Position numbers and translations under genes: made by a program. This document shows, piece after piece, positions 1-39,026 of a stretch of DNA of 39,026 nucleotides. The stretch's first letter is position 1. Each line of letters opens with the position of its first letter. Under the pieces are notes generated by a model. It had not been told where the DNA came from and ran no database searches. It was given only the letters and a program-made list of their open reading frames with translations. Location: the IMG/VR virus record IMGVR_UViG_3300033141_003639, positions 1 to 39,026 of that record; one strand, given 5' to 3'. This stretch comes from a virus.

Positions 1-44
1 AAAAAAAGTCAAGACCCCAGCTGTGGAAAACTAGGGTCTTGAAC
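1..44 (-). terminator. Rho-independent terminator closing the minus-strand operon
   Basis: On the minus strand a 9-bp stem (TCAAGACCC at 9-17 with GGGTCTTGA at 34-42) is followed directly by a run of seven T. This is an intrinsic terminator for leftward transcription, just after the last leftward genes. The loop contains TTTTCCACAGCT, which resembles a DnaA box. The same 12-mer recurs beside the plus-strand promoter at 31.4 kb, so the element may do more than terminate transcription. The loop is rather long at 16 nt. Confidence 0.65.
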
Positions 45-54
45 TAGCAATGGG

Positions 55-111
55 TTATTCTTCTGATGAGCTTTCTTCGGTTGTTTCTTCTTCTTCGTCA
101 AATCTGAACAT
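55..111 (-). CDS. Possible 18-residue acidic peptide
   Basis: A short ORF (MFRFDEEEE..., ending ESSSEE) lies between the RusA-like gene and the terminator. Ten of its 18 residues are Asp or Glu. It has no convincing ribosome binding site, and such a short acidic ORF can occur by chance. It is listed only because it fills the last stretch of the transcription unit. I assign no function. Confidence 0.22.
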   Translation of the reverse strand: MFRFDEEEETTEESSSEE

Positions 112-149
112 AGTTAAATTATCACTCCATATTTTTTATTACCGACCTT

Positions 150-521
150 TTAATAAATGTCCAGTTCAATGCGGGGATTGCTGGGGTCGTAATGTTTTTC
201 TACTATCATTTTCCTGATTTGGCTGTCGTTTGTAAAGACAATGCCTTCGCAAGCGTCAAAAAGGATTTTTAAGTAGTTATCAAGGTCGTGGCTGCCCTTG
301 CGGTTAAAGTAAAGCCGGATATTGATAGTTAAAGGAACAACCAGAGGAGAACGTCGGAATTGGGTTTTCAGCTGCCACTGGTAATTGGTTTTAAGCTCTT
401 TGCCTTTGCGGGTCATATAATAAATAACCCTGCCCCCTTTTGCTGTTGCCCGATAAATCTGGTTGGTAGAAAGGGGGACTCCTTTTAAGATGAGCTTAAT
501 TTCATTGATAACTCCCTGCAT
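150..521 (-). CDS. RusA-like Holliday junction resolvase
   Basis: A 123-residue protein of the RusA endodeoxyribonuclease family, which resolves branched DNA before packaging or during recombination. The family signature is visible: an N-terminal G-x-P-x-S-x-N-x-x-Y stretch near residues 14-23, then HDLDN with acidic residues D79 and D81 and a lysine at about K85, then NDS with D99. These match the catalytic carboxylates and lysine of E. coli RusA. The length is typical (about 120). I chose the ATG at 521 because it overlaps the stop of the upstream lysozyme-like gene (TAATG), which implies coupled translation. A TTG start nine bases upstream is less likely. Confidence 0.85.
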   Translation of the reverse strand: MQGVINEIKLILKGVPLSTNQIYRATAKGGRVIYYMTRKGKELKTNYQWQLKTQFRRSPLVVPLTINIRLYFNRKGSHDLDNYLKILFDACEGIVFTNDSQIRKMIVEKHYDPSNPRIELDIY

Positions 522-988
522 TAGAGGCAAAACTTAGCTGTTGCCCATAAATAAACATTGTTTAAGTCCTCACTTAACATTTTATCACAACATTCAATCT
601 GCGCCTGTGGATTATTAATATCACCCTCGCAGTAAGAGGCAAAAGTGGCTGGCATAAACTGCAAAATGCCTACTTCGCCTGAAGCGCCTCTGGCTTGCGG
701 ATTATAATTGCTTTCGTGCTTTGCCAAACAGGAAATCAACTTTCTGTATCGCAGGCGGTCAAAAGAGAAATCTAAATCGCCAGCAGAAGCCAAAACTTGC
801 GCTTTAAGCGGCTTTTGCCCTACCAGATAGGTATTCGCTCTCAAATAAAGGATTGGCTTCTCTGGGGGCATTTCTGGGGCTCTGGCAACCACAGGAGCAA
901 AAACAAGAAAAAGGGCAAGAAAAATAGATGCGTCAACGGCGTTGACTAATCTTTTAGGTGGTGGTTCGCTTTCCGTTGGCTCTCTCAT
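521..988 (-). CDS. Lytic transglycosylase / lysozyme-like endolysin with N-terminal membrane anchor
   Basis: About 155 residues. The N-terminus has a hydrophobic stretch (IFLALFLVFAPVVA, about residues 22-36) that could be a signal anchor. The C-terminal half resembles an SLT-type lysozyme fold: CLAKHESNYNPQARG carries the expected catalytic Glu, followed by G-x-x-GILQFMPATFASY, a typical transglycosylase signature. It should cleave peptidoglycan, either as the endolysin or as a virion-associated enzyme. The adjacent holin-like gene upstream favours a lysis role. I chose the ATG at 988 over a TTG two codons upstream. A GTCAA-N5-TTGAC palindrome lies inside the coding sequence near the start (933-947). 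Confidence 0.8.
   Translation of the reverse strand: MREPTESEPPPKRLVNAVDASIFLALFLVFAPVVARAPEMPPEKPILYLRANTYLVGQKPLKAQVLASAGDLDFSFDRLRYRKLISCLAKHESNYNPQARGASGEVGILQFMPATFASYCEGDINNPQAQIECCDKMLSEDLNNVYLWATAKFCL
933..947. promoter_or_regulatory. GTCAA-N5-TTGAC palindrome, copy 1
   Basis: GTCAACGGCGTTGAC is one of five perfect GTCAA-N5-TTGAC palindromes in the window. This copy lies inside the 5' part of the lysozyme-like gene, where it encodes LVNAVDA, so it could be a regulator site or a chance match. The other copies in regulatory positions support the first reading. Confidence 0.4.
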
Positions 989-1151
989 AGCCAAAATGTT
1001 TTAAGACAACTCTCAAGACAAAAAGAACCGTGCCAGCCCCAAGGAAAATAAAGCCAGTTTGCCAATTGCTTTCCAGCATTGCCACACCTTTAGTCATCAA
1101 GCCAATGACAGCAAACAGCAGAGCGTCCCTTAATAATAAGTCTGTTTCCAT
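954..1151 (-). CDS. Holin candidate, two membrane segments
   Basis: A 65-residue protein with two hydrophobic segments (about residues 8-24 and 32-50) and a basic, polar C-terminus (YERANGKRTTT). This small size and topology are common for phage holins, which form the membrane lesion at the end of infection. Its 3' end overlaps the start of the lysozyme-like gene, as expected for a holin-endolysin pair. There is no sequence signature that proves holin function. It could also be a membrane scaffold or an antiholin. Confidence 0.55.
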   Translation of the reverse strand: METDLLLRDALLFAVIGLMTKGVAMLESNWQTGFIFLGAGTVLFVLRVVLKHFGYERANGKRTTT

Positions 1152-1171
1152 AGCTATTTTTTAAATGCTTT

Positions 1172-2746
1172 TTAAAAGAACTGAAGCCAAGTCGGCTCGT
1201 AAAGCCGATGACCCAGCTCAAATCTTTTTTGACCTTTAATGTGCTCTTTCCAGCGAAGATTTTGCGGTTCTACCCAGTAAAGCCGCAATTCCTCTTGGTT
1301 GGCGTGGGCAACAATGGCGTTCCATAAGTGCCCGCCAATGCGCTTGCCATTGGTGTAGTAATACTCGCCTCTGGCAACCCCAGCAGTGTTAACCTGAAGG
1401 GCAAGGGCGCTGAAGGCAGAAAAAAGGAAGGCGAAATTATCACAGTTATGAGCTAAATAAGCACCAGCCAAAAAGTGATGACTTTCGGTGTTAATATCAT
1501 AAACCTCTGTCTGGGCGGCATTGACAACAATTATCTTGTGAACATTTATTTTTTTAATTCGCTTCCTGTCGGGATAGAACAACACAATTGGGCAATCTTT
1601 TCTGCGAGCATAACACATACTAAACCCCCAGCCAAGATGAGCGGCAATTATTTGCAGACCGAGCACTGCTGTCGGTGATTTCACTGGCGCTGAGTAGCTG
1701 CAACTATTTTTCCTTTTTCTGAAACTCCCATCGCCATCAAGAAATCCTTTTAAAAAAGCTCGTTTTGCTTCAAGATTGGCGTTAAGAACCTCTAAAGGAA
1801 CAATTTTATATCCTCTTTGGTTGTAAAAAAGAGGTCTAAAAATCTCTGTCAACTTTCGCCCGTCTCCATAATGACCATTGATTTTCAAGCGATACATATC
1901 ATTTCTAGCCACAATTCCGCCCCGAATACTTCCTTTGCGCTGAGACGGATAAAGAACAATTTTCAATTTAATGCCGTAATGCCTTTCAAGGGCTTTTTGC
2001 GCTCTTTCCAAACTTTGCCGTTGGCGCATATCAATATGCCACTGCCAAGAAAAATTAGTCGTCTTTGTCTTTCTAACAGAAGTATGCCCCTCAGCCAAAA
2101 ATAGCCCATAAGCATAGGCAAGTTCTTTATCAAGCTCTCCATTATTTGCAAAACAAGACCAGTCACTATTGGCTAACGGCGCTTCGTTTTCATCAAAAAA
2201 AGATGCCTCTTTCCATCCTCCGCTGTAAAGGCGGTGGTCTTCGGTTATTTGTAGCAATCCTTCTGGTCGATTAAAAGTGTAAATTGGCTTATTTGTTTTT
2301 TTGCTTTTCACCCAATTAACTTTTGTCCATTGGGTGTTGCCGCTTTCAGGGTCAATGTCTAAAACTTCTAATCCCAAAGGATATTCGGGGAGCTCAACGA
2401 CTTCAGAAATAAAAACCTTGCCGTTCTGGCGGCAGACTAAAGGTGTTGTCGGCAAGAGACAATCAAACCTGTCCACTTTGTATTTTTGCCTGTCTAGCCA
2501 GCCAAAGGCAATGCTTAAAATCTCTACCCACTCGTCCCAGTTTAAGAACCAGTAATCACGGTCAAAGCGGTAAGGGACAACGCTTGTGCCAAATTGGTCG
2601 GTTAAAAACTCGCCCAGCTTCTTGCCTGAGATTTTGACTGGCTCAAAAGCAAAAGCCGATGGCATATCACGCACCACCCGCTCTAAAAACCAAAAATCTG
2701 TTTTCAGGCGCAGGTTTCTAGCTTGTTGGGGAGTAATTTTGTCCAT
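1172..2746 (-). CDS. Transglutaminase-like cysteine protein interrupted by an intein
   Basis: The ORF encodes 524 residues, of which an intein occupies residues 96-434. After splicing, a 185-residue protein remains with a transglutaminase/cysteine-protease-like core: a DCDNFAFLF motif carrying the putative catalytic Cys, then GGHLWNAIV with the His, then LYWVEPQ with the third residue. Such domains cut or cross-link peptides and amides. In phages they occur in virion or lysis proteins, but the substrate here is unknown. The gene lies between the phosphoesterase and the holin candidate. The ATG start has no clear ribosome binding site. The intein keeps the protein inactive until splicing, because the active-site Cys is the first residue after it. 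Confidence 0.7.
   Translation of the reverse strand: MDKITPQQARNLRLKTDFWFLERVVRDMPSAFAFEPVKISGKKLGEFLTDQFGTSVVPYRFDRDYWFLNWDEWVEILSIAFGWLDRQKYKVDRFDCLLPTTPLVCRQNGKVFISEVVELPEYPLGLEVLDIDPESGNTQWTKVNWVKSKKTNKPIYTFNRPEGLLQITEDHRLYSGGWKEASFFDENEAPLANSDWSCFANNGELDKELAYAYGLFLAEGHTSVRKTKTTNFSWQWHIDMRQRQSLERAQKALERHYGIKLKIVLYPSQRKGSIRGGIVARNDMYRLKINGHYGDGRKLTEIFRPLFYNQRGYKIVPLEVLNANLEAKRAFLKGFLDGDGSFRKRKNSCSYSAPVKSPTAVLGLQIIAAHLGWGFSMCYARRKDCPIVLFYPDRKRIKKINVHKIIVVNAAQTEVYDINTESHHFLAGAYLAHNCDNFAFLFSAFSALALQVNTAGVARGEYYYTNGKRIGGHLWNAIVAHANQEELRLYWVEPQNLRWKEHIKGQKRFELGHRLYEPTWLQFF
1445..2461 (-). mobile_element. Intein with LAGLIDADG homing endonuclease
   Basis: This 339-residue insertion begins with Cys (CLLPTTPLV), has a block-B-like TEDHRLY segment with its His, and ends with HN followed by Cys of the extein (LAHN then CDNF). 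These are the expected splice-junction residues. Two LAGLIDADG-type helices are visible: YGLFLAEGH and FLKGFLDGDGS. The endonuclease therefore looks intact, so the element should still be mobile. It is inserted exactly before the putative catalytic Cys of the host protein, a conserved spot of the kind inteins favour. The reading frame is open throughout. Confidence 0.9.
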
Positions 2747-2761
2747 AGGAAGAGGGGAGAA

Positions 2762-2795
2762 CGCCTCACAAGAAGATTTCTCTTTTTGCGAGGCG
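2762..2795 (-). other. Intergenic hairpin between phosphoesterase and intein gene
   Basis: A 10-bp stem (CGCCTCGCAA with TTGTGAGGCG on the minus strand, one G-T pair) and a 14-nt loop fill the short gap between the two genes. No T run follows, so it is more likely an RNA-processing or stability element than a terminator. Confidence 0.4.
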
Positions 2796-2815
2796 CTCTC
2801 TCTGGTTAAGGAAAC

Positions 2816-3727
2816 CTAGTCAAGCCGCACTTTGTAGCGGAAGGAAATGCCCTGACGGGGATGGACGCCAAAGAGCCACTGGCTGGTGGAGTTGGACAGC
2901 CCGTATTTCTTGTAGACCCACTGGTCGTCAGTAATGAAAGCGCCGTTGACAAAGATTTCCAACTCGTTCCAGTCAAGACTGGAGCAGACGTGGAAATGCC
3001 CAATGGTCAGGTAATGGAACTTCTTGCCAGGCAAACTCCCCTGCCAGCGCATTGCCCGTGTGGTCAGGCCATACCAGGGAAGGGTCAAGTGCATTGGTAT
3101 CTGGTCGCCGTGAGCCAGCAGAAATGTCCACTTGTAGATAGACACTTTCTGGTAAAAGCTGTCTTTGGCAATGGTAAAGCTGATGCGGGGTTGCTCTGCC
3201 AAGCGCAGAGCTAGGGTGCGGTAAACCACATTGTCCCAGTTGGTCTTGACAGCCGAGTAGCGCCCAAGCGAACCGTGGTTTCCGTCAACCGTATAGACAT
3301 CAATCTTGGCAAAGTGCGGCTGAAGCGAGAGAAGGAAGTCGGTCAGTGTCGGCACAGCCGAAGCAAAGACCTGCTCCATCACTACTTGTTCCAGCTCGTC
3401 CAAGCTGACAGTGCGACCCACCCTGTCATTATGGACAATATCACCGAGAGCAAAGATGGCTAGGCGGTTAATCGGAAATGCCTGGCGGTGTATCTCTACA
3501 ATCTTGACTATTCTTTCTGCCAAGCGCATAGCCCGATTGCGGACAACACGGGTCGTCGTTGTCGGCGTTAAATGCCCAATCTGCATATCGCTAAGCAGTA
3601 AGACAGCGGTTTCCTCATCCCCTCCCTGCGCTTTTGGCTCAAAAGCAGAAAGCTTTGCTGGCGGCAATGCTTCTACACGCCTCGTGATAATGCTTTCTGC
3701 TATGAGAAGCGCCTCTTCGGTTTTCAT
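2816..3727 (-). CDS. Calcineurin-like metallophosphoesterase
   Basis: A 303-residue protein with the full metallophosphoesterase motif set in order: LLLSDMQIGH (D47), ALGDIVHND (D96), VDGNHG (N150, H151), LLAHGDQ (H206) and TIGHFHV (H244, H246). These bind two metal ions. Family members act as phosphodiesterases, nucleases (SbcD/Mre11 type) or protein phosphatases, and the substrate cannot be fixed from the sequence. The ATG is preceded by a strong AAGGAGGTGA site and overlaps the stop of the 51-residue gene upstream (ATGA), so the two are probably co-translated. SbcD-like nuclease activity would fit recombination or host DNA degradation but is only an inference. Confidence 0.85.
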   Translation of the reverse strand: MKTEEALLIAESIITRRVEALPPAKLSAFEPKAQGGDEETAVLLLSDMQIGHLTPTTTTRVVRNRAMRLAERIVKIVEIHRQAFPINRLAIFALGDIVHNDRVGRTVSLDELEQVVMEQVFASAVPTLTDFLLSLQPHFAKIDVYTVDGNHGSLGRYSAVKTNWDNVVYRTLALRLAEQPRISFTIAKDSFYQKVSIYKWTFLLAHGDQIPMHLTLPWYGLTTRAMRWQGSLPGKKFHYLTIGHFHVCSSLDWNELEIFVNGAFITDDQWVYKKYGLSNSTSQWLFGVHPRQGISFRYKVRLD

Positions 3728-3879
3728 TTTTCACCTCCTTCGTCAAGGATAATCCACAGCTCCACCTCCAGCTCTTGGATTTCCTCATCGTATTCGCTGG
3801 TGCTCATAAAATCCCTAAGAGCGTAGAGCTGTGCCAACTTGCGCACCAACATCTCTTTAAGTTCAGCGTAGTTTTCCAT
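3724..3879 (-). CDS. 51-residue acidic helical protein
   Basis: A small ORF, MENYAELKEMLVRKLAQLY..., ending LWIILDEGGEK. It is rich in Glu and Leu and is predicted to be mostly helical, possibly coiled-coil. GGGAGGT stands a few bases before the ATG, and its stop overlaps the start of the phosphoesterase (ATGA). Both points strongly support that it is translated. I recognise no family. Its tight coupling suggests a partner or regulator of the phosphoesterase, which is inference only. Confidence 0.72.
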   Translation of the reverse strand: MENYAELKEMLVRKLAQLYALRDFMSTSEYDEEIQELEVELWIILDEGGEK

Positions 3880-3895
3880 CTTTTTTACCTCCCTT

Positions 3896-4036
3896 CTAGT
3901 CAAATCCTAAAACTCTCTCGTAGCGGCAGATAAGACATACCCAGCGCCACTTTTCCCAGTCCCACCTGTGCCAAGTTTTGATTGGAACTAAAGAGTGGGC
4001 AATACGGGTGCACCGCTCGCAAATTAAGCGCCTCAT
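3896..4036 (-). CDS. 46-residue zinc-ribbon-like protein
   Basis: A small ORF with two Cys pairs, CERC near residue 6 and CLIC near residue 34, spaced as in a zinc ribbon or treble-clef knuckle, with several Trp and Arg between them. AAAGGAGGTAAAG precedes the ATG. It is the first gene after an extended -10 promoter candidate at 4091. Small phage zinc ribbons often bind nucleic acid or protein partners. The exact role is unknown. Confidence 0.72.
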   Translation of the reverse strand: MRRLICERCTRIAHSLVPIKTWHRWDWEKWRWVCLICRYERVLGFD

Positions 4037-4090
4037 TTCTTTACCTCCTTTCTTTTTCTTAACTAGGTTTTGTAAAAGAACTGTTAATTT

Positions 4091-4099
4091 ATTATACCA
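4091..4099 (-). promoter_or_regulatory. Extended -10 promoter candidate for the lysis-side operon
   Basis: On the minus strand TGGTATAAT is a perfect TGN-TATAAT extended -10 element. No good -35 box lies at the usual distance, which extended -10 promoters can tolerate. Transcription would start near 4084 and read the zinc-ribbon, 51-residue and phosphoesterase genes, all of which have strong ribosome binding sites. Confidence 0.45.
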
Positions 4100-4100
4100 G

Positions 4101-4337
4101 CTATTTTCTTTTTAGAGTGTGGATAAGTTTTAGCAAACTGGCAACCAGATAAGCAACACAAGCCCCGCCAATAGCTCTCATCCACCAGATGACTTCTGTT
4201 GTCTGCGTCTCTAAAACAGCTGTCCTGACTTTAAGCATTTCTACTTCTGCCCGCAATAAGTCAACAGCTATTTTCAAAGTGCCTAACTCGTCGTTAATGA
4301 AGTTAAGTTTTTGCGTAACAAATGTCTGAAAGTCCAT
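4101..4337 (-). CDS. XhlA-like coiled-coil membrane protein (holin accessory candidate)
   Basis: A 78-residue protein. The first 50 residues form an amphipathic, probably coiled-coil helix (FINDELGTLKIAVDLLRAEVEMLKVRTAVLE). One membrane helix follows (about residues 52-70), and a short basic tail ends the protein. This layout resembles the XhlA family of Bacillus prophages, which works with a holin and amidase in lysis. GCAAGGAGG stands before the ATG. The gene starts just beside the divergent plus-strand promoter at 4354, so the two transcription units run back to back. Confidence 0.6.
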   Translation of the reverse strand: MDFQTFVTQKLNFINDELGTLKIAVDLLRAEVEMLKVRTAVLETQTTEVIWWMRAIGGACVAYLVASLLKLIHTLKRK

Positions 4338-4353
4338 TTTTCCTCCTTGCCCC

Positions 4354-4381
4354 TTGACAAGATTTTTAAAACGATTATAAT
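4354..4381 (+). promoter_or_regulatory. Consensus sigma-70 promoter of plus-strand unit A
   Basis: TTGACA at 4354-4359, a 16-bp spacer, then TATAAT at 4376-4381. Both hexamers match the consensus perfectly. It points away from the minus-strand lysis genes and should start transcription near 4388, just before the first RNA hairpin. A perfect promoter on the rare strand of a phage genome suggests expression by unmodified host polymerase, independent of the lytic programme. Confidence 0.85.
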
Positions 4382-4387
4382 TAACTT

Positions 4388-4850
4388 AAGTGAACACAAT
4401 CACTGAGGACATTGGCGGTCTCTCCTCAGTGAACCGCCTTGTCCTTTTATACCGACTGGAGATTTAAAGAAGGGGAATCGTCGGTTCACAGAAAAGTCCC
4501 TTCGCCTCTAGAAGCTCCCCTTGGCTGCGATGGTTGCCTGCCAGAGATAAACCTTACTCTGGTTTGATTGTCCATCTCGCTAAGCCCGAGCCAGTCAAGA
4601 GGAGCTACACCTTATCTTATTTTCCCTGCTGTAAAAAGAGGTATAAAAAATGGGCGACGGATAAAGGTCTCGCACTGGGCCTCCGTCCCTTCTCAACCAT
4701 AGCGTAGAGTTTGGGATAGTCAGTATGCTTAAACCTTCCCTAGAGACAAAGGATTAGCAAGGTTGAAACGGAGATACCTCTTCTTTACTTTTAAGAAACT
4801 GTTTCTGAAAAAAAACAGGTAAAACTTTTAAAAAGAACTTTCCCAGGCCA
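4388..4850 (+). ncRNA. Large structured RNA or leader of unit A
   Basis: No plausible gene is seen in 4340-4894. As plus-strand RNA the stretch folds into nested helices. There is a switch-like pair of hairpins at 4400-4444 and a hairpin 4451-4456/4480-4485. Domain II is closed by 4513-4522/4597-4606 and contains 4523-4526/4583-4586, 4529-4533/4572-4576 and 4541-4546/4557-4562. Domain III is closed by a 14-bp helix, 4631-4644/4774-4788 with one bulged C, and contains 4656-4660/4683-4687 and 4732-4737/4759-4764. The nesting of independent long-range helices is unlikely by chance. It may be an independent RNA or a roughly 500-nt leader for the ORF at 4895. I cannot match it to a known class from memory. 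Confidence 0.7.
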
Positions 4851-4855
4851 AATCG

Positions 4856-4870
4856 GTCAAGACCATTGAC
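4856..4870. promoter_or_regulatory. GTCAA-N5-TTGAC palindrome, copy 2
   Basis: GTCAAGACCATTGAC lies 24 bp before the unit A start codon and after the structured RNA. A bound protein here could block elongation, like the stoperators of mycobacteriophage L5, which is an analogy only. It belongs to the family of five perfect palindromes in this window. Confidence 0.55.
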
Positions 4871-4894
4871 GAATTTGATTAACTAACTTTAACT

Positions 4895-5080
4895 ATGGGC
4901 GCTTTACTTTACATTCTTGGTCTTGTTGGAGCGACGGCACTATTCCGTCTGCTTTTTGAAACTCCTCTGGAAGACCCTTTCCAGTATGCGGGTGATGATG
5001 ACTTTACGGACGAAGGGGAGTGGCTGGAAGAGAAGATTGAGGAGGTGGTTGACGAACGGGTTCACGACCTGCTTGATTAA
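4895..5080 (+). CDS. Unit A small membrane protein with acidic tail
   Basis: A 61-residue ORF: MGALLYILGLVGATALFRLLF forms one N-terminal membrane helix, and the remainder is strongly acidic (for example EGEWLEEKIEEVVDERVHD). It is one of only two credible plus-strand genes. No Shine-Dalgarno site precedes the ATG, so translation may depend on the structured leader. Its last 77 bp overlap the 3' end of the minus-strand gene 5004-6695. A clean intrinsic terminator follows 40 bp later, which supports a real unit. The family is unknown. Size and topology would suit superinfection exclusion or another membrane-acting moron product, but that is a guess. Confidence 0.55.
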   Translation: MGALLYILGLVGATALFRLLFETPLEDPFQYAGDDDFTDEGEWLEEKIEEVVDERVHDLLD

Positions 5081-6695
5081 TCATCCTAATTAGCAAAATT
5101 ATACTTTCTCTAGAAATCCGCCCTGCAGCATCAGCAGGGATTTTTTCTATTAAATCAGCCAGTTGGTCAAGCCCAATAGCAAAACCGCTCTGGACTGCGG
5201 GGTGCATAACCGCTCTTCTAGCCACAATAGCTGGAATATCAAACTTGCCGCCAGGAATAGCCAAAGCAACCGCCAAATCGCTAATGCCTACCAATCCCTT
5301 CTTTTCTGCCTTAGCAGCTGCGTTAACAAGCAATTTCCTAGCATTTATTAACTCACTCATATCACTAAAGAACGGCTCAGTCGGCGTGTTTCTCTTGACA
5401 GTGTTTCTGGCCACTCTCGCCAAGTCCTTGATTGACCCCCTAATGGCTGAACTGACAGCGTCGCCTTCATAAGCTCGTGAGCCAAGAATCTCGTGGTCTA
5501 GCAGGCGGCGGAAATTATTGAGTTCCGCATAGGTCAACTCTGGCTTATCCATCAGGTCAAAAACTTCTTGGCGGCGGGATAATCTTACCCGATTGGCTAC
5601 TTGCTGAATAAACTTATCATCGGGCTGTGGTGTGCCGATTGCTTCCTGATAAATCTTGCTCATATCCACCAGCATCCGCTTGCGCAGCTCGCCCACTGTT
5701 TCGTTCAGTGATGTGGCAGCGGCATTCCATTCCCGCTGGGTTAATCTTTCAGAAATCCAAGTCTGAAAATCGTCTAAACTATCAAAGGAATCTGGCGCTT
5801 GGGCAATCAGCGCTTTTAATTTTTGCGGTAGTCTCTTGGGGCCTTTTCTTAGTCCGCTCTCAAACTTTCTTGCCACATCATTAAGAAGTTTGGAAACCTC
5901 CTCGTGGTCAACAATACTTTGCCTTCGGAGGGCGTCTTGGATTGCCAACTCATCAGCTTCTATGCCGTCTCCGACCTCCCGCAAAATCTTGCCATACGAC
6001 CCCCATATTTTTCTGTCCAAGAGCGCTCTTACCCCTGTTTTGCCTCTGGCTAGCGATTTTTGTGTTGCCCTTTCCAAGCGCTGAACAACTTTTTCAGCCG
6101 TTTTCTTAATAGCCGGCCCCACATATTTTTTGACTATTTTCCCAACGCCAAAAGCACCTGCCCCTAGCGCCGCTGAAGTAAATCCTGATAGAAGTGTTTG
6201 GGCAACTACTTCCTGCGGGGGTTTTTCCTCCTCAATGGCTGTTGCCAGCCCGCTGGCAGCGCCCAGTGCTCCTGCCTGCCGCACAACACCACCAATAGTT
6301 TTAGCTGCTGGCAAACCAGCGCCAACCAATGTAGTAGTTGTCTGCAGCGCTCCACCTGCCAATTGTTGGGCAGTCGGAATATCCTCATAAATTTTGGCAT
6401 ATGCCTCATAATCTTCTGGTGTTGCTTGGCCGCTGGCAATGCGCCGTTCAAGTTCTCGTCCTTCAGGAGTAAGGTGGCGGAAAATTGCCAGCCCCAGTCC
6501 CTTGCCTAAGCGCTCTACTCCAGTCACCTTGCCCAGAAAGGTAAGTGCTCTTTCTCCAAAGGGTTTTTCCCTTTCTGGAGTAATCGGCAAACGCCTTTCT
6601 ACTGGCTGGCCGCTGACAAAAGAAAAGTCGCCTTTGGGAGCGCCAACAGCAGGTGGAAGGGTGATTGGTTTTCCAGATTGAAAATCAAAAGCCAT
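5004..6695 (-). CDS. Large helical protein, candidate internal virion / ejection protein
   Basis: A 563-residue protein. The N-terminal part (FDFQSGKPI... with repeated FSFVSGQP) is polar. Next comes an Ala/Gly-rich, probably membrane-active region (about residues 105-185, with LVGAGLPAAKTIGGV and LLSGFTSAALGAGAFGVGKI), then a long charged helical region. Such proteins placed after tail genes in short-tailed phages are often ejected into the host envelope with the DNA. I recognise no enzyme domain. It directly follows 6699-8501 with a 3-bp gap, so the two are probably co-expressed. The proline-rich C-terminal tail overlaps the plus-strand unit A gene. Confidence 0.7.
   Translation of the reverse strand: MAFDFQSGKPITLPPAVGAPKGDFSFVSGQPVERRLPITPEREKPFGERALTFLGKVTGVERLGKGLGLAIFRHLTPEGRELERRIASGQATPEDYEAYAKIYEDIPTAQQLAGGALQTTTTLVGAGLPAAKTIGGVVRQAGALGAASGLATAIEEEKPPQEVVAQTLLSGFTSAALGAGAFGVGKIVKKYVGPAIKKTAEKVVQRLERATQKSLARGKTGVRALLDRKIWGSYGKILREVGDGIEADELAIQDALRRQSIVDHEEVSKLLNDVARKFESGLRKGPKRLPQKLKALIAQAPDSFDSLDDFQTWISERLTQREWNAAATSLNETVGELRKRMLVDMSKIYQEAIGTPQPDDKFIQQVANRVRLSRRQEVFDLMDKPELTYAELNNFRRLLDHEILGSRAYEGDAVSSAIRGSIKDLARVARNTVKRNTPTEPFFSDMSELINARKLLVNAAAKAEKKGLVGISDLAVALAIPGGKFDIPAIVARRAVMHPAVQSGFAIGLDQLADLIEKIPADAAGRISRESIILLIRMINQAGREPVRQPPPQSSLPATPLRP
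5121..5146 (+). terminator. Rho-independent terminator of unit A
   Basis: CCCTGC (5121-5126) and GCAGGG (5134-5139) form a 6-bp GC-rich stem with a 7-nt loop, followed by ATTTTTT. It sits 40 bp after the unit A ORF and points on the plus strand, inside the coding region of the opposite minus-strand gene. It makes unit A a self-contained transcription unit of roughly 750 nt. Confidence 0.8.
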
Positions 6696-6698
6696 ATT

Positions 6699-8501
6699 TT
6701 ATGGGGTTAGAAGAATATATCCTTGATTAAGGGCATCAGCAAGGTCTTCTGGGGAAAGATTGTCCCATTGCCTTATTTCGCCTGTTCTGGGGTCTTGGAG
6801 GATAATCGGTTTAGCGGTTTTAGCTTCTTCCCCGCCAACACCCAGATTTCTTTTATAGATAGTTTCCAGCTCCTGACGATAGTTTACCAAGCGGCTTAAG
6901 TTCTCTTTTTCATCGTAGGTGATTTTAGGCACACTGCCCCTTTCAATGCGGGCAATTTCTTGGGCTGGCAAGACCTTGCCGCCAATACTAAAGAGTTTTT
7001 CTGTAGCAATATCGCCAAGCAGCGCTTCAAATTCACGCTGTCTTTCGTTTCTAAACGGGTGGAAGGGGCTGTATTTGCCAATAGCAGAGAGAGCGGCTCT
7101 AACCGGGCCAGTGGCTACTTCGCCAGCTTTCAGCCACTCAATTGCCTTGTCAATCCTTGAAAGATTATATAGAGCTTCAGCAGCCACCTCCCTTTCTGCT
7201 TTCGTTTTTGGCTTATCAAGCCCTGTATCTACCCACCTTCCCGTAGCTGTATCCCATTGGAAAATACCCTCATCGGTTGTTAGCGTCTTTGGTGCTGGGA
7301 TAGTCGTGCTGGCTAATTTAGCTAACTCCATTTCCATATCAAATGCCTCCAGTGCTGCTTGCCGTTCGCCAGCAATCCTGATGGCTTCATCAACGCTTTT
7401 CGGCATTCCATAGCCAATAAAAGCAGCTGGGTCTTTTGCCATAATAGCAGTAATAGCATCTAACTCTTTTATCGCTTGCTCGTATTCTCGCCTTTCTCCT
7501 TCTTCGGCTCTATCAAGCTGCCTTTTAAACATTTCTAGTTGAATTGCTTCTTCTGTATCAGCTTCTTGCATTAAAAGGTCGATAGCCAAACGCTGGTTTT
7601 CCCGCTCTTCTTCTCTCATTTTCATCTCCAGCCCCAAAACAGTGTTTGCTCTTTCAACAGCCCTGTCATAATCGCCCATCAAGGCCTCTCTTTCCATCAA
7701 TAGTCCCTGCCTCTTAATTTCATATTGGCGATAAGCCAGCGCTTCCTGTCCCCTTAAAATGCCGCCCGGATATGGCTGCGCCATAATTTGTTCGCGCTGA
7801 AGTCGATATTGGGTGTCCAGTTGAGCTAGTTTTTGGTCTAATTCAGTTACCTTTTCAGGCAGTTCTGGATAAAGACGGTCAATTATTTGCTGGGCAGTTT
7901 CAGTTGAGCTGGTTGCTAAAATGTCTTTGATGTCTTGAGCAAGGTCGCCCCTGATATTTTGGATATTTTTCAGCAAATCGTTAACAATCTCTTGGTGGTT
8001 AATCGCTGGCGGCTTTGGTTCAGTGTCTTCAATTTTAATCAACCGCCCGTGTTCAGGGTCACGAATATATCCTTCAGGCACTTCTGGCTCTTCTTCTCTT
8101 TCTCTTGCTGTGGTTGTTGGCCTAGCTGCCGAAACAGCTGCCTGAACTTTAGGGGTTAAGCCGCTGATTGTTTGAGAAATTCGCTGGATTTCCTGCTGGA
8201 TAGCTGCCATTTTTTCTTCTCGGCTCATTGGCGCTTCAGGAGCTAAGACGCTTTCAGCGGGAATTTCAGCTGGTATAGCAGCGCTGGGGCCTGCAAACTC
8301 CTGCAGGCGCTCCTCTCCTATGTCTCTAAAAAAAAGAGGTTCACCTAGTTCCATTGTGCTTCTGCCTAGAAAACGACTTAAAAATCCTCCAGCTCCAGCT
8401 TTTACCAGTTCAGGGCTTGGCCAAACTGGCACGCCTTCTGGGGATGTCTCGCCTAGGTCAGAAACACCTTGTTTTCTCATCATTTCTCCTAGTGTGGGCA
8501 T
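6699..8501 (-). CDS. Long coiled-coil structural protein, candidate internal virion protein
   Basis: A 600-residue protein dominated by charged helical segments: heptad-like stretches at about residues 90-125, 170-235 and 255-380, including the Glu/Arg-rich RAEEGERREYEQA region. The N-terminus begins with MPTLGEMMRKQGVSDLG. I see no catalytic motif. Its place between tail genes and the second large helical protein (5004-6695) suggests a virion component injected with DNA or a short tape-measure-like protein. I cannot choose between these by sequence. Confidence 0.65.
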   Translation of the reverse strand: MPTLGEMMRKQGVSDLGETSPEGVPVWPSPELVKAGAGGFLSRFLGRSTMELGEPLFFRDIGEERLQEFAGPSAAIPAEIPAESVLAPEAPMSREEKMAAIQQEIQRISQTISGLTPKVQAAVSAARPTTTAREREEEPEVPEGYIRDPEHGRLIKIEDTEPKPPAINHQEIVNDLLKNIQNIRGDLAQDIKDILATSSTETAQQIIDRLYPELPEKVTELDQKLAQLDTQYRLQREQIMAQPYPGGILRGQEALAYRQYEIKRQGLLMEREALMGDYDRAVERANTVLGLEMKMREEERENQRLAIDLLMQEADTEEAIQLEMFKRQLDRAEEGERREYEQAIKELDAITAIMAKDPAAFIGYGMPKSVDEAIRIAGERQAALEAFDMEMELAKLASTTIPAPKTLTTDEGIFQWDTATGRWVDTGLDKPKTKAEREVAAEALYNLSRIDKAIEWLKAGEVATGPVRAALSAIGKYSPFHPFRNERQREFEALLGDIATEKLFSIGGKVLPAQEIARIERGSVPKITYDEKENLSRLVNYRQELETIYKRNLGVGGEEAKTAKPIILQDPRTGEIRQWDNLSPEDLADALNQGYILLTP

Positions 8502-8517
8502 ATTTCAATAACGCTAA

Positions 8518-9099
8518 TTAAAAGATTTTAAAAATTGTTAGATAGGTATCAGAGGAATTGCCAAATGCTAATTGGTTAGTGCCAACGCCGTGCATTACTC
8601 TGATGTCAACGTAGTCGTCTCTTGCCAACTTAATAACATCAGTTACTTTAAGTGTCAAATTGCTGGCCCTAGCTGAATGAATAGTATTACGGGAATGGTT
8701 GCTGCCATTTTTGTAAATGTAAATGTTGTAGATTTCATCAGCGCTTGTGCAGGTCATATGGACATTGGCATGAATAAAGTAGTAGCCGTCTTTTTTAACT
8801 GTAAAGCAATAATTAGTTGAGTTGTCGTATTCGCTGCGCAGGTCAAAGTCTTCAGTATCAAAATTTATTCGTGTCACCACATTTTGGGCAATGCCACCCT
8901 GATTTGACCCTAGATAAACACGGCAGCCAGAGTCAAGCGTTCTGATAATATCCACCGCCCTAATTGGCGATGTGCCAATGCCCCGATGAGAGTGGGACAA
9001 AAACTCGTCTTCTTTTTGGGCAATGTAAGAACCAGTAGGGATGCCGATAACCTCTTCCTCTTGCTGGTCTGCTTTTTTTTCTTCTTCTGCTTCTGGCAT
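8518..9099 (-). CDS. Tail-tip protein with C1q-like beta-sandwich head
   Basis: A 193-residue protein. The N-terminus is acidic (AEEEKKADQQEEE). From about residue 65 the pattern (INFDTEDFDLRSEYD..., YCFTVKKDGYYFIHANV, IYIYKNG, LARDDYVDIRVMHG, YLTIFKI) matches C1q/TNF-type jelly rolls, which trimerise and often bind receptors at fibre tips. A similar domain ends the protein at 10575-11588. It is probably a receptor-binding or tail-spike accessory protein. The middle segment SHSHRGIGTSP may link to another tail part. Confidence 0.65.
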   Translation of the reverse strand: MPEAEEEKKADQQEEEVIGIPTGSYIAQKEDEFLSHSHRGIGTSPIRAVDIIRTLDSGCRVYLGSNQGGIAQNVVTRINFDTEDFDLRSEYDNSTNYCFTVKKDGYYFIHANVHMTCTSADEIYNIYIYKNGSNHSRNTIHSARASNLTLKVTDVIKLARDDYVDIRVMHGVGTNQLAFGNSSDTYLTIFKIF

Positions 9100-9100
9100 A

Positions 9101-10570
9101 TTATCTGATTACAACCTCATAAAGGTAAGGGGTGTTTTTGCTGCTTGACCCTGTCTCAAGCTCAATCCTTGCTTGCAGGTTTTCAATACCGTGCAAGCCG
9201 AGCTTAAAGACATTAGATGAAACAGCCCCATAGGAAGCAAAATCAAAAGTGCCAATAGTTGTCCAGCTGTCAGTAATGCCTGTGCGGTATTTCAGTCTGA
9301 CTGCTTCACCAGTTTGTAGCGGCCTTGCCAGTTGAACCTCTACATTGCTGAAATTGGCTGGCTTGTGTTTTGTGCCAACACGATAATAAAGACTTTCTAG
9401 ATAAGCAGCATAGCCGTCATAACGGTTGAAAGTGTCTTTTATTCTGTCAATAAAGCCGCGGCTGCCGACTGCTTGGCCGCCGTCAAAACAGCCATACAAT
9501 AAAGTGTTTCTGTCAAAGGCGTAAATGCCGCCAATTCTTAACTGATTGCTGCTTCCGTCTGCGCCAGTTGAGGGCAGAAAAGCGCAAGTTAAAGCCCCGT
9601 TTTTATAAGCATAAATGCCTGCTGGGGCAAGCCCGTCGTCGCTGTCAAGAGCAATAAGCAGTTGGTCTTTCCAGACTGCCAGTCCTTGTCGGCCATAAAG
9701 GCCAATGTTGATGTCGTCGCCGTCATCATAATCAAAAGGAAGTTGGAAAAGGGGGGTCATTCCGTTTTCGCTGAAAAGATATATTTTGCCCCGACTGCCG
9801 CCAGCAACATAAACACGGTTAGCAACATTAATCATCGAGGTAATCAGCCCGATAGGAATGCTTAACGGATAATCATATAAATTTTTCTCTCTGTCCCAAA
9901 TAAAAATAGTTGCTCGCTGGATTTGGCTGGCAGAATTGCCGTAATAACTACCAATGAGCAGGTTTTCTCTTTGCTCCTCCAGACAAAGCGAATGGAAGCC
10001 CTCTGGCAAAGTCAGATGTTGCGGCGTCCAAGTATAAGTGGCTGATGTGCCAGGAGCAAAATTCTGACCCGATTTTTCCTCTAAAGAGGCCACATAGCGG
10101 TCATTGCAGATATAGAGCAATCCGTCATTGCGGCTAACGTGCATTTTGTGTTCACTAGTATTTTCAAGATTAGTCTGGAAAGATGTCCAACTAGGTGTGC
10201 CAGAAAGAGGGCCATAAGTATTGAGCGTTGTTGTCCCAGCTACAAAAAGATAATCTTTCCAAACAGCACACTTAGTTCCTTTGCCAGATGCTAATAAGCT
10301 CCAGCTACCACCAGCATCGTTTGAGTAATAGACATTTGACGCATTATCAGTTGCATAAACATCAGTAGCGGATTCTGGGTCTCTGGCAAAGTTCGACGGG
10401 ATATTATCGCCGATAGTCGTCCCTGATTCTTTTACTGGTTTGTAGTTAATCCTTGCAATGCCTGGCAAGCCGAAAATATCAATGTTTGCCGCTTTGGCAT
10501 AAGCGCCGTCGTCAATATATGGGCTTGATGCCTGCCCGCGATGGAAGTTGTTTATTTTGATAATCGGCAT
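9101..10570 (-). CDS. Beta-propeller-like tail protein
   Basis: A 489-residue protein. The opening MPIIKINNFHRGQASSPYIDDGAYAKAANIDIFG resembles the start of phage tail proteins that decorate the distal tail. The body has repeated blade-like units (VYYSNDAGGSWSLLASG, AVWKDYLFVAG, GLAVWKDQLLIALDS) typical of a six- or seven-bladed propeller. SNDAGGSW resembles an Asp-box. The C-terminal 90 residues look like a separate beta-sandwich. The likely role is tail needle, hub or receptor contact. Enzyme activity such as sialidase cannot be claimed, because catalytic residues were not identified. Confidence 0.6.
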   Translation of the reverse strand: MPIIKINNFHRGQASSPYIDDGAYAKAANIDIFGLPGIARINYKPVKESGTTIGDNIPSNFARDPESATDVYATDNASNVYYSNDAGGSWSLLASGKGTKCAVWKDYLFVAGTTTLNTYGPLSGTPSWTSFQTNLENTSEHKMHVSRNDGLLYICNDRYVASLEEKSGQNFAPGTSATYTWTPQHLTLPEGFHSLCLEEQRENLLIGSYYGNSASQIQRATIFIWDREKNLYDYPLSIPIGLITSMINVANRVYVAGGSRGKIYLFSENGMTPLFQLPFDYDDGDDINIGLYGRQGLAVWKDQLLIALDSDDGLAPAGIYAYKNGALTCAFLPSTGADGSSNQLRIGGIYAFDRNTLLYGCFDGGQAVGSRGFIDRIKDTFNRYDGYAAYLESLYYRVGTKHKPANFSNVEVQLARPLQTGEAVRLKYRTGITDSWTTIGTFDFASYGAVSSNVFKLGLHGIENLQARIELETGSSSKNTPYLYEVVIR

Positions 10571-10574
10571 AGTG

Positions 10575-11588
10575 TCAGCTTATTTTATGGACGCTCATAA
10601 AAGTAATATTTTCTCCAATTTGGGCATTAAGCGAAAATCCCGAGTTCTGGTAGACATACAGCTCAAGATAATCATTGGCGGCAAGATAAATAATATCGCT
10701 ATGGGTCGCCCCTCCTCCGCTCCCTAGGTTTTCGCCAAAAGAAGCTTGAGAGACAGAACTTCCGTTACGGTAAAATGCTATTACTACCTTAGTTACTTGC
10801 CCCACGCTTGATAGCTCAACAGCGCCAGAAACAACATAATATCCTGCCTTTGTTGCGGTAAAGCGGTAATTGGTGGCTGAGTCGAATTCCCCTTGGGTAT
10901 CATAACTTTCAGCATTAAGCTGGACTTTTGTCCAAGTTGAATCGTTAATTGCCTGAACAGATGTTGCCCGATAAGCCCTTGCCCTTGACTGCCCCTCAAT
11001 ATCTAAAATCCCCGTATCATAGAGCTTAACATCGTTAGTCGCCCCAGAGTCGCCGCGAAGCTCCAAAAAGCCATTGCCAGTCGTCCCTTGGATATGCCCT
11101 GAAACTTCAACCTGCCCGTCTTTTAATAAGACGCTGTCAACGGTCACACCAGCATTAGCAGTCTTTTCGTTAATCTGGTCAGTGCTGACTTGGGAGTCTT
11201 TCAGCAGAACGCCGTCAACTGTGACCCCTGAACCAGCTGTTTTTTCGTTAATGACATCGCAATACGGCTGGCTGTCTTTTAGCTTGACGCCGTCAATGGT
11301 CACGCCAGCATTAGCAGTTTTTTCATTTATCTGGTCAGTATTAACCTGACTGTCCTTTAGTTTAACCCCGTCTATCGTAACCCCAGCATTAGTAGTTTCT
11401 TCAGAAATAGTATCAGTCAAAAGCTCTTTAACCGTAATTTTGTGTTCACCAGCGTCCCAGTCAGCGGTTAAGGCGACACTGCCGTCAACATCAATTTTGT
11501 CACTGTTTAAATTGGCAAAATTGGTATTAATAACAGCTCGGCTGTCAGATATTTTGTCATTAGCGCTGATAGTAGTAATTGTTGCCAT
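10575..11588 (-). CDS. Tail fibre with 26-residue repeats and C1q-like tip
   Basis: A 337-residue protein. The N-terminus (TTISANDKISDSRAVINTNFANLNSDKID) is typical of phage fibre attachment segments. Residues 58-161 hold four 26-residue repeats with the core INEKTANAGVTIDGVKLKDS, probably a trimeric beta-helical shaft. The C-terminal part (about residues 205-337, with RFTATKAGYYVVSGAVEL and IIYLAANDYLELYVYQN) is a C1q-like head that should bind the receptor. It is a complete small fibre, next to a second C1q-headed protein at 8518-9099. Confidence 0.78.
   Translation of the reverse strand: MATITTISANDKISDSRAVINTNFANLNSDKIDVDGSVALTADWDAGEHKITVKELLTDTISEETTNAGVTIDGVKLKDSQVNTDQINEKTANAGVTIDGVKLKDSQPYCDVINEKTAGSGVTVDGVLLKDSQVSTDQINEKTANAGVTVDSVLLKDGQVEVSGHIQGTTGNGFLELRGDSGATNDVKLYDTGILDIEGQSRARAYRATSVQAINDSTWTKVQLNAESYDTQGEFDSATNYRFTATKAGYYVVSGAVELSSVGQVTKVVIAFYRNGSSVSQASFGENLGSGGGATHSDIIYLAANDYLELYVYQNSGFSLNAQIGENITFMSVHKIS
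11106..11417 (-). repeat. Four 78-bp direct repeats inside the fibre gene
   Basis: Four tandem units of 26 codons encode the shaft repeats of the fibre. They differ by a few substitutions (ANAGVTIDGVKLKDS versus AGSGVTVDGVLLKDS), so they are an old expansion rather than a recent identical duplication. Confidence 0.8.
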
Positions 11589-11590
11589 TT

Positions 11591-11782
11591 TTAAGGTTGC
11601 GTTCTAGTTGTCCAGCTTGTGCTTGGCTCAGAACGCCCAGTAAAACTTGTTGAAACTTGCGACCTTGTTGACCAGCTGGTATCAGCAATAGCCCCCCAAG
11701 TGGCATCGGTTTCTGACCAAGCGTAATTCGCTTCCTGCCAAGTATCGCCCATCTCTGTAACTTCAGTCCAGTTTGTAGCCAT
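11591..11782 (-). CDS. Short Trp/Thr/Ser-rich virion-associated protein
   Basis: A 63-residue protein built of short Trp-centred repeats (NWTEVTEMGDTWQEANYAW, then WSTRSQVSTSF and SWTTRTQP). Small proteins with this W-x-T pattern are common beside fibre genes in phages from metagenomes. They may be tail baseplate or fibre-connector peptides. It lies 2 bp from both neighbours, so it is clearly part of the tail operon. The function is unknown. Confidence 0.6.
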   Translation of the reverse strand: MATNWTEVTEMGDTWQEANYAWSETDATWGAIADTSWSTRSQVSTSFTGRSEPSTSWTTRTQP

Positions 11783-11784
11783 AA

Positions 11785-12513
11785 TTATTTGTAGTTTTCA
11801 TCGTAATAGGAGGTTCTGATGGAAAGCGGCTTATCGGTCACACGGGTAGAGAAAAAGCTTCTCAACTCGTTCCACAAACCGACCTTCTTTCTGTCGCCAT
11901 AAAGCTCTCTTTCGCAAAAAGAAATCAGCTCGCTAATATGAAACTTACGAGCATAATCAAGAGAAGCTCCTAGAGATAAAATGCGGTGAAAGGGCTCTGG
12001 AAATGGCGGTTCAGCAGTATTGCCGCCGGTAGTTGCCGTAAACTCTGATACCTCGTTGCTATACCAGATTTTTAAGCCATCCGTGACATCTGTGTCGGGG
12101 ACAGGATAAAGAAAGAGAGAATTGTCGTAGGGGTCGTATTTGGGATTGCTGGCAGTAAAGATGTTGTTGATTTCTGCCGAAGTGCTGATTGTGCCCTCAT
12201 AAGAAGAGGAGTCAAACGGATTAGCGGCAACATAATCGCCATCGCCATCATAATCAATCTCCACCCGCTTGATGGTCAGCATATCAGTCGGCCAAGTATA
12301 TTCCTGCTGTGTAGCGCTTAAATCAGCGGTTGCGATTTCGCCTTGAAAATCCATTTCACCCATTGAGTCGAGAATGGTAACAACAACTCGGTGAAGCCAG
12401 CGGTTAACATTCCTTGTTTTGTCTGGGATAGAATATGTCGAGCTGTTGGTAGAGCAGATAAAATCTATGTCCTGTAAAATGCCCTGCTCAGTGGCTGTAT
12501 TGTTGAATTGCAA
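11785..12513 (-). CDS. Head-tail adaptor-like protein
   Basis: A 242-residue protein. The start MQFNNTATEQGILQDIDFIC and the central pattern (YTWPTDMLTIKRVEIDYDGDGDYVAANPFD, PKYDPYDNSLFLYPVPD, LKIWYSNEVSEFT) resemble a family of phage proteins often found with portal or tail genes and thought to be adaptor or stopper proteins. The helical region near residue 190 ends in YGDRKKVGLW. The start appears to be TTG, because no ATG occurs for 50 codons and the N-terminus is expected to be present. The role is inferred from pattern and context. Confidence 0.5.
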   Translation of the reverse strand: MQFNNTATEQGILQDIDFICSTNSSTYSIPDKTRNVNRWLHRVVVTILDSMGEMDFQGEIATADLSATQQEYTWPTDMLTIKRVEIDYDGDGDYVAANPFDSSSYEGTISTSAEINNIFTASNPKYDPYDNSLFLYPVPDTDVTDGLKIWYSNEVSEFTATTGGNTAEPPFPEPFHRILSLGASLDYARKFHISELISFCERELYGDRKKVGLWNELRSFFSTRVTDKPLSIRTSYYDENYK

Positions 12514-12518
12514 GGTTT

Positions 12519-13562
12519 TTACGCCAATAAAGACTTATAAACATTTTCCCATTTGTGGGCGTGAGAAATAAAATTGAAGTTCTTTTTAATGTGAGAATAA
12601 GCGGCTTTGCCCATTTCTTTTCTCTTGCTTTCATTTTCAACAAGCCAGCATATTTTGTCAAACCATTCTTTCTCTGTTGTAGCTAATAAGCCAGTTTTTC
12701 CCTCAATCACAGCGTCTTTGTAAAGAAACTTTTGATAAACGCCAGGGACACGGTTAATGCCGTATTCCAGCGCTTTACAGTTTGACTTACATTTTGAAAA
12801 AACATTTTCTACTACTGGGGCAATGCCGATATCAAAGCGCATAGAGGACAGCTTGCTTGGCCAGACCTCCATTGGTGCGCCAAGAGAAAACTCATATTGC
12901 TGCGGCGGCAGGTTTTTAAAAATCTTCTCGCCATAGTTGTATTCCACCCACCTATCAGGGCTGTTTGTGCCGCCATAGCCGCAACAGACAAACTTGACAT
13001 TTTTATACTTCTTCAGCACCTTCTCAATAACGGGAGCAATGAAAAGCAGGTCTTCCTTATGGCTCTTGCCGCCAGACCAGCCCAGTCTAATCATTGGCGA
13101 TGTGTTGGGCAGATAGGGCTTCTCCCAAAAAGAAAGGTCGAGATAATTGGGGAGGACATAGAAGTTCTGGTTAAACCATTGGTAGTGCTTTTTCAGCTCC
13201 GTAGTGGTGGCTGTAATGGCGTCTGCCTGCTTGACTGACCAGAAAGTCAAAAAAGTGCGCCACGGATTAAGGTCTTTATACGCATAATGCGTTTTAGAAA
13301 CCTTATGCATCAAATCGTCCATTTCGTAAATGATTTTTGCCCCGCTTTTCTTTGCCGCCTTGATGAACTCTGGCGAATAGGTCATCTCAATAACAATAAT
13401 ATCTGCCCACTTCATTTCAAAGTCCTTAATGCCGCCAGTTTGTCCAAACTTTAAGCCACGAACTTTGCAATCCCAACCCCGTGAAGATAAATACTTGGCT
13501 TGCGGCAAAATGCGGTAAAGCCTGCTCCCAGTAGCATTGTGAATAAAAAGCAAATTAGGCAT
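12519..13562 (-). CDS. Glycosyltransferase, GT4/GT-B type
   Basis: A 347-residue GT-B glycosyltransferase. The N-terminal domain has LLFIHNATGSRLYRILPQAKYL and IIYEMDDLMH. The C-terminal nucleotide-sugar-binding domain has IRLGWSGGKSHKEDL, DIGIAPV, and SNCKALEYGINRVPGVY with the usual acidic/Lys donor-binding region. It shares layout and local identity (EMDDLM versus DVDDIMDD, WSGGKSHKEDL versus WVGGDSHFKDL) with the protein at 21179-22135, so the two are paralogues. It sits among tail genes, away from the main glycan cluster, and may glycosylate fibres or the host surface. Donor and acceptor are unknown. Confidence 0.82.
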   Translation of the reverse strand: MPNLLFIHNATGSRLYRILPQAKYLSSRGWDCKVRGLKFGQTGGIKDFEMKWADIIVIEMTYSPEFIKAAKKSGAKIIYEMDDLMHKVSKTHYAYKDLNPWRTFLTFWSVKQADAITATTTELKKHYQWFNQNFYVLPNYLDLSFWEKPYLPNTSPMIRLGWSGGKSHKEDLLFIAPVIEKVLKKYKNVKFVCCGYGGTNSPDRWVEYNYGEKIFKNLPPQQYEFSLGAPMEVWPSKLSSMRFDIGIAPVVENVFSKCKSNCKALEYGINRVPGVYQKFLYKDAVIEGKTGLLATTEKEWFDKICWLVENESKRKEMGKAAYSHIKKNFNFISHAHKWENVYKSLLA

Positions 13563-13740
13563 TTTTGACAGGGACTATGCGCCTTTCTATTTTGAGCGTA
13601 TAAAAGCCGTCATCCCGTAAAACCCAAACAGGGAAAACATCAATTGCTACACCGTATTTGGCCACCAGCTTATTATACTCGCTAGCAAACTTGTCGGCCT
13701 TTTCTTGTAAAGTTAAAGGTCTTTTTTCTTTTTTGTTCAT
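13555..13740 (-). CDS. Small unknown protein before the glycosyltransferase
   Basis: A 61-residue protein, MNKKEKRPLTLQEKADKFASEYNKLVAKY..., with a basic helical N-terminal half and a short beta-rich C-terminal half (VFPVWVLRDDGFYTLKIERRIV). Its 3' end overlaps the start of the glycosyltransferase by 8 bp, so the two are probably co-translated. I recognise no family. Confidence 0.6.
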   Translation of the reverse strand: MNKKEKRPLTLQEKADKFASEYNKLVAKYGVAIDVFPVWVLRDDGFYTLKIERRIVPVKNA

Positions 13741-13757
13741 TGTTTAAAAATTAACTT

Positions 13758-15164
13758 TTAAATTGCCTCGCCTAACTTATCGCTGGTGTAGTTAAAGCAA
13801 ACCCCGTGGAGCTCTACTGTGTCAGAAATGGTGTCTTCAGCGTCTGCTGAAAGCCGTGTCAGCTTAAACATAATAGTCGCGTCAGTAGCGCTTGGAGCAT
13901 TTATCCCTTCAATAGTGGTAATCACCAAGCCATTAGCAGTAGCAGAGGCGGCGTCAACCGCTGTTAAAGTTTCTTCCCCGTCTTGGGTCATATCCTCATC
14001 TTGGCTAAACCAGCGGTATTTTAACTGCCATTTGCAGTTACCAGTTGAAGCAGAACTCCAGCCAATTCTTAGTATTACTCCTTCAGTTCTATCCATATCA
14101 TAAGGAATAGCTATCCGCCAGCTAACACTTTCTTGATTGGCTTCCACTCCTTCATCGCTAAACTCCCAAGCTGATGTTTCTAGCGTTCCAAAAGAGACTT
14201 CGGTAGCTGGTTTAGCACCAGGTGCTTTTATCCCTGCCGCATCAATCCATAAATCTCTGGTAACTCTGGCTGTGCCGTGAAGGGTTAATTCCCCGTCTGA
14301 AGCAAAAGAGGCGTAATTAGTGCCATCATCGCCAAACATTGTGTCGCCAACTACCTGAAGTTTGGCGTCTGGAGTGGTAGTGCCGATGCCGACATCGCCG
14401 TCTACAAGCAAATCTGTAGTAGTGCCTAAAAGACTGCTATCTCCAACACGAAGAGCGTTAATCGCAGGGTCAAGATAAAATGCAGTTGTATAATCGTTAT
14501 CAACAACAACGAATGGTGCGTTATTTGTAGCAATAACTGTAGCGTTTGCTCCAAAGCCCCAATCACCTGGAGGGTCATAGGCAAACTGCGTTGGCGGGTC
14601 TCCATCAGGAGGAAGGTCGCCAGTAGTAATATCAGTCGTCGGGTCTTCAAGAACTAGCGCTACATAGCCACTACTAAGAGAAGGATTTCCTCTCATTATC
14701 AAAAGCACACCATAGCTAACGCCTCCTCCACCACCATCTTCATTGAAGAACAGCTCGTCATTGACATTGAAGTTAGTTCGCACATCCAGCTTTGCCGCAG
14801 GGGAAGTTGTCCCAATTCCCACATTTCCTCCGTCCTCAACAAATATCCCGTTTCCCCCGTCATCATAAAGTTTAAGCCCGTCGCCATCTCTGGCTCTTAC
14901 TGTATCTACTGCTAAATATAATCCATCTGAAAAAGTTAAATCGCCAGTAATCGGGTCGTTTGAAGCGTCAAGTTTAAGATAGCGGCTATCAAGGTTAGTT
15001 GTGTCAATAATCAGTTCGCCAGAGTTATTAACTCTCAAAGCAACAAAACTAGAGCCGTCCCAGCCATAGGCGGCTCTTTTCATTAGCCGTGATGACTCGT
15101 CAAACGAGGCGTTTTCCATTTCGCCCAGCGAATATGGTTTTTTCCACTTGTAGTCTTTTGCCAT
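13758..15164 (-). CDS. Tail fibre or spike protein, module 2
   Basis: A 468-residue protein. The N-terminal 55 residues (KPYSLGEMENASFDESSRLMKRAAYGWDGS, then VALRVNNSGELII) form a domain shared with the proteins at 15168-15335 and 17039-18664, probably the virion-attachment part. The shaft has repeats of GNVGIGTTSPAAKLDV type, common in trimeric phage fibres. The C-terminal about 150 residues form a beta-rich domain that may contact the receptor. It is the last gene of the second fibre module. Confidence 0.72.
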   Translation of the reverse strand: MAKDYKWKKPYSLGEMENASFDESSRLMKRAAYGWDGSSFVALRVNNSGELIIDTTNLDSRYLKLDASNDPITGDLTFSDGLYLAVDTVRARDGDGLKLYDDGGNGIFVEDGGNVGIGTTSPAAKLDVRTNFNVNDELFFNEDGGGGGVSYGVLLIMRGNPSLSSGYVALVLEDPTTDITTGDLPPDGDPPTQFAYDPPGDWGFGANATVIATNNAPFVVVDNDYTTAFYLDPAINALRVGDSSLLGTTTDLLVDGDVGIGTTTPDAKLQVVGDTMFGDDGTNYASFASDGELTLHGTARVTRDLWIDAAGIKAPGAKPATEVSFGTLETSAWEFSDEGVEANQESVSWRIAIPYDMDRTEGVILRIGWSSASTGNCKWQLKYRWFSQDEDMTQDGEETLTAVDAASATANGLVITTIEGINAPSATDATIMFKLTRLSADAEDTISDTVELHGVCFNYTSDKLGEAI

Positions 15165-15167
15165 AGT

Positions 15168-15335
15168 TTAAGTATTGACAACTATTTCGCCGCTGGCATT
15201 GACACGCAGGGCAACCCAATTAGACCCGTCCCAGCCATAAAGGATAACAAGAAAAAGGCGGCTGTTGGGGTCAAACGAGGCGTTCCTTATCTCTGCTATG
15301 GAGTATTTCTTTTTCCACTTGTATGATTTTGCCAT
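15168..15335 (-). CDS. Orphan fibre-attachment domain (55 residues)
   Basis: A short ORF, MAKSYKWKKKYSIAEIRNASFD..., ending VALRVNASGEIVVNT. It is a close copy of the first 55 residues of the next fibre gene (13758-15164) and has no shaft or tip. Start and stop are intact, and it overlaps the upstream gene by one base and ends 3 bp before the next start. It may be a functional mini-protein that caps or spaces the fibre, or the remnant of a lost fibre. Confidence 0.65.
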   Translation of the reverse strand: MAKSYKWKKKYSIAEIRNASFDPNSRLFLVILYGWDGSNWVALRVNASGEIVVNT

Positions 15336-15754
15336 TATTCTGCCTTAGGGAGGTTAAGATAAAAATAAAGATAAATTTTATTCAATTTTTTGTAGCCGCT
15401 TTGGCTAGGGTCAAGGTCAAGAACTTTCTCTATCCGTGCTAAAATCTTTTTATAATTGACTACCACTAGCGGAAACCCCCTGTCAATCATTTCCTGCCTT
15501 ATCCACTTGTCAATAAGCTGTGCCTTTTTACAGGTTTCATCAATGTTGTCTTCGTATAAAGAGCCGATATCAAGATATTCAACCAGATAAGGCAGTTCCA
15601 GAAGTGCCAGCGGGCGGCTGTCAGGGTTAACCTCTGCCTCGTCGTGGCGGGGCATTGGCTCTGTATTCCTTTCTGGCTTCTCTGCGCCGCTGTCGCTTTC
15701 AATACCTATTGGCTGGGGGACAACAACCTGTGGCTTGTATGTTTTTTCTTCCAT
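15335..15754 (-). CDS. Tail-module protein, paralogue of 18667-19125
   Basis: A 139-residue protein with a disordered, Pro/Glu-rich N-terminus and a helical C-terminal domain (SRPLALLELPYLVEYLDIGSLY...). It shares the core pattern (S-[RK]-PL-[AS]-L-x-x-x-PYLVE, LY-x-DNI, KIL/EVL) with the protein at 18667-19125. In both cases it precedes a fibre gene, so it may be a fibre-linked adaptor or chaperone. I chose the ATG at 15754, which follows the upstream stop by one base; a TTG start upstream is less likely. Confidence 0.6.
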   Translation of the reverse strand: MEEKTYKPQVVVPQPIGIESDSGAEKPERNTEPMPRHDEAEVNPDSRPLALLELPYLVEYLDIGSLYEDNIDETCKKAQLIDKWIRQEMIDRGFPLVVVNYKKILARIEKVLDLDPSQSGYKKLNKIYLYFYLNLPKAE

Positions 15755-15755
15755 T

Positions 15756-17036
15756 TTATTGCCCAACGCCTAAAAGATTTAATCTGCCATCACCGCCTCC
15801 CCCCCCTGACGGCGTGTAGGTGGCGTAGATGGAGTATTTAGCTGTTAAATAAGAAAAATGGCTCCAAGTTTCTGATAGCAATGCACCATTGCTAGTCTCA
15901 TTGCCAGAACCAGTATCATAATAGACATTATTAAGATTTCCTTTTACAAATGCAACACCATAAGTTATCCCATTAGATAATGGCCATGACAGAACAGAAG
16001 TATCATACCAATCTTTTGGATATACGCCGGGTAATGAAATGTCTGCTGGGTCTTCTAATCTATTAACTGGAACAGACCCATTATAATCATATATTGCCAC
16101 ATTTCCAGTTCCACTATAACTTTCATTAGTAAGAAGAGAAATTAACGTAATAGTATCTCCTGTAGAAGCTGTATATCTTGTAGTTGAACCAATTAAACAT
16201 TTTGCTTGACTTGTAGTAGAAGATGTTCCTCCCTCACTCGTATACCCAAAAGTGTCATTGCTCTTAATCGGATAAACTGCACTATCCAAAAACTCCTGTG
16301 GGATTTCTACCCTGTAAATCCCCTTTTCCACATCAATGCTCAATTTCCCCCACGCCTCTTTTCCTTCTGCGTCTATTAGTTTCGGTCTGTAAATGTGAAA
16401 CGCCTTGCCTGCTTTATATTCTTTGCCGTTCTTATTAACCAATCCGCCTTTTGTTTTATGATAAACAGCATAACTTCCCACAACATTTTCTGGTCTTTCC
16501 ACCAAAACATTGCCGTCTGAATCCTTGACTTGGATTTCGGTAACTACTATTTCTCTGCCAAACTCCTCGCTGTAGCCATTTTGGTATTCTTCAGTTAAAG
16601 GCGGCTGGTAAAAAAAGTTCAACTCCTTGCCAGAAACAGAAAACTCAACTACATTGCTTTTTGGCTTTTTCTTCAAATGCCACACCATCTTATACCCCCC
16701 TTCGCCCTCGTCGTAGTCGTAGAACTCTATCTCGCTGTCGCCCTTAGCCCATTTGATTTTGTCTCTAGTGGCACCCATTTCAGCCAAGTGATAACCATTG
16801 TCTTTTAACCTGACTGAAAAATTAACTTCGTTTGTCCAGCGGCATAGCTTTACCTGCGGGCAAAAAATGTCTGGCTGTTTATCATCACCAATAATCACAT
16901 TTATCTCGTCTTTCGGCTCGCCTGTATATTTATCCTTTTCAGCGTTTTTGATTTTAACCAATCTCAAGGCATTGTTCGCAAAAGAATATTTTGCTCTCGC
17001 CTCTGGCGGCAGTTTTGCAAAGTCTAATCTCGCCAT
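15756..17036 (-). CDS. Beta-rich tail/virion surface protein
   Basis: A 426-residue protein. The first two-thirds are beta-rich with alternating charged segments (VRLKDNGYHLAEMGATRDKIKW, YKAGKAFHIYRPKLIDAEG). The C-terminal third is Ser/Thr/Gly/Tyr-rich, resembling surface-exposed beta-sandwich domains (TSSTTSQAKCLIGSTTRY, SNGITYGVAFVKGNL). It ends in a GGGGG linker and GRLNLLGVGQ. I recognise no enzyme motif. Its position inside the fibre cluster suggests a distal tail component. Confidence 0.5.
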   Translation of the reverse strand: MARLDFAKLPPEARAKYSFANNALRLVKIKNAEKDKYTGEPKDEINVIIGDDKQPDIFCPQVKLCRWTNEVNFSVRLKDNGYHLAEMGATRDKIKWAKGDSEIEFYDYDEGEGGYKMVWHLKKKPKSNVVEFSVSGKELNFFYQPPLTEEYQNGYSEEFGREIVVTEIQVKDSDGNVLVERPENVVGSYAVYHKTKGGLVNKNGKEYKAGKAFHIYRPKLIDAEGKEAWGKLSIDVEKGIYRVEIPQEFLDSAVYPIKSNDTFGYTSEGGTSSTTSQAKCLIGSTTRYTASTGDTITLISLLTNESYSGTGNVAIYDYNGSVPVNRLEDPADISLPGVYPKDWYDTSVLSWPLSNGITYGVAFVKGNLNNVYYDTGSGNETSNGALLSETWSHFSYLTAKYSIYATYTPSGGGGGDGRLNLLGVGQ

Positions 17037-17038
17037 AA

Positions 17039-18664
17039 TTACACTTCTACATAAACCAAATGCCCAGAAACAGCATTTGCCGCTGATAAGTTCAGCACTA
17101 AAGCGGTATTTGACGCTGTTTCAAAAAGACCAACAGGGCTAAATGAGCTGGAAATACCGCCATTAGCTATAAACTGCATATCCCCTGACAGAGCTGTGCC
17201 TGCCGCTCCTGAATACCATTGCACAGTTGTCTCCGCTCCGCAAACAAGGGCATACTGCAATACCCTTATTTTCTTTCCTGACACTGCCGCAACAATAGTA
17301 TTATCGCCACTGCTGGCAACATCTATCTTGGCAAACTTTGGCGTTAAAGCCGTTGTCCCGTTTTGAATAGCATCAGTTGCCAGTTTGGCAGTAACAGTAT
17401 CCTGCGTTGCCGCCAAGTCTCTGACATCTAAATCAGTAGCCGAGACACCTACTGTTTCGCCGTCTAAAGTAACTTTGACATCAGTTGAGTTTCCTCCCTC
17501 AACTGCCACACTATCTGTTGCTGAACTTAAATCTCTGATGTCTAAGTTAGTAGCCGAAACAGTAACACTGCCGTCAACAGTCAGCGAACCACCGCCGTCA
17601 TCAACTGACAGAGATGAGCCGCCATCTGCCACATTGACTGTATTGCCCACTGCTACCTCCAGCTGGTTAGAGGCATTGACTGAAGCTGTTTCTACCCCAT
17701 CGGTCAGCTGAACCGAGCCAATAGTGTTTGAGCCAGAAGGCAGTGCTTCACCAAACTTGATGTCGCCGATATATGTCCCGTCTGTCGGAGAGTCCAATAC
17801 CACTGCCTCGCTATCCAAAGTAACCTTGACATCAGTCGTGTTCCCTCCTTCAATCGCAACACTATCTGTTGCTGAACTTAAATCTCTGATATCTAAGTCG
17901 GTAGCTGAAACACCTACTGTTTCGCCATCTAAAGTAACCTTAACATCAGTTGCATTTCCCCCTTCAACTGCTACGCTATCTGTCGCTGAGCTTAAATCTC
18001 TAATGTCTAAGTCAGTAGCCGAGACAGCTACTACCTCGCTGTCTAAAGTAACCTTAACATCAGTTGTATTTCCCCCTTCAATCGCAATGCTGTCTGTTGC
18101 CGAACTTAAATCCCTGATATCTAAGTCAGTAGCGGAAACCGTTACCGTCTCGCCGTCAAGGGTGATTTTAACATCATTGGTTTGCGTTCCCTTGCTGATA
18201 TCGACAATATCTATTTGCTGATGCCTGTCAGTGTCCATCAAAAAAGCGCCAGCATCACCAGCATTAACCGCATCAGCGGTTGTTTGTCCGCCGACAGGAG
18301 TAAAGCTAGTGGTGGCCACAGTAAAGGCGGCGTCATCAGCCATTGATGTCCCGCCAGTCCCACCGCCAGAAACAACATCTACCTGTAAGTGTCCAGAGCT
18401 ATCAACAGCTAATATCTGATAGTTAGAGCCGTCTGTGCCGAGAACAAGATTGCCTTTATAGCCGGCATTAACGCTTGTTCCGTCAGCATACTGCTCTCCA
18501 GCTGGGTTAGCCACATAAATCTGGCCATCGCTGTCAACCTTTATCTGCGCCATTGTTGACCCAGTCCAACCGTATACACCAGTCTTTAAAATGCGATAGG
18601 TGCTGTCAAGCGACTGGTTTAAGATTTCGCCCAAACTGCGTGGGCGAGACCATTTGTCACCCAT
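17039..18664 (-). CDS. Long tail fibre with 38-residue repeats, module 1
   Basis: A 541-residue protein. The N-terminal domain (SRPRSLGEILNQSLDSTYRI, then GVYGWTGS) is related to that of 13758-15164. Residues 176-289 hold three consecutive 38-residue repeats with the core VSATDLDIRDLSSATDS and EGGNTTDVKVTLD; a fourth copy and a degenerate fifth follow a spacer. The C-terminal part (VDVASSGDNTIVAAVSGKKIRVLQYALV, then ALVLNLSAANAVSGHLVYVEV) is a small beta-sandwich tip domain common in phage tail proteins. It is probably a receptor-binding fibre. Confidence 0.72.
   Translation of the reverse strand: MGDKWSRPRSLGEILNQSLDSTYRILKTGVYGWTGSTMAQIKVDSDGQIYVANPAGEQYADGTSVNAGYKGNLVLGTDGSNYQILAVDSSGHLQVDVVSGGGTGGTSMADDAAFTVATTSFTPVGGQTTADAVNAGDAGAFLMDTDRHQQIDIVDISKGTQTNDVKITLDGETVTVSATDLDIRDLSSATDSIAIEGGNTTDVKVTLDSEVVAVSATDLDIRDLSSATDSVAVEGGNATDVKVTLDGETVGVSATDLDIRDLSSATDSVAIEGGNTTDVKVTLDSEAVVLDSPTDGTYIGDIKFGEALPSGSNTIGSVQLTDGVETASVNASNQLEVAVGNTVNVADGGSSLSVDDGGGSLTVDGSVTVSATNLDIRDLSSATDSVAVEGGNSTDVKVTLDGETVGVSATDLDVRDLAATQDTVTAKLATDAIQNGTTALTPKFAKIDVASSGDNTIVAAVSGKKIRVLQYALVCGAETTVQWYSGAAGTALSGDMQFIANGGISSSFSPVGLFETASNTALVLNLSAANAVSGHLVYVEV
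17420..18139 (-). repeat. 114-bp repeats inside the long fibre gene
   Basis: Three in-frame tandem copies of a 38-codon unit lie at 17798-18139, and a fourth plus a partial copy lie further downstream. The copies are similar enough to recombine with each other, which could change fibre length. Confidence 0.75.
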
Positions 18665-18666
18665 TT

Positions 18667-19125
18667 CTAAAATGCGTTAAAAGTATGAATTATTTTAATT
18701 CCCAACCTTTTTTCCAGCTTTTTGTCTTTAAGCGCCTTGCTTACAATCTCAAAAATCAAATCAACTTTCGCAAAGCGAGGATGGTTGCTGGAGATACCAA
18801 GTTTCTCTTCAATGAGCTTTAAAACTTCACGATAGCTTCCTACTGTTTCCCCCATTTTGCTTGCCCGTATTTTGCCAACAATATACTCGTCTATTGTTTT
18901 TATCTTATCTTGAAGACCATTGATATTGTCAACATAGAGGTCTTTCACGCCCCACAATTCTACTAGGTATGGCTCAACAAAAAGGGAAAGCGGCTTGCTG
19001 TCAAGCACTTTTTCACTGGTAACAAATCTGGCGGTATCTTGTTTTCTCTGCGGCTTTGCTTCTGCTTTTACGCTTGGCGTTTCCTGCACCGCTTCAATTA
19101 TGCGTGGCTTAAACGTCTTGTCCAT
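18667..19125 (-). CDS. Tail-module protein, paralogue of 15335-15754
   Basis: A 152-residue protein with a disordered, charged N-terminus and a helical C-terminal domain (SKPLSLFVEPYLVELWGVKDLYVDNI...). It shares the core of the 139-residue protein at 15335-15754 and precedes the first fibre gene, as that protein precedes the second. Its function is unknown. An adaptor or fibre-assembly role is inferred from the repeated gene order. Its start overlaps the end of the deacetylase gene by 17 bp. Confidence 0.6.
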   Translation of the reverse strand: MDKTFKPRIIEAVQETPSVKAEAKPQRKQDTARFVTSEKVLDSKPLSLFVEPYLVELWGVKDLYVDNINGLQDKIKTIDEYIVGKIRASKMGETVGSYREVLKLIEEKLGISSNHPRFAKVDLIFEIVSKALKDKKLEKRLGIKIIHTFNAF

Positions 19126-19768
19126 TTTCTTTTAAGTATTCGCTAATAAATTGAAACTTTGCGTTTTGGGGCATTTGTAAAAGATTGGGCAAACATTCGT
19201 CAAGCCCATTGACGATTCCAGGCGTAGTCCAAATATGCCCGTGAGCTTTAATTACTGGGTAATGTTTGGGGAAAGGCACGTCCTTAATATCCCAATTCCA
19301 GACATAAGTCGGAATATCGGTATGGACAGTTGGCTTGTTCCTGTCAATCGCCAGAACATAGCCCCTTTCCTTTAAAACTTCTTCAGCCGCTGGGGAAATC
19401 TGCCAATGCGGTGCTTTAAAAATCTTAACAAAGGGAATACCCAGTTGTCCAAACAGATTTTCAATCGCCTTAATAATCATTTCAGCCCTTTTCTTGTCCT
19501 TAGTCAGCATTTCGCCTTTAAGGTGGGAAAAGCCGTGGGGGGCGATTTCAATCCAGCCGCTGTTGGCGGCAACTATTTTGCCCCACTCCTTAAACTTCTC
19601 CACTTCCATTTTTCTGAAAAAAACCGCTAGCGAGAAAGCAGGGGTAAAGCAAGTGCATTTGAAATTGGGAAAATGTTCTTTGAGCTTGAGCAATAAATGA
19701 TGGCCAGGGTGCGTGGCTGAATAATCATCAAAATCAATCACCCAAGTTTGTTTCTCGCAATTTGTCAT
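19109..19768 (-). CDS. Polysaccharide deacetylase-like protein (NodB fold)
   Basis: A 219-residue protein. WVIDFDDYS (D14, D15) gives the catalytic and metal-binding Asp of carbohydrate esterase family 4. APHGFSHLKGE (H78, H82) gives the metal-binding His-x3-His pair. Later segments (FKAPHWQISPAAEEVLKERGY, VIKAHGHIW) fit the expected substrate-side loops. It should remove acetyl groups from an amino sugar or similar polysaccharide. It lies at the end of the glycan cluster and overlaps the dehydrogenase gene by 35 bp. A palindrome of the GTCAA-N5-TTGAC family falls inside it. Confidence 0.78.
   Translation of the reverse strand: MTNCEKQTWVIDFDDYSATHPGHHLLLKLKEHFPNFKCTCFTPAFSLAVFFRKMEVEKFKEWGKIVAANSGWIEIAPHGFSHLKGEMLTKDKKRAEMIIKAIENLFGQLGIPFVKIFKAPHWQISPAAEEVLKERGYVLAIDRNKPTVHTDIPTYVWNWDIKDVPFPKHYPVIKAHGHIWTTPGIVNGLDECLPNLLQMPQNAKFQFISEYLKENGQDV
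19199..19213. promoter_or_regulatory. GTCAA-N5-TTGAC palindrome, copy 3
   Basis: GTCAAGCCCATTGAC lies within the deacetylase coding sequence, about 70 bp before the start of the fibre-module gene at 19125. It matches copy 2 at all but one base. It may be an operator or stoperator site inside the late operon, or a chance match. Confidence 0.4.
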
Positions 19769-20507
19769 TGTGCTTTAAGAGGTCTTTAAAAAATCCGCTT
19801 TTATCAAGGTTGGCAAGAGAGCTGATGTCCTTTGGCAGGCATTTGCCGCTAAAGCCGCGATTATCCCGAAAAACAAAAGTATAGTAGCGGCTAATGCGTG
19901 GGTCTGCCAGCCACAATTCACGCAATTCGTTCCAATAAATGCCGTTAGCTCGAGCAATGTCAAACATTTTATTGCAGAAAACGACTTTTGTCCCAATCCA
20001 GGCATTTTCCATTAACTTAGCCAATTCAGCTGTTTTAGCATCAGTAATGTGTATTCTTACTTGAGAATTATACACTTCGTGGTAAAGCTGAACAGCTAGT
20101 TCGCAATCGCCTTTTTCGCCGCCCAAGATGAGCCATTGGCGCTGTTTTAAACTGGTCAGAGGATGAGCAGGAGTTTCCCCAATATATTCTGGCTGGAAAA
20201 CAATCCTTTTTTTATATTTCTCTTTCAGCTTATCAGTTGTGCCCACAGGCAGGGTTGAACGGATAATAATCAGCGGGGTTTCCAGCCAGCCAACTGCCTT
20301 TTCTACGATACTCGTATCCAGCTCGCCATTTTCGTTTAAGTTAGTAGGCACACAGACAAAAGCAACATCGCAGCTATTGACTTCTTGGCGGTATTTGCCA
20401 ACAAGACTGCTTTCATCTTGGGCTTTGTCGTATAAAACAGCGTCGGGGAACAGCTTGCTATGAGCGCCGCCGACGACGCCGACACCGATAATAGCTACCT
20501 TCTTCAT
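19734..20507 (-). CDS. Nucleotide-sugar dehydrogenase, short form lacking the C-terminal domain
   Basis: A 257-residue protein of the UDP-glucose/GDP-mannose dehydrogenase family. The N-terminus has an NAD-binding IGVGVVGGAH motif, followed by VPTNLNENGELD, RSTLPVGTT, and KLMENAW with the catalytic-region Asn. GFSGKCLPKD carries the catalytic Cys (about C223). Full-length enzymes are about 400-450 residues with a C-terminal UDP-binding domain; this one stops soon after the Cys motif, so it lacks that domain. It may oxidise a nucleotide sugar to a uronate for the local glycan pathway. The ATG at 20507 was chosen over a TTG upstream. Confidence 0.75.
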   Translation of the reverse strand: MKKVAIIGVGVVGGAHSKLFPDAVLYDKAQDESSLVGKYRQEVNSCDVAFVCVPTNLNENGELDTSIVEKAVGWLETPLIIIRSTLPVGTTDKLKEKYKKRIVFQPEYIGETPAHPLTSLKQRQWLILGGEKGDCELAVQLYHEVYNSQVRIHITDAKTAELAKLMENAWIGTKVVFCNKMFDIARANGIYWNELRELWLADPRISRYYTFVFRDNRGFSGKCLPKDISSLANLDKSGFFKDLLKHNDKLRETNLGD

Positions 20508-21034
20508 ATTTTTCTGCAAAAAGCTAGGGTGTTTAAGTGATGATAACTGATTTGCACTTTGCGGAAGCCAGCTTCTTTTAAAAGCCGCTTAAAAGCAGAC
20601 GGGGTAAAGCGCCAATAATCGTCCCAATGAGACCAGTGCTGGTCAGCCCTCATCTTATCTTGGTGGAAGGGATAAGCAAACGGGCAGTCAACAATGGCAT
20701 ATTTTTTGCTAATGCGGCAAATCTCGCTGAGCGCTTTGCGGTAATCCCAGATATGCTCTATAGTCTGGGTCATAATGACAAGGTCAAATGAGTCGCTCGG
20801 CAGTCCGCTTTGAGTAATGTCAGCCACAATATCTGGCTTCCATTTGGGGTCAATGTCCAGCGTTTTCCACTCAGACACGCCATTGCCGAAAAAGCGGTAA
20901 GAGCCGCTTGGCTTTTCGTCGCCAGCGATGCCGACTTCTAAAACCTTTTTGTCTTTCATATTCAGCCGCATTGCCAACCCTTCCAGCCAAGCATTGAGCT
21001 GAAGGCGCAATTGGCGTGAAACAAGAGCGTCCAT
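20504..21034 (-). CDS. SAM-dependent methyltransferase, class I
   Basis: A 176-residue protein. Motif I is KVLEVGIAGDEKPSG. The acidic motif II is TLDIDPKW, and later motifs are FDLVIMTQTIEHIWDY and ALSEICRISKKYAIVDCPF. This is the type-11 methyltransferase pattern. Substrates in glycan clusters are usually sugars or sugar nucleotides, so sugar O-methylation is the likely role, but this is inferred from context. It overlaps the dehydrogenase start by 4 bp. Confidence 0.75.
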   Translation of the reverse strand: MDALVSRQLRLQLNAWLEGLAMRLNMKDKKVLEVGIAGDEKPSGSYRFFGNGVSEWKTLDIDPKWKPDIVADITQSGLPSDSFDLVIMTQTIEHIWDYRKALSEICRISKKYAIVDCPFAYPFHQDKMRADQHWSHWDDYWRFTPSAFKRLLKEAGFRKVQISYHHLNTLAFCRKI

Positions 21035-21035
21035 T

Positions 21036-21161
21036 TTATTGATGTCTGTTAGGATGAACTCGCCAATAGCGTGAGCGTGGATAGCGGGAATTTTTAGCTT
21101 CCTCTTTTGCCGCTTCCTTGGCGACTTTTGTTTTTATTTTTGTCTTTTTTGCTTTAGGCAT
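21036..21161 (-). CDS. Small Lys/Ala-rich basic protein
   Basis: A 41-residue ORF, MPKAKKTKIKTKVAKEAAKE..., ending RVHPNRHQ. It is strongly basic, like small histone-like or virion-binding peptides. It fills the gap between two longer genes, and its stop lies 2 bp after the start codon of the methyltransferase. No clear ribosome binding site is present, so the call is tentative. Confidence 0.42.
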   Translation of the reverse strand: MPKAKKTKIKTKVAKEAAKEEAKNSRYPRSRYWRVHPNRHQ

Positions 21162-21178
21162 TATTTTTTCGCCTTTGG

Positions 21179-22135
21179 TTAATTAGCGACCTTTAAGTTA
21201 TTGAAAAAATCAGTCCATAAACCGATTTTCTTGTGAAGGTCATATTCCTTTCTGACATATCTGCCAGCGTCCCTGCCCATTTTTTTTCTTTCCTGCGGGT
21301 TTTCAATCAGGTAGCTTAAATGGCGAAACCAATCTCTTTCATCCTTGGCAATAAGGGCGTGCCTTACTTTTCCCTCATAGCAGACATTGCTTACCACTGA
21401 AGGGATATTATACCAAGAATATTCCACCCACTTCAGCTCTGACTTGCCGTGATTAAGATATAGGTCAGTCAATGGAGCAATCCCTATGTCAAACCCTAAT
21501 TCTGCGAATTTCTTGGCATAAATAGCTTGGTCTAGTTCCCACGGATAATACTTTAGCCATTTGCACTTATACTCCTCGCCAAAACCGAAATAAATAACTT
21601 CTGTCTGGGGATACTCCCTGTGGATTTCCGCTAAAATGGGAGTAATAAATTCCAAATCCTTAAAGTGAGAATCACCGCCAACCCAGCCAATTCTTATTTT
21701 CTTATCCTTGCACCTTCTGTTTTTAAAGCGACGGACATCAGGGTCAATGCAGTTCGGCAATATTTCAAAATTAGAATTATACTTTCCATAAACCTTAGCG
21801 ATAAAAGGGCTGGGGGTAGTGATAGCGTCCATCCGTGACATACAAACATAAAATCTTTCTTTGATGTCTTCAGGCAACGGAGTCATTGTCCCATTGTCGT
21901 CATCCATAATGTCATCTACATCCAACACCACTTTTTTGCCCCTCTGGTGTAAAATGGCTATGATTTTTGGTCTACGAAAAATCTTTTGAAGCCAAATAAC
22001 ATCTGCCCAACTTATATCCTCCTCTGTTAGAGCTTGATTCTGCCTTATTTCAAACGGTAAATGCTGAACGATTTGTTTTATTCTGTAATATCCAGACTGA
22101 TAGTCATTCGGGACTGCTAGGATTTTTACATTCAT
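21179..22135 (-). CDS. Glycosyltransferase, GT4/GT-B type
   Basis: A 318-residue protein starting MNVKILAVPNDYQSGYYRI. The donor domain has IRIGWVGGDSHFKDLEF, VIYFGFGEEY and IGIAPLTDLYLNHGKSELKWVEYSWY, where a conserved Lys and acidic residue occur as in GT4 enzymes. It has the same architecture as 12519-13562, and the two are paralogues. The ATG at 22135 is preferred over an in-frame GTG 14 codons upstream because the family starts with the beta strand VKILAV. The sugar specificity is unknown. Confidence 0.82.
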   Translation of the reverse strand: MNVKILAVPNDYQSGYYRIKQIVQHLPFEIRQNQALTEEDISWADVIWLQKIFRRPKIIAILHQRGKKVVLDVDDIMDDDNGTMTPLPEDIKERFYVCMSRMDAITTPSPFIAKVYGKYNSNFEILPNCIDPDVRRFKNRRCKDKKIRIGWVGGDSHFKDLEFITPILAEIHREYPQTEVIYFGFGEEYKCKWLKYYPWELDQAIYAKKFAELGFDIGIAPLTDLYLNHGKSELKWVEYSWYNIPSVVSNVCYEGKVRHALIAKDERDWFRHLSYLIENPQERKKMGRDAGRYVRKEYDLHKKIGLWTDFFNNLKVAN

Positions 22136-22713
22136 TTTCGGGTTACCTTTACTAGTTTTATTGTCATTATTCCCCACTCTTCTCTGCTCTCGTCTCTAGG
22201 TTCTAAAATTTCTACATTGTATTTCTTGCTTCCCTTGAGACCATCAATCAGGGGCTTGCACCCTAAATCTTCCCGATTCCAATAATCGTCAAATATCACT
22301 ACGGTCTTTTTGTGCATCAACTTCTTGCAATTATTCCAATCACTTTCAATAGTTTCTAAAGAGTGCCCCCCGTCAATAAAAATTAAGTCCATCTTGGGTA
22401 GTTTTGTTTTTGGTAGAATTTCCTTAGTATCTCCCTTAAAAAGATAAATCTTAGCTCCCAAGCCACCTAACTTCTTTTGTATTTTTGCTTCCGATTGAGG
22501 AATCCCGAAGTTCTCTGGGTTTCTGTCTTCTTTTTGTATATGTTCTTGGGTTATGTCCTCAAACAAATCAAACCCGTAATATTTAACATCATCTCTGTGT
22601 TTCAATGCTTCTTTTATCATCATCTCTGCCCCTTCTCCGTGGCAGACGCCAATCTCCATTATTTTTTCGGGTTTAATTTCCTCTATAATTTTGATAAAGT
22701 TTTCATATCTCAT
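22132..22713 (-). CDS. SAM-dependent methyltransferase (Methyltransf_24-like)
   Basis: A 193-residue protein. KIMEIGVCHGEGAEMM is motif I, YYGFDLFED supplies the acidic residue, and MDLIFIDGGHSLETIESDW is the GGHS motif typical of this family. These proteins often methylate or otherwise modify sugars in surface-glycan clusters. The start at ATG 22713 gives a natural N-terminus (MRYENF). It overlaps the glycosyltransferase on its 3' side by 4 bp. Confidence 0.72.
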   Translation of the reverse strand: MRYENFIKIIEEIKPEKIMEIGVCHGEGAEMMIKEALKHRDDVKYYGFDLFEDITQEHIQKEDRNPENFGIPQSEAKIQKKLGGLGAKIYLFKGDTKEILPKTKLPKMDLIFIDGGHSLETIESDWNNCKKLMHKKTVVIFDDYWNREDLGCKPLIDGLKGSKKYNVEILEPRDESREEWGIMTIKLVKVTRK

Positions 22714-23281
22714 TTTTATGCGGCTTCCTCTCAAGATAATCGTCTAGTAATTGAGAAGGAAGGTATTTTACTGCTTTATAAAACACATAGGGAAAGCTAA
22801 TTTGGTCTCTTACAGACCCTTTACAGATTTCCGCCCACCATTTTTCGTTCAATCTTTCAATCCTCTTTGTGTGTTTCCTAATAATCAAATAACAAGCTCC
22901 CAACCCAGCGCGCTCTGGGAAGCCCTCTTCTCTGTATCTCTCAATCTGTTTTTCGATTGTCTCGAGATTGCCAATCCCCCTTGCCATACAATCTTTAGCT
23001 TCCTCGTAAAGACAATTCTTGGCAGGGTGGCGGAATACGGCAATCTCAGCGCCCTCTAGAAGCCCGATAAACTCCTTTGCTGGTCTCTTGAGAAAAACAT
23101 TTCCATCTACCCATATACTGTATCGGGTCGGTATAAAAAGGTGAGAAAGAACTTTGTAAATCTTGGCATTAAGAACTGGGCTTTTGAACCTATTGTAAGC
23201 AGTGAACACTTTTATATCGTCCCTCATCTTATCTCTTTCCCCCGTAATAGCCGTATAAATTGTCGCCCTACTTTTTCTCAT
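22703..23281 (-). CDS. Glycosyltransferase of the DUF616/TOD1-MUCI70-like type
   Basis: A 192-residue GT-A-like protein. The run ATIYTAITGERDKMRDD, then KIYKVLSHLFIPTRYSIWVDGNVFL and AVFRHPAKNCLYEEAKDC, matches the pattern of small glycosyltransferases in which SIWVDGN holds the metal-binding Asp. The acceptor is unknown. It overlaps the next gene upstream by 14 bp and is part of the same operon. Confidence 0.7.
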   Translation of the reverse strand: MRKSRATIYTAITGERDKMRDDIKVFTAYNRFKSPVLNAKIYKVLSHLFIPTRYSIWVDGNVFLKRPAKEFIGLLEGAEIAVFRHPAKNCLYEEAKDCMARGIGNLETIEKQIERYREEGFPERAGLGACYLIIRKHTKRIERLNEKWWAEICKGSVRDQISFPYVFYKAVKYLPSQLLDDYLERKPHKNEI

Positions 23282-24722
23282 ACTTGGTAGTTTTTAGCTC
23301 TTTTCTTTGAGCAAAATACTCTGGGTATCTCTCCTCTTGTCGTGCTGTCCCCTCAATGTGCTCAACAATGATGTTTTCGTCATAGGCAAGAATATATCCC
23401 TGACGGATAGCGTATTGAGAAAAAATATAATCCTGTTCGCCGTGGAGGAAGTCATTTTCGTCCCAGCGGAAATCACGGTAAATCTCGCTCGGAGCGGCGC
23501 AGCAAATGCCGCCCAAATGCGGTGCTAAGCCGAAAAAATGCTCGCCAACATACATATACTGGGTTCGGGGAACGCCGCCAGGGCTGTCACGCAAGCCCTC
23601 TACTCTGGGCGAGATAACAATCCTTTTCTGCCTCTTGTAAACATCAACAATGTCCCGAAGCCAATTGTCAGTCAGAAAAAGGCAGTCATTGTCGGCTTTA
23701 ATAATAATATCGTAATCTTTGCCGATAGCGTCAAGGGCTTGGTTTGACCCTTTGGAAATGCCCACATTTTCTTTGTTGCTAATGAGCTTGTGCGCCTTGC
23801 CACGCAGCCATTTGCGAGTGCCGTCAGTTGACCCTTGGTCAACCACAAACCAGTCAAACGGATAACCAGCCCTGCGCTTCATCGAAGCAAACATCTTTTT
23901 GGTATATCCCAAGCGGTTCATTGTCAGGGTAAAGATAGCTGCCTTTGCTTTCTTTCTCTTGCCGTAGATTGTTTTGTCTGGCCAAATAGGGCAAGCCGAC
24001 GGGTCAAATGTCGGCTTAATTAGTCCAGTTAAGGGGTCAATTTCGCTTTTAGTCCTAAACTGGTTAGACCCTTTGTGGACATAGTAAGAAGTAATAATGA
24101 TGGGGATGTGTTTAAACTTATACCCCGCCTTAAATAGTCTCACCCATAAGTTCCAGTCAGCAAACTTGGGCAGTTCTTCGTCCCAGCCGCCAATAGCTTC
24201 AATCGCTTTTTTGCGGATAAGGACATCAGATGTGTCTATATAATTTCTCTTTGCCAGCACCAAGCCGCTAAAGTTATACGACGGCGCTTTGACCTTCTTT
24301 TTTCTTGTCCACCAGACACTATTGGTTTCGTCAATCAGCCAGCGGTCGCCGTAGACAATATCGCTGTCGCCCAAGTATTTAAAAAGAACCTGCAAGTGGT
24401 CTCGCAAGTATTCGTTGTCGTCGTCAAGATAAGCAATTAAATCCGCTCTAGCAGCTTGCGTGCCTTGATTTTTAGGTTGTGTATGCTGCCCGTAATTAGT
24501 GTCACGCCTAATAACACGTATCCGACTATCTTTTTGGGCAAATCTCTGGCAAACTTTTGGAGTTTCATCTTGGCTGGCGTCATCAACAATGACCAGTTCC
24601 CAATCTTGGAATGTCTGGTTGATGACTGATTTAATTGCTTTTTTTAATCTTTGCGGACGCTGGTAAGTCGTCATAACGACGCTAATCAGCGGCTTTTTGA
24701 CTGCATTTTCCCTTTTTCTCAT
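23268..24722 (-). CDS. Tandem GT2 glycosyltransferase, first gene of the glycan operon
   Basis: A 484-residue protein with two GT2 (GT-A) domains in tandem. Domain 1 (about residues 11-230) has ISVVMTTYQRPQRLKKAI, LVIVDDASQDET and AYLDDDNEYL with the DxD-like metal site. Domain 2 (about residues 258-470) has AAIFTLTMNRLGYTKKMF, FVVDQGSTDGTRKWL and IIKADNDC. Such fusions add two sugars in sequence. The ATG at 24722 lies inside the 85-bp interleaved repeat element, and no Shine-Dalgarno precedes it, so translation is likely regulated by that structure. Confidence 0.82.
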   Translation of the reverse strand: MRKRENAVKKPLISVVMTTYQRPQRLKKAIKSVINQTFQDWELVIVDDASQDETPKVCQRFAQKDSRIRVIRRDTNYGQHTQPKNQGTQAARADLIAYLDDDNEYLRDHLQVLFKYLGDSDIVYGDRWLIDETNSVWWTRKKKVKAPSYNFSGLVLAKRNYIDTSDVLIRKKAIEAIGGWDEELPKFADWNLWVRLFKAGYKFKHIPIIITSYYVHKGSNQFRTKSEIDPLTGLIKPTFDPSACPIWPDKTIYGKRKKAKAAIFTLTMNRLGYTKKMFASMKRRAGYPFDWFVVDQGSTDGTRKWLRGKAHKLISNKENVGISKGSNQALDAIGKDYDIIIKADNDCLFLTDNWLRDIVDVYKRQKRIVISPRVEGLRDSPGGVPRTQYMYVGEHFFGLAPHLGGICCAAPSEIYRDFRWDENDFLHGEQDYIFSQYAIRQGYILAYDENIIVEHIEGTARQEERYPEYFAQRKELKTTKYEKK

Positions 24723-24805
24723 AGGGTGTTTGCTCTCTGTTGGAAGCTCTCGTTTTCAGATGGCGTAACACCCTATACGAGAGCCCCCAGCAGAGAGGCC
24801 ATCTG
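24721..24805 (-). promoter_or_regulatory. Interleaved inverted-repeat element at the start of the glycan operon
   Basis: Four pairs of complementary blocks fill this gap with almost no spare bases: 24721-24730 with 24767-24776 (10 bp), 24733-24743 with 24787-24797 (11 bp, one mismatch or G-U depending on strand), 24746-24753 with 24777-24784 (8 bp) and 24757-24764 with 24798-24805 (8 bp). The two middle pairs stack into a 21-bp helix on the mRNA strand, counting two G-U pairs and one C-A mismatch. The two outer pairs cross it and each other, giving an H-type pseudoknot. The AUG of the glycosyltransferase overlaps the last block. The likely role is translational switching, with two mutually exclusive folds. 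Confidence 0.75.
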
Positions 24806-24812
24806 TTAATTG

Positions 24813-25220
24813 TTAAAGGTGGTAAAACGGCAAATTGCCGTTGGCAATCAGCTTTTGCAGAAACTCTTTATTCCTGCTGCTGATAAAATGCCGAACAAAT
24901 TGCTTGGCATCAATAATACCGTTTTGCATCAGCACCAGCCCAATGCCGCTTAAGCTGCGGTGCTGAATGCCGTCGCTGGTAACATAGCCCTCATCATCAC
25001 GCTTGTCATTGATTACCGCCCACCCCTTTGAAGTCTTTAGCCCCTTAGGGACGCTGCACAGCCGTCTGTTGCCCCAATACAAAACATCAACATCTTGGTT
25101 TTCGTGCGTGCCGACAGTTTCCCCCTTTTTTTCGCCAGCAATCTTGCTAACCAGTGGCTCAATATGCAAATGGTTATCAAACTGCTTCAGCCAGCTTTCA
25201 AATGTTTTTCTAATCAACAT
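24813..25220 (-). CDS. Unknown protein after the capsid gene
   Basis: A 135-residue protein, MLIRKTFESWLKQFDNHLHIEP..., with VLYWGNRRLCSVPKGLKT, GWAVINDKRDDEGYVTSDGIQHRSLSG and a helical C-terminus. It looks like a compact alpha/beta fold. I recognise no family. Its place between the capsid gene and the glycan operon could mean a head-completion or decoration protein, but nothing in the sequence proves it. Confidence 0.6.
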   Translation of the reverse strand: MLIRKTFESWLKQFDNHLHIEPLVSKIAGEKKGETVGTHENQDVDVLYWGNRRLCSVPKGLKTSKGWAVINDKRDDEGYVTSDGIQHRSLSGIGLVLMQNGIIDAKQFVRHFISSRNKEFLQKLIANGNLPFYHL

Positions 25221-25228
25221 AATTCGTG

Positions 25229-25264
25229 GCTCATCCTTGCCCCCGCAAAAGGGGCAAGGTGAGC
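25229..25264 (-). other. Strong hairpin between capsid gene and next gene
   Basis: GCTCA and TGAGC flank a nearly perfect 9-bp CCTTGCCCC/GGGGCAAGG stem, giving about 14 bp with a bulged T and a 7-8 nt loop. No T run follows on the minus strand, so it is probably an mRNA-stabilising or attenuating structure that separates high capsid expression from downstream genes. Confidence 0.6.
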
Positions 25265-25272
25265 TACCAATT

Positions 25273-26235
25273 TTAGTCGCCCAACGAAGCTCCAGATTCT
25301 AGACGCACCATTCTCGCTGAATTCAGCTCCTTGTAGGCAAAAGCTACTTTCCAGCCGATTGACCCGTAAAGGTCAAGGTCGCTGGCAGGATGTGGATTCT
25401 TAATAATGGTTTGCACGTCTTGCAGCTGGCTAACGCCAAAGTGCTCTGGGCCGAAGATATATGACTGATAAACATCAGTGGAAGCTGAACCTTCCCCATC
25501 AAGCACTAATGCCTGAGTGGTCATGTAGAACTTCACACCATACATCTCGCCGACAGCACCAACGCCTTCGCCTCTGGAAGCGCCGACAGCGGCATCTCTA
25601 AACTGGGCAAAACCTTGCGGCGTATGCTTCAGGATTTCCGCCCATTGGGCGGTATCGCCCTGAAGGTCATATTTCACATCGGGGTGGATAATGCCTGCAT
25701 AGCGTCCATCGGGGAAGGGAGCTGCTTTATTGCTTTCCAATGAATTGACTGCCTCACGGATTTCGGTAATGTCGGCATCAAAGCTGCCATCGGTAGCAAT
25801 GCTGTTTCTGGCAACAGCCGTGCCTGCATATTGAGCGCTGCCGCCAGCGGTGAAAACACCATCGCGGATAACGGTATCAATTGTCAGGCTGGCATTGCGG
25901 GCAAGATTAGCTAGCATCTGCTCATAAGAGCCGGGCAGCATTGTTTGCTGTAGAAGGTCAGAGATGAGAACTGAACCTCCGTATTGCGATACAGTTGCTG
26001 TCTGGTCTTGAGCGCTCAAGGTGTGCTCATTTGGGTCAGTGCCTTCTGTCAGCGAACCGCTGGCAGTCATGTCATAAAGCCCAATCCAGTGAGCCATTGT
26101 TCCTTGACCTCTACCGTGGGTGCTCTTCATGCCAAACCTCCAGAATAACAAGTTTTCCCGCAAATTGCTCAAGAAAACATTGTTCCAATATTCAGCAATC
26201 AATTCAGCTTCGGTACTAGTTGTAGAAGCGGCCAT
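25273..26235 (-). CDS. Major capsid protein, N4-gp56-like
   Basis: A 320-residue protein. LIAEYWNNVFLSNLRENLLFWRFGMKS, followed by QYGGSVLISDLLQQT and later RYAGIIHPDVKYDL, follows the pattern of the N4-gp56 family of HK97-fold major capsid proteins. Position after scaffold and portal agrees. It should form the procapsid shell. The C-terminal part (YIFGPEHFGVSQLQDVQTII, KVAFAYKELNSARMVRLES) fits the P-domain end of the fold. A strong hairpin lies just downstream. Confidence 0.85.
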   Translation of the reverse strand: MAASTTSTEAELIAEYWNNVFLSNLRENLLFWRFGMKSTHGRGQGTMAHWIGLYDMTASGSLTEGTDPNEHTLSAQDQTATVSQYGGSVLISDLLQQTMLPGSYEQMLANLARNASLTIDTVIRDGVFTAGGSAQYAGTAVARNSIATDGSFDADITEIREAVNSLESNKAAPFPDGRYAGIIHPDVKYDLQGDTAQWAEILKHTPQGFAQFRDAAVGASRGEGVGAVGEMYGVKFYMTTQALVLDGEGSASTDVYQSYIFGPEHFGVSQLQDVQTIIKNPHPASDLDLYGSIGWKVAFAYKELNSARMVRLESGASLGD

Positions 26236-26253
26236 CGTAATTCACGCCTTAAT

Positions 26254-26919
26254 TTATCCTGTTCTCTTACCTGAAGAATATTGTCCTTTGGGAAATATTT
26301 TCTCGTAGGTCGGCAATTTAGAGACAATTTTGCGCTGTTCCTCAAGGGGAAGCTTGCTAAATTCGTCTCTGGTAATTGCTCGGCCTTCTCCAAACAGCCG
26401 TTGACCAGATTGGACGGTAGCGGGATTAGCCGCCTCCTGTTCTTTGCGTTCAATTTCTACCAGCTTTTGCAATTTCTTGCCTTCTGGCGTCTGGGTATAG
26501 GCGTCCTCCCAGCTAAGATTGCGCTTGCTGGCAATGTCGCCAACAAGACTGGCAATTGATTTGGCCTCTGGATAGCTTTGGGTAAAGCGTATTTCTTCCA
26601 GCTGCCGCGCCAACTGCTCAACTCTTTCGCCGCTTGATTGCGGCTTTTGCCGAGATAAAACCTTTTCGCCTGCTTTAGCAAGGCGCTGCATTTCCTGCAT
26701 TGCCTCGCTGCCGACAAAGCTGTATGTCTCCTTGACGCCGCTGATAGCCTCCTCTAAAGAGGCGTAATTGCGCCCGCTTGCCTCGTTAATCTGGTTTAAA
26801 ATCTTCTGTTCGGGAGATATTTCCTGGTTAGCATTCACTCCTTCTGACGAACCCTTGTCTGGGCTGGTGTCAGCTGGGAATGTTGGTTCGCCAGGGACGG
26901 AAGTGGGATTGTCAACCAT
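26254..26919 (-). CDS. Scaffold protein candidate
   Basis: A 221-residue protein, acidic and helical. The N-terminus is disordered and Pro/Gly/Ser-rich (PTSVPGEPTFPADTSPDKGSS), and coiled-coil-like helices follow (EAMQEMQRLAKAGEKVLSRQK, VEQLARQLEEI). Its position directly upstream of the capsid gene is where scaffolds are found. It should drive procapsid assembly and then be lost. No protease motif is visible. Confidence rests mainly on context and composition. Confidence 0.7.
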   Translation of the reverse strand: MVDNPTSVPGEPTFPADTSPDKGSSEGVNANQEISPEQKILNQINEASGRNYASLEEAISGVKETYSFVGSEAMQEMQRLAKAGEKVLSRQKPQSSGERVEQLARQLEEIRFTQSYPEAKSIASLVGDIASKRNLSWEDAYTQTPEGKKLQKLVEIERKEQEAANPATVQSGQRLFGEGRAITRDEFSKLPLEEQRKIVSKLPTYEKIFPKGQYSSGKRTG

Positions 26920-26973
26920 AGTGGTTTGTTATCAGTAAGATTTGTCTTCGACCTTTATTTTTATACATATCAG

Positions 26974-27192
26974 TTATTCTCTAAACTCTAAAACATCACG
27001 CGCTCCTTCAATTTTCCTGATAAATTCATTAAAAATCTTCTTAGCCATTTTAGCGCCGCATAATTCCTCGGTGCTATTGATATTGTCAAGCGAACAAAGA
27101 CGGTCAATTTCTTCCTGTAAAGCTTGTTTGGTCAGCCGCCAAAAAGAGCTTTCCGCTATTTCGGCGTATTTTTCTTCTTTTTTAATATTCAT
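26974..27192 (-). CDS. Small helical head-region protein
   Basis: A 72-residue charged helical protein (NIKKEEKYAEIAESSFWRLTKQ..., then AKKIFNEFIRKIEGARDVLEF). Its ATG overlaps the stop of the 48-residue gene upstream (ATGA), which supports real translation. It may be a head accessory or scaffold-related protein, by position only. Confidence 0.65.
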   Translation of the reverse strand: MNIKKEEKYAEIAESSFWRLTKQALQEEIDRLCSLDNINSTEELCGAKMAKKIFNEFIRKIEGARDVLEFRE

Positions 27193-27335
27193 CTTTTTAC
27201 TCTTTTGGCTCTACCGCCCTTTTTTTTAACTTCGACTACCTTTTTTTTGCCGCAAAAGGCAAGACGGATTTTTTTGCCGCCTCTGGTAACCCAGCGGTAG
27301 CGGGGTTTTGTCCCGTTAGGGCATCTAATTGGCAT
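27189..27335 (-). CDS. Small very basic protein
   Basis: A 48-residue ORF, MPIRCPNGTKPRYRWVTRGGKKIR..., ending KKGGRAKRVKR, with 19 Lys or Arg and two Cys. Its start overlaps the portal stop (TAATG), and its stop overlaps the next start (ATGA), so it is clearly embedded in the operon. A nucleic-acid-binding or head-interior role is plausible from charge. The family is unknown. Confidence 0.68.
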   Translation of the reverse strand: MPIRCPNGTKPRYRWVTRGGKKIRLAFCGKKKVVEVKKKGGRAKRVKR

Positions 27336-29176
27336 TATTTTGAAGTTACTCTTTTATTAGCGCTAAGCGTGCCTTCGACGCTGGCACGCTGAAACTCGCC
27401 CATTGGCGTTGCCAAGCTTTTCCTCGGCTCTGGAGAAGCTGGGCTGGGCGGCGTAACAGGAACTGCCTGCCTGTTAGGCATAAAGCGGCTGATAGGAAGC
27501 TCAAGCGTTTGCAGGTATTCTTTCACTACGGAGTTAATGACGCCTAAATCTGCTTGTGGCAAGCGTCCGTAAGTCAGCAGGAAGTCATTAAGGTTGCGCA
27601 GGATAAGGGCGGTGTCAAGCCGTTCTGCAGTAACCGAGACATCAACATCATAATCGGTGCTAAAGACTTCCTTTAAAACTTTTAACGGGCGGTCATTGCC
27701 CCACTTTTCCAGCTGGCGGCGGACTCTCCCAATCAATCTTCTTTTGCCCAGCGGTGAAAGGTTCTCGCCTTTGGTGGAAAGGACATAATTTGTATAAGCA
27801 TCGTCAATAATCGCTAAGTCTTCTTTCTCGCCAGTAATGCGCAAGATTTCGCCGTTTTTTAAAGACTCAAGGACAAGGGGAACTAAATGCCTTTTAATAA
27901 GGCGCTCAAGGAAAAGACCGACATTTTCCTGAATAAGGTTGGAAATTGACCTTGCGCCGCGCTCTTGGACAATAGCTGTCGTCGCCTGCATGCCTGGCGT
28001 GCTGGGGACTTCCATTGCCCCAGTAACTTTTTCCGCCATACCCGTCATTTCCAGCGGCTCACGATAAGCTGACGGCTTGACATCTGATTCACGAAGCTCT
28101 TGAATATCGTCCATATTGTCCACCAGCAAAACCCCGCCTGCCCTGATAGCTTCAAAGTCGCTTCTTCTCAATCCCGAACCCTTGCGGACTTTGTATTTGC
28201 CAGCCAGCTTGTTAAGCAGGTCTTCACGGCGGATATTGACAATAGCATTAATCCACTCTTGAAGGCCGCTGATTTGCTCTGGGATGCCGCGTCCGTGAAA
28301 TCTGCCCGGCACGCGCTTCAGCCAGCACTCTTCGTAGGGCTTAATGTTTTTCTTGTTCACTTCGGCATAATGGGGGATATAAGTCTGCTCGGCAAGATGG
28401 GAAGTCGCCCTCTTTTGCGGCGCTCCGCCAGAAGCAATCAAATGCCCCTCTACCCACTTGCCAGCGTCAGACTTTTTATTGGTCACAAATGCCAGTGGGA
28501 TTTTGCCCCAGCGCTCATAAATAGTCGTCTGCGGCACTGAACCTTGGGAGTAGTCAATGTAATCAAGGTTTTTCCATTTGCCGCGGTAGCGCTCAATTTC
28601 ATCAATAGTCATCACCGCCTTTTCAATAATGGGCACTTCCTGAAGGGAATAGGCAGCAGGGTCAACAATGACGTTGAGGGTATCAACCACTTTAACCACA
28701 GGCAGGTTGCGCTTAAACTCCTCGTTGTAAGCCAAGTAACACTTGGCAATAGCTGTGCCGTCAATTGCCAGGCGGCGCAGAAAATCGTTTAAAAACTCGC
28801 CAAAGTTTATTTTCTTTAAAAAGTTAGCCAAAATGAGCTTCATCAGCAAAGCGCCTTTGCTGTCTTTGCCTTCGGGGTGGCGCAAATGGATGTCTTTTGT
28901 GTCAAGGTCAATGTTGGCAACCATCCTTTCCACTGTCCATTCAGTCAGCGGTATCCAGATTTTGCTTAAGTCGCTGGTATCGTCGATTGAGTCCTCATAT
29001 TGGCCAAAATAGTTTTTGCGGGCAGCGTCAATCTCGCTCCGCATATTGAAGTAAGCGCTGTCGCTGACCCAGACGTCGCTATGTTCCCAGGCGCTTCTCT
29101 CACGGCTAATAAGCGCCAGGGCTTCTTTTTCCCAGCGGTTGAGTCGAATGGCGCTAATAGATTGGTTGGCAGGCAT
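27335..29176 (-). CDS. Portal protein
   Basis: About 613 residues from the ATG at 29176; an upstream in-frame extension into the terminase gene is unlikely. Features of portal proteins are seen: an N-terminal WIPLTEWTVERMVANIDLD region, DGTAIAKCYLAYNEE in the wing, PGRFHGRGIPEQISGLQEWINAIVNIRREDLLNK forming the typical stem-side helix pattern, and a C-terminal Pro-rich tail. It should form the dodecameric ring at the capsid vertex through which DNA is packaged. The length (600-700) suits short-tailed phage portals. It starts 14 bp after the terminase stop. Confidence 0.8.
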   Translation of the reverse strand: MPANQSISAIRLNRWEKEALALISRERSAWEHSDVWVSDSAYFNMRSEIDAARKNYFGQYEDSIDDTSDLSKIWIPLTEWTVERMVANIDLDTKDIHLRHPEGKDSKGALLMKLILANFLKKINFGEFLNDFLRRLAIDGTAIAKCYLAYNEEFKRNLPVVKVVDTLNVIVDPAAYSLQEVPIIEKAVMTIDEIERYRGKWKNLDYIDYSQGSVPQTTIYERWGKIPLAFVTNKKSDAGKWVEGHLIASGGAPQKRATSHLAEQTYIPHYAEVNKKNIKPYEECWLKRVPGRFHGRGIPEQISGLQEWINAIVNIRREDLLNKLAGKYKVRKGSGLRRSDFEAIRAGGVLLVDNMDDIQELRESDVKPSAYREPLEMTGMAEKVTGAMEVPSTPGMQATTAIVQERGARSISNLIQENVGLFLERLIKRHLVPLVLESLKNGEILRITGEKEDLAIIDDAYTNYVLSTKGENLSPLGKRRLIGRVRRQLEKWGNDRPLKVLKEVFSTDYDVDVSVTAERLDTALILRNLNDFLLTYGRLPQADLGVINSVVKEYLQTLELPISRFMPNRQAVPVTPPSPASPEPRKSLATPMGEFQRASVEGTLSANKRVTSK

Positions 29177-29189
29177 ATAACAAAAATTG

Positions 29190-30461
29190 TTAGTTAATGA
29201 ATTTTGGTGAGCGGAAAGGCATAACACGCACCTCGTCAAAAGAAACAGGATTTTCTGGCAGCGGCCAGACAGCCAGCGCCAGAGCAATAACGCAGTCATC
29301 GTGCATCCCTTCTGGTGCGCTTAATTTAAGTCTCCCTCCTTGGCTATACTCTATGCCGAAAGTTTTTAATTCGTCAACTAGAATTTCGTGGTTGGGGAAA
29401 GTGAGGCGCTTTTTTTCAATCCAGATAGAGAGTTTTTCCAGCAGGGCTTCTTTTGATTTGTTGGTAAATTTGTAGTCTCTAATGTTAAGCCCCCGTCCGC
29501 CAGTTTTTAAAACATCAGATAAGACCTCACCCAAGCCAGTGGTATCCATCCAGATTTGGGGTCGGCCGTAATCACGAGCCAGCTCGGTAATACGCTTCAT
29601 TTGCAGATTGTAATTAACTCCTTTAAAGCGGTCAAGGCAGACAACGTGATGGCGGGAGCGGTCAATAATCACAGCAACCGTGAAGTCTCTAAGTTTTGCC
29701 CAGTCAATGCCCATTGTGTAATAATGGCCTGACTCATAAGGGGCGAAATCGCCAGCAATGCAGTCATCAATGTTGCGGAAGAAGTTAGCTGCGCCGCTTA
29801 AAAACATAGCCCGAAAGTTCTGGTTGAAAATGTCTTCCCGCTTGATTTCTTTTAAGCGCTCCCACTCTTCAGGCGGGAAATATGGATTGTCCCTTGTTTC
29901 AAAGCGGAAAGAGGCACTATCGGGTCTGGTTTTGGCTTTCAGCCATTCCTGATAAAACCAGTTCTGCCCCCAAGGGGTGGAAATGAAGACGCTCTTGCCT
30001 CGGCGCGAAGAAAGGCGGTCTTCCAAATACTCGTCCCAAATCCTCCGCGAAGATTTAGCCGCTTCGTCAAAAATGAGCAAATCCAATTCTTCTCCCAGCA
30101 AGCCAGTCGGGTTTTCTACGCTTTTGCACTGCACCCAAGACCCCCAAGGCGCTTTGACCATTGGCAAAGGTCTTTTGGTAACGCAGGAAGCCAGTTGGGG
30201 AAAGCCCTTGCCAATAAGTCTTACCAGCTTAGAAAACACTTTGTCTGCCAGGTCATAAGTCGGAGCAACAATCCAAATGTGCTTATTGTCTTTTAAAAGC
30301 TCTCTAAGAGCCAGATAAGCGCAGAGTTCGCTCTTGCCAAACCTCGTCCCCGCCGCAAGGCGAATATGCCTTTTCTGCAAATAAGCATCTAAAACTTTCT
30401 GCTGGGCAGGGAAGGGCTTCCATTGTATTTTCTCCTGAAGAAGCTGGTCATTAAGTTTCAT
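29190..30461 (-). CDS. terL: Terminase large subunit
   Basis: A 423-residue packaging motor. The ATPase domain has Walker A AGTRFGKSE (G38-S44), the Walker B LLIFDEAA with catalytic Glu near 133, and the coupling motif STPWG near 161. The nuclease domain has IDWAK (D253), MDTTGLGE (D306) and MHDDCVIALALA (D388, D389). It cuts concatemers and drives DNA into the procapsid. A perfect GTCAA-N5-TTGAC palindrome ends 8 bp before the ATG and covers the expected ribosome binding site, so translation or transcription may be repressed there. Confidence 0.93.
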   Translation of the reverse strand: MKLNDQLLQEKIQWKPFPAQQKVLDAYLQKRHIRLAAGTRFGKSELCAYLALRELLKDNKHIWIVAPTYDLADKVFSKLVRLIGKGFPQLASCVTKRPLPMVKAPWGSWVQCKSVENPTGLLGEELDLLIFDEAAKSSRRIWDEYLEDRLSSRRGKSVFISTPWGQNWFYQEWLKAKTRPDSASFRFETRDNPYFPPEEWERLKEIKREDIFNQNFRAMFLSGAANFFRNIDDCIAGDFAPYESGHYYTMGIDWAKLRDFTVAVIIDRSRHHVVCLDRFKGVNYNLQMKRITELARDYGRPQIWMDTTGLGEVLSDVLKTGGRGLNIRDYKFTNKSKEALLEKLSIWIEKKRLTFPNHEILVDELKTFGIEYSQGGRLKLSAPEGMHDDCVIALALAVWPLPENPVSFDEVRVMPFRSPKFIN

Positions 30462-30469
30462 AAAGATAG

Positions 30470-30484
30470 GTCAATGCCATTGAC
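30470..30484. promoter_or_regulatory. GTCAA-N5-TTGAC palindrome, copy 4, at the terminase start
   Basis: GTCAATGCCATTGAC lies 8 bp before the terminase ATG. Counting flanking bases it is a perfect 17-bp palindrome, GGTCAATG and CATTGACC around a central C. It is the most operator-like of the five copies by position. Confidence 0.6.
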
Positions 30485-30955
30485 CAAACCCTTGTAAAGA
30501 TTTCCCTCTTGTAAAGATTTCCCTCTTGTCAGATTTCTCCCTACTGTGTGGGGGGACTAACTCTTATTATTCCCTTCTGTTAAGGAGGGGTGTAGGGGGT
30601 ATTCCTATACCCTTCCTATAATCGTTTCTAAGGGCTTCTATGGGGTCTCTAAGGCGTTTTTATCAGTTAAGTTATTATTTCATCAGTAAAAGTATCTATT
30701 CCCTGTTCTGTTAGTTAAACTCTCTCGAGGGTTTATCTTAAGAAAAGGGTTTTCAAGAGGGTTTTCTTGGTAGTTTGTCTAAAAAAGGGGTGTGTATGAG
30801 AGGAAAGTTACCTCCCCCTCTTGCCTCCGTTGGTCTAGCTAGTATTAATCCGCTCTACTTAGCGTTAATCCTTATATGGATAAGTTAAGTTAAAATTCTG
30901 TTTTTGTTCCTTATCTTTGTTCTTTTTCTCTCTGCTTTTTCTGTCTGCGGGAAAG
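30485..30955. other. 471-bp non-coding gap between terminase genes, with tandem repeats and hairpins
   Basis: No plausible gene is seen here. Three 17-18 bp tandem copies of CTTGTAAAGATTTCCCT (30491-30542, the third imperfect) come first. Hairpins follow at 30597-30602/30607-30612, 30717-30723/30728-30734, 30740-30746/30762-30768 and 30844-30854/30861-30869. The region could hold a packaging start (cos/pac), replication iterons or another structured RNA. No strong promoter was found on either strand. Confidence 0.55.
30491..30542. repeat. Three 17-bp tandem repeats
   Basis: CTTGTAAAGATTTCCCT occurs twice in perfect tandem and a third time as a diverged 18-bp copy. The array starts 6 bp from the terminase operator. 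It could be a protein-binding array for terminase or a regulator. Confidence 0.75.
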
Positions 30956-31366
30956 TTATTCAAAAACCTCTTCTCTGGCCTTATAAACTCCCAGCTGGAT
31001 TCTTTTATCCGGGTATTCGTTAAGAAGCTGGTTTCGCTGCTTAATGGCTTCTAGCGCTGCTCTTGGTTCAGCAGTAAACCCCAGTTGGGCTAACTTTAAA
31101 GCAACTGCCTCACTGGGCATGTATTTTTTTAAATAATCCTTTAAGCTCTCTACTTCTTTTTTTACCAGCGGGTGGTTTTTCAAGCGCCAAGAGTTACTAC
31201 GGGCAATTGCTCTGTTTTTTGCTTTAAAGCCAGCTTCTAAATAAATATCAGCCAGGTTGCCTTCGCCTGTCAGTAAGTATTGAAGTAAATTCTTGATATA
31301 CTTCTCCCGTTTAGGGCTGGAGTAATATCTTATTGGGACATTTTCTTTTGTTTTCTTTTTAGCCAT
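30956..31366 (-). CDS. Terminase small subunit candidate
   Basis: A 136-residue basic protein. RYYSSPKREKYIKNLLQYLLTGEGNLADIYLEAGFKAKN resembles the HTH region of small terminases, with NSWRLKNHPLVKKEVESLKDYLKKY following as in many TerS N-terminal domains. Position before the large subunit agrees. It should recognise the packaging site. The 471-bp gap to the large subunit is unusual, since these genes usually touch. The gene starts back to back with plus-strand unit B. Confidence 0.65.
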   Translation of the reverse strand: MAKKKTKENVPIRYYSSPKREKYIKNLLQYLLTGEGNLADIYLEAGFKAKNRAIARSNSWRLKNHPLVKKEVESLKDYLKKYMPSEAVALKLAQLGFTAEPRAALEAIKQRNQLLNEYPDKRIQLGVYKAREEVFE

Positions 31367-31386
31367 TTTTTTGTTTTTCTTTTTAG

Positions 31387-31415
31387 TTTAACTAAACACT
31401 GGCGCTGATTGTCAA
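31387..31415 (-). promoter_or_regulatory. Weak promoter candidate for the terminase genes
   Basis: On the minus strand, TTGACA (31410-31415) is followed 17 bp later by a poor -10 region (GTTAAA). The -35 match is perfect but the -10 match is only 3 of 6. If real, it is divergent from unit B, with the operator copy 5 close behind. Confidence 0.28.
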
Positions 31416-31435
31416 GTTTTCCACAGCTAAAATCA

Positions 31436-31450
31436 GTCAAGGGTCTTGAC
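31436..31450. promoter_or_regulatory. GTCAA-N5-TTGAC palindrome, copy 5, on the unit B -35 box
   Basis: GTCAAGGGTCTTGAC overlaps the TTGACA -35 box of the unit B promoter at 31446, so a protein bound here would block polymerase. It is the clearest repressor-site position in the window. A DnaA-box-like TTTTCCACA lies 10 bp upstream. Confidence 0.65.
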
Positions 31451-31473
31451 AAATGTTTTTTTCTGCGTATAAT
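31446..31473 (+). promoter_or_regulatory. Consensus sigma-70 promoter of plus-strand unit B
   Basis: TTGACA at 31446-31451, a 16-bp spacer, TATAAT at 31468-31473. Both hexamers are perfect and the spacer length equals that of unit A. Transcription should start near 31480. The -35 box is shared with a 15-bp palindrome, which suggests repression. Confidence 0.85.
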
Positions 31474-31479
31474 GGAAAT

Positions 31480-31770
31480 GAAGGATAAAAAGTCCTTTCA
31501 CAACTAAAAAGTCGCAAACCTTGCAAGCTTGCTCTTGAGAGACAAAACACGGCAGGCAGGCTGGCAGGCAAAAAAAACTCTTGCCTTTTACACTGGCTCT
31601 AGTTATAATCAAAAGCCGAAAGTGTCAAAGGAGTTAAAAGTCCGCCTCTTGCTCGCTTGTTCGTGTCTTATCTCAAGTTATCGCCGCTTTAGCGGGGATA
31701 ATGCCGTAAAGGCACGGCAGGCTTGCAGGGGGCGGGCTTTTAAGTTATCACTAGCACTTTAAACAAAAAA
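31480..31770 (+). ncRNA. Structured RNA or leader of unit B
   Basis: Several helices are seen as plus-strand RNA: 31481-31485/31493-31497, then 31584-31598/31614-31631 (about 14 bp with one mismatch and a bulge). A 19-bp long-range helix, 31634-31652/31725-31743, has only three non-Watson-Crick positions, all G-U. Inside it lie hairpins 31678-31687/31692-31701 and 31703-31707/31714-31718. G-U pairs at every deviation are what selection on RNA structure would leave. An overlapping 77-codon ORF here is judged spurious. Whether this is an RNA in its own right or a leader for the next ORF is open. Confidence 0.7.
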
Positions 31771-31771
31771 T

Positions 31772-31927
31772 ATGTTCCAATACAAAAACGGCAGCCACGA
31801 AGAGACAAAAGTCTTTCTCCGCCTCTCGCTCCTGCTCAATTTTGCTCAATCAATTGGCGTCATTGTCCTTGTCTGGCTCTTGCTAAGAGCTGCTGACCTG
31901 ATTGACGCATTGGTTGTTTGCCAATAA
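31772..31927 (+). CDS. Unit B small membrane protein
   Basis: A 51-residue ORF, MFQYKNGSHEETKVF... It has a polar N-terminus and one long hydrophobic segment, then a short acidic/hydrophobic end (ADLIDALVVCQ). It follows the structured RNA, has no Shine-Dalgarno site, and is closed by a strong terminator 6 bp later. It is a functional match in size, topology and setting to the unit A ORF, though the sequences do not align. The family is unknown. Exclusion, toxin or envelope roles are possible guesses. Confidence 0.58.
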   Translation: MFQYKNGSHEETKVFLRLSLLLNFAQSIGVIVLVWLLLRAADLIDALVVCQ

Positions 31928-31931
31928 GCAG

Positions 31932-31962
31932 CTAAAAACCGCCTTTTGATGGCGGTTTTTAG
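31932..31962 (+). terminator. Strong bidirectional terminator of unit B
   Basis: CTAAAAACCGCC and GGCGGTTTTTAG form a perfect 12-bp stem with a 7-nt loop. T runs lie on both strands, so it can stop transcription from unit B and also from the early minus-strand operon. It separates the early genes from the packaging genes. Confidence 0.85.
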
Positions 31963-32063
31963 TTTTCCTCGTCTTTGCCGCTTGCGGCAAAAATAGCGCT
32001 TATCATCCACCCGAGCAAAAAACTAAAAAAGAAAACTAAAAAAAACTTAAACAGAGAAGCCAT
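31959..32063 (-). CDS. 34-residue membrane peptide candidate
   Basis: A short ORF, MASLFKFFLVFFFSFLLGW..., ending AASGKDEEN. It has one very hydrophobic helix and an acidic end. Its ATG lies inside the last codons of the zinc-ribbon gene at 32047, so translational coupling is possible. Its stop codon falls in the bidirectional terminator. Supported by topology and overlap, not by homology. Confidence 0.45.
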   Translation of the reverse strand: MASLFKFFLVFFFSFLLGWMISAIFAASGKDEEN

Positions 32064-32256
32064 ATTTTTTCTTTTTTCGCTTGCTAACTTTATAACCCGC
32101 TTTATGGGCGCATAGCGGGCAAAGCAATCCAGTTAATTCTACGAGGGTTTTTTCTCCTGTAAGAAGATTTTTTCGCCACACCGTTGCTTTTACTCGGTAA
32201 CCATCGCCAGAAGCAAAAATCAAGCCGCAAGCTAAACATTGGGTTGCTTTTTTCAT
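32047..32256 (-). CDS. Small zinc-ribbon-like protein
   Basis: A 69-residue protein with two Cys pairs, CLAC near residue 8 and CPLC near residue 46, and a basic C-terminus (KVSKRKKKKYGF). It probably binds one zinc ion and perhaps nucleic acid. The start overlaps the stop of the upstream gene (ATGA). It is the penultimate gene of the early operon before the terminator. Confidence 0.68.
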   Translation of the reverse strand: MKKATQCLACGLIFASGDGYRVKATVWRKNLLTGEKTLVELTGLLCPLCAHKAGYKVSKRKKKKYGFSV

Positions 32257-32753
32257 TTTTTAATTGATAAACTTAATGCCTCTTTTAACTTTTGCTTTGC
32301 CAGCTCCAGCTTTTGCCTATCTTCTTGGCTAAAGTTTTTTGTCCTTAATCCTTTAAGGGCACTGTATTTTTTGCTTAACTCTTCAAATCGGGCAATATCG
32401 CAAATGCTAAAAGAAAAATAATTGTTTTCTTTGTCTACCTTGATAATGCCCAAATCAGCCAGCCACCTGAAAAAAAGGCAGCTTTTCTCTGGCAATAAAT
32501 CTTTTTTTTGCTCCACCCAGTTGGCAAACCTTTTTTCAAGCTCCAGCAGCTCGGTTTCACTATAAAGTGCCTCGTCGGCCAAAACCGCCTTTTCTAAACT
32601 AATGCCTTTGAGGTCTTGGCGCTTAAAAAACTCATCACCAACAGAAACAATCTCGCTTAACCTGCCCGTCAGCCAAGCATCCTTTATCTTCTCTGCTGCT
32701 TGACTGGCAACCTCAAGCGGGCTAACTCTGCCTTTTAAATAAATCTTTGCCAT
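32253..32753 (-). CDS. Unknown early protein, helical
   Basis: A 166-residue protein, mostly helical and charged (YLKGRVSPLEVASQAAEKIKD, LLELEKRFANWVEQKKDLLP, FEELSKKYSALKG), with a short beta stretch near LGIIKVDKENNYFSFS. I recognise no family. The gene sits between the zinc-ribbon gene and the CxxC protein at 32755, with a 4-bp overlap on one side and a 1-bp gap on the other. A role in DNA replication or regulation is possible by context only. Confidence 0.62.
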   Translation of the reverse strand: MAKIYLKGRVSPLEVASQAAEKIKDAWLTGRLSEIVSVGDEFFKRQDLKGISLEKAVLADEALYSETELLELEKRFANWVEQKKDLLPEKSCLFFRWLADLGIIKVDKENNYFSFSICDIARFEELSKKYSALKGLRTKNFSQEDRQKLELAKQKLKEALSLSIKK

Positions 32754-32754
32754 T

Positions 32755-33492
32755 TTAGTAGTAACCCACCTGCGGCTTATCTTTTTTAGCCAAAAACTCG
32801 GGCATTTTCTTTTTCACTGTGCCGATGTTCCAGTTTTCTTTCCACTCCTCATCTTTTTGGTTTAACCACTCCATACACCTGATAATGTCAACAGGCGTCC
32901 TTTCGCTCATAAACATTGTTTTAATGTCCTGATGAACTGGCTTAAACTCCTCGCCTTTTAACTCAATGCCTTTTAGCTCCTGATACTTGGCAATCACCTG
33001 CCAATACCAGTCACGGGGGAACTGAATAGCTTGCCTTTTTTTCTTTTCACTCGGCGGACGGGGGTCAGCATACCAAGTCTTGCCGCAGTCAGCGCAAATA
33101 TACTTTGGCACCATCTGAACCTCCATCTTTAAATGCTTGCACTCTTTGGGCTTGGGCAAATACTTGGAAACAATCTTGCTCCAGCTGATATTCTGCCCTT
33201 CAGGCAGCTGGTAAATGCTCTCAAACTTGGGGAACTTCTCATAAAACAGAATCGCATACTTGATAGTTGTCTCGCTTTTGCCCAATGACTTGGCAATTGT
33301 TCTTACTAGGCGCTGGCCATAAAGCTGGCTGCGGGTAAAGTTTTCTTTTTCTTGGCTAATCCGTTTGCCGACGAAGTAATAAGTTTTGAGCAATGTTTCC
33401 CGATAATGCTTAATGCCTTCGCCAATAACAGCATTTAGGTCATCAATCAATGATTGATACCATTCGGCTTTAAAAAGGGATTTGTTTTTCAT
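32755..33492 (-). CDS. DUF1016-N-like / replication-associated protein candidate
   Basis: A 245-residue protein. The N-terminal part (YRETLLKTYYFVGKRISQEK, then YGQRLVRTIAKSLGKSETTIKYAILFYEKFP) resembles the DUF1016 N-terminal (YhcG-like) pattern and may bind DNA. A middle segment with C-K-H and CADC suggests a zinc knuckle. The C-terminal part (RTPVDIIRCMEWLNQKDEEWKENWNIGTVKKKMPEFL) recalls phage helicase-loader or replisome-organiser tails. These are pattern impressions; a replication role is inferred. The start is ATG 33492 rather than the upstream TTG. Confidence 0.45.
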   Translation of the reverse strand: MKNKSLFKAEWYQSLIDDLNAVIGEGIKHYRETLLKTYYFVGKRISQEKENFTRSQLYGQRLVRTIAKSLGKSETTIKYAILFYEKFPKFESIYQLPEGQNISWSKIVSKYLPKPKECKHLKMEVQMVPKYICADCGKTWYADPRPPSEKKKRQAIQFPRDWYWQVIAKYQELKGIELKGEEFKPVHQDIKTMFMSERTPVDIIRCMEWLNQKDEEWKENWNIGTVKKKMPEFLAKKDKPQVGYY

Positions 33493-33796
33493 TTTCAGCA
33501 ACGCTAACTTTAAAAATCTTAGTTAATCTGCCATATTTGTTGGCTACTTTGTCTTTAAGCTCAATGCGGACTTCGCTATTAAGGGGAACTTCCTTCATTC
33601 TAGCGTCTAGAGTTACACACCCCCAAATCTTTTTTATTCCGCCGTCTGGAGTTTGGATATGGTAAAGCCGGGAGTTATTCGGGCCGACATCTTCTTCCAA
33701 GTCAACATACTTACCCTCTAACACTGGTTCAGCATCCCAATCGTGGCGGTCACTAGGGACAACCTCTTTCCATTTTTTTTCTTTTTGCTTATTCAT
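33470..33796 (-). CDS. Small OB-fold-like early protein
   Basis: A 108-residue protein, beta-rich: LEGKYVDLEEDVGPNNSRLYHI, TPDGGIKKIWGCVTLDARM, VPLNSEVRIELKDKV, GRLTKIFKVSV. The pattern of five beta strands with basic and aromatic residues recalls OB folds that bind single-stranded DNA, but there is no decisive motif. It overlaps the following gene by 23 bp, so both belong to the early operon. Confidence 0.42.
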   Translation of the reverse strand: MNKQKEKKWKEVVPSDRHDWDAEPVLEGKYVDLEEDVGPNNSRLYHIQTPDGGIKKIWGCVTLDARMKEVPLNSEVRIELKDKVANKYGRLTKIFKVSVAENEKQIPF

Positions 33797-33814
33797 CTTT
33801 GGTTAAATTATTGG

Positions 33815-33892
33815 TTAATTAACGACCTTTTTTAATTCTGCCAAGGTGTCTCCGCATATCACTCTGTTAATAAAATCATCCTGATATCTCAT
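33815..33892 (-). pseudogene. Remnant of a DNA methyltransferase gene (N-terminus only)
   Basis: A 25-codon ORF, MRYQDDFINRVICGDTLAEL..., matches the common start of site-specific DNA methyltransferases, where a short acidic lead is followed by I-C-G-D-x-L-x-x-L. It stops at once, before any catalytic DPPY motif. The most likely reading is a decayed or truncated methyltransferase. Its ATG overlaps the small leader peptide encoded by the MTKNK repeat upstream (33876-33917). Confidence 0.5.
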
Positions 33893-33917
33893 AGTTTTTT
33901 ACTTTGTTTTTGGTCAT
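33876..33917 (-). repeat. MTKNK leader copy 1, as a 13-codon mini-ORF
   Basis: ATGACCAAAAACAAAG begins a leader repeated before several early genes (see 34185, 36234, 36549 and a partial one at 36888). Here it reads as a free peptide, MTKNKVKNYEISG, whose end overlaps the methyltransferase remnant start. The repeat suggests a shared translation or RNA-processing signal. Confidence 0.6.
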
Positions 33918-33987
33918 AGGTTTATTAGTTAATAATTCAAATTATCCCGTAGGATACGCCCTACGCCAACCCTTTTGGCTATTGGCG

Positions 33988-34185
33988 CTACATAGATTTC
34001 TTTTTGGTTTCTTTTTCATAAATTACCCAACAATTAGGAAAGTCTTCAAATGGTCTCTCAATCCCTAAAAATTGTTCTGCCATATAATCTCCTAATGTCT
34101 TCCCCGCATACTTTCCAATTAAACAATCCTTCCACAACCAAAAGTCTTTATCTGCTTCAATTTTTTTTGCTTTGTTTTTAGTCAT
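33988..34185 (-). CDS. Small unknown protein with MTKNK leader
   Basis: A 65-residue protein, MTKNKAKKIEADKDFWLWKDCL..., then GKTLGDYMAEQFLGIERPFEDFPNCWVIYEKETKKK. The N-terminal MTKNKAKK is the leader motif shared with other early genes, here fused in frame. The C-terminal half has several aromatic residues and two Cys. I recognise no family. Confidence 0.55.
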   Translation of the reverse strand: MTKNKAKKIEADKDFWLWKDCLIGKYAGKTLGDYMAEQFLGIERPFEDFPNCWVIYEKETKKKSM

Positions 34186-34194
34186 ACGTTTATA
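34183..34194 (-). repeat. MTKNK leader copy 2 (start region)
   Basis: The start region of 33988-34185 has ATGACTAAAAACAAAGC downstream and TATAAACGT upstream. It is a variant of the repeated leader, here fused in frame to the protein. Confidence 0.5.
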
Positions 34195-34197
34195 TTC

Positions 34198-35268
34198 CTA
34201 AGTCCTTTTCTCTGGCTTGTAATTAAGGTTAAAAAGCTCCAAGCGGTAAGCTTTTGTCATTGCCTCTTGCGGTGTCTTTACATCAGGGGCGACTCTGATA
34301 TAGACATCCTCGCCTTCGCTGGGGTCAAGGGCTTTGTAAAACACATAAGGGTCGCCGACCGTGTCTTTCATCTTGTTTAAACGGATAAGCTCGCCGTATT
34401 GGTCTTTAGCAAAAGTTTCACCGCCTAGTTCAGCTATCATCTTAGCCGCTCCCAGATATTTTAAAGCTACTAGCCGCTGCTCGCTGTTTTCTAGTTTAAA
34501 TGCTTCTTTGGCTGGAAGGGTCTTGCCAACTATCTTTTGCCACAAGTCTTTTTCAAAACGAATGCCGTCTAGAAAGTAAAATCCTGTGCCATCCTTCCAA
34601 CCGATAGCTGGCTTGGTCTGGCTGGACAGTTCACCATTAACCCACAGGCACTGGGGTTTTTCTACCACAAAAACGGCATTGCCAACAAAAACGCAAATAG
34701 GCAGATTGAGCAGAATATCAAAAAACTTTTTCAAAAGTTTTCCATTAAACTCAACCCCGATATATTTTCCGTAATTATAAATCCCAGCCCATTCGTAGAG
34801 GTAATAAGAAGTATAAAAATTATAGTCGCTGTTTTTAAGCTGGGAGTGAAGCTGGGATTCAAGCTGGGAGCTAAGCTGGGAGTAAAGCTGGAAGTCAAGC
34901 TGTAAGTAAAGCTGGGAACGAAGCTGGAAGTCAAGCTGTAAGTAAAGCTGGGAGCGAAGCTGGGATTCAAGCTGTAAGTAAAGCTGGGAGTCAAGCTGGG
35001 AGTCAAGCTGAGAGTGAAGCTGGAAGCTAAGCTGGCTATTTCCTTTTTTTATTTTCTCTGCCCCAGCCGACTTTAAAGCAACGGCAATAAGCCCCATTGT
35101 ATTTTCCAAAGACTCCCCGAAAAAAACCAATGGCTTTTCTTTTGCCCAGATTTCACCTGCCAGCTTCCTTGCCTTGTCTCTATCAATCGGCTGGGAGGCA
35201 AGAGATATCCACTTGACAATATATTCTGGGATTTTGCTCTCTTGTTCTTTGCTAATTGAATTAATCAT
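34198..35268 (-). CDS. DUF6745-like protein with tetrapeptide repeats
   Basis: A 356-residue protein. After an N-terminal helical part, residues 78-145 consist of about 17 four-residue units of the type xQLx (SQL[D/Y/E/R/H/S] or LQL/FQL). The part after the repeat (YYLYEWAGIYNYGKYIG, KPAIGWKDGTGFYFLDGIRFEKDLWQKIV, then NSEQRLVALKYLG, then VAPDVKTPQEAMTKAYRLE) fits my memory of DUF6745 proteins. These are uncharacterised; repeats of the same type are, as far as I recall, known in that family. Function is unknown. The HNH gene lies 2 bp upstream. Confidence 0.62.
   Translation of the reverse strand: MINSISKEQESKIPEYIVKWISLASQPIDRDKARKLAGEIWAKEKPLVFFGESLENTMGLIAVALKSAGAEKIKKGNSQLSFQLHSQLDSQLDSQLYLQLESQLRSQLYLQLDFQLRSQLYLQLDFQLYSQLSSQLESQLHSQLKNSDYNFYTSYYLYEWAGIYNYGKYIGVEFNGKLLKKFFDILLNLPICVFVGNAVFVVEKPQCLWVNGELSSQTKPAIGWKDGTGFYFLDGIRFEKDLWQKIVGKTLPAKEAFKLENSEQRLVALKYLGAAKMIAELGGETFAKDQYGELIRLNKMKDTVGDPYVFYKALDPSEGEDVYIRVAPDVKTPQEAMTKAYRLELFNLNYKPEKRT
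34834..35037 (-). repeat. 12-bp repeat array, about 17 units
   Basis: Units of 12 bp such as AAGCTGGGAGTC or AAGCTGTAAGTA, each encoding xQLx, run in tandem without a frame break. Because the unit is a multiple of 3 and lacks stop codons, a second reading frame also stays open. The units vary at the fourth residue (Asp, Tyr, Glu, Arg, His, Ser), so the array is not freshly duplicated. Confidence 0.85.
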
Positions 35269-35270
35269 TT

Positions 35271-35858
35271 TTAGTCAGTTACTCTTCTTAATTTTTCCTT
35301 TTCATTTAATTTATGAGGACAACTTCCGTAATAGCTCTTAGCCATATTACAATTATGACATAAAACTTGAATTCCCTTAGGAAAACCTTGTTTTTTAAGC
35401 CAATAATAATAAACTTTTCCACCGTGGCTTTTCAAAGATTGTCTTTCTTTATGCCCTCCTCCATTTATATGGTCTAAACATAAAAATTCAATCATTTTCT
35501 CGCCGCAACACGCACATTCCAATTTTCCATTGCTATAATGATTTAATAATTCCATCCTTATTTTGTCTGCTTGTTTTCTGTCACTAACTTTTCGTTTATC
35601 TTTATTTTTCAAAGCCCATTCCGCCATATAAAAAGAATGACACTTTTTACACATCGAATGGTATCTATTGCCATAATAATAAAATTCTTCCTTGGGCAAA
35701 TATTTCCCACATCTATAACAATGCCGCAATAGTTTTTCCCGTGATTTGTAATAACATTTTCGTGAACAATATTTATTCCTATCAGGCCTTCTTACTTTTT
35801 TGCCACAAATTAAACAATTATAATGGTATTTTTTTGTTCCCTGTTTGTTGGCAGTCAT
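35271..35858 (-). CDS. HNH endonuclease with three zinc knuckles, probably mobile
   Basis: A 195-residue protein from ATG 35858. Three Cys pairs groups are visible: CLICGKKV with KYCSRKC, then CYRCGKYL with CKKC, then CACCGEKM. The HNH core is FLCLDHINGGGHKE and VLCHNCN. This looks like a free-standing homing endonuclease. It lies between the DUF6745-like gene and its possible partner at 35875, as expected for an intruding homing gene. An in-frame N-terminal extension of 24 codons would run into the upstream gene and is unlikely. Confidence 0.78.
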   Translation of the reverse strand: MTANKQGTKKYHYNCLICGKKVRRPDRNKYCSRKCYYKSREKLLRHCYRCGKYLPKEEFYYYGNRYHSMCKKCHSFYMAEWALKNKDKRKVSDRKQADKIRMELLNHYSNGKLECACCGEKMIEFLCLDHINGGGHKERQSLKSHGGKVYYYWLKKQGFPKGIQVLCHNCNMAKSYYGSCPHKLNEKEKLRRVTD

Positions 35859-35874
35859 AATAACTCTTAATAAG

Positions 35875-36234
35875 TCAATCCTGAACCCTACGAAGCTTCT
35901 CAATCTCCGAATACTCAAACTGCCCGCCAATAAACCATAGCCCCTCTGTCAGCATCAGCGGCTTGTGGATATTGTGGGTCAATTTTGCCCTGCCTTTCTT
36001 AACTTTAATATACCAGCCATGCTCATCCCGACCAAAATCAATCAAGCTCTCTGGCTCAGCAACCAGCAAATGCTTATGCCCAGTTACCTCGCCTTCAGCC
36101 ACTACCAATCCTTGTTTTGGCAAGGGCTGAAAACTTACTTTGCCTAGCGGCTTTTTAATTTTTAGGCGCACAATATCGCCTTGATACATCTGGCTCATAA
36201 TTTTATTCACTTTTTTTACTTTGTTTTTGGTCAT
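35875..36234 (-). CDS. Small beta-rich protein with MTKNK leader, possible DUF6745 partner
   Basis: A 119-residue protein. After the MTKNKVKKVNKI leader, YQGDIVRLKIKK, VVAEGEVTGHKHLLV, and KLTHNIHKPLMLTEGLWFIGGQFEY form a pattern I recall from small uncharacterised proteins found beside DUF6745 genes. A start at the second Met (36198) is also possible. The His residues in GHKH and HNIHKP may bind metal. Its partnership with 34198-35268 is inferred and needs a database check. The HNH gene lies between them. Confidence 0.5.
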   Translation of the reverse strand: MTKNKVKKVNKIMSQMYQGDIVRLKIKKPLGKVSFQPLPKQGLVVAEGEVTGHKHLLVAEPESLIDFGRDEHGWYIKVKKGRAKLTHNIHKPLMLTEGLWFIGGQFEYSEIEKLRRVQD

Positions 36235-36242
36235 AGGTTTTC
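36208..36242 (-). repeat. MTKNK leader copy 3
   Basis: AAACCTATGACCAAAAACAA begins the leader, which continues with AGTAAAAAAAGTGAATAA and reaches a second Met after 12 codons (36198). The same arrangement occurs in copy 4. The leader may work as coding sequence or as an upstream signal for the second start. Confidence 0.6.
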
Positions 36243-36258
36243 TTTTAGCTATGGCTGT

Positions 36259-36549
36259 TTAAGAAATAAAAATCTCTGTAGGGTTAGGTTTTCTTAACAA
36301 TCTTTCCCTTAAAATGTCTTCAAGTAAGTTAATATCATTTCTTAATTCTCCAATTTTCTCTATCTTTGATTCTCTAACAACACCACCATAAAGACGATTG
36401 AGCTTTCCGAATAAAGAAAGCAATTCTTCGCTTTTCATTTCTTTCCATTTATTTATTTTCTTTTCCCATTTATTTATTTTCTCCTCTTTAGTTGTTTTAT
36501 TTTTTTTGCTCATGGCTTTATTCACTTTTTTTGCTTTGTTTTTGGTCAT
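36259..36549 (-). CDS. Small coiled-coil protein with MTKNK leader
   Basis: A 96-residue charged helical protein. After the MTKNKAKKVNKA leader, a Lys/Trp/Glu-rich stretch (EEKINKWEKKINKWKEMKSEELLS) and VRESKIEKIGELRNDINLLEDILRERLL follow, which fit a coiled coil. A start at Met13 (36513) is equally possible. The start overlaps the stop of the upstream gene (ATGA). Function is unknown. Confidence 0.55.
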   Translation of the reverse strand: MTKNKAKKVNKAMSKKNKTTKEEKINKWEKKINKWKEMKSEELLSLFGKLNRLYGGVVRESKIEKIGELRNDINLLEDILRERLLRKPNPTEIFIS

Positions 36550-36557
36550 AGGTTTTC
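36523..36557 (-). repeat. MTKNK leader copy 4
   Basis: The same leader as copy 3 with few changes (AAAGCAAAAAAAGTGAATAA, then GCCATGAGC). A partial fifth copy, CAAAGCAAAAAAAGTGAATAA, lies at about 36880-36900 before the gene at 36546-36875. Confidence 0.6.
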
Positions 36558-36875
36558 TATTGCTTTTAAGATGTCAGAGAGAGCGTTATTGTAGCCAAGT
36601 TCCTTCATTAAACGAAGTTCCGAGTCCATATCATCATTAGCAACTATTACTTTTTTCTTTTTCTCCTCAATCACCCTCTTAATCTCTTCCTTTTGTTGAT
36701 TAAGAAAATCTTCCAATAGGTTGGCTATTTCTTCAAACGCTTCTTCAAAAATGTCTCCCGCATGGTCATCACTCCAGAATGAATTGTTGGTGGTTATTTT
36801 TAACCAGCCACAAATGGTCTTTCCTAATTCACTTTCTCTTAATTCTTTTTTAAATTTTTTCTTTTTTTTCTTCAT
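36546..36875 (-). CDS. Unknown small early protein
   Basis: About 109 residues from ATG 36875. The N-terminus is strongly basic (KKKKKKFKKELRESELG), then WLKITTNNSFWSDDHAGDIFEEAFEEIANLLEDFLNQQKEEI, then a helical C-terminus. A GTG four codons upstream comes from the leader repeat. The gene contains no recognisable motif. It shares the partial leader CAAAGCAAAAAAAGTGAATAA with other early genes. Confidence 0.55.
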   Translation of the reverse strand: MKKKKKKFKKELRESELGKTICGWLKITTNNSFWSDDHAGDIFEEAFEEIANLLEDFLNQQKEEIKRVIEEKKKKVIVANDDMDSELRLMKELGYNNALSDILKAIENL

Positions 36876-36907
36876 AAGGTTATTCACTTTTTTTGCTTTG
36901 ATTATTT

Positions 36908-37510
36908 TCAGACCTTTTTTAATTGATGCCCGTGCTTTTTCTTTGATTTCAAATACTTTTCATTGTGGCTGTTAGGAGCAACTTCGTGGCTTTGCCTGCG
37001 CACCTTAATGCCCATTGCCTCAATAGCTTTAATCTTGCTTGGATTATTGGTCATTAAAACCACCTCTTTCACATTAAAATCGCCCAGCGCCTCACCAACA
37101 ATGCGGTATTCTCTATTGTCATCTGGCAACCCAAGCATCCTGTTTGCCTCATAGGTATCAAAACCCCTTTCTTTTAAAGCATACGCCCTGATTTTATTGG
37201 TCAAGCCAATGTCTCTGCCTTCTTGAAAAAGATAGAAAATGCCGCCTCTGGCCTTTTTGGCCTCTTGCATTGCTTTTGCTAGTTGCTCGTGGCAATCGCA
37301 TAAGCTAGAAAAAAGAATATCGCCAGTAATACAGCTAGAGTGGATGCGGATAAGCAATGGCTTTTTTGTGTCTGCTTTAGGGTGAAGCAGGAAAATGTGC
37401 TCTTTGCCAGTAATCTTATGGCGGTAAACATAAAGCCGCCAATCGCCATACTTTGTGCTTAACTGGCATTCAGCTGAAACCTCATAAAATCTAACTTTTT
37501 GGTTGTTCAT
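36908..37510 (-). CDS. GTP cyclohydrolase II homologue
   Basis: A 200-residue enzyme of the RibA GTP cyclohydrolase II type. RIHSSCITGDILFSSLCDC carries the zinc Cys residues (C60, C71, C73) with the spacing seen in E. coli RibA. YLFQEGRDIGLTNKIRAYAL is the substrate-binding segment, and TYEANRMLGLP and MTNNPSKIKAIEAMGI follow as usual. The enzyme opens the GTP ring and releases formate and pyrophosphate, giving the first riboflavin precursor. A phage copy without other riboflavin genes suggests another use, such as a modified nucleotide. Its neighbour 37536 supports this idea. Confidence 0.82.
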   Translation of the reverse strand: MNNQKVRFYEVSAECQLSTKYGDWRLYVYRHKITGKEHIFLLHPKADTKKPLLIRIHSSCITGDILFSSLCDCHEQLAKAMQEAKKARGGIFYLFQEGRDIGLTNKIRAYALKERGFDTYEANRMLGLPDDNREYRIVGEALGDFNVKEVVLMTNNPSKIKAIEAMGIKVRRQSHEVAPNSHNEKYLKSKKKHGHQLKKV

Positions 37511-37523
37511 ATTTTAAATTGGC

Positions 37524-37549
37524 GGGGAGGATGGACTACTCCCCTTTTT
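37524..37549 (+). terminator. Weak plus-strand terminator-like hairpin
   Basis: GGGGAG and CTCCCC form a 6-bp stem followed by TTTTT on the plus strand, between two minus-strand genes. It may simply be an mRNA hairpin in the early operon. No plus-strand gene is known to end here. Confidence 0.25.
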
Positions 37550-37844
37550 GCTTTTCCTCTAGCAAGATAATCGCCATCAGCGAATAGCAAGCAATGTCCA
37601 TCAGCGTGTCAACGATTGTCTCGTTGGCGCACCTTGCCTGCCTTCCTCTTGCTAAAGTTTTCAGCCGCCCAAACTTATGAACCATTCTGACCACTACGCC
37701 GACCCACGGCTCAATGCCCAGCTCGGCAACTTCCTTAATGTCTTTCATCGGCTCGTCGCCAGAATAGTCGCTTGCTTTGGCTGAATGAAGTTCAGCCATA
37801 CGGCTAAGGAGCTTATAAAACTTTGGATGTCCTGACCTTTTCAT
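37536..37844 (-). CDS. Nucleotide modification associated domain 1 (DUF1599)-like protein
   Basis: A 102-residue helical protein. KFYKLLSRMAELHSAKASDYSG, then EPWVGVVVRMVHKFGRLKTLARG, then ETIVDTLMDIACYSLMAIILLEE match the pattern of DUF1599, which Pfam calls nucleotide modification associated domain 1. The acidic and Lys residues (D22, K57, D80, D84) resemble an all-alpha NTP pyrophosphatase site. Next to the cyclohydrolase it suggests base or nucleotide modification. The start overlaps the nuclease gene (ATGA). Confidence 0.68.
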   Translation of the reverse strand: MKRSGHPKFYKLLSRMAELHSAKASDYSGDEPMKDIKEVAELGIEPWVGVVVRMVHKFGRLKTLARGRQARCANETIVDTLMDIACYSLMAIILLEEKQKGE

Positions 37845-38416
37845 TTTTCCCTCCCTATTTTTTTGCTTTGCCCATATATCTCTCTTAATTCGGCGTCAAA
37901 CTTTTCCAGCACTTCAGCCATAAATGCCCAGCGCTTATCATCGGGCTGATAAGGATAAACATCCAGCCAAAGACGGCGGTGGCGGTTGTTACCAAAGACG
38001 CCTAAATAAACTGGCTTATTAAAAGCACGGTATTCGGCTTCCAGCTGAAACTCCCACTTTGGCAAAATGCGGCGGGTAACTTTTACTGGCGCTTTGGTTT
38101 CCAAAATGCTTTTAGGGAAAACAAAGTCGGGTTTAACTACCAAGACAATGCCTTCTTTTATCTTGATTACTTTCTTTGGCTCATACTCGTGGGGAATACC
38201 CGTTTCTTTTAAAGCAAGGGCGTATCTTGCCTCCATTGCCTGACCTGTGGCAATGTTCATTGCCCCTGCCTCGTCAATCGTCCTTTTCTGGAAAAAGTGC
38301 TTTGGCTTTAGCCAGCCCGAGTGCATTGCCCATACCTCGCTGGCATAATACCTGCCCAGTTTTCGCTTGTGAAAGGTGCTGTTGATGTGGTCAATAAGCG
38401 GCTGATTGGCGTTCAT
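37841..38416 (-). CDS. PD-(D/E)XK nuclease, Cas4/RecB-like
   Basis: A 191-residue protein. The catalytic core VVKPDFVF (D97) and ILETKAPV (E106, K108) plus QLEAEYRAF (QxxxY, 124-129) are the classic PD-(D/E)XK signature of RecB-type and Cas4-like exonucleases. N-terminal ASEVWAMHSGWL fits the family. No CxxC iron-sulphur set is clear, so plain Cas4 is less likely than a phage exonuclease. It probably processes DNA ends during replication or recombination. It belongs to the early operon, overlapping both neighbours. Confidence 0.78.
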   Translation of the reverse strand: MNANQPLIDHINSTFHKRKLGRYYASEVWAMHSGWLKPKHFFQKRTIDEAGAMNIATGQAMEARYALALKETGIPHEYEPKKVIKIKEGIVLVVKPDFVFPKSILETKAPVKVTRRILPKWEFQLEAEYRAFNKPVYLGVFGNNRHRRLWLDVYPYQPDDKRWAFMAEVLEKFDAELREIYGQSKKIGREK

Positions 38417-38634
38417 ATTGGCAATTCAGCTTGTCCCTGCTCTTTGTTTAGCGCTTCCTCGTATTTCTCATCAACCATTTCTTTTGCTTTTTTCCAAGCA
38501 AGGTCAATCAATGCCTCCATCTGCGAAGAAGATAACTGTTTGCCAGCATAAATCTGCCCCAAAAGGTTGCACAAACTGCCAAAGGGCATAAAAGCGCCTT
38601 CCCTTTTAAACTTTTCTATCCATTGAGTGCTCAT
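38413..38634 (-). CDS. Small early protein, helical
   Basis: A 73-residue protein, MSTQWIEKFKREGAFMPFGSLC..., then LSSSQMEALIDLAWKKAKEMVDEKYEEALNKEQGQAELPI. The C-terminal two-thirds are helical and acidic. Its stop overlaps the nuclease start (ATGA). I recognise no family. It may regulate or accompany the nuclease. Confidence 0.6.
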   Translation of the reverse strand: MSTQWIEKFKREGAFMPFGSLCNLLGQIYAGKQLSSSQMEALIDLAWKKAKEMVDEKYEEALNKEQGQAELPI

Positions 38635-38636
38635 AT

Positions 38637-38834
38637 TTATTCTTTAGACGGACACCGCCTTGTGGTTAATTCTTTTTCAACTTCTATATCATACTCTTCA
38701 GCCGTGCCGCTATATGGATTATTCTCGCTGAAACCCTTTTTGTCTCTTCTTATCCCGTCAGGCAAAGATAAATCCTCTAGCGTCGGCTTAAAGATGTTTT
38801 GGTAAAACCACTCGCCAAAATCATTTTTTTTCAT
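38637..38834 (-). CDS. Small acidic early protein
   Basis: A 65-residue protein, MKKNDFGEWFYQNIFKPTLEDL..., ending TTRRCPSKE. It is mixed polar and acidic. Its start overlaps the end of the 57-residue gene upstream by 14 bp. No family was recognised. Confidence 0.55.
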   Translation of the reverse strand: MKKNDFGEWFYQNIFKPTLEDLSLPDGIRRDKKGFSENNPYSGTAEEYDIEVEKELTTRRCPSKE

Positions 38835-38994
38835 TTTCTTGGACTTCGCATTTAACGAAGTAATTAAACTTGTCTTCGTAACTCATTTTAGCGGCTTGGT
38901 CGGCCTCCAAAGCGCCTTCGCCAACAGCGTAGGCAATAAAGTTGTCAAGCCACTTTTTTTGCTTTTCATCAAGCATTAGCTCGTTAATTGTCAT
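38821..38994 (-). CDS. 57-residue early protein
   Basis: An ORF, MTINELMLDEKQKKWLDNFIAY..., with AVGEGALEADQAAKMSYEDKFNYFVKCEVQENEKK. It is acidic and helical. Its start overlaps the stop of the partial gene at the window edge (ATGA), and its end overlaps the next start, so it is very likely translated. No family was recognised. Confidence 0.65.
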   Translation of the reverse strand: MTINELMLDEKQKKWLDNFIAYAVGEGALEADQAAKMSYEDKFNYFVKCEVQENEKK

Positions 38995-39026
38995 ATTGGC
39001 ATTTTAATAAATACATTTTCCCCAGA
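38991..39026 (-). CDS. 3' end of a gene cut by the window edge
   Basis: The last 11 codons of a minus-strand gene (SGENVFIKMPI) end at a TGA that overlaps the next start codon. The rest lies outside the window, so the product cannot be named. Confidence 0.45.
   Translation of the reverse strand, partial: SGENVFIKMPI

What the first reader, a model, noticed from the sequence alone, without database searches (positions are those of the whole stretch)
4354..5146. Plus-strand unit A: perfect promoter, a roughly 400-nt structured RNA, a tiny membrane protein and a terminator, against the grain of the whole genome
The only leftward-free stretch in this part of the phage holds a sigma-70 consensus promoter and three RNA domains closed by independent long-range helices, including a 14-bp helix spanning 4631-4788 and a 10-bp helix spanning 4513-4606. 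A 61-residue membrane protein without Shine-Dalgarno and a clean intrinsic terminator follow. A large ornate RNA with its own promoter in a phage recalls classes such as GOLLD or ROOL, but I see no match to them. It may be a new phage RNA class or an unusually large cis-regulatory leader.
Basis: partly seen in the sequence, partly recalled or inferred. Interest (0 to 1): 0.92.

Follow-up and report, generated by a model that had tools for sequence, protein, structure and literature searches.

The report
Backward phage unit for tiny protein
In this 39-kb phage, one small unit is read against the direction of nearly all other genes: it has a perfect host-type promoter and makes a tiny membrane protein, as the same spot does in related phages, while the supposed giant structured RNA in front of that gene is real non-coding sequence found only here, with no firm evidence yet of a special fold.

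Summary
The promoter is real: TTGACA-16-TATAAT, 12/12, 4354-4381(+); only two such sites exist in the window, about 0.06 expected. 4468-4894 is non-coding on both strands. The 61-aa ORF is real by codon statistics. Its missing Shine-Dalgarno is normal for this phage. The large ornate RNA is not supported. Folding energy is unremarkable against this genome's own 400-nt windows. The "14-bp helix" has pairing probability about 0 in the full-length ensemble. There is no Rfam match and no homologue, so covariation cannot be tested. What is new is synteny. Three sister phages carry an equivalent anti-grain unit at the same junction, convergent with a very long gene (internal-virion-protein type in two) and divergent from a small coiled-coil/membrane gene; a fourth has a looser version. 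There the tiny membrane ORF starts 8 nt after the -10 box (leaderless). The window has a GTG at that same spacing, opening a 25-codon ORF with coding-like statistics, then about 427 nt of unique non-coding DNA, then the 61-aa ORF. I read unit A as a moron-like, host-promoter-driven membrane-protein unit with a lineage-specific leader. A related RNA family with compensatory changes exists at the other promoter type (unit B) in relatives.

The parts
4354..4381 (+). sigma-70 promoter TTGACA-16-TATAAT, 12/12; inferred start of transcription about 4388
   Evidence: shares CTTGACAAGATTTTT with the promoters at 7007(+) and about 4239(-) of sister phage G034
4390..4467 (+). 25-codon ORF (GTG) MNTITEDIGGLSSVNRLVLLYRLEI, 8 nt after the -10 box, i.e. 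where the leaderless membrane ORFs of G028, G029 and G034 start; possible leader peptide
   Evidence: codon score 0.32, above all 357 open antisense stretches; 28 of 2305 stop-free shuffles reach it
4400..4432 (+). 10-bp hairpin TCACTGAGGA/TCCTCAGTGA; forms first during transcription, antiterminator-like
   Evidence: (3 of 300 shuffles)
4405..4446 (+). competing hairpin GAGGACA..GGCGGT/ACCGCC..TGTCCTT followed by TTTTATA; terminator-like (-18.5 kcal/mol) but not better than shuffles
4468..4894 (+). non-coding stretch unique to this phage; inferred 5' leader of the 61-aa ORF
   Evidence: absent from relatives
4513..4606 (+). stem-loop domain closed by AGCTCC/GGAGCT plus CTTGGCTG/CAGTCAAG (pairing probability about 0.97)
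   Evidence: z -2.88
4371..4395 (+). left copy of a 25-nt imperfect direct repeat (18/25) flanking the non-coding stretch; right copy 4869-4893
   Evidence: 6 of 2000 shuffles; post hoc
4856..4870 (.). palindrome GTCAAGACCATTGAC, one of five exact GTCAA-N5-TTGAC sites in the window
4895..5080 (+). 61-aa protein: N-terminal membrane segment (residues 4-21) and strongly acidic tail; overlaps the 3' end of the 563-aa gene by 77 nt
5121..5146 (+). intrinsic-terminator-like hairpin CCCTGCAGCATCAGCAGGG-ATTTTTT
4101..4337 (-). divergent 78-aa coiled-coil plus C-terminal membrane gene; same position and architecture as 65-71-aa genes of G028, G029, G034, but no detectable sequence similarity
5004..6695 (-). 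convergent 563-aa gene, positional equivalent of the 905-987-aa genes of sister phages (internal virion protein family in G028, G029)
   Evidence: (E 0.013 to G029)
2816..3727 (-). metallophosphoesterase/exonuclease gene downstream of the divergent gene, as in G028, G029, G034
31446..31962 (+). unit B: second 12/12 promoter, about 290-nt leader (200-nt window z -10.8), 51-aa membrane ORF 31772-31927, strong terminator

Best explanation
Unit A is this phage's version of a recurrent, moron-like transcription unit that lies against the gene direction between a long gene of the internal-virion-protein region and a small coiled-coil/membrane (XhlA-like position) gene. Host sigma-70 RNA polymerase reads it from a near-perfect promoter, independently of the leftward phage operon, to make a tiny single-span membrane protein. 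In sister phages the membrane ORF begins at the mRNA's 5' end (leaderless). Here a 25-codon leaderless ORF holds that place, a lineage-specific stretch of about 427 nt follows, and the membrane ORF is the second cistron. Inferred, not shown: the leader tunes output, most simply by transcription attenuation at the 5' alternative hairpins under control of translation of the short ORF; the membrane protein acts on the host envelope early or constitutively (superinfection exclusion or control of lysis).
For: 12/12 promoter, 0.06 expected. Units at the equivalent position: G028 53-aa ORF 4452-4291(-) between a 987-aa internal virion protein gene and a 68-aa coiled-coil/membrane gene; G029 45- and 55-aa ORFs 33029-32720(-) between a 905-aa gene and a 71-aa gene; G034 43-aa ORF 4204-4073(-) between a 930-aa gene and a 65-aa gene; a looser case in G026, a 22-aa membrane peptide. 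G028 and G029 membrane proteins are homologous (48%, E 8e-12), as are the divergent genes of G028, G029, G034, G022. Window and G034 promoters share 15 identical bases CTTGACAAGATTTTT. Start spacing of 8 nt after the -10 box is shared. Codon statistics support the 61-aa ORF and the 25-codon ORF.
Against: The window's 61-aa, 78-aa and 563-aa proteins show no significant similarity to their positional equivalents, so orthology rests on order, orientation, promoter sequence and protein architecture. The 5' attenuator hairpin is no better than shuffles. A hydrophobic segment alone is weak evidence: 12 of 43 + strand ORFs of 40-75 aa have one. GC content is not distinct. No expression data, host not established.
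Confidence: 0.62

Rival explanations
1. A new class of large structured phage RNA (about 400-500 nt) that works as an RNA, with the 61-aa ORF incidental.
For: Non-coding on both strands; z -3.4 over 507 nt with 0 of 100 shuffles as stable; a robust 94-nt stem-loop domain; a 10-bp hairpin rare in shuffles.
Confidence: 0.12
2. Translation-coupled attenuator: the leaderless 25-codon ORF is a leader peptide; ribosome position decides between hairpin 4400-4432 and terminator-like hairpin 4405-4446, setting read-through to the 61-aa ORF.
For: ORF at the conserved start spacing covers both hairpins; codon score exceeds all open antisense controls and 98.8% of stop-free shuffles; the two hairpins are mutually exclusive and switch order during elongation; several other promoters of the group are followed by strong terminator-like hairpins before the first gene.
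Against: The terminator-like hairpin is not better than shuffles and its U-tract is weak (TTTTATAC); it does not explain the remaining 400 nt; no homologue.
Confidence: 0.25
3. The 427-nt stretch is decayed or filler DNA: an ancestral leaderless unit was interrupted by an insertion or lost its first membrane ORF, and the present 'RNA' has no function.
For: Relatives have no leader and G029 has two tandem membrane ORFs; a 25-nt imperfect repeat flanks the stretch (6 of 2000 shuffles); unremarkable folding.
Against: No trace of coding similarity in any frame; functionless 400-nt stretches are rare in this compact genome; the flanking repeat was found post hoc.
Confidence: 0.3
4. Type I toxin-antitoxin module: small membrane toxin with a long structured leader silenced by an antisense RNA.
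For: Tiny membrane protein, long folded leader, own promoter and terminator.
Against: No minus-strand promoter-like site of 9/12 or better in 3500-6000; the start region from about 4878 is predicted unpaired; strongly acidic tail (net charge about -14) unlike Hok-type toxins (own knowledge).
Confidence: 0.05
5. Antisense regulator: the plus-strand transcript 4388-5146 collides with or pairs to the leftward late mRNA (3' end of the 563-aa gene and the intergenic region) and lowers its read-through into the lysis-side genes.
For: The transcript is convergent and overlaps the 563-aa gene by at least 77 nt in the window, and sister units are convergent too.
Against: Coding overlaps in G028 and G029 are only about 24 and 4 nt, and the encoded membrane proteins of G028 and G029 are conserved as proteins.
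Confidence: 0.1

Closest known systems
Phage 'morons' (small independently transcribed genes, as described for example in PMC6469090)
   Same: Own sigma-70 promoter and terminator-like hairpin, opposite orientation to neighbouring genes, small membrane product.
   Different: Present at the same junction in several related phages, so not evidently a recent acquisition; GC not distinct; expression in lysogeny unknown; long leader.
ROOL and GOLLD RNAs (PMC12286853)
   Same: Phage-borne long non-coding stretch with its own promoter.
   Different: No Rfam match, no tRNA nearby, no covariation data, unremarkable folding energy, followed directly by a translated ORF; GOLLD often exceeds 800 nt.
HK022 put leader RNAs (PMC9378689)
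   Same: Structured RNA directly downstream of a strong phage sigma-70 promoter.
   Different: put is about 70 nt with two stem-loops and suppresses termination over kilobases; unit A ends within 760 nt and its 5' hairpins are mutually exclusive.
Leaderless small membrane ORF units of sister phages G028, G029, G034 (this work)
   Same: Same junction, same anti-grain orientation, same promoter type, tiny membrane protein, start 8 nt after the -10 box.
   Different: No 427-nt non-coding stretch; proteins not recognisably similar in sequence to the 61-aa protein.
Leader-peptide attenuators
   Same: Short ORF over mutually exclusive hairpins.
   Different: Terminator hairpin not above chance; no amino-acid codon run; large extra leader.

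Membership tests
Phage moron (independent transcription unit) | Own host-type promoter | tested here: met
   12/12
Phage moron (independent transcription unit) | Own intrinsic terminator | tested here: inconclusive
   Hairpin 5121-5146 present (-9.7 kcal/mol) but not above shuffles
Phage moron (independent transcription unit) | Transcribed independently of neighbours | tested here: inconclusive
   Opposite strand to all neighbouring genes; no RNA data
Phage moron (independent transcription unit) | Horizontally acquired, distinct composition | tested here: not met
   GC near 47% like flanks; unit at the same junction in relatives. Hence called moron-like, not a moron
Phage moron (independent transcription unit) | Expressed from the prophage, dispensable for lytic growth | not testable with these tools
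   no expression or genetic data
GOLLD / ROOL | Match to the Rfam covariance model | tested here: not met
GOLLD / ROOL | Location near tRNA genes (frequent) | tested here: not met
   no tRNA in the window
GOLLD / ROOL | Covariation-supported elaborate fold | not testable with these tools
   no homologue of the stretch found
Type I toxin-antitoxin | Antisense RNA promoter opposite the toxin mRNA | tested here: not met
   no minus-strand site of 9/12 or better in 3500-6000
Leader-peptide attenuator | Translated short ORF over the switch | tested here: inconclusive
   25-codon ORF with coding-like score; translation unproven
Leader-peptide attenuator | Intrinsic terminator before the structural gene | tested here: inconclusive
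   -18.5 kcal/mol hairpin with TTTTATAC; shuffle mean -15.6
Leaderless anti-grain membrane-ORF unit of sister phages | Junction, orientation and start spacing | tested here: met
Leaderless anti-grain membrane-ORF unit of sister phages | Sequence homology of the membrane protein | tested here: not met

The most novel reading that the evidence does not exclude
The 427-507-nt leader is a new phage cis-regulatory RNA: a leaderless leader-peptide ORF over mutually exclusive hairpins followed by two folded domains, inserted between a conserved promoter and a conserved-position membrane-protein gene, and controlling it.
Probability: 0.15. Interest if true: 0.68.

Novelty: new variant of a known kind. 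Interest (0 to 1): 0.42.

Why it matters
It turns a one-off curiosity into a comparable locus. Several phages of a poorly known group, probably infecting a phylum of small-genome bacteria (a relative's phage contig is binned in a phylum whose sampled genomes are mostly 0.7-1.4 Mb), keep a host-promoter-driven, leaderless, tiny membrane protein reading against their genome. One of them has a long leader there. That gives a clean natural comparison for testing what a long 5' leader does, and a candidate set of tiny envelope-acting phage proteins. It also guards against naming a new ornate RNA class from folding by eye.

Tried and rejected
Rfam at gathering and at E 10: only chance hits. DNA similarity in phage and plasmid records: none; in the 20 records behind the terminase relatives: only matches of 14-20 bases. 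Close relatives of the 61-aa, 563-aa, 78-aa and 600-aa proteins in IMG/VR: none. A 17-nt RNA piece in IMG/VR: one chance hit in a 411-kb contig. 344 genomes of the phylum of a relative's host bin: only AT-rich fragments at query 400-456. Reading the non-coding stretch in six frames against all loci: nothing. Unit A as a member of the unit B leader family: no similarity and no strong terminator. DnaA box upstream of unit A as in the relatives: none within 60 nt. Strain variation as a structure test: the near-identical contig L002 covers only unit B, with one change in the promoter spacer. Profile comparison of the 78-aa protein with its positional equivalents: no match.

Full report
What is in the sequence. 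The promoter 4354-4381(+) is a 12/12 sigma-70 consensus with a 16-nt spacer. Only two such sites exist in the 39,026 bases on both strands (spacers 15-19), against 0.06 expected from third-order Markov sequences. Both are on the plus strand in a genome whose genes otherwise run on the minus strand. The second site heads unit B (31446-31962: promoter, about 290-nt leader, 51-aa membrane ORF, strong terminator). Codon scores trained on 28 of the phage's own genes show no large coding frame on either strand from 4382 to 4894. They show a real gene at 4895-5080: 0.52 against at most 0.18 for every other plus-strand ATG ORF of 45-100 aa, and 0 of 271 stop-free shuffles. The lack of a Shine-Dalgarno is normal here: among the upstream sequences printed, only two genes have a clear one.

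The RNA claim. The 507-nt leader folds better than 100 shuffles (z -3.4). But the genome's own 400-nt windows have mean z -0.95, SD 1.65, and the opposite strand of the leader folds as well as the plus strand. The base-pair ensemble supports the stem-loop 4513-4606 and gives the 14-bp helix 4631-4644/4774-4788 a probability near zero, because 4465-4475 pairs with its 3' arm. Among helices, the 10-bp hairpin 4400-4409/4423-4432 is unusual (3 of 300 shuffles); the best long-range helix is not (146 of 300). This hairpin competes with a terminator-like hairpin 4405-4446. In step-by-step folding the first dominates up to 4436 and the second from 4440. The second is not stronger than shuffles give. 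No homologue of the stretch was found, so covariation cannot be tested. Nothing in Rfam matches. The structured-RNA reading is open but unproven.

What relatives show. A promoter-shaped pattern scan brought in phages with genomes of 36-42 kb, most of which share terminase, portal or other modules with the window. In three of them an anti-grain unit lies at one junction: long gene, then tiny membrane ORF(s) on the other strand, promoter, divergent small coiled-coil/membrane gene, then phosphoesterase. G028: 987-aa gene 1351-4314(+), 53-aa ORF 4452-4291(-), promoter 4489(-), 68-aa gene 4510-4716(+). G029: 905-aa gene, 55-aa and 45-aa ORFs 32720-33029(-), promoter 33066(-), 71-aa gene 33086-33301(+). 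G034: 930-aa gene, 43-aa ORF 4073-4204(-), a weaker promoter reading TTGACA-17-TAGGAT just upstream, 65-aa gene 4255-4452(+). The long genes of G028 and G029 belong to internal-virion-protein families, pointing to podovirus-type particles. In G033 the small coiled-coil gene is XhlA/haemolysin-like and precedes an endolysin-like gene, so this is the lysis side. G026 shows a looser version with a 22-aa membrane peptide. G022 has the small gene but no anti-grain unit.

The window has the same order and orientation (5004-6695, 4895-5080, promoter 4354, 4101-4337, 2816-3727). Its promoter shares CTTGACAAGATTTTT with the two G034 promoters. Sequence similarity of the proteins is not detectable apart from a weak 563-aa/905-aa match (E 0.013), so I call the units positional equivalents rather than proven orthologues.

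The leader is the difference. In G028, G029 and G034 the start codon lies 8 nt after the -10 hexamer, so the mRNA is predicted to be leaderless. In the window a GTG lies at exactly this spacing and opens 25 codons, MNTITEDIGGLSSVNRLVLLYRLEI. Its codon score exceeds all 357 open antisense stretches and equals the median of sense segments; 28 of 2305 stop-free shuffles reach it. About 427 unique nucleotides follow. A 25-nt imperfect repeat (4371-4395, 4869-4893) flanks the stretch (6 of 2000 shuffles), compatible with an insertion into an originally leaderless unit, but found post hoc.

Mechanism. Shown: promoter, ORFs, synteny, lack of the leader in relatives. Inferred: host polymerase reads the unit independently of the leftward operon; the product is a small envelope protein, perhaps for exclusion or lysis control; the leader may attenuate output. 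Not shown: any transcript, any function, the host. A related phage contig (L088) is binned in a genome whose phylum sample has mostly 0.7-1.4 Mb genomes, which suggests Patescibacteria; this is inference.

Side result. At the other promoter type of these phages (unit B position; upstream of the terminase genes in L004) three relatives share a leader RNA of about 270 nt. Its consensus fold has 20 of 70 pairs with changes on both sides (three sequences only, RNAalifold-derived), and it ends in terminators of -58 to -65 kcal/mol against shuffle means of -15 to -19. That, rather than unit A, is the better candidate for a new phage RNA family. A DnaA-box sequence lies within 60 nt upstream of 12 of 25 strong promoters, against roughly 0.3 expected from the box density (the expectation is my arithmetic).

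Verdict. A real, conserved-position anti-grain membrane-protein unit with a unique leader; not, on present evidence, a new giant RNA.

Noticed in passing
L217:19365-19632(-), L219:11770-12062(-), L004:1055-1342(-); possibly window 31474-31772(+): Leader RNA of about 270 nt after a strong divergent promoter (near the terminase genes in L004 and the window): two tandem terminator-like hairpins, long 5'-3' pairing, 20 of 70 consensus pairs with compensatory double changes in three phages. A candidate new phage RNA family; window unit B leader has z -10.8 in a 200-nt window.
   Followed up: partly
G028 4489 and 19666, G029 33066 and 12096, G030 364, G026 3654 and 5358, L088 3924, window 31446 and others: DnaA-box-like TTWTCCAC lies 8-40 nt upstream of the -35 of 12 of 25 strong sigma-70 promoters in this phage group, about 0.3 expected.
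   Followed up: partly
window 932, 4856, 19199, 30470, 31436: Palindrome GTCAA-N5-TTGAC, five exact copies (six within one mismatch, 1.1 expected); one overlaps the -35 of unit B, one lies 25 nt before the 61-aa ORF. Possible repressor operator.
   Followed up: partly
L088:3924-3515(-): Another anti-grain unit: DnaA box, TTGACA-17-TACAAT, then 50- and 41-aa membrane ORFs between plus-strand genes, upstream of the terminase genes; contig labelled Firmicutes but its phylum sample has mostly 0.7-1.4 Mb genomes.
   Followed up: partly
window 1172-2746(-): Gene carrying an in-frame LAGLIDADG insert that looks like an intein.
   Followed up: no
L005:6359-6591: Group I intron in a relative's contig.
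   Followed up: no
window 30462-30955: 494-nt non-coding, pyrimidine-rich gap upstream of the terminase gene with a repeated GTAAAGATTTCCCTCTT; possible origin or late leader.
   Followed up: no
window 36908-37510(-): Phage-borne GTP cyclohydrolase II gene.
   Followed up: no
window 34198-35268(-): DUF6745 protein with a long QLxSQL-type repeat.
   Followed up: no
L167 (G032:24039), L142 (G030:364): Same promoter type followed by a strong terminator-like hairpin near the first gene (-42.7 and -26.6 kcal/mol) with an alternative upstream pairing partner.
   Followed up: partly
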